This document shows, piece after piece, positions 1 to 44,909 of a stretch of 44,909 nt of DNA. Position numbers and translations under genes: made by a program. The stretch is from Mycobacterium sp. (GTDB lineage: Bacteria; Actinomycetota; Actinomycetes; Mycobacteriales; Mycobacteriaceae), in assembly GCA_020438845.1 (NCBI GenBank), contig JAGQTV010000027.1, forward strand, positions 1 to 44,909, written 5' to 3'. The notes under the pieces are model-generated. The model did no database searches and was not told the DNA's origin. It worked only from the letters and a program-made list of their open reading frames with translations. Numbering within the stretch: position 1 is the first letter of the stretch; every line of letters begins with the position of its first letter.

Positions 1-465
1 ATTAAGACACGCCGGACATTACTCCCGCTAACCTCGGCATTGTCATGGTACGCGAACGTGAACTCTTTGTGGCGGCCGCGATATCGACGGTGGCTGCCTG
101 ACCTACGGGTGGGCGATCCGCAGTGCTTTTCAATGATCCTGGCCAGTGCCGCGCCGCGCATCGATGGCCAACGTTCACCCAAAGGTAGCAACACCCGATC
201 GCGCTTGCCCGGACTCCACAAGGCGGATCATAGCCAACGGTGCCGACGAACCTGTGTAGCTGTGTGTGCCTCCAGCCAGTGAACGTGTCTGATGGTGCTC
301 TTTTGACCAGTGGAAACGCAACTGAGGAGTGGAAAGAATCCGCTGTTGTGCGGGAGTGGTGAACAACGTGCGCTGAGCTGGCGAGTCCGGCAGGACTCGA
401 ATCCGTAGGGATGCGGCCCGCCTCGGCAAAGCAGTGGCAGAGTTGCGAGGTTCGTCGCGACCCGG
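1..465. other. Left-edge stretch with no recognisable gene
   Basis: No reading frame here has a convincing start, ribosome binding site or recognisable family. The only feature of note is a 23-nt segment at 379-401 that resembles the 3' end of a tRNA and is listed separately. The stretch is probably degraded mobile DNA lying left of the recombinase fragment. Confidence 0.5.
379..401 (-). pseudogene. tRNA 3'-end-like fragment (T-loop to CCA)
   Basis: Read on the minus strand, this stretch has the spacing of a tRNA 3' end: a TTCGAGT T-loop, five T-stem bases (CCTGC), seven acceptor bases (CGGACTC), discriminator G and CCA. The bases 5' of the T-loop form only a partial T-stem (three of five pairs, one a wobble). 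No matching 5' acceptor strand (GAGTCCG) was found upstream. It is not a copy of the tRNA-Gly 3' end at 10086, so it is not the partner attachment site of that integrase. It could be a relic of an integration into another tRNA, or chance. Confidence 0.25.
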
Positions 466-669
466 TCAGGCGAGTGGCGCTGCTTCCAGGTGCCGATACA
501 CCGTGGCGCGGGAACAACCAAGCATCTTCGCAATGTCGACGGCAGCAATGCCTTTGTCCCGGAGGTGGTGGGCCTTGGTCGCGTCGGCATCATCGATCTT
601 GCGGGGACGCCCACCCCTGCGGCCATTCGCGGCGGCGGCAGCTAGCCCGGCGCAGGTGCGCTCGATCAT
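466..669 (-). pseudogene. C-terminal fragment of a serine recombinase
   Basis: The 67-residue frame starts with MIERTCAGLAAAA and continues into GRRGGRP. That is the linker after the long E-helix of Hin/Tn3-type serine recombinases, where REMIRERTxAGLAAAR is usual. It ends in a helix-turn-helix of the family, IAKMLGCSRATVYRHL. The whole catalytic domain, with the active-site serine, is missing, so it cannot recombine DNA by itself. It lies 17 bases past the stop of the intact resolvase, on the same strand, and differs from that protein's own C-terminus. It is therefore a stump of a second recombinase and not a frameshifted continuation. It might still bind DNA as a mini-protein, but a decayed gene is more likely. 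Confidence 0.7.
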
Positions 670-686
670 GGTGTCGCGCAGTCGAA

Positions 687-1292
687 TCAGACCCTCTCGG
701 CGAGCACTCGGTAAAGCGTCGCGCGGGAAACGCCCAATGTCTTGGCGATCTCCGGCACCGGCTCGCCAGTCGCGCGCAGCTGCTCGGCCTGACGGACCTG
801 CCTGTCGGTCAGTGCTTTCGGCCGACCGATCGGCAGACCTCGGGCCTTTCGGGCCGACTTCGAGGCTGCCCGGCGTTCCCGCTGGAGCTCTAGCTCCAGC
901 TCAGCGAGCGACGCTAGCACCCCGGCAATCATCCGGCCGGTGGCATTGGCCGTGTCGATCCCCTCCCGTAAGGATCGCAACACGATCTGCCGCTGACCGA
1001 GATCCCTGATCGTGCACATAACCTCGGCGGCATTGCGGCCGAGCCGGTCAATACCGACCACAACGATGGCGTCGCCGGGCCTGGCGTAGTCCAGCAGGGC
1101 GGTCAGGCCGGGACGCTGTTCCTTAGTGGACGTGCCGGACAACTTGTCGGTGTAGAGCCGGTCCGGGTCGACCCCAGCAGCGGTCAGCGCATCACGCTGT
1201 TGGTCGAGAGATTGGTGGCCTGTGCTGACGCGGGCGTACCCCAGGATGTGACCGGTGGTCGTGGTGTGAAGGGAAGTTGTAGTCACTACCAT
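687..1292 (-). CDS. Serine recombinase / resolvase (Tn3/Hin type)
   Basis: This 201-residue site-specific recombinase belongs to the small serine family. The N-terminal catalytic domain carries LGYARVST with the nucleophile Ser at about residue 23, followed by SLDQQRDAL. Further on are the active-site region VVVGIDRLGRN and the E-helix segment ASLAELELELQRER. The C-terminus is a helix-turn-helix (IAKTLGVSRATLYRVL). The length is normal for a resolvase. The start used gives MVVTTTS; an earlier in-frame ATG would add 18 residues of poor-quality sequence. No strong ribosome binding site is visible at either start. Candidate res-type inverted repeats lie just upstream (1333-1419). No transposase is present in the window, so it is either an orphan from a Tn3-like transposon or the dimer-resolution gene of the element. 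Confidence 0.85.
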   Translation of the reverse strand: MVVTTTSLHTTTTGHILGYARVSTGHQSLDQQRDALTAAGVDPDRLYTDKLSGTSTKEQRPGLTALLDYARPGDAIVVVGIDRLGRNAAEVMCTIRDLGQRQIVLRSLREGIDTANATGRMIAGVLASLAELELELQRERRAASKSARKARGLPIGRPKALTDRQVRQAEQLRATGEPVPEIAKTLGVSRATLYRVLAERV

Positions 1293-1332
1293 CCATTTTA
1301 TCTCAAAATACTTTTTCCGTGAATTATGATAC

Positions 1333-1419
1333 GAGACAACTTTCAAGACAGATCACCTGTAACTTCGCCCCCTCCATTGAGGGGCCGGGGCGGTGTCTTA
1401 AAACCAAAGTTTCGAGACA
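1333..1419. promoter_or_regulatory. Candidate res site / promoter of the resolvase
   Basis: The motif (G/A)AGACA occurs at 1333-1338, 1345-1350 and 1414-1419, and its inverse TGTCTT occurs at 1394-1399. The last pair frames a 26-bp AT-rich imperfect inverted repeat (1394-1419), the size expected of one resolvase-dimer subsite. Tn3-family res sites lie just upstream of their resolvase gene and consist of several such subsites. The assignment is inferred from position and symmetry only. Confidence 0.35.
1366..1392 (-). terminator. GC-rich hairpin after the small acidic gene
   Basis: CGCCCC at 1366-1371 pairs with GGGGCG at 1387-1392 around a smaller inner hairpin. It lies about 60 bases past the stop codon of the minus-strand gene 1451-1696, where a terminator would be expected. 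There is no U-run, so termination is uncertain. It lies inside the candidate res region. Confidence 0.3.
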
Positions 1420-1450
1420 GATGGACTGCCTGAAGAACTGGGTCACCGCC

Positions 1451-1696
1451 TCAGCCCCACGAATCGTCGTTGTTCTCCACGAATTTGTAGTCCTCGACGA
1501 TTTCGTAATCGTCGGACTCGTACACCAACTCCTCAAGGCTGATTTCACCTGGAACGCCCCCGTCAGATTCGAGATATTCGTCCATGGCGGCCATGTCTTC
1601 CGGCGTCAGCGCGTCGAGTACCGGCTGTAACACCGCCCACATCTCGTCCTCGGTAAGGATCTTGCCGTCGCTGAGGCGGCGGTATCTGTCGCTCAT
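1451..1696 (-). CDS. Small acidic protein of unknown function
   Basis: The 81-residue protein is strongly acidic, with C-terminal runs such as YESDDYEIVEDY, and has no cysteine, signal peptide or membrane segment. The start is fixed by a GGGAGA ribosome binding site four bases before the ATG. Upstream in-frame codons would read through a duplicated copy of this same start region and are unlikely to be used. It is divergent from the unknown 280-residue gene at 1851. I recognise no family. Small acidic proteins beside cargo genes are often immunity proteins, antitoxins or DNA mimics, but nothing in the sequence proves any of these. Confidence 0.6.
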   Translation of the reverse strand: MSDRYRRLSDGKILTEDEMWAVLQPVLDALTPEDMAAMDEYLESDGGVPGEISLEELVYESDDYEIVEDYKFVENNDDSWG

Positions 1697-1733
1697 GATG
1701 TCTCCCGTTGGTCGCTCATGATGTCTCCCGTTG
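1688..1733 (-). repeat. 23-bp tandem duplication of an RBS and start codon
   Basis: Two exact 23-bp copies lie head to tail (1688-1710 and 1711-1733). On the minus strand each carries GGGAGA, a four-base spacer, and ATG-AGC-GAC. The upstream copy therefore opens an eight-codon frame (1719 to 1693, MSDQRETS) whose TGA overlaps the ATG of the gene at 1696 as ATGA. The duplication has thus made a leader mini-cistron coupled to the real gene. Confidence 0.9.
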
Positions 1734-1850
1734 GTTTGGCTTCCAACGTCGCCACGATGATGGTTTATCAGTCCCGGTTTGTCCGAACTTCGTCTATGAT
1801 CGCGACGCAGAAACACGGGTCGTCGCCATCGACACCTCGGAGGGATTCGA

Positions 1851-2693
1851 ATGAGTGCGACGGTCGTGTATGAGATCGCCCGGTTCGGCACCGAGGGAGG
1901 GGACAGCCCGCCCTACCGCGTGCAGCTGCTCGTTGCGGACGATGGCTACCGGCTTCGCGACACCGACGGCCATGAAACACCCTGTGAGGGAACGGACATC
2001 GCTGCTGTCATTGCCTCAACTCCCGCTCTGCGGGAGATTCGTGAAGGCGACCAAACGGAGATCACTAGCGGTGTAGAGATCGAGGCTCGGCTGCCATTGC
2101 TGTTGATTCCCGTTGGCGATGTTGGGGGCTCCGCCGAATGCCACGCAAGTGTGAACGGCGCAGATTGGACTTCCGGCGAGACCGTCGACGGGGATTTCGT
2201 CATGTTGCCCGGATATTGGGGCGAAGGCGAGGAGGTGGGGATGAATCCGTGCTGGGCAGAGGGTTACTACCAGCAGGGCCAGTCGTGGTGTAACCCGTTG
2301 ATTGGCTGGACCTCAATCGGACTGGCGACGCCCGCTGTTGTTGTCGAATACGCAAGACACGACTATGGCGGGTTTGGGGGTGGCTCGGCAATCGCGATCA
2401 GACCATTCGATGACTTCGCGACGGTTTTTGTCGACTGGCTGTTGAACGCCAACGTGCTTGAGCAAATATGGAAAGGCGACTCGCCCCCCTATGCCCCGGC
2501 CGCTCAGCTTTTCAGCGACGCGGTTGTCGCCGGGGAACATCGCGGCTACTGGGATAACGACCAAGATGAAAATCAAGATTGCGTTGAAGACGATGATGGT
2601 GCGGACTTCGCCTCGGCATCACTTGAGCTTCATCTTCCACAAGATCTCATCGACCGGGTCCGGGCCCGACTTTGCGACGCAGCCCCTGGATGA
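1851..2693 (+). CDS. Unknown 280-residue protein (element cargo)
   Basis: The start ATG follows a clear GGAGG ribosome binding site (CGGAGGGATTCGA). The protein has no signal peptide or membrane segment. It is rich in Asp/Glu and aromatic residues: a Trp/Tyr/Cys-rich middle (MNPCWAEGYYQQGQSWC, about residues 127-143) and an acidic stretch near residues 236-248 (DNDQDENQDC). I do not recognise a family. Its frame has fewer GGC/GCC-type codons than the core genes to the right, consistent with foreign origin. It is divergent from the small acidic gene and upstream of the ankyrin gene on the same strand. Its place at the cargo end of an integrative element suggests an accessory role such as defence, toxin or immunity, which is inference. 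Confidence 0.7.
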   Translation: MSATVVYEIARFGTEGGDSPPYRVQLLVADDGYRLRDTDGHETPCEGTDIAAVIASTPALREIREGDQTEITSGVEIEARLPLLLIPVGDVGGSAECHASVNGADWTSGETVDGDFVMLPGYWGEGEEVGMNPCWAEGYYQQGQSWCNPLIGWTSIGLATPAVVVEYARHDYGGFGGGSAIAIRPFDDFATVFVDWLLNANVLEQIWKGDSPPYAPAAQLFSDAVVAGEHRGYWDNDQDENQDCVEDDDGADFASASLELHLPQDLIDRVRARLCDAAPG

Positions 2694-2861
2694 CTTTGTC
2701 ATCTGCTGTCGGCACGACCGGCCGCTATCTGGCAGGGGCTTGTTGCCCAGTGCGATTCGATTGCCCAGTAGGTAAGCCCCACCACGCAGGAGCGCTCGGC
2801 GTCGCCGTGCCGCTTTTCGATCTGCAAGATTATCTGCCCGCTAGGAGGCCTTGCCTGCAAA

Positions 2862-3866
2862 ATGACTGCCATGACGACATTCTGGGAGCTGAGAGGTAAC
2901 GCAGTGGTTTGGCCCGGCGTGATCAGCCGGTCACTGATGGTTGAGTCCCAGATCCAGGCAGGGGGTTATCTCGCCGACATGGCGGCCAAAGGTAACTGGT
3001 CGAGAGTTATCCAGGATCTGGATCCAGACAATCATCTCGTCGACGTGAACCAATGGCGGCCCGGTGACACATCGTGGACGACGGTGTTGCATGAGGCGGC
3101 GCGGCAGGGCGCTCCACTTGAGGTGGTGACTTGGCTCGTTGACCGGGGGGCGCTGCGCTCTCAGAGAGACTCCGAGAACAGGACAGCCTATGAAGTTGCC
3201 GAGTATCAGGGCCAACCACCCGAGTTACTCGATCTGTTGGCTCCGCCGCCGTCTCCCCTATCCCCTGAACTGATTGAGATTCTTGATTCGCGGATGGCGG
3301 AGGTCATGGACCAATTCGTCCAGCCTGCATATGAGGGTCAGGACCTACGCCGAGTGTTCCGTTACCCACCCGTCGGTGTACTTCATGAAGTAAGGGGGAA
3401 CGAGTTGTGGTTGCAGTTGCCGCCGGCGAGCGGCGGCCTTCGGGTCACACTGCAGCGCGGATACATCGACGTCTTGTTTGGTTACCGCAGTTTCATGCCT
3501 GACGGAGCTGTTGAGGTCCGCACCTGGGGCTACGTCCTAACGCAAGGGGGTCGTTCACGGGTCTACGAAGGTTTCGTCAGCACACCTGGAGAACCGAGCG
3601 CGGATGAGGATGCCGATGAGGTCTTGGAGTGGCGGCAGGTGCGTAACTGGTGGCAGGCCAGCCGGATTCGGCCGAAGGCGCGGAAGCAAGTAGGCGACGC
3701 CAGGACTTTCCGGATCTACCCCAACGGAACCAGCTATGAACTGTGGGCATGGCCGGGGCCGGAACAGGCGCGGGAGTGGCCCCGGCGACTGAGTCAGCAC
3801 CTTGTCCTCGATGAGGCGAAGGGAGCGGCGAACGTTCACATGGCCGATGTGTCGGCTCTTTCTTGA
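2862..3866 (+). CDS. Ankyrin-repeat protein with unknown C-terminal domain
   Basis: The 334-residue protein has an ankyrin-type repeat region at about residues 70-125: TVLHEAARQGAPLEVVTWLVDRGA, then RTAYEVAEYQGQPPELLDLL, with the typical LHEAA and WLVDRGA helices. After a Pro-rich linker (PPPSPLSP) comes a second domain of about 200 residues that I cannot name, rich in Trp and beta-prone segments. There is no signal peptide, so it is probably cytoplasmic. An AGGAGG sits 13 bases before the chosen ATG and 22 before the next in-frame ATG (2874). The gene lies between the unknown 280-residue gene and the DUF3293 gene, all on the plus strand, probably one cargo transcript. Ankyrin domains bind partner proteins. 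Similar genes occur in polymorphic-toxin immunity and phage-defence loci, but no effector is identified here. Confidence 0.75.
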   Translation: MTAMTTFWELRGNAVVWPGVISRSLMVESQIQAGGYLADMAAKGNWSRVIQDLDPDNHLVDVNQWRPGDTSWTTVLHEAARQGAPLEVVTWLVDRGALRSQRDSENRTAYEVAEYQGQPPELLDLLAPPPSPLSPELIEILDSRMAEVMDQFVQPAYEGQDLRRVFRYPPVGVLHEVRGNELWLQLPPASGGLRVTLQRGYIDVLFGYRSFMPDGAVEVRTWGYVLTQGGRSRVYEGFVSTPGEPSADEDADEVLEWRQVRNWWQASRIRPKARKQVGDARTFRIYPNGTSYELWAWPGPEQAREWPRRLSQHLVLDEAKGAANVHMADVSALS

Positions 3867-3890
3867 TGAGCAGCCCGCGACGATACATCG

Positions 3891-4394
3891 ATGGCCACCT
3901 ATAGCGAATTCGAATGGGTCCCGTTGGCACGGCTTGCGGAACTCGCGAGGGGTAACTTCCCCTGGAATTACTACCTAGCAACCGAGGTGCAGTTCGAAGG
4001 TGGCATCGTTCGCCCGGTTGAAGATGGAGATTGCCAAATCCCCCCTTTCGGGACGCTACATGTGGTCAGTGCCATTCAGCCAGAATCAGACCCGGGCACC
4101 ACGGAGAGCGCCGCGCGGATGGGCGTCCTCGACCGCGAACTGGCGGTCCGCGGTCTGTGCGCAGTTCCCGTCGTCGGCGCCAGTCTTGATGGCACGTACT
4201 GTGAGGACAGCAGAGCGATCTTCGGACTAACTAACGATGAAGCACGAACCCTCGGGGCGGATTTCGGGCAGGTGGCAGTCTTCGCGTGGTGCGGGCCATG
4301 GTGGTCAGTGTTGGCCTGTGGACTTGACCGCAGCGCGCACAGTCGGTGGCGCTGGACGCCGTCCAACGGGTTGGGTGAAGGCGGCAAACCTTAA
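3891..4394 (+). CDS. DUF3293 family protein
   Basis: The 167-residue protein keeps the landmarks of DUF3293: an N-x-x-R-like helix (TTESAARMGVLDRELAVRG), a Gly-rich middle with a C-E-D-S-R-A-I-F-G-L segment where the family has EPSF-x-x-x-G, and the closing RTLGADFGQVAVFAW, matching L-x-x-x-FGQ-x-A. The length is normal. The family's function is unknown, and a small cytoplasmic globular protein is expected. It starts 24 bases after the ankyrin gene and probably shares its transcript; no good ribosome binding site is visible. It meets the minus-strand gene 4391-5065 tail to tail with a 4-bp overlap. Confidence 0.7.
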   Translation: MATYSEFEWVPLARLAELARGNFPWNYYLATEVQFEGGIVRPVEDGDCQIPPFGTLHVVSAIQPESDPGTTESAARMGVLDRELAVRGLCAVPVVGASLDGTYCEDSRAIFGLTNDEARTLGADFGQVAVFAWCGPWWSVLACGLDRSAHSRWRWTPSNGLGEGGKP

Positions 4395-5065
4395 TAGTCG
4401 TCTTCGTCGTCTTCGTCCGCGACGTCCAGGTCGTATACGCGAAGCCCCGCTGATCGGCTAGGAGGTAGCTCGGGTTCATGGGCATTGATTGGAGCGCCCT
4501 CCAGTCGGGCCAGCATGGCACCGATCTTGTCCGGCGGGACGAACTCGCGCATGCACTGAATGATGCGCTCCTGCTTGATGAACACCTCAGCGATATCTGC
4601 CTGGCCGCACCGGGCGTCCAGGATGGTCTGCAGCTTCGTGGCGGCGGCCATGGCGGTGTTGGCATCGATCCTCGTGTCCGAGGCGACCAGCGACTCAAAG
4701 CCTTTGACCATGATCGCCTCCAAGACGGCCACCGGGGTGATCGCGGTCGCGACCCCGTTGACGAAGTCGACCCGGTTCTCTTCGGCCCTCCGCTCCAGGA
4801 TTGCCCTGTAGGTGGCCGCTGCCGCATTCTGCACCGGAAAGTGGCGAGAACAGTGGTTCCTCACCGAGTCGATGGTGATTCGGTCGCGGACATCCATGTC
4901 GCTGTTCTCGACGTCCAGCGCACGCACAATCATCGCGTAGCTGGATCCCGTGGCCAGCAAGTCGTTGACCTTATGGCGCACAGCGACATTGCGGCAGACC
5001 CGACATCGAGGCTCCAGCCTGACCTCCTCGACCCCCGCAACCATGCCTCTCGCCGGTATTGACAT
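4391..5065 (-). CDS. Small DNA-binding-like protein with CxxC and HxxxH
   Basis: The 224-residue protein has Cys21-x2-Cys24 near its N-terminus and His71-x3-His75 after a predicted helix-turn-helix (about residues 31-70: ...LLATGSSYAMIVRALD... then ITIDSVRNH). Together these look like one zinc-stabilised DNA-binding unit. The rest is mainly helical and the tail is very acidic (DEDDEDDY). A GGAGGGGG ribosome binding site precedes the ATG. It is the last gene of the leftward module excisionase, primase/polymerase, DUF3987, 41-codon mini-gene. By position, size and HTH-plus-helical layout it could be a small-terminase-like packaging protein, as in phage satellites, or a replication or regulatory factor. 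I cannot choose from sequence alone. Confidence 0.65.
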   Translation of the reverse strand: MSIPARGMVAGVEEVRLEPRCRVCRNVAVRHKVNDLLATGSSYAMIVRALDVENSDMDVRDRITIDSVRNHCSRHFPVQNAAAATYRAILERRAEENRVDFVNGVATAITPVAVLEAIMVKGFESLVASDTRIDANTAMAAATKLQTILDARCGQADIAEVFIKQERIIQCMREFVPPDKIGAMLARLEGAPINAHEPELPPSRSAGLRVYDLDVADEDDEDDY

Positions 5066-5081
5066 CGAAACCCCCTCCGGG

Positions 5082-5207
5082 CTATCGCGGTACTTCCTGG
5101 TACTTATCTGCTTGGTGTATTGCCGAAGGCGGGCCTAGTCGCGGTCTCCCTTTGTAGATCTTGGGTTGGTTGCCGCAAAAGCCGCAATACTTGCACAAGT
5201 GCTCCAT
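5082..5207 (-). CDS. 41-residue cysteine-rich mini-protein
   Basis: This short frame lies exactly in the gap between the DUF3987 gene and the CxxC/HxxxH gene. It begins MEHLCKYCGFCG, placing Cys at 5, 8 and 11, the knuckle spacing of a small metal-binding protein. The rest is basic (QPKIYKGRPRLG) and ends EVPR. A GAAGG lies ten bases before the ATG, and the ribosome binding site of the next gene follows directly after its stop, as expected in a packed operon. No fourth ligand is certain; His3 or His31 could serve. The size makes chance possible. The Cys pattern and the exact operon fit argue for a real gene. Confidence 0.45.
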   Translation of the reverse strand: MEHLCKYCGFCGNQPKIYKGRPRLGPPSAIHQADKYQEVPR

Positions 5208-5233
5208 GCGTTGGGTGCCTTCGAGACAGTCGG

Positions 5234-6796
5234 TCAGTGAGAACCTGCTTGTGCGCGTTGTGCGACTTTCGCGGCGAGTGGGTGGACGACGAACCGGCGG
5301 CTTGCCGGCCTGCCACCGGTGGGCTTGGGGGTTGGCAGCCAGGCAATGAAATTGTGGTCTTGCAATCGGCTCAGCACAGGCTCCAAATCGCCGACCTTCC
5401 TGAACCTGGATCGGCTGCAGAGGGTGAACAAGTCTCGCTCAGACATATCGGTGGACGTGGACGCTAGAATCCGCTCCAGTAGGTAGACAGCGTCATCGAT
5501 ACCAGGGTCGGAGCGAATCTCGGCGAAGGCGTTGATCGCGCAGGCTCGGAAGTATTCGCCAATCGCCTTTGCCTCCATCACCGTCGCCTGTTCGACTGAA
5601 GTGCGTGGCCCATGGGTCGGGCCATGCTTGCCTACGTGCAGCATGCCCGCGAGGCGGGCAACTGCCCCGGCGTACTTGCCGCCCCAGTCGCGCAGCATGG
5701 AAAGCTCACCGTCACCGACCAGCATGGGTTCAACCTCTCGGAGGAGGTTCACCATTTCCAATCGGGCCTCGTCGGTAAGCACCAGAACCGCCGGGTCGCC
5801 ATTCCACTCCGCTAAGCCAGCAGCCAGCGCACTTACATGGGTGTCGTAAGCCCTCACCACCGTGGGATCGATTGGCGTCGGATCAGGGTCTCGGCGCCCC
5901 ACTTTTGACGGTGGTTGGGAGTAGAGGAACCGGGCCAGTAGCCCTCGGCCACGGAATTGCGCATTGGCCGCGATCGTGGATAGCACCGAGGGCTGGATCA
6001 TCAACCCCAGGCTGAGCGCCGGAGTCGGGATGTGCTCTGGTGATCGGCCCTTGCGATCCACCCGCAGTGGGTCGCCGGAGTGACCCTTGAGCCACAGGTC
6101 GAGGTTGGGGACGTTGGCGCTGTAGCGGCCGCCGATGATGTCGAAGATGCCGCCCTCGGCGGAAATGATCGCGAGCCGACCTCCCTGCTCGGCAAGCAAC
6201 GAAGCTGCTGCTTCGGGAGTGATGTCGTCAGCTATCAGTCGCGGTACTGGTGGAATCGCGATGCTATCTGCGAATTGTGCTGCGGCCAAAGCAGCTTCGA
6301 GATCCGCATGGGCGTTGTCGCCTCCTGCCGAGCGTGCAGCTGTACGGCGGCTGTTCTCGGCGGCCTGCTGGGCAACTGTTCGGCGAACCTCGGCCTGCAT
6401 GCGCTCGAACGCACCCGCATCGACCAGCCGCTGTTCGACAGTGAGCAGTGGACGTGTCATTGCCGACTGCACCGCCGACTTCCGTTCTGCGGGGCTGGCG
6501 ATTGTGGCGAAGTAGGCATTGAGCGGTTCCCGCCACCCAGCGCGCAGCTCAATGACGACGTGTCCGCCGCAGCACGCAGCTAGCACAGACAACGCCGAGG
6601 TACTTGCCATGGCCGGATCGGTCTGGGTGGTTTCCGCTAGTCCGGTGACCATTGCGGCTATCGGTTCGGGCAGACTCTCTACGGGGAAGGGCGGCACCGG
6701 GCACCGCTGAATCAGCGGGATCGGGGCACCGTCGAACAGGTGCTCGCTGAAAGCAGATGGGATGTCTTCTTGGGGGATGTCGTTGAAGTTCTGCAT
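5234..6796 (-). CDS. DUF3987 (YfjI-like) protein
   Basis: The 520-residue protein matches DUF3987 along its length: an N-terminal segment PVESLPEPIAAMVTGLAETTQTDPAMA, the degenerate P-loop region ASPAERKSAVQSAM (family members usually have a Gly-rich loop before RKS), a long Ala-rich helical insert, then SAEGGIFDIIGGRYS, LDLWLKGHSGDPLRVDRKGR and the arginine-rich RGRGLLARFLYSQP. This family behaves like a AAA/SF3-like partner of primases in prophages, plasmids and integrative elements. The ATG overlaps the stop of the primase gene as TGATG, so translation is coupled. A GTG one codon earlier is also possible. Confidence 0.85.
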   Translation of the reverse strand: MQNFNDIPQEDIPSAFSEHLFDGAPIPLIQRCPVPPFPVESLPEPIAAMVTGLAETTQTDPAMASTSALSVLAACCGGHVVIELRAGWREPLNAYFATIASPAERKSAVQSAMTRPLLTVEQRLVDAGAFERMQAEVRRTVAQQAAENSRRTAARSAGGDNAHADLEAALAAAQFADSIAIPPVPRLIADDITPEAAASLLAEQGGRLAIISAEGGIFDIIGGRYSANVPNLDLWLKGHSGDPLRVDRKGRSPEHIPTPALSLGLMIQPSVLSTIAANAQFRGRGLLARFLYSQPPSKVGRRDPDPTPIDPTVVRAYDTHVSALAAGLAEWNGDPAVLVLTDEARLEMVNLLREVEPMLVGDGELSMLRDWGGKYAGAVARLAGMLHVGKHGPTHGPRTSVEQATVMEAKAIGEYFRACAINAFAEIRSDPGIDDAVYLLERILASTSTDMSERDLFTLCSRSRFRKVGDLEPVLSRLQDHNFIAWLPTPKPTGGRPASRRFVVHPLAAKVAQRAQAGSH

Positions 6797-8145
6797 CACC
6801 GAATTCCTGCCTTCCTCTCTGCGCGGAGTATTGCCGCTGCTGCCTTCATGTCCCCGTTGTGTTCGAGGACGGCGTAGGCGCGGAACAGGCTGTAGCCGTG
6901 GGGATCCCCTGGCGAGGTTGGTTCGAACTCGGTGTTCGGGCTGAACACGAATAGGTGCCCGTGGGCGATGGAAGCCGAGCTGTCGGATGTTGCATCAGGG
7001 TGCCGCCATCGGGAGCCGTCGCTGTCGCCGTCGCCCGCGACGCACAGCCAGTTCTGGGCGGTTAGCAGGTCGTTCCATGACCCCGTTTCACAAAACCAGT
7101 CGGCGATGGATTCCCGGTTTGCTGCCGCAGAAGTCGCGAAAGGCTCCTTTTGCTTCGGGCTAGCCAACAGCAAGGCCAGCAGCCATCCCGGTGCTGGGAC
7201 GATGGGACGGGATACAAGCCGATAGTTCCGGAAATTGACGTGGTGTGCGGACGGCGGCAACCTGACCGCACCGTTGTGGTCCTTGAGATCGACGCCGGTC
7301 CCACGAAGCCGATGGCCGTCCAACTTTAGTCCGACAGGGACCGAGAAGATGCGGTGGCGTCCGCCGTCGCCGCGACCCGAGACGATCTCCAGAGTCTTGG
7401 GCAGCGGGCCATGTATGTCTTGCAACTGGCGTAGGTGGGTATCTCCGCCGTGACGCGGATCAAATTCGATATCGATGAATCCCTCGGCCAGCCTTCCCGC
7501 GACGCCACCCCATCCAACCCCGTACGTGCGTCCCCAAGACCGGATGCGGTCTAAGTCGACGGTGGCGTCCAGGTGCCCGTGGCCGTCCTGCCCGCAGGCA
7601 CCCTTGCACGTCACTCGCTCTCTGCTTCCCCTTGAGTGGGGGCTGCGAATCATTGGGGCCTTGTTGGGCAGTTGCGGGAACACCCGCACGCCGTGCTCGG
7701 CCCACCAGCAGGCGGCAAGAAAGTCTGGGATACGCGGGTTGAAGGCCGGAATGCGTTGGGTCAGCAAGTCCTCGATGCGCACAACGTCACGCAGAGGAAT
7801 CGCATCGATGCGACCCTCCAGCAGGTCGTCGGCCAGTTGTTTCCAATGCTCGGTCTGCTCCTCGTCACGCCGTACTCGCCATGAACCCAAAGCGCGGTTG
7901 TATAGCTGCTGAGGGTTGGGCGGATGGGGTGGTAGCGGCCAGGTGCCGTACCGGCTGCGATCAGGACCGCTGATGTACTCCGAGGTGTCATCAAAGTCGC
8001 AGTCGTCCGGGTCATATTGGCTGAGATTGCTTACGAGGATCTCGGCAGATGTAGGCATTGGCACTTGCGGGACGGTTTTTGCCGGATAGTGATCGCTTTG
8101 GCGACCCGCCCCCAAGGTCGGCGCTTCTATCACTTCAATGGGCAC
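6796..8145 (-). CDS. Bifunctional DNA primase/polymerase-like protein
   Basis: This archaeo-eukaryotic primase-type protein of integrative elements is about 449 residues long. The prim-pol domain runs from about 140 to 330: ACWWAEHGVRVFPQLPNKAP, a CKGACGQDGHGH knuckle, HLDATVDLDRIRSW, the metal-binding strand FIDIEFDPRHGG, then GGRHRIFSVP and GVDLKDHNG. Where most relatives have D-x-D before PRHGG, this one has E227-x-D229. The C-terminal part (WRHPDATSDSSASIA ... LFVFSPNTEF ... LEHNGDMKAAAAIL) is usual in these elements. The GTG start is preferred: it lies four bases after the excisionase stop behind GGGAACGAG. ATGs at 8175 and 8229 would overlap the excisionase gene. Confidence 0.8.
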   Translation of the reverse strand: MPIEVIEAPTLGAGRQSDHYPAKTVPQVPMPTSAEILVSNLSQYDPDDCDFDDTSEYISGPDRSRYGTWPLPPHPPNPQQLYNRALGSWRVRRDEEQTEHWKQLADDLLEGRIDAIPLRDVVRIEDLLTQRIPAFNPRIPDFLAACWWAEHGVRVFPQLPNKAPMIRSPHSRGSRERVTCKGACGQDGHGHLDATVDLDRIRSWGRTYGVGWGGVAGRLAEGFIDIEFDPRHGGDTHLRQLQDIHGPLPKTLEIVSGRGDGGRHRIFSVPVGLKLDGHRLRGTGVDLKDHNGAVRLPPSAHHVNFRNYRLVSRPIVPAPGWLLALLLASPKQKEPFATSAAANRESIADWFCETGSWNDLLTAQNWLCVAGDGDSDGSRWRHPDATSDSSASIAHGHLFVFSPNTEFEPTSPGDPHGYSLFRAYAVLEHNGDMKAAAAILRAERKAGIR

Positions 8146-8149
8146 GTTG

Positions 8150-8494
8150 CTACTCGTTCCCGGGCAGGGCTGCATGTGCGGAGGGTCGGTTGATGTTCGA
8201 CTTCCAGTCCGGCGTGCTGTCGGCGCCATCGACCTCGTGAACGCGCGGTTGGGCTAGCCGAGAAGTGGCCCGGTGCCGGTTTCCGGCGACCTCCAGCGGT
8301 TGCTCGTCTTGCAAAGAGGCGAGGCTCTCGACAAGCGCATCAATTGAGGCGGTTGTTATCAAGCCCTTGCGGCCAATTTTGATTTTAATCAACCGGCCTG
8401 CCTTTGCTAACTCATAAACCGCTGTGCGGGAAATGTGAAGTTGGTGTGCAGCTTCCGAAATTGGCACTACAAGTGATCGAGGGTGATCGGTCAA
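8150..8494 (-). CDS. Excisionase-like helix-turn-helix protein (Xis)
   Basis: The 114-residue protein has an N-terminal winged-helix/MerR-like fold of the excisionase type: VVPISEAAHQLHISRTAVYELAKAGRLIKIKIGRKGLITTASIDALVESL (described in parts: HTH about residues 9-30, wing about 31-50). The tail is disordered. The start is TTG, chosen because a perfect GAGGAGG ribosome binding site lies a few bases before it. It is the first gene of the leftward replication module and is divergent from the integrase. Excisionases bend DNA at attachment sites and steer the integrase towards excision. Many also regulate their own promoter. Confidence 0.8.
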   Translation of the reverse strand: MTDHPRSLVVPISEAAHQLHISRTAVYELAKAGRLIKIKIGRKGLITTASIDALVESLASLQDEQPLEVAGNRHRATSRLAQPRVHEVDGADSTPDWKSNINRPSAHAALPGNE

Positions 8495-8662
8495 CTTTCC
8501 TCCTCGGATATTTAAAATCCGGTTTTGTTCGGGTCGGTCCAGCTAGGAAAGACCCTACACTATTGGCAAATGATTACGCGAGAGCAAAGGGCGCTCTGAG
8601 CAGCAGTGTTATTCCCGAAAGCGGAAATGGGTGAGAGTGCAGCAAATTACTTTTATATGAGT

Positions 8663-8684
8663 AGTTTGTATAGAGTTTGTATAG
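8663..8684. repeat. Tandem 11-bp repeat, candidate Xis/Int arm sites
   Basis: AGTTTGTATAG occurs twice head to tail (8663-8673 and 8674-8684). The period is close to one helical turn, so both copies face the same side of the DNA, as for side-by-side excisionase monomers or repressor half-sites. The protein that binds here is not known. Confidence 0.5.
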
Positions 8685-8810
8685 AATTGCTGCTTGGCTG
8701 CGGGGTCAGTTCTCCGTGGTGCGGAGTTGCGCAAACAATGGACAATCCTTCATGTGGGGCTGTCGGCAGTACGCAAATGGCCGTTATTCGAGACTGCCTA
8801 GCCGTGTCGG

Positions 8811-8836
8811 AGGGTATCGGTACCCTTACGGCCGTA
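8811..8836. promoter_or_regulatory. Two adjacent palindromes before the integrase
   Basis: AGGGTA-TCGG-TACCCT (8811-8826) is directly followed by the perfect palindrome TACGGCCGTA (8827-8836). They lie 20-45 bases before the integrase ATG, so a protein bound here would block transcription or initiation of int. They are likely operators of an element-encoded regulator. Confidence 0.45.
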
Positions 8837-8856
8837 GTGAGTGATGGAGGGGATAT

Positions 8857-10035
8857 ATGGGCAGACAGCAATTGCCGCCGCAGATTCGTCGGGTTGAGGT
8901 GCTCGATCGGGCCTCTGGGAAGAAGGTGACCCGCTATCAAGTCACAGTTGATGCCGGAGTCAACGCCGAGACGGGCCAGCGTCGGCAGGTGAGGCGGAGG
9001 TATCCGACGGAACGCCAGGCGCGAGCAGCATTGGCTGAGATCACTGGCGCGGCAGTGAGTGGCACTTTCGTCCCCAAGCGGAAGGATACGGTCGCCGAGG
9101 TTTGCGCCAAGTATCTAGCGGGTCGCCACAACCTGCGACCTACCTCAATGGGAAAGCTGGAGTACGACTTGCAACCGCTGCTCGGGCGTCACGGCGACGA
9201 TGAGGTGCAGAAGCTGACCAAGGCCCATATCGACCAGCTGGTACAGGACCTTCTCGCTGGCGGAACTAAGACGGCAAAGGGTCGGACCCGGCGCCCCTGG
9301 GGAGCGATCGCGGTCAACAAGTTCATCCAGTCGACAGCGATGGTCCTGGCTGATGCAGTACGCCAGGGGTTGGTTGCCAGGAATGTCGCCGAGCATGTAG
9401 TCCCCGTCGCCGTGAGCCACAAGGCCGTGAACACCTACACGGAGGCAGAGGTAAGTGCCTTGTTGAAAGCGATCGCGGGCGATCGGCTAGCTCATGCCTG
9501 GGAGTTGGCGCTATGCGGCCTGCGGAGAGGAGAGATCGCAGGCCTGCGGTGGTCCGACATCGACTTCGGCGCGAAGACGCTGTCCATTGTGAACAACCGA
9601 GTTGACGCGGATGGCAAGGCGGTTGAGGGCGACCCCAAGTCCCCGACGTCCCGGAGGACGTTGCCCTTGCCAGACCGCCTTGTCGTGGTCCTGAAAGCCG
9701 CGAAGCGACGTCAGGCAGTCGAATGCCTTGCCCTTGGTGGCGGGGACTGGCAGTACGTCATCTGCAATGAGATCGGAGACCCACACCATCCGCAAGTATT
9801 GTCGAGGTACTGGCGCGACGCGGTCGAGGCTGCTGGCTTGCGCCCGATCAGGTTGCACGATGCTAGGCACACGGCCGCCACCCTTATGCATCTCAACCGG
9901 GTGCCGATCGCGGTAGTTGCGGCATGGATCGGCCACAAAGACGCGAGTCTGACGATGCGGATGTATGCACACTCGCAGCACGACGCCTTGAAAGTCGCTG
10001 GTGACACTTTCGACCGAGTTGTGACAACGTCGTGA
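8857..10035 (+). CDS. Tyrosine site-specific integrase
   Basis: This 392-residue phage-type integrase has an N-terminal arm-binding region (about 1-75), a SAM-like core-binding domain (about 78-185) and a catalytic domain. The catalytic residues are all present: Arg223 in CGLRRGEI, Lys261 in DPKSPTSRR, His334 and Arg337 in LHDARHT, His360 in WIGHKD, and nucleophile Tyr370 in RMYAHS. A GGAGGGG ribosome binding site precedes the ATG. The gene points at the 3' end of the adjacent tRNA-Gly gene, which is therefore the probable attachment site. The enzyme should still be active, since no key residue is missing. Confidence 0.95.
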   Translation: MGRQQLPPQIRRVEVLDRASGKKVTRYQVTVDAGVNAETGQRRQVRRRYPTERQARAALAEITGAAVSGTFVPKRKDTVAEVCAKYLAGRHNLRPTSMGKLEYDLQPLLGRHGDDEVQKLTKAHIDQLVQDLLAGGTKTAKGRTRRPWGAIAVNKFIQSTAMVLADAVRQGLVARNVAEHVVPVAVSHKAVNTYTEAEVSALLKAIAGDRLAHAWELALCGLRRGEIAGLRWSDIDFGAKTLSIVNNRVDADGKAVEGDPKSPTSRRTLPLPDRLVVVLKAAKRRQAVECLALGGGDWQYVICNEIGDPHHPQVLSRYWRDAVEAAGLRPIRLHDARHTAATLMHLNRVPIAVVAAWIGHKDASLTMRMYAHSQHDALKVAGDTFDRVVTTS

Positions 10036-10050
10036 CACTGAGGCCGGTAT

Positions 10051-10067
10051 TCGAACAGGTCGAACAG
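10051..10067. repeat. Direct repeat between integrase and tRNA
   Basis: TCGAACAG occurs at 10051-10058 and again at 10060-10067, in the 50 bases between the integrase stop and the tRNA 3' end. This is where integrase arm or core-flanking sites would be expected. The assignment is positional only. Confidence 0.3.
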
Positions 10068-10085
10068 CGTTTCCGCTGGTAGAGG

Positions 10086-10159
10086 TGGAGCCGATGACGG
10101 GAATCGAACCCGCGTATTCAGCTTGGGAAGCTGATGTTCTGCCATTGAACTACATCGGC
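10086..10159 (-). tRNA. tRNA-Gly (CCC)
   Basis: The full cloverleaf is present on the minus strand: acceptor GCCGATG/CATCGGC, D-arm GTTC/GAAC, anticodon stem TCAGC/GCTGA with loop TTCCCAA (anticodon CCC), a four-base variable loop, a T-arm with TTCGATT, discriminator T and an encoded CCA. It reads GGG codons. Its 3' end faces the integrase, so integration happened here with the tRNA restored by element DNA. Mycobacteriophage L5 is also known to use a tRNA-Gly gene. In M. tuberculosis a tRNA-Gly gene also neighbours dcd. Confidence 0.97.
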
Positions 10160-10267
10160 ACGTGGAGGAAGGATAGCAACCCGTCAGACCACGTTTCCGC
10201 ACGCCCGGCGCCGACTAATGCTTGGCGGCAGCGTCGAGCGCCATTTCCCTGGCGATAGGCTTTTCGG

Positions 10268-10843
10268 GTGCTGCTCTCCGATCGTGACATCCGCGCCGAG
10301 ATAGCCGCCGGGCGGCTAGGCATCGACCCGTTCGACGACACGCTGGTACAGCCCTCAAGCGTCGACGTCCGTCTGGACAGCTTGTTTCGGGTGTTCAACA
10401 ACACCCGGTACACGCACATCGACCCGTCGATCCAGCAGGACGAGCTGACCAGCCTGGTCGAGCCGGTCGACGGAGAACCGTTCGTTCTGCACCCCGGGGA
10501 GTTCGTCCTGGGTTCGACCCTTGAGTGCTGCACTTTGCCCGATGACCTCGCCGGGCGGCTGGAAGGCAAGTCCTCATTGGGTCGGCTCGGACTGCTGACC
10601 CATTCCACTGCCGGCTTTATCGACCCCGGATTCTCCGGGCACATCACCCTGGAGTTGTCCAACGTCGCGAACCTGCCGATCACCCTGTGGCCGGGGATGA
10701 AGATCGGTCAGCTGTGTCTGTTGCGGCTCAGCAGTCCGGCCGCACAGCCGTACGGAAGCGCGGGGGTGGGTTCGAAATACCAGGGTCAACGTGGGCCAAC
10801 TCCGTCAAGGTCATACCTGAACTTCATCCGCGCCGCTAAGTAA
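10268..10843 (+). CDS. dcd: dCTP deaminase
   Basis: The 191-residue enzyme deaminates dCTP to dUTP. The mycobacterial type is bifunctional and also hydrolyses dUTP to dUMP, feeding thymidylate synthesis. Family marks seen are PSSVDVRLD (about 29-37), the catalytic stretch [15 protein letters not shown] (about 98-112), the glutamate in HITLELSN, and the closing [15 protein letters not shown]. The length is normal. The GTG start gives the usual [12 protein letters not shown]. It is the first core gene to the right of the integrated element and stands alone in front of the DUF7159 gene. dcd next to tRNA-Gly is conserved in mycobacteria, which supports the view that everything to the left is inserted. 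Confidence 0.96.
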
Positions 10844-10936
10844 CGGGTTGGGGCCCCGCAGCGAAAAACCCAATATTCCGGCATGCTGAAAAAGGCCGCC
10901 GGATCGGGGCGGTGAAGAGGGTTGAGCGGAGGTGTC

Positions 10937-12631
10937 GTGGAATTCTCCCTCGGTGTCTCCATGACACCCACAGCCGTCCGATTGGTGCTCGTCGAAGGGG
11001 CCACCGCTGACGGAGCCAGCATCGACCACTTCGGAGTTCCCGCCGGCGACGGCGTGGCCCAACGAGTGGTCGCGGCGATTCTCGGCACCCGGGAGAGCGT
11101 CGAGGAGGGCGGCCACCAGCTCGTTTCCGTCGGGGTCGCCTGGACCGACCATGCATCGGCGGCCGAACTGCGCCGAGCGCTACGGGTGCACGGTGGCGAG
11201 GCCGGTATCGCCGACAGCGTGGTGCTGGTCTCGGAGTTGCATGCGGCTGGTTCGCTGGCCCAGGCAATCGGCCGGGTGGGCGGCTACGAGCGCACCGCTC
11301 TGCTGTTCCTCGACGGATCCACCGCAACACTGGCCGTGGTCCGGACGGCCGACGGAGCGGTGGTGCGAGTTCACACCCGCGGCTTGGCCGCGGACGACTC
11401 GGCTCTGCTGGGCATGGTCGATCGGCTTGACGCGCTCGACGAAGCGCCCCAGGCGTTGTACCTGATCGGCGCCCATTCCGATTCCGAGCGACTGCGGGCC
11501 GCGATTGCCGAGCGCACCAGCCTGCCGGTGCACGCTCCTGACGACGCAGAGCTGGCCCTGGCCCGTGGGGCTGCCCTGGCGTCGGCGAACACCTCGCGGT
11601 GGGAGGCCGCGACGGTGGGACTTGTCCCCGACGACGACGAAACCCAGGCGGCGCCCGACCTCACCGAAAGGGCTGGGGCGGGTTACATGGCCCCGCTGGG
11701 CTACAGCGCGGTGCCCGACGACCCGGCGGACTCGGCCGCGGGGTTGTCCGCAGAGTCGGGCGCTGGGTCGGACGCTGGGTCGGACGACGTTCCCGAGTCG
11801 TCCGGCGGTGCCGAGCCGGGCGAGGCATCGGAGCAGCCCTCCTTCCTGCTCGTAGGCAGTGCCCTGGCCGCCCTGTTCGTCATCGGAATGGCCACGTTGG
11901 TGATCGCGCTGGTCGTAACCATTCGGCCCGCCGTCGAGCAGCGACCCGATCCCGGCCCGGAGGCTCTCACCAACAGCCAGGCTCCCGAAGCAGTTCTGCC
12001 CCCGTCTGCGCCTGAGACGATTCAGGCCCCGACCCCGGTTGTGCAGGAGATGCCCCGAACCGTGTTCGTGACCCCGGCGCCGGCCAGGCCACCAGCGGCC
12101 CCTGAGCCGGCGGCTGCGCCGATGCCGGAGGTGGTTGCTCCCGCGCCTGCCCCGGCTGCGGTTCCTGCCGGTGAGTCTGTCCCTGTCCCCGCTGCGCCAG
12201 CGCCCGTCCCGGTGCCGGCCGCGGCCCCCATTCCCATCCCGGTACCGATTGTGGTGCCGATCGCGCCTCCGGTGCTGCCACAGGCTCCGCTGCCATCGCT
12301 TCGATGGCCGGTCCGACCCCCGTCGGCGACTCCCTCTGTTCCCTCAGATACGTCCCCCGCGACGTCCCCTGAGACTTCCCCGGCGACCACCGCTGAGACC
12401 CCGTCATCGACTCAAGCGCCGGAAACGTCGGCTGCTGTGCCCGCGGCCCCGGTCACCACCCCGCAGGCTCCGGCGGCTTCAGGATCGGCTTCCTCGCCTG
12501 AATCGGCACCGACTTCAGGGTCCGGATCGGCCTCATCAGGATCTGGGTCGGCATCGGCATCGAGTTCGGGCAGATCACGGTCGAGTACATCGCAAAGCCC
12601 GCTGTGGCCCTACTGGCCGCCCGGCCGTTGA
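10937..12631 (+). CDS. DUF7159 membrane protein with proline-rich tail
   Basis: The 564-residue protein has a DUF7159-type N-terminal domain (about 1-230): FSLGVSMTPTAVRLVLVEG, VAAILGTRESVEEGGHQL, VGVAWTDH, VLVSELHAAGSLAQAIG and YERTALLFLDGSTATLAVV. The opening strand-turn-strand resembles the phosphate-1 loop of actin/Hsp70 folds. An acidic linker follows, then one transmembrane helix (about 304-330) and a long Pro/Ala/Val tail ending in Ser/Thr/Gly-rich sequence. The N-domain is probably cytoplasmic and the tail on the wall side, as in other mycobacterial proteins of this build. The GTG start is chosen because GCGGAGGT lies just before it; a TTG five codons upstream is less likely. Function is unknown. 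Confidence 0.8.
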   Translation: MEFSLGVSMTPTAVRLVLVEGATADGASIDHFGVPAGDGVAQRVVAAILGTRESVEEGGHQLVSVGVAWTDHASAAELRRALRVHGGEAGIADSVVLVSELHAAGSLAQAIGRVGGYERTALLFLDGSTATLAVVRTADGAVVRVHTRGLAADDSALLGMVDRLDALDEAPQALYLIGAHSDSERLRAAIAERTSLPVHAPDDAELALARGAALASANTSRWEAATVGLVPDDDETQAAPDLTERAGAGYMAPLGYSAVPDDPADSAAGLSAESGAGSDAGSDDVPESSGGAEPGEASEQPSFLLVGSALAALFVIGMATLVIALVVTIRPAVEQRPDPGPEALTNSQAPEAVLPPSAPETIQAPTPVVQEMPRTVFVTPAPARPPAAPEPAAAPMPEVVAPAPAPAAVPAGESVPVPAAPAPVPVPAAAPIPIPVPIVVPIAPPVLPQAPLPSLRWPVRPPSATPSVPSDTSPATSPETSPATTAETPSSTQAPETSAAVPAAPVTTPQAPAASGSASSPESAPTSGSGSASSGSGSASASSSGRSRSSTSQSPLWPYWPPGR

Positions 12632-12659
12632 GCGCTGACCGACGCGTAGGTTTACCGCT

Positions 12660-13424
12660 GTGGATACCGCCGCTTCGCTGATCGCCGAGAACGCCGCCCT
12701 CGCCGACTTGCTTGCCGATGCCGACCTTTCCCTCCCGGTCCCGACCTGCCCGGGCTGGACGCTGAGCCAGTTGATGGTCCACGTCGGACGCGGCGACCGG
12801 TGGTGTGCTCACATCGTGGCCGAGCGATCCGGCGATTACATCGATCCGCGAGCGGTTCCCGGCGGCAAGCCCCCGACTGGCCAGGACGCCGAAATCGCGT
12901 GGCTGCGGGCCGGAGTGCCCGCGCTGCTCGATGCGGTGAAGGCGACGGGTCCCCAGACGCCGGTGTGGACATTCCTCGGGCCCCGTCCGGCGCAGTGGTG
13001 GATCCGACGGCGATTGCACGAAACCGCAGTGCATCGCGCCGACGCTGCGCTGGCATTGGGTGCGGGGTTCGATCTCGATCCGGACCTGGCTGCAGACGGC
13101 ATCACCGAGTACTTGGAGCGCGTGGTGATCAGGGCAAGTGATGAAGGGCCGGGTGCCGGTGACCGCCCACTGGTTGACGGCCAGTCGCTGCATCTGCACG
13201 CCACCGATCCCCGTCTCGGTGGGGCAGGGGAGTGGACGATCCTGGGCCGTCCGGACGGTATCGCCATGGACCACGAGCATGCAAAGGCCACCACGGCGCT
13301 GCGCGGCCCGGCCCGAGACATCTTGCTGGCGATCGTGCGCCGCGGCACCGCCGCGGAACTCGGGCTGGAGATGTTCGGCGATGAGGCGGTCTGGGACACC
13401 TGGTTGGCCCGCACCCCTTTCTGA
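12660..13424 (+). CDS. Maleylpyruvate isomerase family (DinB-fold) protein
   Basis: The 254-residue protein of the mycothiol-dependent MDMPI/DinB-fold family shows the N-terminal helix pair with CPGWTLSQLMVHVGR (His41) and the second metal-binding helix HETAVHRADA (Glu121, His125). Together His, Glu and His would hold a divalent metal, as known for mycothiol-dependent maleylpyruvate isomerase. The C-terminal domain (HLHATDPRLGGAGEWTI ... GIAMDHEHA ... ALRGPARDILL) is also usual. The start is GTG, 28 bases after the DUF7159 gene. It is followed closely by the NTF2-like gene and rmlA, a pairing that matches Rv0332-Rv0333-rmlA in M. tuberculosis. The substrate is unknown; a mycothiol-linked transferase or isomerase is likely. 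Confidence 0.85.
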   Translation: MDTAASLIAENAALADLLADADLSLPVPTCPGWTLSQLMVHVGRGDRWCAHIVAERSGDYIDPRAVPGGKPPTGQDAEIAWLRAGVPALLDAVKATGPQTPVWTFLGPRPAQWWIRRRLHETAVHRADAALALGAGFDLDPDLAADGITEYLERVVIRASDEGPGAGDRPLVDGQSLHLHATDPRLGGAGEWTILGRPDGIAMDHEHAKATTALRGPARDILLAIVRRGTAAELGLEMFGDEAVWDTWLARTPF

Positions 13425-13444
13425 ACCGGTACCTTTGAGCGATC

Positions 13445-13819
13445 ATGAGCACTTCAGAGATCGCCACTGTCCTCGCCTGGCATGACGCGCTGAGCGCCTC
13501 GGATATAGCCACCTTGGTATCGCTGTCCAGCGATGACATCGAAATCGGGGACGCCCACGGCGCCCGTCAGGGCCATGCCGCGCTGCGCGAGTGGGCCCGC
13601 AACTCCGCTGCCTCGATCGAGGTGGGTGACATCTACTACCGCGACGGCGTCGTCGTCGTGGAGGAGCGGATCACCTCGAAGAGCGATCCGGAAGACGTCA
13701 CCACCGCCGCGTCGGCGTTCCGCGTGGTGCACGATCACGTCACCTCGGCCTTCCGGCATGACAACCTGGCCGCTGCGCTGGCCGCCACCGAACTGACCGA
13801 CGAAGACCTGCGGGCCTGA
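13445..13819 (+). CDS. NTF2/SnoaL-like small protein
   Basis: The 124-residue protein has an NTF2/SnoaL-like pattern: an N-terminal helix ([30 protein letters not shown]), [15 protein letters not shown], and beta strands with [11 protein letters not shown] and [17 protein letters not shown]. Proteins of this fold bind small hydrophobic ligands or act as isomerases or hydrolases; no substrate can be named. It lies between the DinB-fold gene (20 bases) and rmlA (2 bases), so the three are probably co-transcribed. Its size and place agree with Rv0333 of M. tuberculosis. Confidence 0.8.
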
Positions 13820-13821
13820 CC

Positions 13822-14684
<863 letters not shown>

Positions 14685-14688
<4 letters not shown>

Positions 14689-15917
14689 CCCGTCCGCGGA
14701 TCGGGCTGGGGCGTGGCCAGCGCAGCGGCCACGGCGGTGGTCAGCGGCACCGAGAGTGCCAACGCGATGCCACCGACCGCCGAGCGGGCGATCTCGATCG
14801 CGACGCCTTCACTGGTCACTACGTCGGCCAGGGACCGGTTGGCCACGCTGAACAACAGCAGCAGCGGCAGCGAACTACCTGCGTAAGCGAAAACCAGTGT
14901 GTAGACGGTGCTCGCTATGTGGTCGTTGCCTACCCGCATGGCGCGCAGGAACACCTGTTTGCGTGACCCGTGCCCCAGATGCGCCAACTCGAACACCGCT
15001 GAGGCCTGGGTGATCGTCACGTCGTTGAGCACGCCGAGTGATCCGATGATGAATCCGGCCAGCAGCAGACCCTTGATCGACACGTGGCCCATGTAGGCCG
15101 CAACCTCGTTGTTCTGATCTTGCGACAGGCCGGTCAGATGAGTGAATTCGATTGCAGCCCAGCTTAGGAACGCCGCGAGCAACATCGAGGTGAGTGTGCC
15201 GATCAGTGCGGCGCTGGTCCGCAAGCTGACGCCGTGGGCCAGATAGATGACGGCAAACAGGATCGCCGCCGACGCCACGAGTGCCACCGGCACGGCCGGA
15301 GCGCCGTCGCGCAGGGCCGGAAGCAGGAACACCGCCAAAACCAGAAAGGCCACCACGATGCCGATCAGCGCGCGCAAGCCGCGCCAACGCGCCACCGCGA
15401 CGATGACGATTGCGAACAACGCCGCAAGCAGGGCCAGTGGCCAGGTCCGCTCGTAGTCGTAAAACCCGTAGCTGGTGGCGCCCTGGGCATCGATCTGGCG
15501 TGAGATGCGAATGATGTCACCGGCCAGGAGGTTTGGCTGCCCCGGACCCTGCGAGAACTCCAACAGTGTGCGGGCACCGGAGTTGGGTCCGGTGTCGATG
15601 GCCACCACGGAATCCACACACGTGCCGCTTCCCGCCAAACCGGGGGACGGATTGCCGGTGAGCACCTGGCCGACCGATCGGCTACCGCAGTCGACCAAGG
15701 CTGTCGACTGGACGGTGCCCTGTTCGGTCGTGACGGCTCCGCCCTGAGCATTTTGGAACGGCAACGGGATGTCGATCTCGCTGCGGGATGGCCACAGCAG
15801 TACCGCCCCAACGATCACGGCGAGCCCGATAGCCGTCAGTACCGCGACCACGACGCGGGCAACCAGCGGGCTCAGAGGTGCTGGTCCGGCGTGCTGGTGC
15901 GAGTGCGAGTGCGCCAC
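14685..15917 (-). CDS. YibE/F family membrane protein
   Basis: The 410-residue protein has a His-rich cytoplasmic start (HSHSHQH), one transmembrane helix, an extracellular domain of about 110 residues with two cysteines (DCGSRS, GTCVDS), and then seven or so transmembrane helices. The conserved YibE/F segment is [51 protein letters not shown], and [28 protein letters not shown]. The family is predicted to be a membrane transporter of unknown substrate. The N-terminal histidines could bind metal. The gene is convergent with rmlA (4-bp overlap) and starts 7 bases after the stop of the aminotransferase gene, so it is probably the second gene of that transcript. Confidence 0.88.
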
Positions 15918-15924
15918 CGGGTTC

Positions 15925-17190
15925 TTACTGGCGGTAGCTCGCCAGGAAGTTCCCCAGCCGGTCGATCGCGTTGGCGAGATCCCGGGCCCACGGCAGTGTC
16001 ACGATGCGCAGGTGATCGGGCGCGGGCCAGTTGAACCCGGTTCCCTGGGTCACCAGGATCTTCTCGTCGAGGAGCAGGTCCAGCACCAGCTTCTCGTCGT
16101 CGATGATGTCGTGGACCTCCGGGTCCAGCCGTGGGAAGGCGTACAGCGCGCCCTCGGGCTTGACGCACGAGACGCCGGGGATCTCGTTGAGCTTGGACCA
16201 GGCGAGGTCGCGTTGCTCCAGCAGCCTGCCGCCCGGCAACACCAGATCGTCGATGCTCTGGTGGCCGCCGAGGGCAACCTGAATGGCATGCTGCGCGGGG
16301 ACGTTCGGGCACAGCCGCATGTTGGCCAGCAGGCTGATGCCTTCGATGAAGCTGGTCGCATGATCGGTGGGGCCGGTGATCACCAGCCAGCCGGAGCGGT
16401 AGCCGGCCACCCGGTAGGCCTTGGACAGGCCATTGAAGGTCAAGCAGAGCAGATCAGGTGCCAACGTCGCCAGGCTGACGTGCGCGGCGTCGTCGTAGAG
16501 GATCTTGTCGTAGATCTCGTCGGCCAGCAGCAGCAGTTCGTGCTTGCGAGCCAGATCCACCATCTGCTGCAGAACTTCGCGGCTGTAGACCGCACCGGTC
16601 GGGTTGTTCGGGTTGATCACCACCAGCGCCTTGGTGCGGGGGGTGATCTTGGACTCGAGGTCGGCGAGATCGGGCTGCCAGCCGTTGGTTTCGTCGCAGA
16701 GATAGTGCACCGGGGTGCCACCGGCCAGTGAGGCCGAGGCCGTCCACAGTGGGTAGTCCGGAGCCGGGATGAGCACCTGGTCGCCGTTGTCGAGGAGAGC
16801 CTGCAGCGTCATCGTGATGAGTTCGGAGACCCCGTTACCCAGAAACACCGAGTCCACGTCGAAGCGTGGGAATCCTTCGACGAGTTCGTAGCGGGTGACC
16901 ACGGCGCGCCGCGCGGACAAGATGCCCTTCGAGTCGGAATACCCCTGTGCGTAGGGGAGTGCTTGGATCATGTCCCGCATGATCACGTCAGGCGCCTCGA
17001 AACCGAAGGGGGCCGGGTTGCCGATGTTCAGCTTGAGGATTCGGTGCCCTTCGGCCTCAAGCCGGGACGCATGCTCGTGCACCGGGCCGCGAATCTCGTA
17101 GAGGACGTCCTGCAGCTTGGTCGACTGCGCGAACGTCCGCGGCCGCCGGTGCTGGCTGGTGCCGTGCCAGGGCAGCTGGTGGGTACTCAC
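15925..17190 (-). CDS. aspC: PLP-dependent aminotransferase (AspC/AlaA type)
   Basis: This 421-residue class I aminotransferase is very like Rv0337c, annotated aspC; the AlaA-type glutamate-pyruvate activity is equally possible. Landmarks are KLNIGNPAPFGFEAPD, YSDSKGILSARRAV, FLGNGVSELI, PDYPLWTASASLAGG, the conserved NPNNPTGAV, LADEIYDKI, the PLP-binding lysine in TFNGLSKAYRVAGYRSGW, and the C-terminal arginine in HLRIVTLPW. The GTG start gives VSTHQLPW; a TTG nine codons upstream is the alternative. It is followed by the YibE/F gene and is divergent from the small secreted protein gene, with 129 bases between them for both promoters. Confidence 0.93.
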   Translation of the reverse strand: MSTHQLPWHGTSQHRRPRTFAQSTKLQDVLYEIRGPVHEHASRLEAEGHRILKLNIGNPAPFGFEAPDVIMRDMIQALPYAQGYSDSKGILSARRAVVTRYELVEGFPRFDVDSVFLGNGVSELITMTLQALLDNGDQVLIPAPDYPLWTASASLAGGTPVHYLCDETNGWQPDLADLESKITPRTKALVVINPNNPTGAVYSREVLQQMVDLARKHELLLLADEIYDKILYDDAAHVSLATLAPDLLCLTFNGLSKAYRVAGYRSGWLVITGPTDHATSFIEGISLLANMRLCPNVPAQHAIQVALGGHQSIDDLVLPGGRLLEQRDLAWSKLNEIPGVSCVKPEGALYAFPRLDPEVHDIIDDEKLVLDLLLDEKILVTQGTGFNWPAPDHLRIVTLPWARDLANAIDRLGNFLASYRQ

Positions 17191-17319
17191 GCGGTCTAGT
17201 GTCCCACGCTCACGCAATCGGTTTTTCCCGTCACATCTCGTGCTCGGTTTTACAACACACCGGATACGACCTGGTTATTGACGGTAAAGCAGCGCGTTTC
17301 CGCTGGTTAGCTTGCAGGC

Positions 17320-17745
17320 ATGTCACAGAAGTTGCACAGCTTGGCCCGCAGCGTCACCTGCGTAGTGGCGGCAGCGAGCGCACTGACCGTCGCCGCCCCG
17401 GCGCATGCTGATCCCTCCTCGTTGAGTGGCACTTACTCCTTGGTAGGCGGCGACGACGATTTGTATGCAACGGTCACGTCGAACTGCGCGACCCCGGGAT
17501 GCACGGCCAGTGTGGTCAGCAACAAGGGCTGGACGAGCGTGGCGACTTTGGCGAATGGTCGGTGGGGTTTCGACGTCACGAAGCCCGACGGCGTCGTGTG
17601 TGCGGACGGCAGCTACGCCCCGGTGATCATCGCCTACTCCGTCGATGCGTCGACTCTGACGGGAACCGTGACGGCTGACTCCAATGGCGAATGTCCTGGC
17701 GGTCAGATCACCCAGGTGCCGGTGCAACTCAAGAAGATCAGCTAG
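17320..17745 (+). CDS. Small secreted protein
   Basis: The 141-residue protein starts with a classical Sec signal peptide (MSQKLHSLARSVTCVV...ALTVAAPAHA, cleavage after AHA at about residue 30). The mature part of about 110 residues is beta-rich with four cysteines (NCATPGC, VVCADG, GECPGG), which could form two disulphides. This build is common among small exported mycobacterial proteins, but no function is known. It is divergent from aspC. Its stop overlaps the stop of the glycosyltransferase gene by 4 bp, tail to tail. Confidence 0.8.
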   Translation: MSQKLHSLARSVTCVVAAASALTVAAPAHADPSSLSGTYSLVGGDDDLYATVTSNCATPGCTASVVSNKGWTSVATLANGRWGFDVTKPDGVVCADGSYAPVIIAYSVDASTLTGTVTADSNGECPGGQITQVPVQLKKIS

Positions 17746-19496
17746 CCACCGGCTGCCGGCGAAACGCAGAACACTTCGTCCAGGGTTGCGGAGCGCATCG
17801 CTTCGCCGGCTTGGTGGCGGTCGAATCGTGCGGTGTCGACCATCACCGGGCCGGTTACGGAGGCATCGGTAATGATGTGGCGGTCGGTCCTGGCGCCGAC
17901 GGGAGCGTTCAGCCTGTCCTGCCGGGTTTCCCAATCGATCACTTTGACAACCGGTGCCCCGTCGTTGGCGACTTTCGGAAACGTGTGGGCATCGTCGACG
18001 TTGAGCCCGACGGCGAATACATCGGGCTCCGTCCCGAGCACCTGCGAAAGCCGGGCGATGTAGGGCTCGGTCGCGAAGAATTGCCAACCCTCACCGATGT
18101 GCAACCAGTACCGCCCGTGCACCTGACTGCGAATCTGGCCTGGCTCGGCCGGGCAGCGGAGGCTGATCTCGGCGAACGGATAGATGTCGGCGAGGCGCTG
18201 CCGGTCGGCTTCTGACAGAGCATGATCGACGATGAGGAACCGGCCAACGCTCGATAGATCCGAGCAGCAGTTGAGAAACGAATTCAGCGTCCGTTCGGTG
18301 GCTGCGACATCGGCCCCGGCTGCGATGCTGACGGTCACCTCAGCGTTTTTGGCTTCCGCGGCCAAGGTGGGCACCAGTGCGGCGGGATACTCCTTGGTCT
18401 GCTCCATCAGCTTTTTCGCCAGGAACTCCCAATTGGACATGATGCGCGGGTGTTCACTCTCGGGGACGTCGTCCCAGACGGCCAGTATGCGGCGGCACAG
18501 GTCGAACGCCTCTGCGGTTCTGCCGATCCACGAGGCGCATACCGACTGCTCATCGAGGGCTCGGAAGCGATACACATCGCGATTGACGAACAACGAATCG
18601 TCGGGCAACGGGATCGCCGCGGCGCGTTCTGCGAACAATCGGCCCAGCGTCCACCGCTTGTTTCTCCGGTAGTAGACGGCGATGTCGTGGAGAGGCTCGG
18701 CCCGACGCGGCCGGTACTCCCAGGCCCGCAGATACGCGTCGAGCACTTGTGGCCACGGCTCCCCGAGCATCTCCATCGCCGTTCCGGCGCGCCACAGCGA
18801 GTAGAACACCTCTTCTTCCCAGCCGCCCATCTCTGCGCGGCGCAAGTACCAGGTACGCGTGTTGGTCCAGTCGCGGAGGCAGTTGTACGAGCGTGCGATG
18901 TAGAAGACCGATCGCGCGTCGTTGGGATTGCGCTCAACTTCGGCCATCAGCAGGTCGACGTCGCGCTGGTACTTCTGCGGGTCCAGGTTGCGTCCACCGA
19001 GCCGGCGCGACTGAACCAGGTAGTCGCCCTCCAGTCGACGGCTGGAGAAGGGCTGATCGCACACCGCGACCTCGTGCACCACTCCCTGGTAGCGGAATGG
19101 CATTCCATCGCGGAATATCTGGGCCCGCCAGTACGAGACTCCGGGGGACTCCACGAGCATCTCGTAGCGATCGGCGCTCAATGCGCTCAGATCCAGGGTG
19201 CCCAACACCAAGTCGTCGGCGTCCATCACCCAGATGTAGTCGGCATGTCCCTGTGCCAGCGCGAGGGCTTCAGAACGATTGTGGCCGAAGTTCCGCCAGG
19301 GGCGCTCGTGCAGTTCACCCGGAATTCCCAGTTCCGCCATGTGACCCCGGATCACGTCCTGGGTACCGTCGTCGGATCCGGTGTCGACGATCACCCAGGT
19401 GTGGATGTACGGCGCGACCGTGTCGAACAGTTCGCTAATGATGTGTGCCTCATTGCGAACGATCATGTTCAGGCAGATCGAGGGCTGTTGAGTCAT
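17742..19496 (-). CDS. GT2 glycosyltransferase with TPR-like middle
   Basis: The 584-residue protein has a family 2 glycosyltransferase domain at the N-terminus: CLNMIVRNEAHII, VIVDTGSDDGTQDVI, the nucleotide-sugar contact WVMDADDL (DxD at 92-94) and FRYQGVVHEV. The middle (about 180-360) is made of helical pairs typical of TPR-type GT2 proteins (DARSVFYIARSYNCLRDW, EEVFYSLWRAGTAMEMLG, RAEPLHDIAVYYR). The C-terminal 200 residues are globular and unassigned. It has no signal peptide or membrane helix, so it probably acts on the cytoplasmic side on a sugar or lipid acceptor. A 91-base gap with a terminator hairpin separates it from the upstream Fe-S reductase gene, so it likely has its own promoter. 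Confidence 0.85.
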   Translation of the reverse strand: MTQQPSICLNMIVRNEAHIISELFDTVAPYIHTWVIVDTGSDDGTQDVIRGHMAELGIPGELHERPWRNFGHNRSEALALAQGHADYIWVMDADDLVLGTLDLSALSADRYEMLVESPGVSYWRAQIFRDGMPFRYQGVVHEVAVCDQPFSSRRLEGDYLVQSRRLGGRNLDPQKYQRDVDLLMAEVERNPNDARSVFYIARSYNCLRDWTNTRTWYLRRAEMGGWEEEVFYSLWRAGTAMEMLGEPWPQVLDAYLRAWEYRPRRAEPLHDIAVYYRRNKRWTLGRLFAERAAAIPLPDDSLFVNRDVYRFRALDEQSVCASWIGRTAEAFDLCRRILAVWDDVPESEHPRIMSNWEFLAKKLMEQTKEYPAALVPTLAAEAKNAEVTVSIAAGADVAATERTLNSFLNCCSDLSSVGRFLIVDHALSEADRQRLADIYPFAEISLRCPAEPGQIRSQVHGRYWLHIGEGWQFFATEPYIARLSQVLGTEPDVFAVGLNVDDAHTFPKVANDGAPVVKVIDWETRQDRLNAPVGARTDRHIITDASVTGPVMVDTARFDRHQAGEAMRSATLDEVFCVSPAAGG

Positions 19497-19561
19497 CTTT
19501 CCCTTTTCAGACCGAGCCGCGGCGAGCGCCTGATAGACGTTACAGTCGGCTGCCTGGGAAA

Positions 19562-19585
19562 CGTCGCCGTGTACCTACGGCGACG
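19562..19585 (-). terminator. Terminator of the Fe-S reductase gene
   Basis: CGTCGCCGT (19562-19570) pairs perfectly with ACGGCGACG (19577-19585) around a six-base loop. It lies directly after the stop codon of the reductase gene, and on the minus strand it is followed by TTTCCC. It is a short-U intrinsic terminator of the kind common in mycobacteria. Confidence 0.7.
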
Positions 19586-19587
19586 AG

Positions 19588-22530
19588 CTACTGGCCGCGC
19601 TTCCCCGGGGGACGGGCGCCCTTGGCGATTCCCAGCCCCTTCACCGGCGGTGCCTCGGCCGCGGGCTCTACTGCGGGAGCGCTCTCGGGTGCCGGTGCCG
19701 GGTGGGATGTCGGTTCGGGTTCCCCGGCGGGCGACGGCTCGGCTGGTGCAGGGGGCGGCTCAGCTGGGGCTGGGGCCGATTTCTTGGCTCCGGGACGACG
19801 CGCACCCGGTGCGATTCCAAGGCCCTTCACCGGGGCCGTGGGCGCGGCCGGAGTGGTCGGCGCCGTGGGAGCTGCCGGTGCCGTGGGTGCCGTCGGCGCC
19901 GTGGGAGCTGCCGGTGCCGTCGGAGCAGCCGCAGCGGCGGGCGCCGATTTCTTGGCACCCGGGCGCTTGGCTCCGGTCGCGATGCCCAGGCCCTTCACGG
20001 GCTGAGCGGGGGCAGGCGCAGCGGTCGAGGCGGCCTCAGCGGGCGCAGCGGTCGAGGCGGCCTCAGCGGGCGCAGCGGTCGAGGCGGCCTCAGCGGCTGG
20101 GACCGCCTTCTTGGCGCCCGGTCGCTTCGCCCCCGCAGCGAGGCCCAGTCCCTTTGCCGGCGCGGCGGGTGCCGCCGGTGCGGTCGGCGCTGCGGGCGTC
20201 GCGGGTGCCGCTGCAGGTGCGGCCGCCTTGGGTGCGGGTGCGGGCTCGGGAGCGGCCGGCTTTACGGCGGGGGCGGCCGCCGCGGCCAGTTCCGCCGCGG
20301 TGCCCTTCGCGGGCAGCGTGATGGTGTTCCGGTCCAGTGACCCGAGCAGCAGTTGGGCCACATCCACCACCTCGACGTCCTCGCCCCTGCCCCGGTCACC
20401 CACCCCGTCGGTGAGCATCACGCGGCAGAACGGACAGCCGGTCGCGATCGTCGTCGCATCGAGGGTCAGGGCCTCGTCGACCCGGTTGTGATTGATCCGC
20501 TCGCCGAGGTGCTCCTCCATCCACATCCGGGCTCCGCCGGCGCCGCAGCAGAAGCCGCGCTCGGCGTGCCGCGGCATCTCGGTCAGCGTCGCGCCGGCCG
20601 CACCGATCAGTTCGCGTGGCGCCTCGTAGACCTTGTTGTGCCGGCCCAGGTAGCAGGGGTCGTGGTAGGTGAGCGTTCCGCCGTCCACCCTGTTCACCGG
20701 AACCAGTTTCTTGTCACGGACCAGGCGGTTGAGCAGTTGGGTGTGGTGCAGCACGGTGTAGTTGCCGCCGACCTGCGGGTACTCCCGACCCAGGGTGTTG
20801 AAGCAGTGCGGGCAGGTGACCACGACCTTGCGGTCCACCCGCTCGACTCCTTCGAATAGTGCGTTGATGGTCTCGACGTTCTGGGCGGCTAACTGCTGGA
20901 ACAGGAATTCGTTGCCCGAGCGTCGTGCGGAGTCGCCGGTGCAGGTCTCACCGTCGCCGAGCACGAGGAACTTCACCCCTGCGGCAGCGAGCAGTTCAGC
21001 AACCGCCTTGGTGGTCTTCTTGGCGCGGTCGTCCAGGGCACCGGCACAGCCCACCCAGAACAGGTACTCGAAGCCGGCGAAGGAGTCCACGTCCTTGCCG
21101 TAGACCGGTACGTCGAAGTCGACCTCGTCGATCCAGGTGAGGCGCTCCTTTTGGTTCTGGCCCCACGGGTTGCCCTTGTTCTCCAGGTTCTTATAGAGGC
21201 CACCCAGTTCACCGGGGAACTCCGATTCCACCATCACCTGGTAGCGGCGCATATCGACAATGTGATCGATGTGTTCGATGTCTACCGGGCACTGCTCGAC
21301 GCATGCGCCGCACGTGGTGCACGACCACAGCACGTCCGGGTCGATCACACCGAGAGCGGCGGCGTCACCCACCAGTGGACGGGTGGCCTGCAGTGGGGAG
21401 TCAGCGGGCACCCGGGGGAAACCGGACTCGGGAACGTGATGCTCGTCGTGACCCAGTTCCAGGCCGCCCTCCTGGTCGACGAGGGCGTCGGCGGTCGTGT
21501 CCTTCTCGCCGAAGATGTAGGGCGCCTTCGCGAACAGTATGTCGCGCAGATCCATGATGAGGAGCTTGGGCGACAACGGCTTGTCGGTGTTCCAGGCCGG
21601 GCACTGCGACTGGCAACGGCCGCACTCGGTGCAGGTGGCTAAGTCGAGGTACCCCTTCCAGGTGAAATCCTCGATTTTTCCCCGGCCGAACACGGCGTCC
21701 TCCGCGGGATCCTCGAAGTCGATGTAGGTGCCCTTCGACTCCATCGGCAGCAGCGGACCTAGCGCATTGGGCAGCCGCTTGAAGGTGACGTTGAGCGGGG
21801 CCAGGCCGATGTGCAGGTGCTTGGAGTGCAGCACGATCAGCGAGAAGACCAGCATCACGCCGATGTGGAGCAGCAGGGCGACGGTCTCGATCCAGACGTT
21901 GGCGGTGTGCCCCAGCGGAGCCAACAACGTGGCCATGCCGTGGGAGAAGAACGCGCCCCAGCCGTAGGGGAACTCTTCACCGAGAACGTTGACCGAGGCG
22001 CCGCGGAAGAACGCGTAGGTGAAGATGACCAGGAAGATCATGAAGAGGATCAGCCAGGCCCCGCCATTGTGCGAGCCGTAGAAGCGTGACGCGCGGCCGT
22101 ATTCCTTGGGCTCGGAGCGCAGTCGGATGATCGCGAAGGTGATGATGCCTGTCAGCACGGCGACGGCGAAGAAATCCTGGAGAAAGCCCAGAGCGTCCCA
22201 TCTGCCGATGAGCGGGATGTGGAATCTGGGGTTGAACAGCACGCCGTAGGCCTCGATGTAGACCGTGATCAGGATGAAGAAGCCCCACATGGTGAAGAAA
22301 TGCGCCGTGCCGGGTAGCGACCAGCGGAGCAGCCGGGTTTGACCGAACACCTCTTTGATCTGGTTACCGATCCGCTCGGCCAGGTGGTTTTTCCGGCCTC
22401 TTTCGTCGGCGGTCGGTTGCCCCGAACTGATCAGCTTGGTCAACCACAAGATGCGGCTCAGAGCCAGGAAGCCGACGACGACGGTCATGGTGAGGCCGAC
22501 GAGCAGCCGGATCAAAGTCTGCGTCTCCAC
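19588..22530 (-). CDS. Membrane Fe-S oxidoreductase (heterodisulfide-reductase-like)
   Basis: The 980-residue protein resembles Rv0338c. The first 250 residues hold five to six transmembrane helices of the NarI/HdrE-type cytochrome b build, with several histidines (GTAHFFTMWGFF, FFSHGMATLLAPLGHTANVW, LLLHIGVML) that may carry haem. Two 4Fe-4S ferredoxin motifs follow (CTECGRCQSQCP and CTTCGACVEQCP). Then come two CCG domains of the HdrB/GlpC type: WVGCAGA..., TCPHCFN, HDPCYLGRHN, FCCGAGGARMWMEE and GCPFCRVML. It probably passes electrons between the quinone pool and a cytosolic partner. The last 230 residues are a low-complexity Ala/Pro tail with four copies of a KGLG-x-A-x-GA-x-RPG motif. 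METQTL is a clean start. Confidence 0.92.
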   Translation of the reverse strand: METQTLIRLLVGLTMTVVVGFLALSRILWLTKLISSGQPTADERGRKNHLAERIGNQIKEVFGQTRLLRWSLPGTAHFFTMWGFFILITVYIEAYGVLFNPRFHIPLIGRWDALGFLQDFFAVAVLTGIITFAIIRLRSEPKEYGRASRFYGSHNGGAWLILFMIFLVIFTYAFFRGASVNVLGEEFPYGWGAFFSHGMATLLAPLGHTANVWIETVALLLHIGVMLVFSLIVLHSKHLHIGLAPLNVTFKRLPNALGPLLPMESKGTYIDFEDPAEDAVFGRGKIEDFTWKGYLDLATCTECGRCQSQCPAWNTDKPLSPKLLIMDLRDILFAKAPYIFGEKDTTADALVDQEGGLELGHDEHHVPESGFPRVPADSPLQATRPLVGDAAALGVIDPDVLWSCTTCGACVEQCPVDIEHIDHIVDMRRYQVMVESEFPGELGGLYKNLENKGNPWGQNQKERLTWIDEVDFDVPVYGKDVDSFAGFEYLFWVGCAGALDDRAKKTTKAVAELLAAAGVKFLVLGDGETCTGDSARRSGNEFLFQQLAAQNVETINALFEGVERVDRKVVVTCPHCFNTLGREYPQVGGNYTVLHHTQLLNRLVRDKKLVPVNRVDGGTLTYHDPCYLGRHNKVYEAPRELIGAAGATLTEMPRHAERGFCCGAGGARMWMEEHLGERINHNRVDEALTLDATTIATGCPFCRVMLTDGVGDRGRGEDVEVVDVAQLLLGSLDRNTITLPAKGTAAELAAAAAPAVKPAAPEPAPAPKAAAPAAAPATPAAPTAPAAPAAPAKGLGLAAGAKRPGAKKAVPAAEAASTAAPAEAASTAAPAEAASTAAPAPAQPVKGLGIATGAKRPGAKKSAPAAAAAPTAPAAPTAPTAPTAPAAPTAPTTPAAPTAPVKGLGIAPGARRPGAKKSAPAPAEPPPAPAEPSPAGEPEPTSHPAPAPESAPAVEPAAEAPPVKGLGIAKGARPPGKRGQ

Positions 22531-22725
22531 GTTTCCCTCTCGAGTTGGGTGGCGCTAACAGGGGCTAATCGTCCCATCCCGAGGTTGGGTACGGTACAGA
22601 GGTTGGCCTAAATTGCTGTCGACGTCGAGGATTGTTCACGCTCAGGGGCATTTCCGACCGTGATGGCGCGCCCTCGCCGGGCCGATGCCTCCGCTGACGG
22701 CGAGCTTCACTGATCGATGCAGTAC
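22531..22725 (-). promoter_or_regulatory. Upstream region of the Fe-S reductase
   Basis: The 195 bases between the two minus-strand genes hold the promoter of the reductase. GAGGTTGG occurs twice (22581 and 22599), 18 bases apart, at a distance suited to a regulator. No known operator fits well, and no gene is visible. Confidence 0.35.
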
Positions 22726-24738
22726 CTACTGCTCTGCCGCAGCCGGCGTGAGCGTAGGGGCCTCCGCCGTGGTTGGGGTTCCTGCCTGTACCGGGGTTTC
22801 AGCTTGTGCCGGGGTCTCGGCTTGGGCCGGGGAGGCAGTTTGTGCCGGAGTCACAGCCTGGGTGGTCGGTCCTTGAGCGACCGTCGTAGGGGGCGGTGCC
22901 ACTGTCGTACTGGGCGGCGCTGCCACTGTCGTACTGGGCGGCGCTGCCGCCGTGGTGGTCGGCTGTGGTGCGGCCGTAGTGGTCGGTTGGGCAGCGGTCG
23001 TGGTCGTTGGGGCAGCGGTCGTTGTGGTGGTGGGCGGCTGAGTGGTCGTCGTCCGGGTGGTCGTGGTCCTCGTCGTGGTCGGTGTGGTCGTGGTGGTGGT
23101 TGGTGTCGTCGTCGTAGTTGTCGCCGTCGTCGTCGTTGTTGATGGTGTAGTTGTCGTTGTGGTCTCTTCGCTGCTCGACGGCGAACTCGTCGGTGGCGGG
23201 GTGACGGTGGTCACGGTGGTCTCGCCGTTACCCCCGGTGACTGTAATAGTCTGTGGTGCAACGGAAGTCGATTCAGCTGGCTCGCCCGGCTTGGTGACCC
23301 GGGTGGTCGTCGTGGTCGGAGTGCTCTCACCACTGGTCAGCGTGAGGGCAAGGCCGCCGACGGCCAGTGCTGCCACGGCGGCGGCGATCCCGAACAACAG
23401 TGGCGGGCGGCGGTACCAGGGCAACGGAGCCTCGGCAAAGATGGAACCGGCGTTGGTGTCCTGCGGCTCGAACTCGACGATCGGGCGGCCGCTGGTCGGC
23501 GGCGGTGGTGACTGGTAATCCTCGCCGAGGTAGGGCACCGGCTCTTTGCCGGCGTCATCGTCCTCCGACCAGGCCAGAGCCCGGAACGTCGATGACGGAG
23601 AGCCGTCCGAGGGGGCGCTGGTGGCCCAGGCGGAGGGGGCTAGGCCGGTCGGTGATTCGGCGATGGTGGGGGCCAGCCCGGTCGGGGCGTCTGCGCCCGG
23701 TCCCGCTAGCAGCGTTGCTCCCACGGCTGCCGTCGCCCACGGTGTCGCGGTGGTGATGACGGGCACCCGAAGTGTCTCGGACAGCCGCCGGCTGATCACC
23801 GGCATCGCGGCACCGCCCCCTGCGGTCGCCACCGCGGCAAGGTTGACCGCGGGAATTCTGTTGCGCTCCAGCACATCCCCGAGTGCGTCCAGGAAGGTGG
23901 CAAGTGGTTGCTCGATCAGGTTGTCCAGTTCGGCCCGGGTGATCTGGACCTCGGCCCGGTAGCCCTGGAGGTCGGCGGTGAGTACCGTGGCGGTCTCGGT
24001 GGACAAGCGCTCCTTGGCCAGTCGGCACTCGCTGCTGAGGCGGACCAGCGATCCCACTGCGGCGGTAGCGGCCGGATCCACCTGTCCGGCCGCCGTCGCG
24101 CCGGCCAACACATGGTTGAGAAGTGCCTGGTCGACGAGGTCTCCGGAGAAATCGGGGAAGCGGACCGTCTCGCCGATAAACGTCAGTCCGGCTCCGGCGT
24201 CGGCCAGTGTGATGCTGCTGCCGCTGGCGCCGAAATCACACAGGGCCACCACGCCGCGGTTGGGTAACCCGGGCTGCGCCTGTAGGGCGGCCAGTGCCGC
24301 GGCGGCGTCGGAGACGATCGTCGGCGGAACGCCGACCGGGGACAGTCCCGGGGTGGCGCGAAGTGCCGCCCGCAACGCCCCAACCGTTGCCGGCCCCCAG
24401 TGTGCGGGCACCGCGACCACGATTGCCGGAGCAGTTCCGCCATCTACCGTCCGGGCCAGCGCCTCGAGGGCCGTGGCGGCCAGGTTCGTACTCAGATGGC
24501 TTGAGCCGTCCATGGCCACCAGCGGCACCGGATCGCCCACCCGCTCGACGAAGCCCCGCAACACCACGTGCTGGGCGAGGCTGGGGCTGCTCAGGTCTGG
24601 AAATTGGGACGGCACTCCGACTTCGGCGGGCCGGTCGTCGAAGAGGGTCAGGACGGCTCGGCGGCTTACCGGTGCCCGACCCGGGCGGGCGGCCACGAGA
24701 TTCGCCGTCCCGATCGAAAGCCCCAGTGCCTGGCTCAT
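22726..24738 (-). CDS. Hsp70-like membrane protein with Thr/Pro tail
   Basis: The 670-residue protein is similar in build to Rv0312. The N-terminal 340 residues are an Hsp70/actin-type ATPase fold: LGLSIGTANLVAA (phosphate 1), AIVVAVPAHWGP, VALCDFGASGSSITL (phosphate 2), ECRLAKERLSTETAT, and VATAGGGAAMPVISRRL (adenosine motif). There is no substrate-binding domain. After a linker comes one transmembrane helix (about 440-465) and a tail of about 200 residues of Thr, Pro and Ala, probably outside the membrane. The start at MSQALG is chosen for its AAAGGA ribosome binding site; an earlier in-frame start adds 13 unlike residues. Function is unknown. Confidence 0.85.
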   Translation of the reverse strand: MSQALGLSIGTANLVAARPGRAPVSRRAVLTLFDDRPAEVGVPSQFPDLSSPSLAQHVVLRGFVERVGDPVPLVAMDGSSHLSTNLAATALEALARTVDGGTAPAIVVAVPAHWGPATVGALRAALRATPGLSPVGVPPTIVSDAAAALAALQAQPGLPNRGVVALCDFGASGSSITLADAGAGLTFIGETVRFPDFSGDLVDQALLNHVLAGATAAGQVDPAATAAVGSLVRLSSECRLAKERLSTETATVLTADLQGYRAEVQITRAELDNLIEQPLATFLDALGDVLERNRIPAVNLAAVATAGGGAAMPVISRRLSETLRVPVITTATPWATAAVGATLLAGPGADAPTGLAPTIAESPTGLAPSAWATSAPSDGSPSSTFRALAWSEDDDAGKEPVPYLGEDYQSPPPPTSGRPIVEFEPQDTNAGSIFAEAPLPWYRRPPLLFGIAAAVAALAVGGLALTLTSGESTPTTTTTRVTKPGEPAESTSVAPQTITVTGGNGETTVTTVTPPPTSSPSSSEETTTTTTPSTTTTTATTTTTTPTTTTTTPTTTRTTTTRTTTTQPPTTTTTAAPTTTTAAQPTTTAAPQPTTTAAAPPSTTVAAPPSTTVAPPPTTVAQGPTTQAVTPAQTASPAQAETPAQAETPVQAGTPTTAEAPTLTPAAAEQ

Positions 24739-24856
24739 GTGGCGGTCCTTTCTGCCGCTGAGGGAGCGGTTGCCCAACCTTAACGGCTGCAGGCCCCGCG
24801 GCTGTCGACGACGACGCCGGGTTTCTCAACGGGTTCAGCAGGTGGCGCCTTGTTCT

Positions 24857-25174
24857 CTAGTCACCCCGTAATTGGTTCGCGACCTGCGTCGAAATCAATT
24901 CCAGATGGTCGGAATCGGTGAGGTCGAGCAGCTGCAGATAGACCCACTGCACCCCGGCCTCGGCAAACGAACCCAACCGGTCGACGATCCGCGCCGGGGT
25001 GCCGAACGCGAACAGCGGAGTCTGGTCGGGCAGTTCGTCGACGTCTCGGCGGATGACGTTCGCCCGCCGGGCAGCTTCGGAAGAGTCGCGGCCCGCGCAC
25101 ACCACCAACACCGCCGAGTAGGTGATGTCACCGGCGTAGGTGGTGTTCGTTGTGGTGGCGGTGAAATCACGAAG
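24857..25174 (-). pseudogene. C-terminal remnant of an F420/LLM-type oxidoreductase
   Basis: The last 105 residues of a luciferase-like (LLM class) oxidoreductase are recognisable: TYSAVLVVCAGRDSSEAARRANVIRRDVDEL, GTPARIVDRLGSFAEAGVQWVYLQLLDLTD and HLELISTQVANQL. These proteins are usually about 300 residues long; the N-terminal two thirds, with the cofactor-binding barrel, is absent. The open frame continues upstream to 25258, but with no family resemblance and no plausible start, so this is a 5'-truncated gene. It lies between the Hsp70-like gene and the debris at 25175-25506. Confidence 0.7.
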
Positions 25175-25506
25175 CGGACCGCCGCGTCGGCAGGCCGGCG
25201 GTGGCAGATCGCCACCCGGTGGCTTTGCACCACCGGGCCAGGGGCGTGTCCAGAACACCGAGATCGGTGACGACCGCGGTCAGCGTCGCCCCTCGGTGGC
25301 TCGGTACAGCGCGGCCGCATCACGCTTGCCCATGGCGGCCCGAGCGCAGTGCTGAGCATGCCGCTCCGCGAAAAGAGTTCTAGAACAACGGGTCCGGCGG
25401 CTCGCCGCCCGCAACATGGAACCCGACTTGGATCAACACGCGGGGCTGGACTGACCGCGCCGGAACGCCGGCGCCGTCCGGATTTCGACGGGAAAAGGCT
25501 TGCGCG
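25175..25506. other. Gene-poor stretch with possible gene debris
   Basis: No intact gene is seen. On the minus strand two short frames have a coding look. One ends AGGEPPDPLF and then a stop (near 25381). The other contains ERHAQHCARAAMGKRD and ends at about 25299. They may be C-terminal relics of lost genes, in line with the truncated oxidoreductase beside them. Confidence 0.35.
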
Positions 25507-25641
25507 TCAGCGCTTTTTGGGATGCAAAGCTGCATCGGTGGACGAGGTGTGATCTTCTTTGGCCTTCTTGGCGGCCCGCTTTTCTTTGAGGGATTTGCCA
25601 GATTTCTTCGTCATGGATTGGCGGGGAGATTTGTCTGACAT
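25507..25641 (-). CDS. Lysine-rich 44-residue protein
   Basis: The short frame codes for a very basic protein: MSDKSPRQSMTKKSGKSL, then KEKRAAKKAKEDH, a short polar spacer, and a C-terminal PKKR. Over a quarter of its residues are Lys or Arg. There is no hydrophobic stretch, so it is probably a disordered nucleic-acid or ribosome-associated peptide. Small proteins of just this type are widespread in actinobacteria, which, with its clean start and stop in an otherwise gene-poor gap, supports a real gene. No strong ribosome binding site is visible. Function is unknown. Confidence 0.6.
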   Translation of the reverse strand: MSDKSPRQSMTKKSGKSLKEKRAAKKAKEDHTSSTDAALHPKKR

Positions 25642-25928
25642 CACTGGCCCAATTCAGATAGGGGGCCTGAGTGGTCCCGATCACTCGACCCTACGCGAAG
25701 AAACCCGCACGCACGAACTGTGGCGAAAGCAGTTGGTTCGGCTGATCTTGGCCCGCAATCGTGGCTACCGATCACCGAACTAGCCTGGCGGATTGCCAAT
25801 TTGTGGTCCTGCCGACTCGGGAAGCCCGCGCAGCCGCCTCCGCATGGCTATATCGTGCTCTTCCCTGTTCCGTACCTGCGAGGGGGCCTTGACCTCATCT
25901 GGTGGAGACGGGATTGGTGCCTGGGCCG
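25642..25928. other. Intergenic stretch without recognisable features
   Basis: These 287 bases lie between the start of the lysine-rich gene and the stop of the pectate-lyase-like gene. I see no gene with a credible start and no clear hairpin terminator. Confidence 0.4.
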
Positions 25929-28406
25929 CTAGCCGGCCCAGCCGGTGATCCGGCTTGTGGACAACTCCTGCAGATATACCTCCAGGTCGGTGTAGCCGAC
26001 CGACGAGAGGTTGTGCGCGTTGGTGTTTCCGATGTTCGGGTCCAGCCCCCGCGCGATCTCCCAACTGTCGGGCATGCCGTCGTTGTCGGTATCGGTCGGC
26101 GCGGTCGGCGCGGCTCCGGAATAGGCCGGCAGCAGGGCGTCGCCGGCCGGGTTGGTGTTTCGGGGATCAGAGGCGATGGTGTCGGTGGCGACGTTGCGCA
26201 TCAATCGGATGTCCATCGGGTCCCGTGGCCAGGCGCCAGCGGTGTTGAGCAGAAGGTTCACCAGTTGATCGGTTGGGGTGTACGTGATGGAAGGGAACGG
26301 ATTGCGGCTCGAAAGTTTCTGCGCCACCTGCGAACCGGTATCGGGATCGGTGACGGACTGGAAGTCGTTACAGCAATAGAAGAGTTGGTAGTCCGACCAG
26401 GCCGGGTAGAGGTTCATCTTGTTCCCGCTGACGTAGAGATGGTTGAGCGAGGTGCGCATGATCTGGTCGTCGAACATGCCGTAGGGGAAGCTGTCGCGAA
26501 CCCGGAAATAGTTGTTGACCGCGTTGAGGTTCCAGTAGATCGGGTAGGGATTGCCGCTTCTGTCGGTGAGCGAACCGCTGTCCGGGCCCAGCGCGACGAA
26601 GAAGTTGGGATCCCAATAGAGGTTATTGGACATCTCCAGGTTCATGTAGGAACGCGCTGCCGCCAACGACTCTCGGCTGCCCTCGGGGAGTCGGCCCTCG
26701 ATCCGGTTGAACACGTTGTGGTGCAGTGACACATTGTCCAGGCCGAAGCCGTAGGCCGGGTTGGAGTAGTTCATCAACACCCCGCCGTAGAACGAATGCC
26801 CGCCGATGGTTTCGGCGATGATGGTGTTCTGGACGGTGATGTCGTGGGAGTAGGAGATCTCGATCGCCTCGTCGTTGGCGTTGCCGATCGAGACATGGTC
26901 GACGATCGCATTGCGGGTGTAGCGGATCCTCAGGCCGTCGTCGCTCAGGTCGCCGGTACCGGGTCGAATCCGAATATGTTGCAGAATCCAGTTTTCCGCG
27001 AAGTCTGCCGGCATCTGAACGGCTTGATCCTGGTAGGGGGTCTCGTCGGTGACGAAGCCCCGCACTGTGATCCCACCCGGTGAGGTTTGTCCGGCGATGG
27101 TGACGTCCCCGTTGGTCAGGTGGATCTGGGTGTTGATCACGCCGCTGACCTTGAACAGGATGTACTTGGCCCCGGGCTGATCGATTGCCCACTGCAACGA
27201 ACCCGGACCGTCGGCGTTGAGGTTGGTGACGTAGATGACGTCGCCGCCGCGCCCCCCGGTAGCGTAGGCGCCGAAACCCTCGGCGCCGGGGAACGCCACC
27301 AGTGCTGTGGCGGTGCTGCCGGCCGGGCTGACCGGAACCACGACGCCCGCCGCAGCGGTTCCGCCGCGGCCGTCGTCGATGGACACGGTGAAGTTGTCCT
27401 GTAGGTCGGCCGGAGTGGCGGTCGGGGAGGCGGCATTGGTACGGGCGGTGTCGGTTGGGGTGTAGGTGAAGGAGCCGCTGATGCCGACGACCACGGCTCC
27501 CTTGCTCGTCGTCGTCGAACCTGAGTAGGTCAACGGGTCGCCGTCGACGTCGCTGCCGATCACGCGGCCGGTCACCACTCCGGTGACCGGGTCGGGGCTG
27601 CCGACGGTGACGGTCGCCGTCGGCGCGTGGTTACCCACGCCGAATGGGGCGACGCTCACCGGCACCGTTGCCGTGCCGGTGTGGCCACTGCTGCCGAGCA
27701 GGCCGAAGGTCAGCAGATTCAGAAGGCCCGCCATGCCATGCACATGGAATCCACTGCCCGCGTCACTGACCGTGACCTGGAACGAATCGGTGGTGCCCGT
27801 CGCGGCTACCGCAGGGTCGGCGGTGTAGGTGTAGGTCCCGGCGCCGTTCACGGTCACCGTGCCGTGCTGGGGGCTCTGGGTGACGGAGTAGGTCAGCGTT
27901 GCGCTGTCTGGGTCGGAGGCATTGAGTGCGCCGGTGATTACTCCGCCGGAGGCCTGCCCGGTCTGGCTGGGGTGCAGCATCGGGGTTGCGTTGCGGAAGA
28001 CCGAGGACCGGGCTGCGCCGACTGCTGCTGCACTTGTGGTGACCGCCGTCGGACTGACTGAGGCGGCGCCGGCAGACTGCCGGCGCGCGGCCGCGGGGAG
28101 TGCCGGTAGGGCGGGTGCTTGTCCACCGAATCCGGTCACCGTGGTGGCGATCCGTGGGATTACTGCATTCGCCCGGACACTCGCGGCGACGCGCCTGGAT
28201 GCGGAATCACCGGCGGGACGCGCCGAACGGGTGGCATTGGCGGCCCGTGACGTCGTCGGCCCGGAGTTCTGGTTCTGGGAACTCGACGCGTCCGCGTCCC
28301 GGGGTGCCGCGTCGGCGTGTCCTGCAGAACCGATCGCGATGGCTGTACCAATGCCGAGCATTGCAGCCAAGGGACCGAGGCGACCGATGAAAGCTGCTGC
28401 GCTCAT
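25929..28406 (-). CDS. Secreted pectate-lyase-like protein with VCBS domains
   Basis: The 825-residue exported protein starts with an unusual signal segment (FIGRLGPLAAMLGIGTAIA, ending near GHADA). A disordered Ser/Ala/Arg linker of about 100 residues follows. Two cadherin/VCBS-like beta domains come next (about 145-350: GALNASDPDSATLTYSV, GTVTVNGAGTYTYTAD; and GRVIGSDVDGDPLTYSG, DNFTVSIDDGRGG). The last part is a right-handed beta-helix of the pectate lyase PL1 type, entered by FPGAEGFGAYATGGRGGDVIYV, with DDGLRIRYTRNAIVDHVSI and EIIAETIGGH-like rungs. Near the end is a calcium loop, DTDNDGMPDSWE. It probably cleaves or binds an acidic polysaccharide outside the cell. The start is set by TTGGGAG before the ATG; 11 extra residues are possible upstream. 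Confidence 0.85.
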   Translation of the reverse strand: MSAAAFIGRLGPLAAMLGIGTAIAIGSAGHADAAPRDADASSSQNQNSGPTTSRAANATRSARPAGDSASRRVAASVRANAVIPRIATTVTGFGGQAPALPALPAAARRQSAGAASVSPTAVTTSAAAVGAARSSVFRNATPMLHPSQTGQASGGVITGALNASDPDSATLTYSVTQSPQHGTVTVNGAGTYTYTADPAVAATGTTDSFQVTVSDAGSGFHVHGMAGLLNLLTFGLLGSSGHTGTATVPVSVAPFGVGNHAPTATVTVGSPDPVTGVVTGRVIGSDVDGDPLTYSGSTTTSKGAVVVGISGSFTYTPTDTARTNAASPTATPADLQDNFTVSIDDGRGGTAAAGVVVPVSPAGSTATALVAFPGAEGFGAYATGGRGGDVIYVTNLNADGPGSLQWAIDQPGAKYILFKVSGVINTQIHLTNGDVTIAGQTSPGGITVRGFVTDETPYQDQAVQMPADFAENWILQHIRIRPGTGDLSDDGLRIRYTRNAIVDHVSIGNANDEAIEISYSHDITVQNTIIAETIGGHSFYGGVLMNYSNPAYGFGLDNVSLHHNVFNRIEGRLPEGSRESLAAARSYMNLEMSNNLYWDPNFFVALGPDSGSLTDRSGNPYPIYWNLNAVNNYFRVRDSFPYGMFDDQIMRTSLNHLYVSGNKMNLYPAWSDYQLFYCCNDFQSVTDPDTGSQVAQKLSSRNPFPSITYTPTDQLVNLLLNTAGAWPRDPMDIRLMRNVATDTIASDPRNTNPAGDALLPAYSGAAPTAPTDTDNDGMPDSWEIARGLDPNIGNTNAHNLSSVGYTDLEVYLQELSTSRITGWAG

Positions 28407-28506
28407 GGCACTCCCAACTCTTAGCTGTGATTGCATCACAACAGTTCATTGGGTGTTGGATAGTTTGCCGAACTCAGCCTACTGGTGACAAAGGTCCTTC
28501 TCCGAT

Positions 28507-28520
28507 GGGACTTTAGTCCC
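28507..28520. promoter_or_regulatory. DosR (DevR) box core
   Basis: GGGACTTTAGTCCC is a perfect match to the 14-bp core of the mycobacterial DosR box (GGGACTWWAGTCCC). The three flanking bases on each side do not match the outer consensus. It lies 101 bases before the lyase start and 174 before the PGRS-like start, in their shared promoter region. DosR switches on genes under hypoxia, nitric oxide or carbon monoxide. Confidence 0.75.
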
Positions 28521-28603
28521 TCGGCGAGTCGGGGTTGCGGTTCGGCACTTGTCATGGCCCAAGGACCGGGCGGTGGTTAACACGATCGTCATCAATCCGA
28601 GGA

Positions 28604-28623
28604 AATGCCGGACATGCGGCATT
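28604..28623. promoter_or_regulatory. Inverted repeat upstream of the PGRS-like gene
   Basis: AATGCCG (28604-28610) and CGGCATT (28617-28623) form a perfect 7-bp inverted repeat around GACATG, about 70 bases before the start of the PGRS-like gene. It may be an operator or an mRNA leader hairpin. The cognate regulator is unknown. Confidence 0.45.
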
Positions 28624-28693
28624 CCTGACTGAATACTTAGCTTTCTATAAGCGAGAGATCGGCTCTCGCGGTGGATTTTTTAAGGATTCAGCG

Positions 28694-31600
28694 ATGGGTT
28701 CATCAGATTCCGCCCCGGCGGTCCAGCAGCATGCCTCGGCCGGTCGGATTCGTCCCATCGAGAGCCCCGTGGTGAAGCCCGTTCCTTCGGGCAACCACCG
28801 CTACGTGGGCCGGGTGGGCGCGCTGGCTGTGGCGCTGGGTGTGGGCGCGGCAATAGCGTCATTACCTGCCATCGCTGCCGCCGACACCACCGGATCGGCT
28901 GGCTCGACCGGCTCAGCCTCGGATGCCGGCCAGAGCCGCTCCGCCGCCCACGCAGGCCCGGCTCGTTCGGCGGCCCGGCAGCGGTCCTCTGGCGCAGCGC
29001 AGTCGGGTTCGGAGCGCGGGTCTGCGGCCCCGCGCTCGACCGAGCGGCGAACGGGTCGGTTGCCGATGGCGATGCCGGACGGTGATTCGGGCGCCACTGT
29101 GGCGACATCGGTGATCGCGGCCCCACCCGCCGCTGCCAAGCCACCGACCCCGCAGAAGAACCCTGCAGTGCCGGCTGCGGCGGCGCTCGAATGGGTCGCG
29201 GCGGCAGGCCAGTCGGCCAACCGGAAGGCAACTGACGCCGCAGGGCCCCAGGCTGCCGCGGTGGCCAGTGTGAAAGCGGCCAAAATCGGCGGCTTGTGGC
29301 TGTTCGGCAACGGCACTGCCGACCACCCCAACGGTGGCTTCTTTGGCGGCAGTGGCTTCAGCTGGGATGCCACGACCTGCCCGGACGGCGGCTGCGACGG
29401 CGGTAACGCCGGCCTGCTCTACGGCAACGGCGGTAACGGCTACCTCGGCGGCAATGGCGGTAACGGCGGCTGGTTCGGCAACGGGGGTGACGGCGGCAAC
29501 GGCGTCTACTACATCAACACCGGCGGCGTAGGCGGCAACGGCGGTAACGGCGGTGTCTTCTACGGCCGGGGTGGTTCCGGCGGCATCGGCGCCGAAGCCC
29601 TCTATGGCGGCACCGGCGGCACCGGCGGTAATGGCGGCCGGGGCGGTCTCTTCGGCGGCGATGGTGGCGGCGGCGGGGCCGGCGGCTGGGGCGGGTTCTA
29701 CGGTGCGATCGGTGGGGTGGGCGGTAACGGCGGAAACGCGGGCCGGTTCGCCCTCCTCGGGCGCGGCGGCGACGGCGGTATCGGCGGGACCGGCGAGGCC
29801 AACCTCCCGCTGGCTCCCTCCCAGAAAGCCCCGGACCCCAACCCCAACGGCGGCGACGGGGGTAACGGCGGAAGCGGTGGCAAGGGTGGCATGTTCACCT
29901 CCGGCGGCGCTGGAGGCGCGGGCGGCGACGGCCGCTACGGCGGCGATGGTGGTGACGCCGGGAACGCCGGGTCCCTCACCGGCAGCGGAGGTACCGGCGG
30001 TGCAGGCGGCAACGCCTACGGCGACGACACCACCGTGGGCGGCCAGGGTGGCGCGGGCGGCAACGCCGGTCTGATCTCGGGTAGCGGTGGCGCCGGCGGT
30101 GCCGGCGGCAATGGTTGCAGTACCTACCGGTCGTTGTCCTGCACCGGGGCAGGCTCGGGCGGTGACGGCGGTTCGGCTGGCGACAGCGCCCGATTCTTCG
30201 GCGCGGGCGGCGCCGGTGGCGCGGGCGGAAATGCGGCCTCGGCCCAGGCAAATGCCGGTAACGGCGCCGACGGTGCGTCGGCCAGGTCGCTGTTCGGCAC
30301 GGGTGGCAAAGGCGGCGCGGGCGGCGCCGGCGCAACGGCCGGGACTGCCGGCGACGGCGGGAACGCCGGTCGACTGGTCGGTGACGGTGGCCAGGGCGGC
30401 ACCGGCGGTGCCCTGAGTATCGCGGCAGGCGTCCTGGGTCAGCAGGCCGGGACCGGCGGAACCGGTGGGAACGGCGCCATGCTGTTCGGTTCCGGCGGCA
30501 AAGGCGGCGCCGGTGGTGCCGTCTCGGCCACGAGCAGCACCTACGAACTCTTCGCTGGGACCGGCGGCCAGGGCGGCGATGCCAAGAAGTTCGCCTTGTA
30601 TGGCAGCGGCGGTGCCGGTGGTAAAGGTGGTGCCGGTGCTATGGGCGCCGCAGGCACCTTCGGCAAGGACGGAACCCTGGGCACGAGCGCGGCCACTCCC
30701 GCGACCGACGGGGGCACCGGCGGCAACGGTGGCACCGGCGGCGCTGGCGGCACCGGCGGCAACGGCGGCGCGGGCAGTTCGATCTTCGGCTTCGGTGGCG
30801 CCGGCGGCGCCGGTGGCCGCGGTGGCGACGGTGGCGGTGGGGGCTTCGGTGGTTCTGGCGGCCTGGGCACGGGGATCCTCCTCGCCAACCAAGGCGGTAA
30901 GGGCGGCAACGGCGGCGACGGCGGCGACGGCGGTAACGGCGGTGCCGGTGGCAGTGCCGGTGCCGGAGCCATCCTGTTCGCCTTCCGTTTGTTCGGTGAC
31001 GGCGGAAACGGCGGCGACGGCGGCAACATCGGACTCGGTGGCAACGGTGGCAATGGTGGTGATTCGTCCTCTGGTAAGGACGGCGGGGCAGCGGGCAACG
31101 GCGGCGACCCCGGGACCGCCGCAGGCCTGGGAGGCGTGGGTGGAGCCGGCCGCGAGGGCGGGAAAGCCGGCGCGGACGGCGCAATCCTCACCACGCCGTC
31201 CGGCAATGGCGGCAATGGCGGCAGCGGTGGTCCCGGCGGGACCGGTAACGGCGTCGCGGGTGGTAACGGCGGGGCGCTGGGCAACGGCGGTAACGGTGGC
31301 AACGGCGGCGGAGGCGGCAACACCAAGGGTGGGGTCGGCGGCCTTGGCGGTCTGATCTCGGGTAACGGCGGTAACGGCGGTAACGGCGGCGGAACCGGAT
31401 CCGGTGGCAAAGGCGGTGACGCCCAGGTGAACGGTAACGGCGGTACCGGCGGCACCGGCGGTGGCAACGGTGGTGCCGGTGGCGCCGGCGGTCTAGGTGG
31501 CACCGCCACGGGTAACGGCGGTAACGGCGGTACCGGTGGCGCCGGCGGTGGCAATGGCGGCGATGGCGGTGCCGCGGGCGGGGGCCTGTCCGAGGGAACG

Positions 31601-34600
31601 GGCAATGGCGGTAATGGCGGTGCAGGCGGAACCGGCAAGGACGGCGGCGGCACCGGTGGTACCGGTGGGAAGGGTGGCAACGCCTCGCTGTCCGGCACCG
31701 GTGGCAACGGCGGTGCCGGTGGCGCCGGCGGTGTCGGCACGAGTGGCGATGGCGCAAAGGGCGGCGGCAATGCCACCACCGGTGGTACCGGTGGTACCGG
31801 TGGCGTCGGCGGTGTCGGTGGTTCGGGAGGCTTGACGGCCGGTAACGGCGGCAACGGTGGTGCCGGTGGCGTGGGTGGCGTCGGCGGCAGCGCGATTGGC
31901 GGCGCCGGCACTGCTGGAACCGCAGGCACCGCCAAGAACCCCGACGGTGGCACCGGCGGAAACGCAGGAACCGGCGGTACCGCGGGCGCGGGCGGCACCG
32001 GCGGTGCGGGCGGCAGCGGCGGCAAGGCGCTCGCCGGCTACCTGACCACCGACGGGGTCGGCGGCGCAGGCGGTGCCGGTGGTACGGGTGGTTCCATCGG
32101 CGGCGGTGTCGGTGGTGCCGGCGGTGCCGGCTTCACTCCTGCCAAGGCGGGCGATAACAACGGTGCTGGCGGCAATGGCGGCAACGGCGGTAACGGCGGC
32201 GACCGGGGCACCGGAACTGTGGGAGTCGGCGGCGCCGGCGGTGCGGGCGGCTCCGGTTCGTCTCAGGGCGCTGACGGTGGCAGCGGTGCGGCAGGCGGCG
32301 TAGTGGGTGGCACCGGTGGCGCCGGCGGCGACGGTGGCAGCTCTTTCGCCGGCACGGGCAAGGCCGGCGGCAACGGCGGCGCCGGCGGCGATGCGGGCTC
32401 GGTCGGAAACGGTGGTCAGGGCGGCGCAGGCGGCGACGGCGCCAGCGGAACAAGTGTTGTCGGCGGAAACGGTAGCGCCGGGACGAGCGGCGGTGCAGGG
32501 GGCGACGCCACAGACGGCGGTACCGGTGGTGACGGCGGTACCGGCGGTGCTGGTGGTGCCGGCGGCAAGGGCGGTGCCGTGTCTGGTGACGGTGGTACCG
32601 GTGGTGCCGGCGGTGCTGGTGGTGCCGGTGGAAACGCGCAAGGCGGTACCGGTGGTGCCGGCGGGAACGGCGACGCCATCAATGTCGATGGCGGTACGGG
32701 CGGCAATGGGGGAGCCGGAGGAACCGGCGGTAAGGGTGCCGCCGGCGGGGCCGGCGGCGCGGGAGGCAAAGCTCTGGCTGCCTCTGGCACCGACGGCATC
32801 GGCGGCAACGGCGGCACCGGCGGCAACGGCGGCGCGGCCAACCCCGGCAATGGAGGCAACGGCGGCACCGGCTTCTCCCCGACCAATGCGGTGGTGAACG
32901 GCGGCGCGGGCGGAAACGGCGGCAACGGCGGCAAAGGGGGCGCGCCGGGTGTCGCCGCGGGAACCGGCGGTGCGGGCGGTAAGGGTGGTACGGGATCCCA
33001 GACGGGAACGACTGGGGCCGCCGGTACCAGCGGTAACCCGCCGGGCGTCGGCGCGAACGGCGGTAACGGCGGTGCGGGCGGTAACGCCTTCGCAGGCACC
33101 GGAAAGGCCGGCGGCGCCGGTGGCAACGGCGGTGACGGCGGCTCGATTGGCAACGGTGGTGCCGGTGGTGCCGGTGGTGCCGGCGCCATCGGAGCAGACG
33201 GCAACGGGACAACTGGTGGAACCGGTGCCGACGGCACGGACGCCACCAAGGGCGGCGATGGTGGTGCAGGTGGTGCCGGTGGTGGCGGTGGCAATGGTGG
33301 CGTGACCTCCGGCAGCGGTGGTGCAGGTGGTGCCGGCGGTGTCGGCGGTGCCGGCGGTGGCGCGGCGGGCGGTAACGGCGGTGCTGGTAGCACCGGCAGC
33401 GTTGGCACTCCTACCGGTGGGAACGCTGGAAGTGGCGGCAACGGCGGTGTGGCCGGCAACGGCGGTATCGGCGGCAAGGGCGGTAACGGCGGCAAGGCGC
33501 TGGGAGGTTCCGGGTCCACCCTGTCGATCGACGGAGTCGGCGGTAACGGTGGCACCGGAGGCGCTGGCGGCAGCGCGAAGGCGGGTAATGGTGGTGCCGG
33601 CGGCACCGGCTACTCCCCGACGGCGGCGGGTCAGAACGGTGGTGGCGGCGGCAACGGCGGCAATGGCGGCGATCCCGGCGTTGCCGGAAAGGGCGCAGCG
33701 GGCGGCACCGCCGGGACCGGCTCCACCACGGGCGATGGCGGTGCGCAGGGTGCGGATGGCGCACCGGTAACGGGCACCGGTTCCGGCGGCACCGGCGGAA
33801 AGGGTGGCAACGCAGGTGTGGGCGCCACCGGTGGTGCCGGTGGCAAGGGCGGCAACGGCGGCAAGGTCGGAAGCGGCGGCGCCGGGGGCGACGGCGGCAA
33901 TGGCGGCGCCGGCGTCAGCGGCGATGGCAAGGCCGGATCCACGGGCGGTACTGGCGCGAACGGCACCAACGGCGGCGACGCCACGAAGGGCGGTCCGGGC
34001 GGAGCGGGCGGCGCCGGCGGGGCCGGTGGAACCGGCGGCAGCATTTCGGGCAACGGCGGGAGAGGCGGCACCGGCGGTACCGGCGGTGTGGGCGGTTCAG
34101 CCAGCGGCGGCACCGGTGGTGCCGGTGGCACCGGCAAGACCGGAAATGCATCCACGCCCGCAGGAACCGGCGGCAACGGTGCGACGGCCGGTAATGGCGG
34201 AACCGCAGGCGTCGGCGGAGTCGGGGGCGCAGGCGGCAAGGGTGGCCAGGTTCTCGGGCAGGGCGCTGTCGGCGCGGGTGGCGCAGGCGGCGCAGGTGGC
34301 GCGGGCGGCAATGCCAATGGCGGCACCGGCGGCAGCGGTGGCCCCGGCGGCGAGGGCGGCGGAGCCACGAAGACCGTGTTGGGTAAAGGCGCGTCGGGCG
34401 GCACCGGCGGCAACGGCGGCCAGGGCGGGAACCCCGGCACTGCAGGGGCAGGTGGGGCAGGTGGCGCGGGCGGATCTGACGGATCGGGATCCGGCTCAGG
34501 TGCCGATGGTCAAGGTGGCGCCAACGGATCCCAGTCCGGCGGAACCGGTGGTAAAGGCGGTACCGGCGGCAATGGTCAAGGCAACATCAACAACAATCCG

Positions 34601-34849
34601 ATCAACGGCGGTAATGGGGGCAATGGCGGTACCGGCGGTTCGTTTGGCGATGGTGGGGCCGGCGGAACCGGCGGAAATGCAAGGGCTGGCGGCAGCGTGT
34701 ACGGCGATTCGACCGGCACTGGCGGCAATGGCGGAAACGGTGGTAATGGAGGTCCGACCGGCACCCAGGGCGGTGCCGCCGGTGCCGGCGGCAAGGGCGG
34801 CAACAAGGGAACGGCCGGTCAGTCGGGTCAACCCGGCAAGTCCGGGTAG
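28694..34849 (+). CDS. Giant PGRS-like secreted protein without PE domain
   Basis: The 2051-residue protein has a 36-residue polar start, then the export segment YVGRVGALAVALGVGAAIA (about 37-56) ending near IAAAD, then an Ala/Ser/Arg linker, and from about residue 198 some 1850 residues of GGxGGN/GGAGG triplet repeats. The repeat entry (GGLWLFGNGTADHPNGG, then FSWDATTCPDGGCDGG with the only cysteine pair near it) resembles PE_PGRS entry sequences. There is, however, no PE domain at the N-terminus. Such Gly-rich repeats are predicted to form polyglycine II-like or beta-roll surface layers. The start at MGSSDS follows AAGGA; in-frame upstream codons have no coding look. It is divergent from the lyase gene across the DosR-box core. 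Confidence 0.85.
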   Translation: MGSSDSAPAVQQHASAGRIRPIESPVVKPVPSGNHRYVGRVGALAVALGVGAAIASLPAIAAADTTGSAGSTGSASDAGQSRSAAHAGPARSAARQRSSGAAQSGSERGSAAPRSTERRTGRLPMAMPDGDSGATVATSVIAAPPAAAKPPTPQKNPAVPAAAALEWVAAAGQSANRKATDAAGPQAAAVASVKAAKIGGLWLFGNGTADHPNGGFFGGSGFSWDATTCPDGGCDGGNAGLLYGNGGNGYLGGNGGNGGWFGNGGDGGNGVYYINTGGVGGNGGNGGVFYGRGGSGGIGAEALYGGTGGTGGNGGRGGLFGGDGGGGGAGGWGGFYGAIGGVGGNGGNAGRFALLGRGGDGGIGGTGEANLPLAPSQKAPDPNPNGGDGGNGGSGGKGGMFTSGGAGGAGGDGRYGGDGGDAGNAGSLTGSGGTGGAGGNAYGDDTTVGGQGGAGGNAGLISGSGGAGGAGGNGCSTYRSLSCTGAGSGGDGGSAGDSARFFGAGGAGGAGGNAASAQANAGNGADGASARSLFGTGGKGGAGGAGATAGTAGDGGNAGRLVGDGGQGGTGGALSIAAGVLGQQAGTGGTGGNGAMLFGSGGKGGAGGAVSATSSTYELFAGTGGQGGDAKKFALYGSGGAGGKGGAGAMGAAGTFGKDGTLGTSAATPATDGGTGGNGGTGGAGGTGGNGGAGSSIFGFGGAGGAGGRGGDGGGGGFGGSGGLGTGILLANQGGKGGNGGDGGDGGNGGAGGSAGAGAILFAFRLFGDGGNGGDGGNIGLGGNGGNGGDSSSGKDGGAAGNGGDPGTAAGLGGVGGAGREGGKAGADGAILTTPSGNGGNGGSGGPGGTGNGVAGGNGGALGNGGNGGNGGGGGNTKGGVGGLGGLISGNGGNGGNGGGTGSGGKGGDAQVNGNGGTGGTGGGNGGAGGAGGLGGTATGNGGNGGTGGAGGGNGGDGGAAGGGLSEGTGNGGNGGAGGTGKDGGGTGGTGGKGGNASLSGTGGNGGAGGAGGVGTSGDGAKGGGNATTGGTGGTGGVGGVGGSGGLTAGNGGNGGAGGVGGVGGSAIGGAGTAGTAGTAKNPDGGTGGNAGTGGTAGAGGTGGAGGSGGKALAGYLTTDGVGGAGGAGGTGGSIGGGVGGAGGAGFTPAKAGDNNGAGGNGGNGGNGGDRGTGTVGVGGAGGAGGSGSSQGADGGSGAAGGVVGGTGGAGGDGGSSFAGTGKAGGNGGAGGDAGSVGNGGQGGAGGDGASGTSVVGGNGSAGTSGGAGGDATDGGTGGDGGTGGAGGAGGKGGAVSGDGGTGGAGGAGGAGGNAQGGTGGAGGNGDAINVDGGTGGNGGAGGTGGKGAAGGAGGAGGKALAASGTDGIGGNGGTGGNGGAANPGNGGNGGTGFSPTNAVVNGGAGGNGGNGGKGGAPGVAAGTGGAGGKGGTGSQTGTTGAAGTSGNPPGVGANGGNGGAGGNAFAGTGKAGGAGGNGGDGGSIGNGGAGGAGGAGAIGADGNGTTGGTGADGTDATKGGDGGAGGAGGGGGNGGVTSGSGGAGGAGGVGGAGGGAAGGNGGAGSTGSVGTPTGGNAGSGGNGGVAGNGGIGGKGGNGGKALGGSGSTLSIDGVGGNGGTGGAGGSAKAGNGGAGGTGYSPTAAGQNGGGGGNGGNGGDPGVAGKGAAGGTAGTGSTTGDGGAQGADGAPVTGTGSGGTGGKGGNAGVGATGGAGGKGGNGGKVGSGGAGGDGGNGGAGVSGDGKAGSTGGTGANGTNGGDATKGGPGGAGGAGGAGGTGGSISGNGGRGGTGGTGGVGGSASGGTGGAGGTGKTGNASTPAGTGGNGATAGNGGTAGVGGVGGAGGKGGQVLGQGAVGAGGAGGAGGAGGNANGGTGGSGGPGGEGGGATKTVLGKGASGGTGGNGGQGGNPGTAGAGGAGGAGGSDGSGSGSGADGQGGANGSQSGGTGGKGGTGGNGQGNINNNPINGGNGGNGGTGGSFGDGGAGGTGGNARAGGSVYGDSTGTGGNGGNGGNGGPTGTQGGAAGAGGKGGNKGTAGQSGQPGKSG
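32018..34849 (+). repeat. Four ~245-residue super-repeats in the PGRS-like protein
   Basis: Beyond the GGx triplets, the C-terminal third repeats at a long period. The landmark GGKAL (GGQVL in the last unit) starts at 32018, 32762, 33488 and 34241, giving periods of 248, 242 and 251 codons. Other landmarks recur in the same order: DGVGG/DGIGG, G-F/Y-S/T-P (FTP, FSP, YSP), FAGTGKAGG and GNGGxGGAGG. The last unit is the most diverged. Confidence 0.75.
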
Positions 34850-34925
34850 CCGGTCTTCACTCAGACATAGAAATCAGCCACCCGCCGGCGGGGACACAAG
34901 CCGGTCATAGAGAGGAGTTCCAGAC

Positions 34926-36698
34926 ATGAACGGCTCAACCAACCGCGCCGGGCGGCGCAGTGCAAGGCTCAGGCGGGCCAAGACGACACTGCTGGCGGGA
35001 GCGGCCTCCGCCGCGATGACCGTAGGCCTGGCGGTGCCTGAGGCCAACGCGGCGATCCCGATCGACGTGAACATCAACCCCGTCTATACGGCGGGGGCGC
35101 TCGCTGGCCTGCTCAACTTGGTCGGGCCGGAGAAGTTGGGTACCACCGTCGTGCAGGATCTGACCGTCGATCTCCCCGAGGCCCTCGGCGGCAGGCCCCT
35201 GACCGTTACCCTCGTCGCGCAATTGGCCCTGTACCTGGACTACCTCAAGCACAGTTCCACCCAGTCCCTGTACAACACCGTCGCCGCGCTTCCGCAGCAG
35301 TACACCGGATGTGGCGGTAAAACCCTTAGCGGAGCCAGCGTGACCAGCAGCAATCCGGCAAGTACCTGCCGGTTTGTGGCCATGCTGGGGACCAGTGGTG
35401 CAACCCTGAGGCTCGCAAACGCCTATTCCGCCGAAATCGCCAGTGTGGCAGATCCGTCCACCACCCCTAATGGCTTTATCCCATTCGAGGCGGCCCCGGG
35501 TTCCACCGCGGAACTCCCGACCGAAACCAACCAATTGCTCGCGTTCCTGGAGAACCCATTGCGGCCCAATGGCGGATGGCGGTCTCGGTTCCCGGAACTG
35601 AGCAGACTGCTCGGCCAGGATCCGGACATGCCAGCCGCAGGTCTTTTCACATCCCCAGACGGCGCGGTGACCCTGAATACCACCACGGTGGATGCCACCT
35701 GGGCCTATGACCCCAAGGCAGACTTTCCTGTGGTTTTCAACATTACCGCCATCCTCAACAGCCTGGCGGCCGTGCTCCCGATCAACCTGGCCGGCGGGCT
35801 AAGCACGCAAGGGCTGGGGGGGATCGTGCTCGCGGACCAAACCGGGGCGCCCGCCGACCCCGCAATTCTTATCCAGAACCTGGCCGGGCTGTTTCAGATC
35901 GGGGTATCCGGGCTTCCGCTCCCCAACGTCTTCCCTTACAACCAACTTGACCCTTTCTACCTCCCCATGGCTCCCGGGGAGGCCCTCTATGCCACGATCG
36001 TTCCCAATCAACTTCCGCTGTTGAGCTATGTGCGTCTCCCGGCGATGGCGGGCAACGCACTGTTGGGGGCGCTCGGGTCAGATTTCCGGTTAGGGATGCC
36101 GGTGATCAACGCTCTGGAACCGGCACTGAAGATTCTGGCCAACATCGGCTATGACGACGTCATCGCCCCCGACGAACTCGACGCAGTCGATCCGAACTCG
36201 ACCGATGGCAAGACCTACGCCGAGGAGGGCTACCAGGCCTATGACCGGACGTTCCTCAAGGCCGGGGAATCCACAGCGTTCGGATCGGTCAAGCCCTTGA
36301 CCAAGGAAGAGCGCCGTCAGGTGCCCGGTGACGTGTTGGCGGCGCTGCGGGATGGATTCAGGGAGATGTTCAGCCAACCGCTATGGGGCTTTGTCGTCCC
36401 GGCGTCCTCGACCGCGTCCTCGACGGCCTCGGTCGCTGCCTCGCGGGTCGCCGCGCCGGCGGCTGCACAGCATGAGCCATCGGTGCCCACCTCCACCGAC
36501 GGGGCCGACTCCGTCCCTGCGATCGCCGTGGCGGCACGCGGCAGTCACGGCGCGGTGCGAGCAGAGCGGGGCAACCCTGGCGGTCGGCCCGGGGAGCCGG
36601 GTGGACGCAAGCAGTCAGCGTCGTCAGCGGCTCCGGGGTCTGCCAGTAAAGCCGCGAAGCCTGGGGCTGCTGCGGCTCGGCATCGCGGCGGTAATTGA
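34926..36698 (+). CDS. Secreted PE-PPE-domain-like protein
   Basis: The 590-residue protein starts with an arginine-rich signal peptide (RRSARLRRAKTTLLAGAAS, cleavage after ANA at about 42) that could use the Tat route. The mature protein of about 440 residues ends its globular part with LRLGMPVINALEPALKILANIGYDD-like sequence (described in parts: RLPAMAGNALL, then LEPALKILANIGYDDV). This recalls the end of PE-PPE hydrolase domains, where DLIQPDLRVLVNLGYG is usual. No GxSxG nucleophile motif is evident, so a catalytic role is doubtful. The last 100 residues are a disordered Ala/Ser/Pro/Arg tail. Start: GAGAGGAG before the ATG. It follows the PGRS-like gene by 76 bases and may be co-expressed. 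Confidence 0.6.
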   Translation: MNGSTNRAGRRSARLRRAKTTLLAGAASAAMTVGLAVPEANAAIPIDVNINPVYTAGALAGLLNLVGPEKLGTTVVQDLTVDLPEALGGRPLTVTLVAQLALYLDYLKHSSTQSLYNTVAALPQQYTGCGGKTLSGASVTSSNPASTCRFVAMLGTSGATLRLANAYSAEIASVADPSTTPNGFIPFEAAPGSTAELPTETNQLLAFLENPLRPNGGWRSRFPELSRLLGQDPDMPAAGLFTSPDGAVTLNTTTVDATWAYDPKADFPVVFNITAILNSLAAVLPINLAGGLSTQGLGGIVLADQTGAPADPAILIQNLAGLFQIGVSGLPLPNVFPYNQLDPFYLPMAPGEALYATIVPNQLPLLSYVRLPAMAGNALLGALGSDFRLGMPVINALEPALKILANIGYDDVIAPDELDAVDPNSTDGKTYAEEGYQAYDRTFLKAGESTAFGSVKPLTKEERRQVPGDVLAALRDGFREMFSQPLWGFVVPASSTASSTASVAASRVAAPAAAQHEPSVPTSTDGADSVPAIAVAARGSHGAVRAERGNPGGRPGEPGGRKQSASSAAPGSASKAAKPGAAAARHRGGN

Positions 36699-36759
36699 CG
36701 GGCTGGGCCGCACTGAAGACGCCGTCCCGGTGGCTCGATTGGTCTACCGGTTCGGGGCG

Positions 36760-36780
36760 CATTTTCTCAAACCGAAAATG
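36760..36780. promoter_or_regulatory. AT-rich inverted repeat after the PE-PPE-like gene
   Basis: CATTTTC (36760-36766) and GAAAATG (36774-36780) form a perfect 7-bp inverted repeat with a seven-base loop, 60 bases past the preceding stop and 160 before the next start. It may be a weak terminator or an operator. The rest of the 240-base gap shows no gene. Confidence 0.4.
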
Positions 36781-36938
36781 TGAAAACGCTGTGTCCGTGC
36801 TGGGAGAAGTACTAAATTCAGGACCGACGAGAAGCGGGGTGTCGGGAACGTCCGGTTGCACGTCGCCGCGGTCTTGACTTAACAGAACCATTTAGCCAAC
36901 CGCCAGCCAGTCGGTTGCCACCACGAAGGAGAGCAATC

Positions 36939-39224
36939 ATGGGATACGCCAATTACATTGGGCGGGTCGGGGGGCTGGCGGTAGCCCTCGGCGTCGGCAT
37001 GGCGGCGGGTGCCGCTCCAGCTGTGGCCTGGGCCGACCCCACGGACTCCGGCAGCGCGAGTGCGTCGGCTGGAGACTCCTCGTCGGCGTCCTCCTCGAGG
37101 GTGGCGACCAGGGCAGCGCGCACGGCGCATGCCGCCTCCTCGCCCGGGTTTAGGGGGGCCGGTCGCGCGGCTAGGGCTTCGGCACCCAGTGACACCGGAC
37201 AATCGCGCCGCGACTCGGCGCTGAGCAAGTTGCCGAAATCCGTGACCGATCGCGTCCGGAACCACGGCAATTCGGCGCCCACCACCAGCCCGGCCATCGA
37301 CGCCGTTGACAGCACACCGGCTCCCGAGAACAGCGCGGCGCCTGCGGTTGTTTCGCTGGCCGCTCCCGCTGCGGCAGCGCCGGCGGTGGCCCGCACGGCG
37401 GCGGTGGGCGACGTTGCCCCGGCGGCCGCTGCAGTTGTTGCGACGCCGAAGGCGGTAGCCAGCGCGGTGAAGCCCGTGCAGCTGATTCGGACCGTGCTGA
37501 GGTCGTTACTCGGCTCGGGCCAACTGGGTTCGGTCCAGTTGGACACCTTGTTGGCCGCTCTGGACGCCATTCGTCGCGCGTTCGGGAGATTCAACCAGTC
37601 GGTGCCGGCCGCAACGGTCACCAGTTCTGCCACCGTGAGCCCGAACCTGCTGTTCAACGGCGATGCTGAGATCGGTGACCCGTCGGAGTCGGGATTCACT
37701 ACCGCGACCCTTCCCGGCTGGACGATAGTGAGCGGCGCGCCAACGGTGATCGCCTACGGCACGCAGCGCACCATCTGGTCGGTCGGCCAGCCGTTCGCCA
37801 TGCCGGACCTGCCGAACTTCCTGAGCTTCCCGCAGAAGTCCGTTGGCCCGAGCATCAGTGGGACGCCCACCGGTGGCAACAATTTCTTCGGCGGCGGCCC
37901 GGTTGTCGATGCCGTCATCAGTCAGACCGTCGATCTGTCCGCAGCCAGTGCAGCAATTGACACCGGCACCGTCGGCTACAACCTCAGCGCCTGGCTAGGC
38001 GGGTACACCCTCGATCCGTCGGCCGCATCGGTCAAGGTCACTTTCCTCGACGCCGGCGGTAATTCCCTGGGCAGCGACAAGCTCAGGAAGGTGGGTCTGC
38101 TCGATCGCTTTTTCGCGACCAAGTTCAAGGAGCGGACCGCCACAGGCTTGTTGCCGGTGGATACTCGGTCGGCCGTGGTTGAGGTCACCTTCAACGATAA
38201 GAACCCGATCATCTACGGGTTGAACGCCCGATACAACGACGCCTTCGCCGACAACATCTCGTTCACCGTTGACGCCGCACTGTCGGCTCCGATGGTGGAT
38301 CCGCCGGTATCGACGGTCGGAGCTCTCGACCACGTCTTCATGGTCTACATGGAGAACAAGGGCTACAGCGACATCGTCGGCAGCAAGAATGCGCCATACC
38401 TGAACAGCCTGATCGAGCAGTACGGGTTCGCCGACAACTACTTCGCGCTGACCCATGGCAGCCTGCCGAACTACTACCCGATCGTCGCCGGCTCGAACTA
38501 TGGGATCACCTACAACTGCGCCTCGCCGTGCATCTACACGACGAATCTTCTCACCACCAACCTCGATAACATGTACGGCGCCAACGGGTGGCGGGGCTAT
38601 GCGCAGAGCCTGGAGCCGGGAGCTAATCCCTTGGTCGACAGCGGTGACTACAGCAATGACCAGCTTCCGTTCCCGGCGTTCAAGGCGATTGCCGGTGACC
38701 TCGCCTACGCCAAGGCGCATATCCTCCCCCTGGAGCAGATGGCGATCGACCTGAGTAACCCCGCCGACGCGCCTAAATTCGCGTGGTGGGCGGCGAACGA
38801 GGATTTCAACGGTGAGGGACCTGTGTCGGGTATCTCGGGCGTCCTGCGCTTTGCGCTGAACCAGTTGGACCCACGGCACCAGTACAACGTCGCGGCTCTC
38901 GACCAGTTCCTGTCCGAAACTGTTCCGGTGATCCTGAACTCCGCGACCTGGAATGACGTGACCGTCAAATCGGCTGTCGTCGTCACCTTCGATGAGGACA
39001 ACAACAACCTCTACCTGGGCTTCGGCAACGAGGGTAACCACATCGTGACGGTCGTCATCCCCTCCCCAGGGGCCGTCGCTGCCGGAATGAAGAGTGGTTC
39101 GTTCACCACCTCCCAGTACTACGATCACTACGGTCTGCTGCGGACCATCGAAGAGGCGCTCGGACTGCCGTACCTGACCGCCAACGACGAGTGGGCAGTC
39201 CCACTGAACGACTTCTGGACCTAA
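36939..39224 (+). CDS. Secreted phosphoesterase (phospholipase C/AcpA-like)
   Basis: The 761-residue exported protein starts with the same type of export segment as its neighbours: MGYANYIGRVGGLAVALGVGMAAG, then WADP. A Ser/Ala/Arg linker of about 200 residues follows. A beta-sandwich domain resembling DUF642-type carbohydrate-binding modules comes next (LLFNGDAEIGDP, GGGPVVDAVISQTVDLS, NARYNDAFADNISF). The catalytic domain is of the phosphoesterase family that includes phospholipase C and AcpA: HVFMVYMENKGYSDIVG, NAPYLNSLI, THGSLPNYYPIVAGSN, VVVTFDEDNNN, GNHIVTVVIPSPGAV and YDHYGLLRTIEEALGLPYL. The metal and nucleophile region (MENKGY, HGSLPNY) is intact. The ATG follows AAGGAGAG. A strong terminator follows. 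Confidence 0.88.
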   Translation: MGYANYIGRVGGLAVALGVGMAAGAAPAVAWADPTDSGSASASAGDSSSASSSRVATRAARTAHAASSPGFRGAGRAARASAPSDTGQSRRDSALSKLPKSVTDRVRNHGNSAPTTSPAIDAVDSTPAPENSAAPAVVSLAAPAAAAPAVARTAAVGDVAPAAAAVVATPKAVASAVKPVQLIRTVLRSLLGSGQLGSVQLDTLLAALDAIRRAFGRFNQSVPAATVTSSATVSPNLLFNGDAEIGDPSESGFTTATLPGWTIVSGAPTVIAYGTQRTIWSVGQPFAMPDLPNFLSFPQKSVGPSISGTPTGGNNFFGGGPVVDAVISQTVDLSAASAAIDTGTVGYNLSAWLGGYTLDPSAASVKVTFLDAGGNSLGSDKLRKVGLLDRFFATKFKERTATGLLPVDTRSAVVEVTFNDKNPIIYGLNARYNDAFADNISFTVDAALSAPMVDPPVSTVGALDHVFMVYMENKGYSDIVGSKNAPYLNSLIEQYGFADNYFALTHGSLPNYYPIVAGSNYGITYNCASPCIYTTNLLTTNLDNMYGANGWRGYAQSLEPGANPLVDSGDYSNDQLPFPAFKAIAGDLAYAKAHILPLEQMAIDLSNPADAPKFAWWAANEDFNGEGPVSGISGVLRFALNQLDPRHQYNVAALDQFLSETVPVILNSATWNDVTVKSAVVVTFDEDNNNLYLGFGNEGNHIVTVVIPSPGAVAAGMKSGSFTTSQYYDHYGLLRTIEEALGLPYLTANDEWAVPLNDFWT

Positions 39225-39231
39225 GGCACGC

Positions 39232-39274
39232 ACAAAGCGGGTGCAGCCGGCCGGCCCGGCAGCACCCGCTTTGT
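39232..39274 (+). terminator. Strong intrinsic terminator
   Basis: ACAAAGCGGGTGC (39232-39244) pairs perfectly with GCACCCGCTTTGT (39262-39274), a 13-bp stem with a GC-rich loop, eight bases after the phosphoesterase stop. Because the stem ends in AAA/TTT, it could work in both directions. It closes the secreted-protein block. Confidence 0.9.
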
Positions 39275-39325
39275 CATTTCTGAGCACCCATCCGGTTCCC
39301 GAATTCTGCGGGCCATACTGGATTC

Positions 39326-40180
39326 GTGCGCACCTACGCAGTGACCGGTTCGGCTTCGGGCATGGGCGCTGCCGTCGCGGCCAAGTTGCGAGATCAGGGC
39401 CACACCGTCATCGACGTCGACGTCAAGAACGCCGCCGTCGTCGCCGACCTCTCGTTGCCGTCCGGCCGGCGTGATGCCGCCGCCTCAGTGTTAGACGCCT
39501 GCGGTGGCAGGCTCGACGGGGCAGTTCTGGCAGCAGGACTCGGACCGACGCCCAGGGCTGAACGAATGATCACTGAGGTCAACTACTTCGGCGTGGTGTA
39601 TCTACTGGAGGCCTGGCGGCCGGCACTTGCCGCTGCGACTCGCGCGAAGGTGGTTGTTTTCTCGTCGAATTCGACCACCACAGTGCCCGCGGTTCCGGGA
39701 CGTGCGGTGCGGGCGCTTCTGGCAGGCGATGCCGAAAAGGCCCTGCGGACGTACAGATTACTCGGACCGGCCGCCCCGCCGATGGCCTACGCGGCGTCGA
39801 AGATCGCCGTGAGCCGTTGGGTGCGCCGCCACGCTGTCACTGCCCAGTGGGCCGGCGCAGGTATCCGGCTGAACGCCCTGGCGCCGGGGGCGATCATGAC
39901 CCCGATGCTGGAACGGCAGCTCGCAACTCCGGCCGAGGCCCGCAACATTCGCCGGTTCCCGGTTCCTATCGGCGGATTCGGCGACCCGCTACACCTGGCT
40001 GAGTGGGTGGTGTTCATGCTGTCGGATTCCGCAGACTTCCTTTGCGGCAGCGTGGTTTTCGTCGATGGCGGTTCCGACGCCTACTACCGTTGCGATGATT
40101 GGCCCCGGTCTGTACCGCTCCGACGGCTACCGTCGTACCTGCTGCGTACCCGCCAATTCGTGAAGAGGAGCCGGTCGTGA
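39326..40180 (+). CDS. Short-chain dehydrogenase/reductase
   Basis: The 284-residue SDR-family oxidoreductase has a Rossmann fold with the nucleotide-binding loop TGSASGMG (8-15), DVDV at the end of strand 2, which favours NAD(H), catalytic serine in VVFSSNS (about 113), and the Tyr155-x3-Lys159 pair in YAASK. The C-terminal part is normal (GIRLNALAPGAIMTPML, SVVFVDGGSDAYYR). It resembles the 3-alpha-hydroxysteroid dehydrogenase-like branch, where an insert follows the serine, but the substrate is unknown. The start is GTG. Its stop overlaps the start of the inhibitor lipoprotein gene as GTGA, so translation of the two is coupled. Confidence 0.9.
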   Translation: MRTYAVTGSASGMGAAVAAKLRDQGHTVIDVDVKNAAVVADLSLPSGRRDAAASVLDACGGRLDGAVLAAGLGPTPRAERMITEVNYFGVVYLLEAWRPALAAATRAKVVVFSSNSTTTVPAVPGRAVRALLAGDAEKALRTYRLLGPAAPPMAYAASKIAVSRWVRRHAVTAQWAGAGIRLNALAPGAIMTPMLERQLATPAEARNIRRFPVPIGGFGDPLHLAEWVVFMLSDSADFLCGSVVFVDGGSDAYYRCDDWPRSVPLRRLPSYLLRTRQFVKRSRS

Positions 40181-40623
40181 AGATTGTGGCGGCACTACTG
40201 CTCACGGCAACACCACTTCTTGGATGCGCCGGCAAGGCCGAATCGCCTAAGTCGGGCCCGCAGACGGACTCCCGAACCCAGACCATCCAGATTTCCTACG
40301 ACGACCTGATGAATCAGAAGCAGGTCAGCCGAAGCATCACCCTGGCAACCGGCGAATTCCTCCAGGTGAGTCTGGGATCCAACGCCTCCACCGGGTACCA
40401 GTGGGCCGAAGGCATGCAGATCTCCGACCCGAAGGTGCTGGTCCAGACCGGCCACGAAGCCATCGCCCCGAAGGAAAGCCAGCCGGGCGCAGCGGGCAGC
40501 GAGGTCTGGATGCTGCAGGCCCTGGCTCCCGGCACCACGACCGTGTCCACCACCTACTCCAGACCATGGGAAGGTGGGGAGAAAGACGCTTGGAGCTTTA
40601 CCGCTGAGGTCACGGTGAACTGA
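40177..40623 (+). CDS. Chagasin-like protease-inhibitor lipoprotein (I42)
   Basis: The 148-residue lipoprotein has a short signal and a lipobox LLGC (Cys at about 17). The mature part carries the three loops of chagasin/I42 cysteine-protease inhibitors: SNASTGYQW (the family's NPTTGY loop), GSEVWMLQALAPG, and TYSRPWEGG (the RPWE loop). Family members block papain-like proteases. Attached to the cell surface, it might protect against host or protist proteases, or control an own enzyme. The GTG start follows GAAGAGGAG and overlaps the SDR stop; a longer frame starting at 40099 would remove the signal peptide from the N-terminus. Confidence 0.87.
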   Translation: MKIVAALLLTATPLLGCAGKAESPKSGPQTDSRTQTIQISYDDLMNQKQVSRSITLATGEFLQVSLGSNASTGYQWAEGMQISDPKVLVQTGHEAIAPKESQPGAAGSEVWMLQALAPGTTTVSTTYSRPWEGGEKDAWSFTAEVTVN

Positions 40624-40673
40624 CCCGCGAGTCACCACCGTCACACCCGTCACGCAGTGCGTACCCTGGTCGG

Positions 40674-41225
40674 GTGCGTATCTCCACCCGGATCGGTGCC
40701 GGCATCGGCGTGATGTGGCTGGTGGTTTCCTCGGTCGCCGCTTGCGGCTCGACTGTCGACGGTGTGGCCACCTGTCCGGGATGTGGTAGCGGCACCGAAC
40801 CGGAGTTTCCCACCAGGACGGTCGAACCGTCGACCCCGACCACGAGTCCCGGCCCGACCGTCACAAGGGCCATGCCGCCGACGGGCGAGGTGCTGCCGCC
40901 GAACTCCAGCGGATACGTCTACATCGAGACCCAGTCCGGGAAAACCCGTTGCCAGATCTCCGCCGAGACGGTGGGCTGCGAGTCGGATTTCGCCAATCCG
41001 CCCATAGTGGGCGGGGAACCGGCCTACGGAGTCGAGGTGTCAGCCGGCGGGAGTAGCCGTTGGGTGGTGGGCAACCTCGGCGCCATGCCCACGACGACCC
41101 TCGAATACCACGTCTACAACGCGGTTGGGTGGACCATCGAGGCCGAGCGCAGTGGCACTCGCTTCACCAACGACGCCACTGGCCATGGGATGTCGGTCAG
41201 TACGGACTCAGTCGAATTCTTCTAG
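40674..41225 (+). CDS. Conserved lipoprotein
   Basis: The 183-residue protein has a signal peptide with lipobox VAAC (Cys at about 24), then a small CPGCG motif, a Pro/Thr-rich stalk (TPTTSPGPT) and a C-terminal domain of about 110 residues that is beta-rich with two cysteines (KTRCQIS, VGCESD). A closing segment ATGHGMSVSTDSVEFF is typical of a mycobacterial lipoprotein group. By position and size it could correspond to LpqJ of M. tuberculosis, but I am not sure. The start is GTG. It lies 50 bases after the chagasin-like gene and may be in the same transcript. Confidence 0.8.
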   Translation: MRISTRIGAGIGVMWLVVSSVAACGSTVDGVATCPGCGSGTEPEFPTRTVEPSTPTTSPGPTVTRAMPPTGEVLPPNSSGYVYIETQSGKTRCQISAETVGCESDFANPPIVGGEPAYGVEVSAGGSSRWVVGNLGAMPTTTLEYHVYNAVGWTIEAERSGTRFTNDATGHGMSVSTDSVEFF

Positions 41226-41299
41226 CGAGTTTCTGGGGGACAAGTTCTGCCCAGCCTCGTCGAGTCCCCGTTCCGGTCCGTGGCGGTAACGTCAGGTCC

Positions 41300-41932
41300 A
41301 TGCGCACCGTTGAGGTTTACGCCGATGTCCTGTGCCCATTCACCCACGCAGGGCTCCACACCTTGATCGACCGGCGCACGGCACGCGGGCTTACCGAACC
41401 CCGCCTTCGCATTCATGCCTGGCCGCTGGAACTGATCAACGGCAAACCGCTGGACCCGCACCACGTCGGTGCAGAGATCGTCGCGCTGCGGGGGACAGTC
41501 CGACCGGACCTGTTCGCCGGCTTCTCGGAAAGTAGCTTCCCCGCCACCGCCATGGCCGCCTACGCGCTCACTGCCGCAGCCGACCGGACCGGCGACCCGG
41601 TCATGATCGAAGAGGTGGGGATCGCGGTCCGCAACGCGGTCTTCGAGGAGGGCCTCGACCTGGGCAAGCCCGACGTCGTCTCCCCGATTGCCGCCCGATT
41701 CGGCCTGCAGCCGCTGGACACCGAGGCCACCCTGGCTGCGGTCCGCGCCGACTGGGAGGCGGGAAAGGCCCGCGGGGTGGTCGGCTCGCCGCACTTCTTC
41801 ACCGACGACGGCGGCAACTGGTTCTGTCCGTCGCTGGCGATCAGCCGCGACGACGTCGGCAACTTCATCGTCGCCTGGAAGCAGGGCACGGCGGACTTCG
41901 TCGAGAGCGTGTTCGGCGTCAGTCCGGCTTGA
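41300..41932 (+). CDS. DsbA-family thioredoxin-fold protein
   Basis: The 210-residue protein has the DsbA/FrnE fold: VEVYADVLCPFTHAG at the start, a helical insert with SFPATAMAAYALTAAA and AVFEEGLDLG, then GVVGSPHFFTDDGG, whose SP is the cis-proline of the fold. The active-site position reads CPFT, so the second cysteine of the CxxC pair is missing. It may work as a monothiol or glutathione/mycothiol-S-transferase-like enzyme and not as a disulphide oxidant. It has no signal peptide, so is cytoplasmic. An ATG at 41300 gives the natural family start. Its 3' end overlaps the convergent symporter gene by 14 bp. Confidence 0.85.
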   Translation: MRTVEVYADVLCPFTHAGLHTLIDRRTARGLTEPRLRIHAWPLELINGKPLDPHHVGAEIVALRGTVRPDLFAGFSESSFPATAMAAYALTAAADRTGDPVMIEEVGIAVRNAVFEEGLDLGKPDVVSPIAARFGLQPLDTEATLAAVRADWEAGKARGVVGSPHFFTDDGGNWFCPSLAISRDDVGNFIVAWKQGTADFVESVFGVSPA

Positions 41933-43250
41933 CGCCGGCCGGCTCGGCGGCGGGCTCCTCGTCGACCATGGAGACCTCGTCGAACGGGTCCCGGCCGCTG
42001 AGCACGTCCCGGACCTTGGTCTTGTCGACCGTGCCCGTCCAGGCGCCGACCAACAGCGTCGCCACGGCGTTGCCGGAGAAATTGGTCAGCGAACGGGCCT
42101 CAGACATGAATCGATCGACGCCGACGATGAGTCCCACACCGTCGAGAAGGTCGGGGCGATGGGCCTGCAGCCCGGCCGCCAATGTCGCCAGCCCCGCTCC
42201 GCTGACCCCGGCGGCGCCTTTGGACGCGACGATCATGAATGCCAACAGGCCGATCTGTTCGGCGACAGACAGCGGCTTGCCCAGGGCATCGGCGATGAAC
42301 AGCGAGGCCATCGTGAGATAGATCGCGGTGCCGTCGAGGTTGAACGAATACCCGGTTGGCACAACGACTCCCACCGTGCTCGGCTGTATGCCGAGGTGTT
42401 CCATCTTGGCGATCAACCTGGGTAGTGCGGATTCTGACGATGACGTCGCGAAGACGAGCAGGTACTCCCGCGCCAGATAGCGGACGAGGGTGAAGATCGA
42501 CACCCGGGACACCGCGTACAGCAGGATCCCGAGCAGACCGAAAACGAAGACCGCGCAGGTCAGGTAGAACCCCAGCATGAACGTCAGCAGACTTTTCACC
42601 GCGGCCCACCCGGTCTGTGCCACGACGTTGGCCAGCGCTCCGAACGCCCCGATCGGGGCCAGCCAGAGCACCATCACCAGAATCTTGAACACCAACCGCT
42701 GAAGGTGCTCGACGGCGCCAAGTATGGGCGTGCCGCGCGCGCCGAGGGCCTGGATGGCGAACCCCACCAGCAGCGAAACGAACAACGCCTGCAGCACGTT
42801 GCCGGCCGTCAGCGAGGAGAACAACGTGGTCGGGATGATGTTCTGGACGAACTCCAATGCGCCGCCGGACTCGTGTGCTTTCTCCGCCAGTTGCGCGCCC
42901 TTGCCGGCCAATGACTTGGTCAGGTGCAACCCGCCACCGGGATGCAGCAGGTTGCCCACCACCAGGCCGATGGCCAACGCGAATGTCGACATCGCCAGGA
43001 AGTAAACGAACGCCAGCCCGCCGATCTTGCCGACGGTGGCCGCTTTGCGCACTGACCCGACGCCGAGGACGATCGTGCAGAAGATCACCGGCGCGATCAT
43101 CATCTTGATCAGGCTGACGAACATCGTGCCCAGCACTCCGACGCTGCTGCCCACCCCGGGGAAGAGCAGACCGACGATCACCCCGGCGACGGCGGCCGCT
43201 ACTACGGACAGGTAGAGCCAGTGGGTGCGATCGGATTTGGCGCCAGCCAT
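41919..43250 (-). CDS. dctA: Dicarboxylate/amino acid:cation symporter
   Basis: The 443-residue protein belongs to the DAACS (GltP/DctA) family and has about eight membrane helices and two hairpin loops. Conserved parts are MFVSLIKMMIAPVIFCTIVLGV, a Leu/Gly-rich lumen helix, VLWLAPIGAFGA, the re-entrant segment SSSESALPRL, the substrate and cation site GYSFNLDGTAIYLTMASLFIADALG, and SKGAAGVSGAGLATLAA. It takes up C4-dicarboxylates (succinate, fumarate, malate) or acidic amino acids with protons or sodium; DctA is the likelier choice, but the substrate is not proven. Start: AAAGGA before the ATG. It is divergent from dnaK. Confidence 0.9.
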   Translation of the reverse strand: MAGAKSDRTHWLYLSVVAAAVAGVIVGLLFPGVGSSVGVLGTMFVSLIKMMIAPVIFCTIVLGVGSVRKAATVGKIGGLAFVYFLAMSTFALAIGLVVGNLLHPGGGLHLTKSLAGKGAQLAEKAHESGGALEFVQNIIPTTLFSSLTAGNVLQALFVSLLVGFAIQALGARGTPILGAVEHLQRLVFKILVMVLWLAPIGAFGALANVVAQTGWAAVKSLLTFMLGFYLTCAVFVFGLLGILLYAVSRVSIFTLVRYLAREYLLVFATSSSESALPRLIAKMEHLGIQPSTVGVVVPTGYSFNLDGTAIYLTMASLFIADALGKPLSVAEQIGLLAFMIVASKGAAGVSGAGLATLAAGLQAHRPDLLDGVGLIVGVDRFMSEARSLTNFSGNAVATLLVGAWTGTVDKTKVRDVLSGRDPFDEVSMVDEEPAAEPAGVKPD

Positions 43251-43348
43251 CGTGGTCCTTTGTGACGAGTGCAGGGGCCGGACGCCCTCGCGGTTTCACG
43301 ACATATTTACCTGACTCGGCCGCCAATGCGAGCAGTCCGACCTCCCCG

Positions 43349-43375
43349 GGAACAAATCTGCCGGCGCGTCGGTTA
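43349..43375 (+). promoter_or_regulatory. SigH-type promoter of dnaK
   Basis: GGAACA (43349-43354), a 17-base spacer and GTTA (43372-43375) match the SigH -35/-10 pattern of mycobacteria (GGAAYA ... GTTR). It lies 120 bases before dnaK, and transcription would start just before the first HAIR. SigH control of dnaK in response to heat and oxidative stress is established in M. tuberculosis. Confidence 0.7.
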
Positions 43376-43388
43376 GACCTATCGATAA

Positions 43389-43409
43389 CTTGAGTCCGCC
43401 AGGCTCAAT
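43389..43409. promoter_or_regulatory. HAIR 1, HspR operator
   Basis: CTTGAGT, seven bases, GCTCAAT closely matches the HspR-associated inverted repeat (CTTGAGT-N7-ACTCAAG), with two differences in the right half. HspR represses dnaK operons of actinobacteria and uses DnaK as co-repressor. Confidence 0.85.
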
Positions 43410-43442
43410 TGTTGGTTGACAGCAGCCGCTGCCTCCAGCAAG

Positions 43443-43463
43443 CTTGAGTCTGGTTCGCTCAGA
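43443..43463. promoter_or_regulatory. HAIR 2, HspR operator
   Basis: CTTGAGT, seven bases, GCTCAGA is a second HAIR with a perfect left half and a weaker right half, 54 bases (about five helical turns) after the first. It ends 16 bases before the AGGAGG of dnaK. The two sites on one face of the DNA favour cooperative repression. Confidence 0.75.
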
Positions 43464-43494
43464 CCAGGCAAGTCTATTCAGGAGGAAAATTACT

Positions 43495-44909
<1,415 letters not shown>

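Follow-up and report, generated by a model that had tools for sequence, protein, structure and literature searches.

A conserved class of putative Sec-type signal peptides heading low-complexity linkers and varied cargo in mycobacteria

Three genes in a 44,909-nucleotide stretch of Mycobacterium sp. DNA (the window; assembly GCA_020438845.1, contig JAGQTV010000027.1, positions 1 to 44,909) begin with the same kind of segment, which probably opens a cleavable signal peptide of Sec type belonging to a distinct and strongly conserved class, here called GRVG. An initial annotation had remarked on this segment in a lyase, a PGRS-like protein and a phosphoesterase, and had read it, together with the linker behind it, as a sorting module; the observation is upheld, and the phenomenon reaches far beyond the three window genes. 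The leader-linker part of that proposal stands, while the specific envelope location or secretion route that went with it is putative. The best reading of the GRVG cassette is as a Sec counterpart of the PE/PPE leaders, with a putative location and a putative reader. In full, GRVG would be the conserved Sec leader of a reusable cassette for envelope display, recognised by an additional reader and doing PE/PPE-like work where PE/PPE proteins are few, a reading to which we give a probability of roughly 0.55. The conservation of the leader, the architecture behind it, the partly common cargo and the distribution are supported directly by the sequences.

The leader in the window and in its genome

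The lyase gene lies on the minus strand (25929..28406), where ATG 28406 is the start nearest the module and the open reading frame reaches beyond it to an alternative start at GTG 28439. Its product matches Pfam Big_9 (E 5e-17) and, below the respective cut-offs, Pfam Pectate_lyase_4 (E 3e-4) and NCBIfam PelZ (E 2e-13). On the same strand, the predicted signal peptide (28314..28406) contains the segment FIGRLGPLAAMLGIGTA with a GRLG motif at 28341-28385, cleavage being placed by eye after GHA, and is followed by a low-complexity linker of about 105 residues (27999..28313; boundaries set in this analysis). The PGRS-like gene occupies 28694..34849 of the plus strand, with possible starts at ATG 28694 and GTG 28769 or 28772. 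The GRVG motif and hydrophobic core of its product, YVGRVGALAVALGVGAA, are encoded at 28808..28852 (plus strand), and the low-complexity linker, of about 134 residues, at 28883..29284 (plus strand). The glycine-rich cargo had no match in a Pfam scan at E<=1, and the window genome has no PGRS match at E<=1e-6, so that the label PGRS refers here to composition only. The phosphoesterase gene, also on the plus strand (36939..39224; PF04185, E 7e-11), starts with a predicted signal peptide (36939..37034, plus strand; GRVG motif YIGRVGGLAVALGVGMA at 36960-37004, probable cleavage after AWA), behind which lies a low-complexity linker of about 203 residues (37035..37643, plus strand). In all three genes, G-R-[VL]-G precedes a hydrophobic core of Ala, Leu, Val and Gly, and A-x-A follows the core. 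The signal peptide of a fourth secreted gene, at 34926-36698 between the GRVG genes, is an ordinary one and lacks the motif.

All three segments were thus located where the initial annotation had placed them, and their likeness exceeds chance. The 33-residue phosphoesterase leader, used as a query against its own genome at E<=10, found 36 other places, and all 37 (itself included) were read. The module is present at 33 of these; the other four have a like linker behind a different signal peptide. The PGRS-like copy in the window matched this query at E 4.3e-6 and the lyase copy only at E 0.97, for which reason the lyase is treated as a divergent member, accepted through a profile that was built with its own copy. 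A short DNA pattern gave nine matches, six of them modules and three not N-terminal with a linker. Throughout the stretches that were read, the motif goes with a single architecture.

The consensus of the class is [VI]-G-R-[VIL]-G-x-L-A-x-x-L-G-x-G. Over the 33 modules, the Arg, the Ala at +6 and the Gly at +10 are constant (33/33 each), followed by the Gly at 0 (32/33) and the Gly at +3 and Leu at +5 (31/33 each), a constancy that is partly due to selection because the modules were collected by their resemblance to a single member. The same three residues are kept in 48 of 48 non-redundant modules, which were gathered by profile and partly by motif and are to that degree selected as well. By eye and by a crude rule, the layout is that of a Sec/signal peptidase I substrate: an Arg precedes the core in all 33 modules, and behind the core is an A-x-A site, each of whose two Ala is present in at least 90% of modules. 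Since the leader is of this type, a new translocase is not needed. A Tat signal peptide was rejected, as adjacent arginines, in the motif or the six residues before it, occur in just one of the 33 modules, C85:79942 (ARRVGR), and are absent from the other 32. Neither a YSIRK match nor any other fitting model was obtained when five GRVG N-termini were compared with Pfam and NCBIfam at E<=10, and the 37 proteins of the genome gave no Pfam match to PF00934 or PF00823, which argues against identity with the PE and PPE leaders. The idea that the conserved residues form one face of a helix was likewise rejected, residues 0-14 showing no such clustering (permutation p 0.92).

Linker and junction motif

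The initial annotation had described linkers of 100-200 residues rich in Ala, Ser and Arg. The lengths agree with those of the three window linkers, and the make-up holds for the window genome, where 61-79% of the 150 residues behind the leader are Ala, Ser, Arg, Thr, Gly or Pro in all 37 proteins; the description fails in other species, where linkers range from basic to very acidic. Among the matches listed for named species, the number of acidic residues in the first 100 of the linker runs from 1 to 61 and that of basic residues from 0 to 20. It is therefore length and low complexity that are conserved, with sequence and charge varying. Such a linker follows the leader in 24 of 24 GRVG genes, as compared with 8 of 58 other signal-peptide genes (Fisher p 3e-14). 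This comparison used putative genes called in 452,792 bases of the same genome, where most stretches had been chosen for holding GRVG-type genes, and a crude signal-peptide rule, with four GRVG genes that failed the rule left out. The difference bears out the earlier proposal of a leader-plus-linker module; the module acts as a unit and is joined to many cargo families. Two AlphaFold models, one of a DUF4185-type member from 13 sequences (mean pLDDT 46), the other of the window phosphoesterase by itself (mean pLDDT 35), were too poor for use; at most they hint that the linker is a coil in which two low-confidence helices precede the cargo.

Towards the linker's end, many members carry a third element, P-x-[QDEG]-[SP]-P-x-x-W-x-[LM]-[LM]-A-[FWA]-x-R-R-E, or P..W.LLA..RRE in short form. 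This junction motif was studied in a named set, for which at least 580 stretches were found, at least 328 confirmed and 80 kept, biased to the pattern GRVG[AG]LAVA; L190, in which the pattern was not recovered, was left out. The strict junction pattern occurs in 40 of 79 named GRVG proteins among the matches listed (0.05 matches on average in 20 shuffles of that set) and in 4 of the 37 proteins of the window genome. A profile built from those 40 named proteins matched 57 of the 79 among the matches listed, a count that is partly circular, and 9 of the 37. When run against 682 ORFs of at least 200 residues from the window genome, it gave 12 matches, 10 of which are GRVG ORFs. The motif is found in eight cargo clusters of the named set and is commonest in a putative DUF4185 cluster (19/22). 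It was absent from 13 PE- or PPE-led PE-PPE loci, from 251 ORFs of rpoB loci and from 181 ORFs of PGRS loci, the GRVG-led ones included. Outside the genus it was found once, in L098, behind the divergent relative leader KYVSRVRGLALAAG. The motif is not a property of all members, being lacking in 28 of the 37 proteins and in all ORFs of the PGRS loci. In the phosphoesterase linker, LLAALDAIRRAF (37548-37583, plus strand), modelled as a low-confidence helix, is possibly a divergent junction motif; it gave no match with the junction profile.

Distribution, conservation and cargo

A profile built from the 33 modules of the window genome (A2) matched 44 of 60 genomes of Mycobacterium in the broad sense at E<=0.01; each of the 44 has between 1 and 53 such places, and E values go down to 1e-18. 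Two wider samples, 151 genomes from the family and 150 from the order, gave matches better than 1e-8 in Mycobacterium only, and 35 genomes outside it had 1 to 4 weaker matches each (best 4.5e-8). One locus was read for each of 28 of these 35 genomes, and in none of the 28 does the full motif lie in a signal peptide; L097 and L098 are recognisable relatives, and in L129 the letters of the motif are matched by a charged stretch, not by a signal peptide. Named holders among the matches listed are mostly Mycolicibacterium or Mycobacterium, for instance vaccae, austroafricanum, iranicum, rhodesiae and sphagni, and a few records of the named set titled Bifidobacterium, Acidobacteria or Actinomycetes are metagenome bins that we take to be mislabelled or unnamed.

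Within the 60 genomes, the leader and the PE domain divide the genus. In each of the 30 genomes with 5 or more GRVG matches (GRVG-rich), the PE domains number fewer than 5; conversely, none of the 23 with 5 or more PE domains (PE-rich) reaches 5 GRVG matches, and 3 is the most that any of them has; a PE domain count of 71 is a lower bound (at least 71). The remaining 7 have few of both, two of them being only 70-84% complete, and GRVG can therefore be lost without a gain of PE. The split has a Fisher p of 1.7e-10 and a Spearman coefficient of -0.66, neither corrected for kinship.

The leader is kept as protein and not through recent DNA copying, because the constant Arg is spread over six codons (CGG 19, CGC 5, CGA 5, CGT 2, AGA 1 and AGG 1); for the constant Gly and Ala, all four codons are in use. 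In orthologues of a GRVG-led S15 gene from seven genomes, in each of which it lies directly downstream of a PecA-like (PF20729) gene, mean pairwise identity is 86% in the signal peptide, 46-50% in the linker and 46-80% in the cargo blocks. This set is uninformative on how often orthologues lose GRVG, because its loci were chosen for a GRVG match. A check that started from the cargo, with ten PF20729 loci of GRVG-rich genomes, found a WLGAG leader in eight, an ordinary leader in L319 and no leader in the frame of the cargo in L307. Among the eight WLGAG proteins, identity stands at 83% for the signal peptide, falls to 31-41% over the linker's first 100 residues and is 55-73% thereafter, and by this comparison WLGAG appears as a sister signal-peptide class that is conserved in like manner to GRVG. 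Signal peptides as a rule drift faster, whereas in both sets they exceed the linker and most of the cargo in conservation, in line with the earlier remark that conservation at this level is unusual for signal peptides.

The cargo had been called unrelated. This is right in so far as many families are involved (BLAST groups the 33 GRVG proteins, one short one left aside, into about 19 clusters), and wrong for the part that is of PE/PPE type. Pfam matches in the 37 proteins of the window genome comprise PE-PPE (three), S15 (two), GH16, haem peroxidase, DUF4185, Big_9 (six, one with GH114 and one being the lyase), phosphoesterase, DUF1214 (two, one below cut-off), lactonase-type propellers (two), Calx-beta, TIG and PGRS (C71, just above its cut-off), with 12 proteins unmatched. 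The four linker proteins without GRVG carry a PecA-like domain, pentapeptide repeats, a marginal DUF4214 and, in one case, no match. The cargo of 78 named members among the matches listed is S15 in 24, DUF4185 in 22, Big_9 in 15, PE-PPE in 3, PGRS in 3 and others in the rest.

Conversely, such cargo does not need GRVG. The PE-PPE domain PF08237 is present in all 60 genomes, and at 30 of its loci the leaders are PE in 10, PPE in 3, GRVG in 2 and none of these in 15, as judged with PE and PPE leader models made from 7 and 3 of the same 30 loci, the N-termini of which were read. GRVG is found at only 2 (L231 and L236) of 11 PF08237 loci from GRVG-rich genomes and leads 3 of 8 PE-PPE matches in the window genome. 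For PF20729, a PE leader is present at 16 of 20 loci from PE-rich genomes and at none of 10 from GRVG-rich ones. PGRS gave 32 matches in 12 of 16 GRVG-rich genomes, and the 30 loci read have GRVG at 7, PE and PPE at none, a WLG-G leader at at least 8 and other N-termini at the rest. Leaders are thus interchangeable for several cargoes: PF08237 stands behind PE, PPE or GRVG, PF20729 behind PE or WLGAG, and PGRS behind GRVG or WLGAG in the loci read, with PE-led PGRS known from the literature.

Readings of the conserved leader

The mechanism that we infer would run in the order of the cassette, that is a signal peptide, a long disordered spacer of free composition, often P..W.LLA..RRE, and the cargo. 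The chain would be moved by SecYEG and cut by signal peptidase I at A-x-A, and the spacer may then cross or line the thick wall, placing enzymatic, Ig-like or glycine-rich cargo in the outer envelope. Besides generic Sec, a further reader, which may be a partner or a site at the translocon, would explain why the exact sequence of the signal is retained; a reader of this kind has likewise been proposed for YSIRK-G/S signals. In species with few PE/PPE proteins, the cassette may do the work of the PE/PPE leaders in ESX-5 species. Weighing against this reading are the single change of the PE trait on the rpoB tree, the seven genomes with few of both, the negative helix-face result, the cargo that stands behind other leaders and the many members without the junction motif.

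The strongest alternative, which we regard as a serious possibility though not the likelier outcome, is that GRVG is a Sec signal peptide of the ordinary kind, passed on as part of a successful cassette that spread by duplication and 5'-end recombination, its conservation reflecting descent and the generic needs of Sec and signal peptidase, with no role in sorting. The canonical layout suits this explanation, as do tandem paralogues in C90 that are 76% identical behind residue 150, the many cargoes behind the leader, the occurrence of the same kinds of cargo behind other signal peptides, the scatter of the conserved residues around the helix and the fact that no reader is known. Mere inheritance fits less well with residues that stay fixed while their codons range over all synonyms, with signal peptides that are better conserved than linker and most cargo against the usual faster drift, and with a pairing of leader and linker above that of other secreted proteins (24/24 versus 8/58). 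A conserved Sec leader at the front of a display cassette, employed where PE/PPE leaders are scarce, is the account that covers the data most economically; GRVG may sort proteins to a place or may be a well-kept inherited leader.

A more elaborate scenario, which we hold to be rather doubtful, is that GRVG and WLGAG together define a sorting route dedicated to surface display, coupled to Sec and read at the translocon, that is older than ESX-5 and PE/PPE, and that the rise of ESX-5 in slow growers shifted the cargo to PE/PPE leaders with the loss of GRVG.

A WLGAG profile (A4), which also catches some GRVG cores, has matches in all 30 GRVG-rich and in 1 of 23 PE-rich genomes. The median number of EccB copies, counted by hand, is 3 in the GRVG-rich and 5 in the PE-rich set, in keeping with more ESX loci in the latter, though the count does not single out ESX-5. 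Traced on an rpoB tree that covers 55 of the 60 genomes, the state of at least 5 PE domains changes once and that of at least 5 GRVG matches seven times; the mutual exclusion therefore stands on one transition, and an independent-pairs test on the same tree was not significant. Repeated independent replacement is accordingly rejected: the pattern is one lineage split, which alone cannot prove replacement. ESX-5 itself is restricted to slow growers (PMC4418733).

That a protease of the PecA kind, at the surface or in the membrane, reads leader or linker, so that conservation would reflect processing and not targeting, strikes us as improbable. PecA trims the leaders and linkers of PE_PGRS proteins and LipY at the surface of M. 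marinum (PMC6819658), and a PecA-like gene lies directly upstream of the GRVG-S15 gene at 7 of 11 loci fetched, which were chosen partly for this adjacency. However, the core is followed by A-x-A in at least 90% of modules, a PF20729 match at E<=1e-10 is lacking in 34 of the 60 genomes, 20 of the 30 GRVG-rich genomes included, and no GRVG gene adjoins the two PF20729 genes fetched from the window genome. Chance or compositional resemblance among signal peptides rich in Ala, Gly, Leu and Val in a GC-rich genome, which would account for the weak matches of such cores in other genera and for the charged segment of L129, is scarcely credible in view of the constant Arg and fixed Gly positions, the E values down to 1e-18, the lack of a full-motif signal peptide in the 28 out-of-genus loci read and the ceiling of three matches in each of the 23 PE-rich congeners. 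It is further opposed by the outcome of the own-genome search and by the tie between leader and linker.

For the preferred reading, a Sec counterpart of the PE/PPE leaders, known systems offer comparisons. YSIRK-G/S signal peptides, which we take to be those of PF04650 on Gram-positive surface proteins, have a conserved motif before the core, small residues within it, and long surface proteins with varied cargo. GRVG resembles them in the pre-core motif and in the architecture with varied cargo, but its residues are others, and no LPXTG was noticed in the C-termini of GRVG proteins that were looked at. How mycobacterial proteins without a PE/PPE leader reach the outer surface is poorly understood, and a class of signal peptides with as many as 53 matches in one genome provides a list of probable envelope proteins, its four-residue motif serving as a simple handle for sorting tests.

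The PE and PPE leaders (PF00934 and PF00823; ESX-5) are closer in arrangement, sharing with GRVG a leader, a linker and partly common cargo (PE-PPE and PGRS), and PE_PGRS proteins have a junction motif of their own, GRPLI, behind the PE domain (PMC7550000). They differ in being domains of 100-180 residues without a classical signal peptide (PMC6819658), whereas the signal peptide that GRVG opens is about 30 residues long. A PE-PPE domain is already known from a protein with a predicted signal peptide (PMC3037379), and the catalytic domain of LipY stands behind PE in M. tuberculosis, PPE in M. marinum and a canonical signal peptide in M. gilvum, for which 'interchangeable modules' have been proposed (PMC3586085, citing Daleke 2011). 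LipY is one lipase, and in the text available its signal peptide is not presented as a member of a conserved class. Literature searches for the motif and for a mycobacterial signal peptide of the GRVG kind found no description of the class, nor does this leader turn up among the papers listed on PGRS without a PE domain. Leader swapping was known for LipY; the GRVG class is apparently undescribed in the literature searched. Why one lineage came to rely on PE/PPE leaders thereby becomes a question about several cargo families and not LipY alone. The likeness extends to the sister class, as the PecA aspartic protease and the WLGAG proteins alike carry a PF20729 domain behind a leader and linker; in GRVG-rich genomes, that leader is a WLGAG signal peptide, not PE, at 8 of the 10 PF20729 loci read.

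A second conserved signal-peptide class

PGRS and PecA-like proteins are carriers of a second conserved class of signal peptide, x-W-L-G-[ATV]-G ... A-x-A-[DE] (loci L338, L349, L353, L357-L359, L362 and L364; L309, L310, L312, L314, L316, L318, L320 and L321). The profile for this class finds matches in all 30 GRVG-rich genomes (at least five GRVG matches) and in 1 of the 23 PE-rich genomes (at least five PE domains).

Gene neighbours and cargo of GRVG proteins

At loci L327-L333 (genomes G009, G043, G018, G024, G053, G004 and G032), each fetched because a GRVG match lay there, a gene for a PF20729 PecA-like aspartic protease is positioned directly upstream of a GRVG gene with S15-type cargo, the GRVG frame being shorter, at 651 residues, in L332. 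For the window's own genome, from which two PF20729 genes were fetched, no GRVG gene adjoining a PF20729 gene was found.

That genome also encodes a five-member cargo family (C26, C29, C86, C109 and C113, read at L031, L056, L052, L040 and L038, respectively), with pairs 35-61% identical and no Pfam match at E<=0.001. The C-terminus is aromatic-rich, with P-F or P-W, and C86 alone is without GRVG.

Relatives of the cassette and its linker

In the case of L098, from a different genus of the same family, an ORF of 1311 residues, 579 of which were covered, has a leader (KYVSRVRGLALAAG) and a junction (PPTLWTLLWFARRQ) that together represent a relative of the entire cassette. Judging from these sequences, the cassette may predate the genus, because related leader and junction occur outside it.

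Linkers in the window's proteins are Arg-rich, in contrast to the extremely acidic linkers of Mycobacterium neglectum L200 and L205 (50 and 61 Asp/Glu in 100 residues). Between two GRVG genes of the window, 34926-36698 (+) encodes a secreted protein whose signal peptide is ordinary and whose Ala/Ser/Arg/Gly-rich C-terminal tail resembles the linkers; neither Pfam nor NCBIfam gives a match for it at E<=1.
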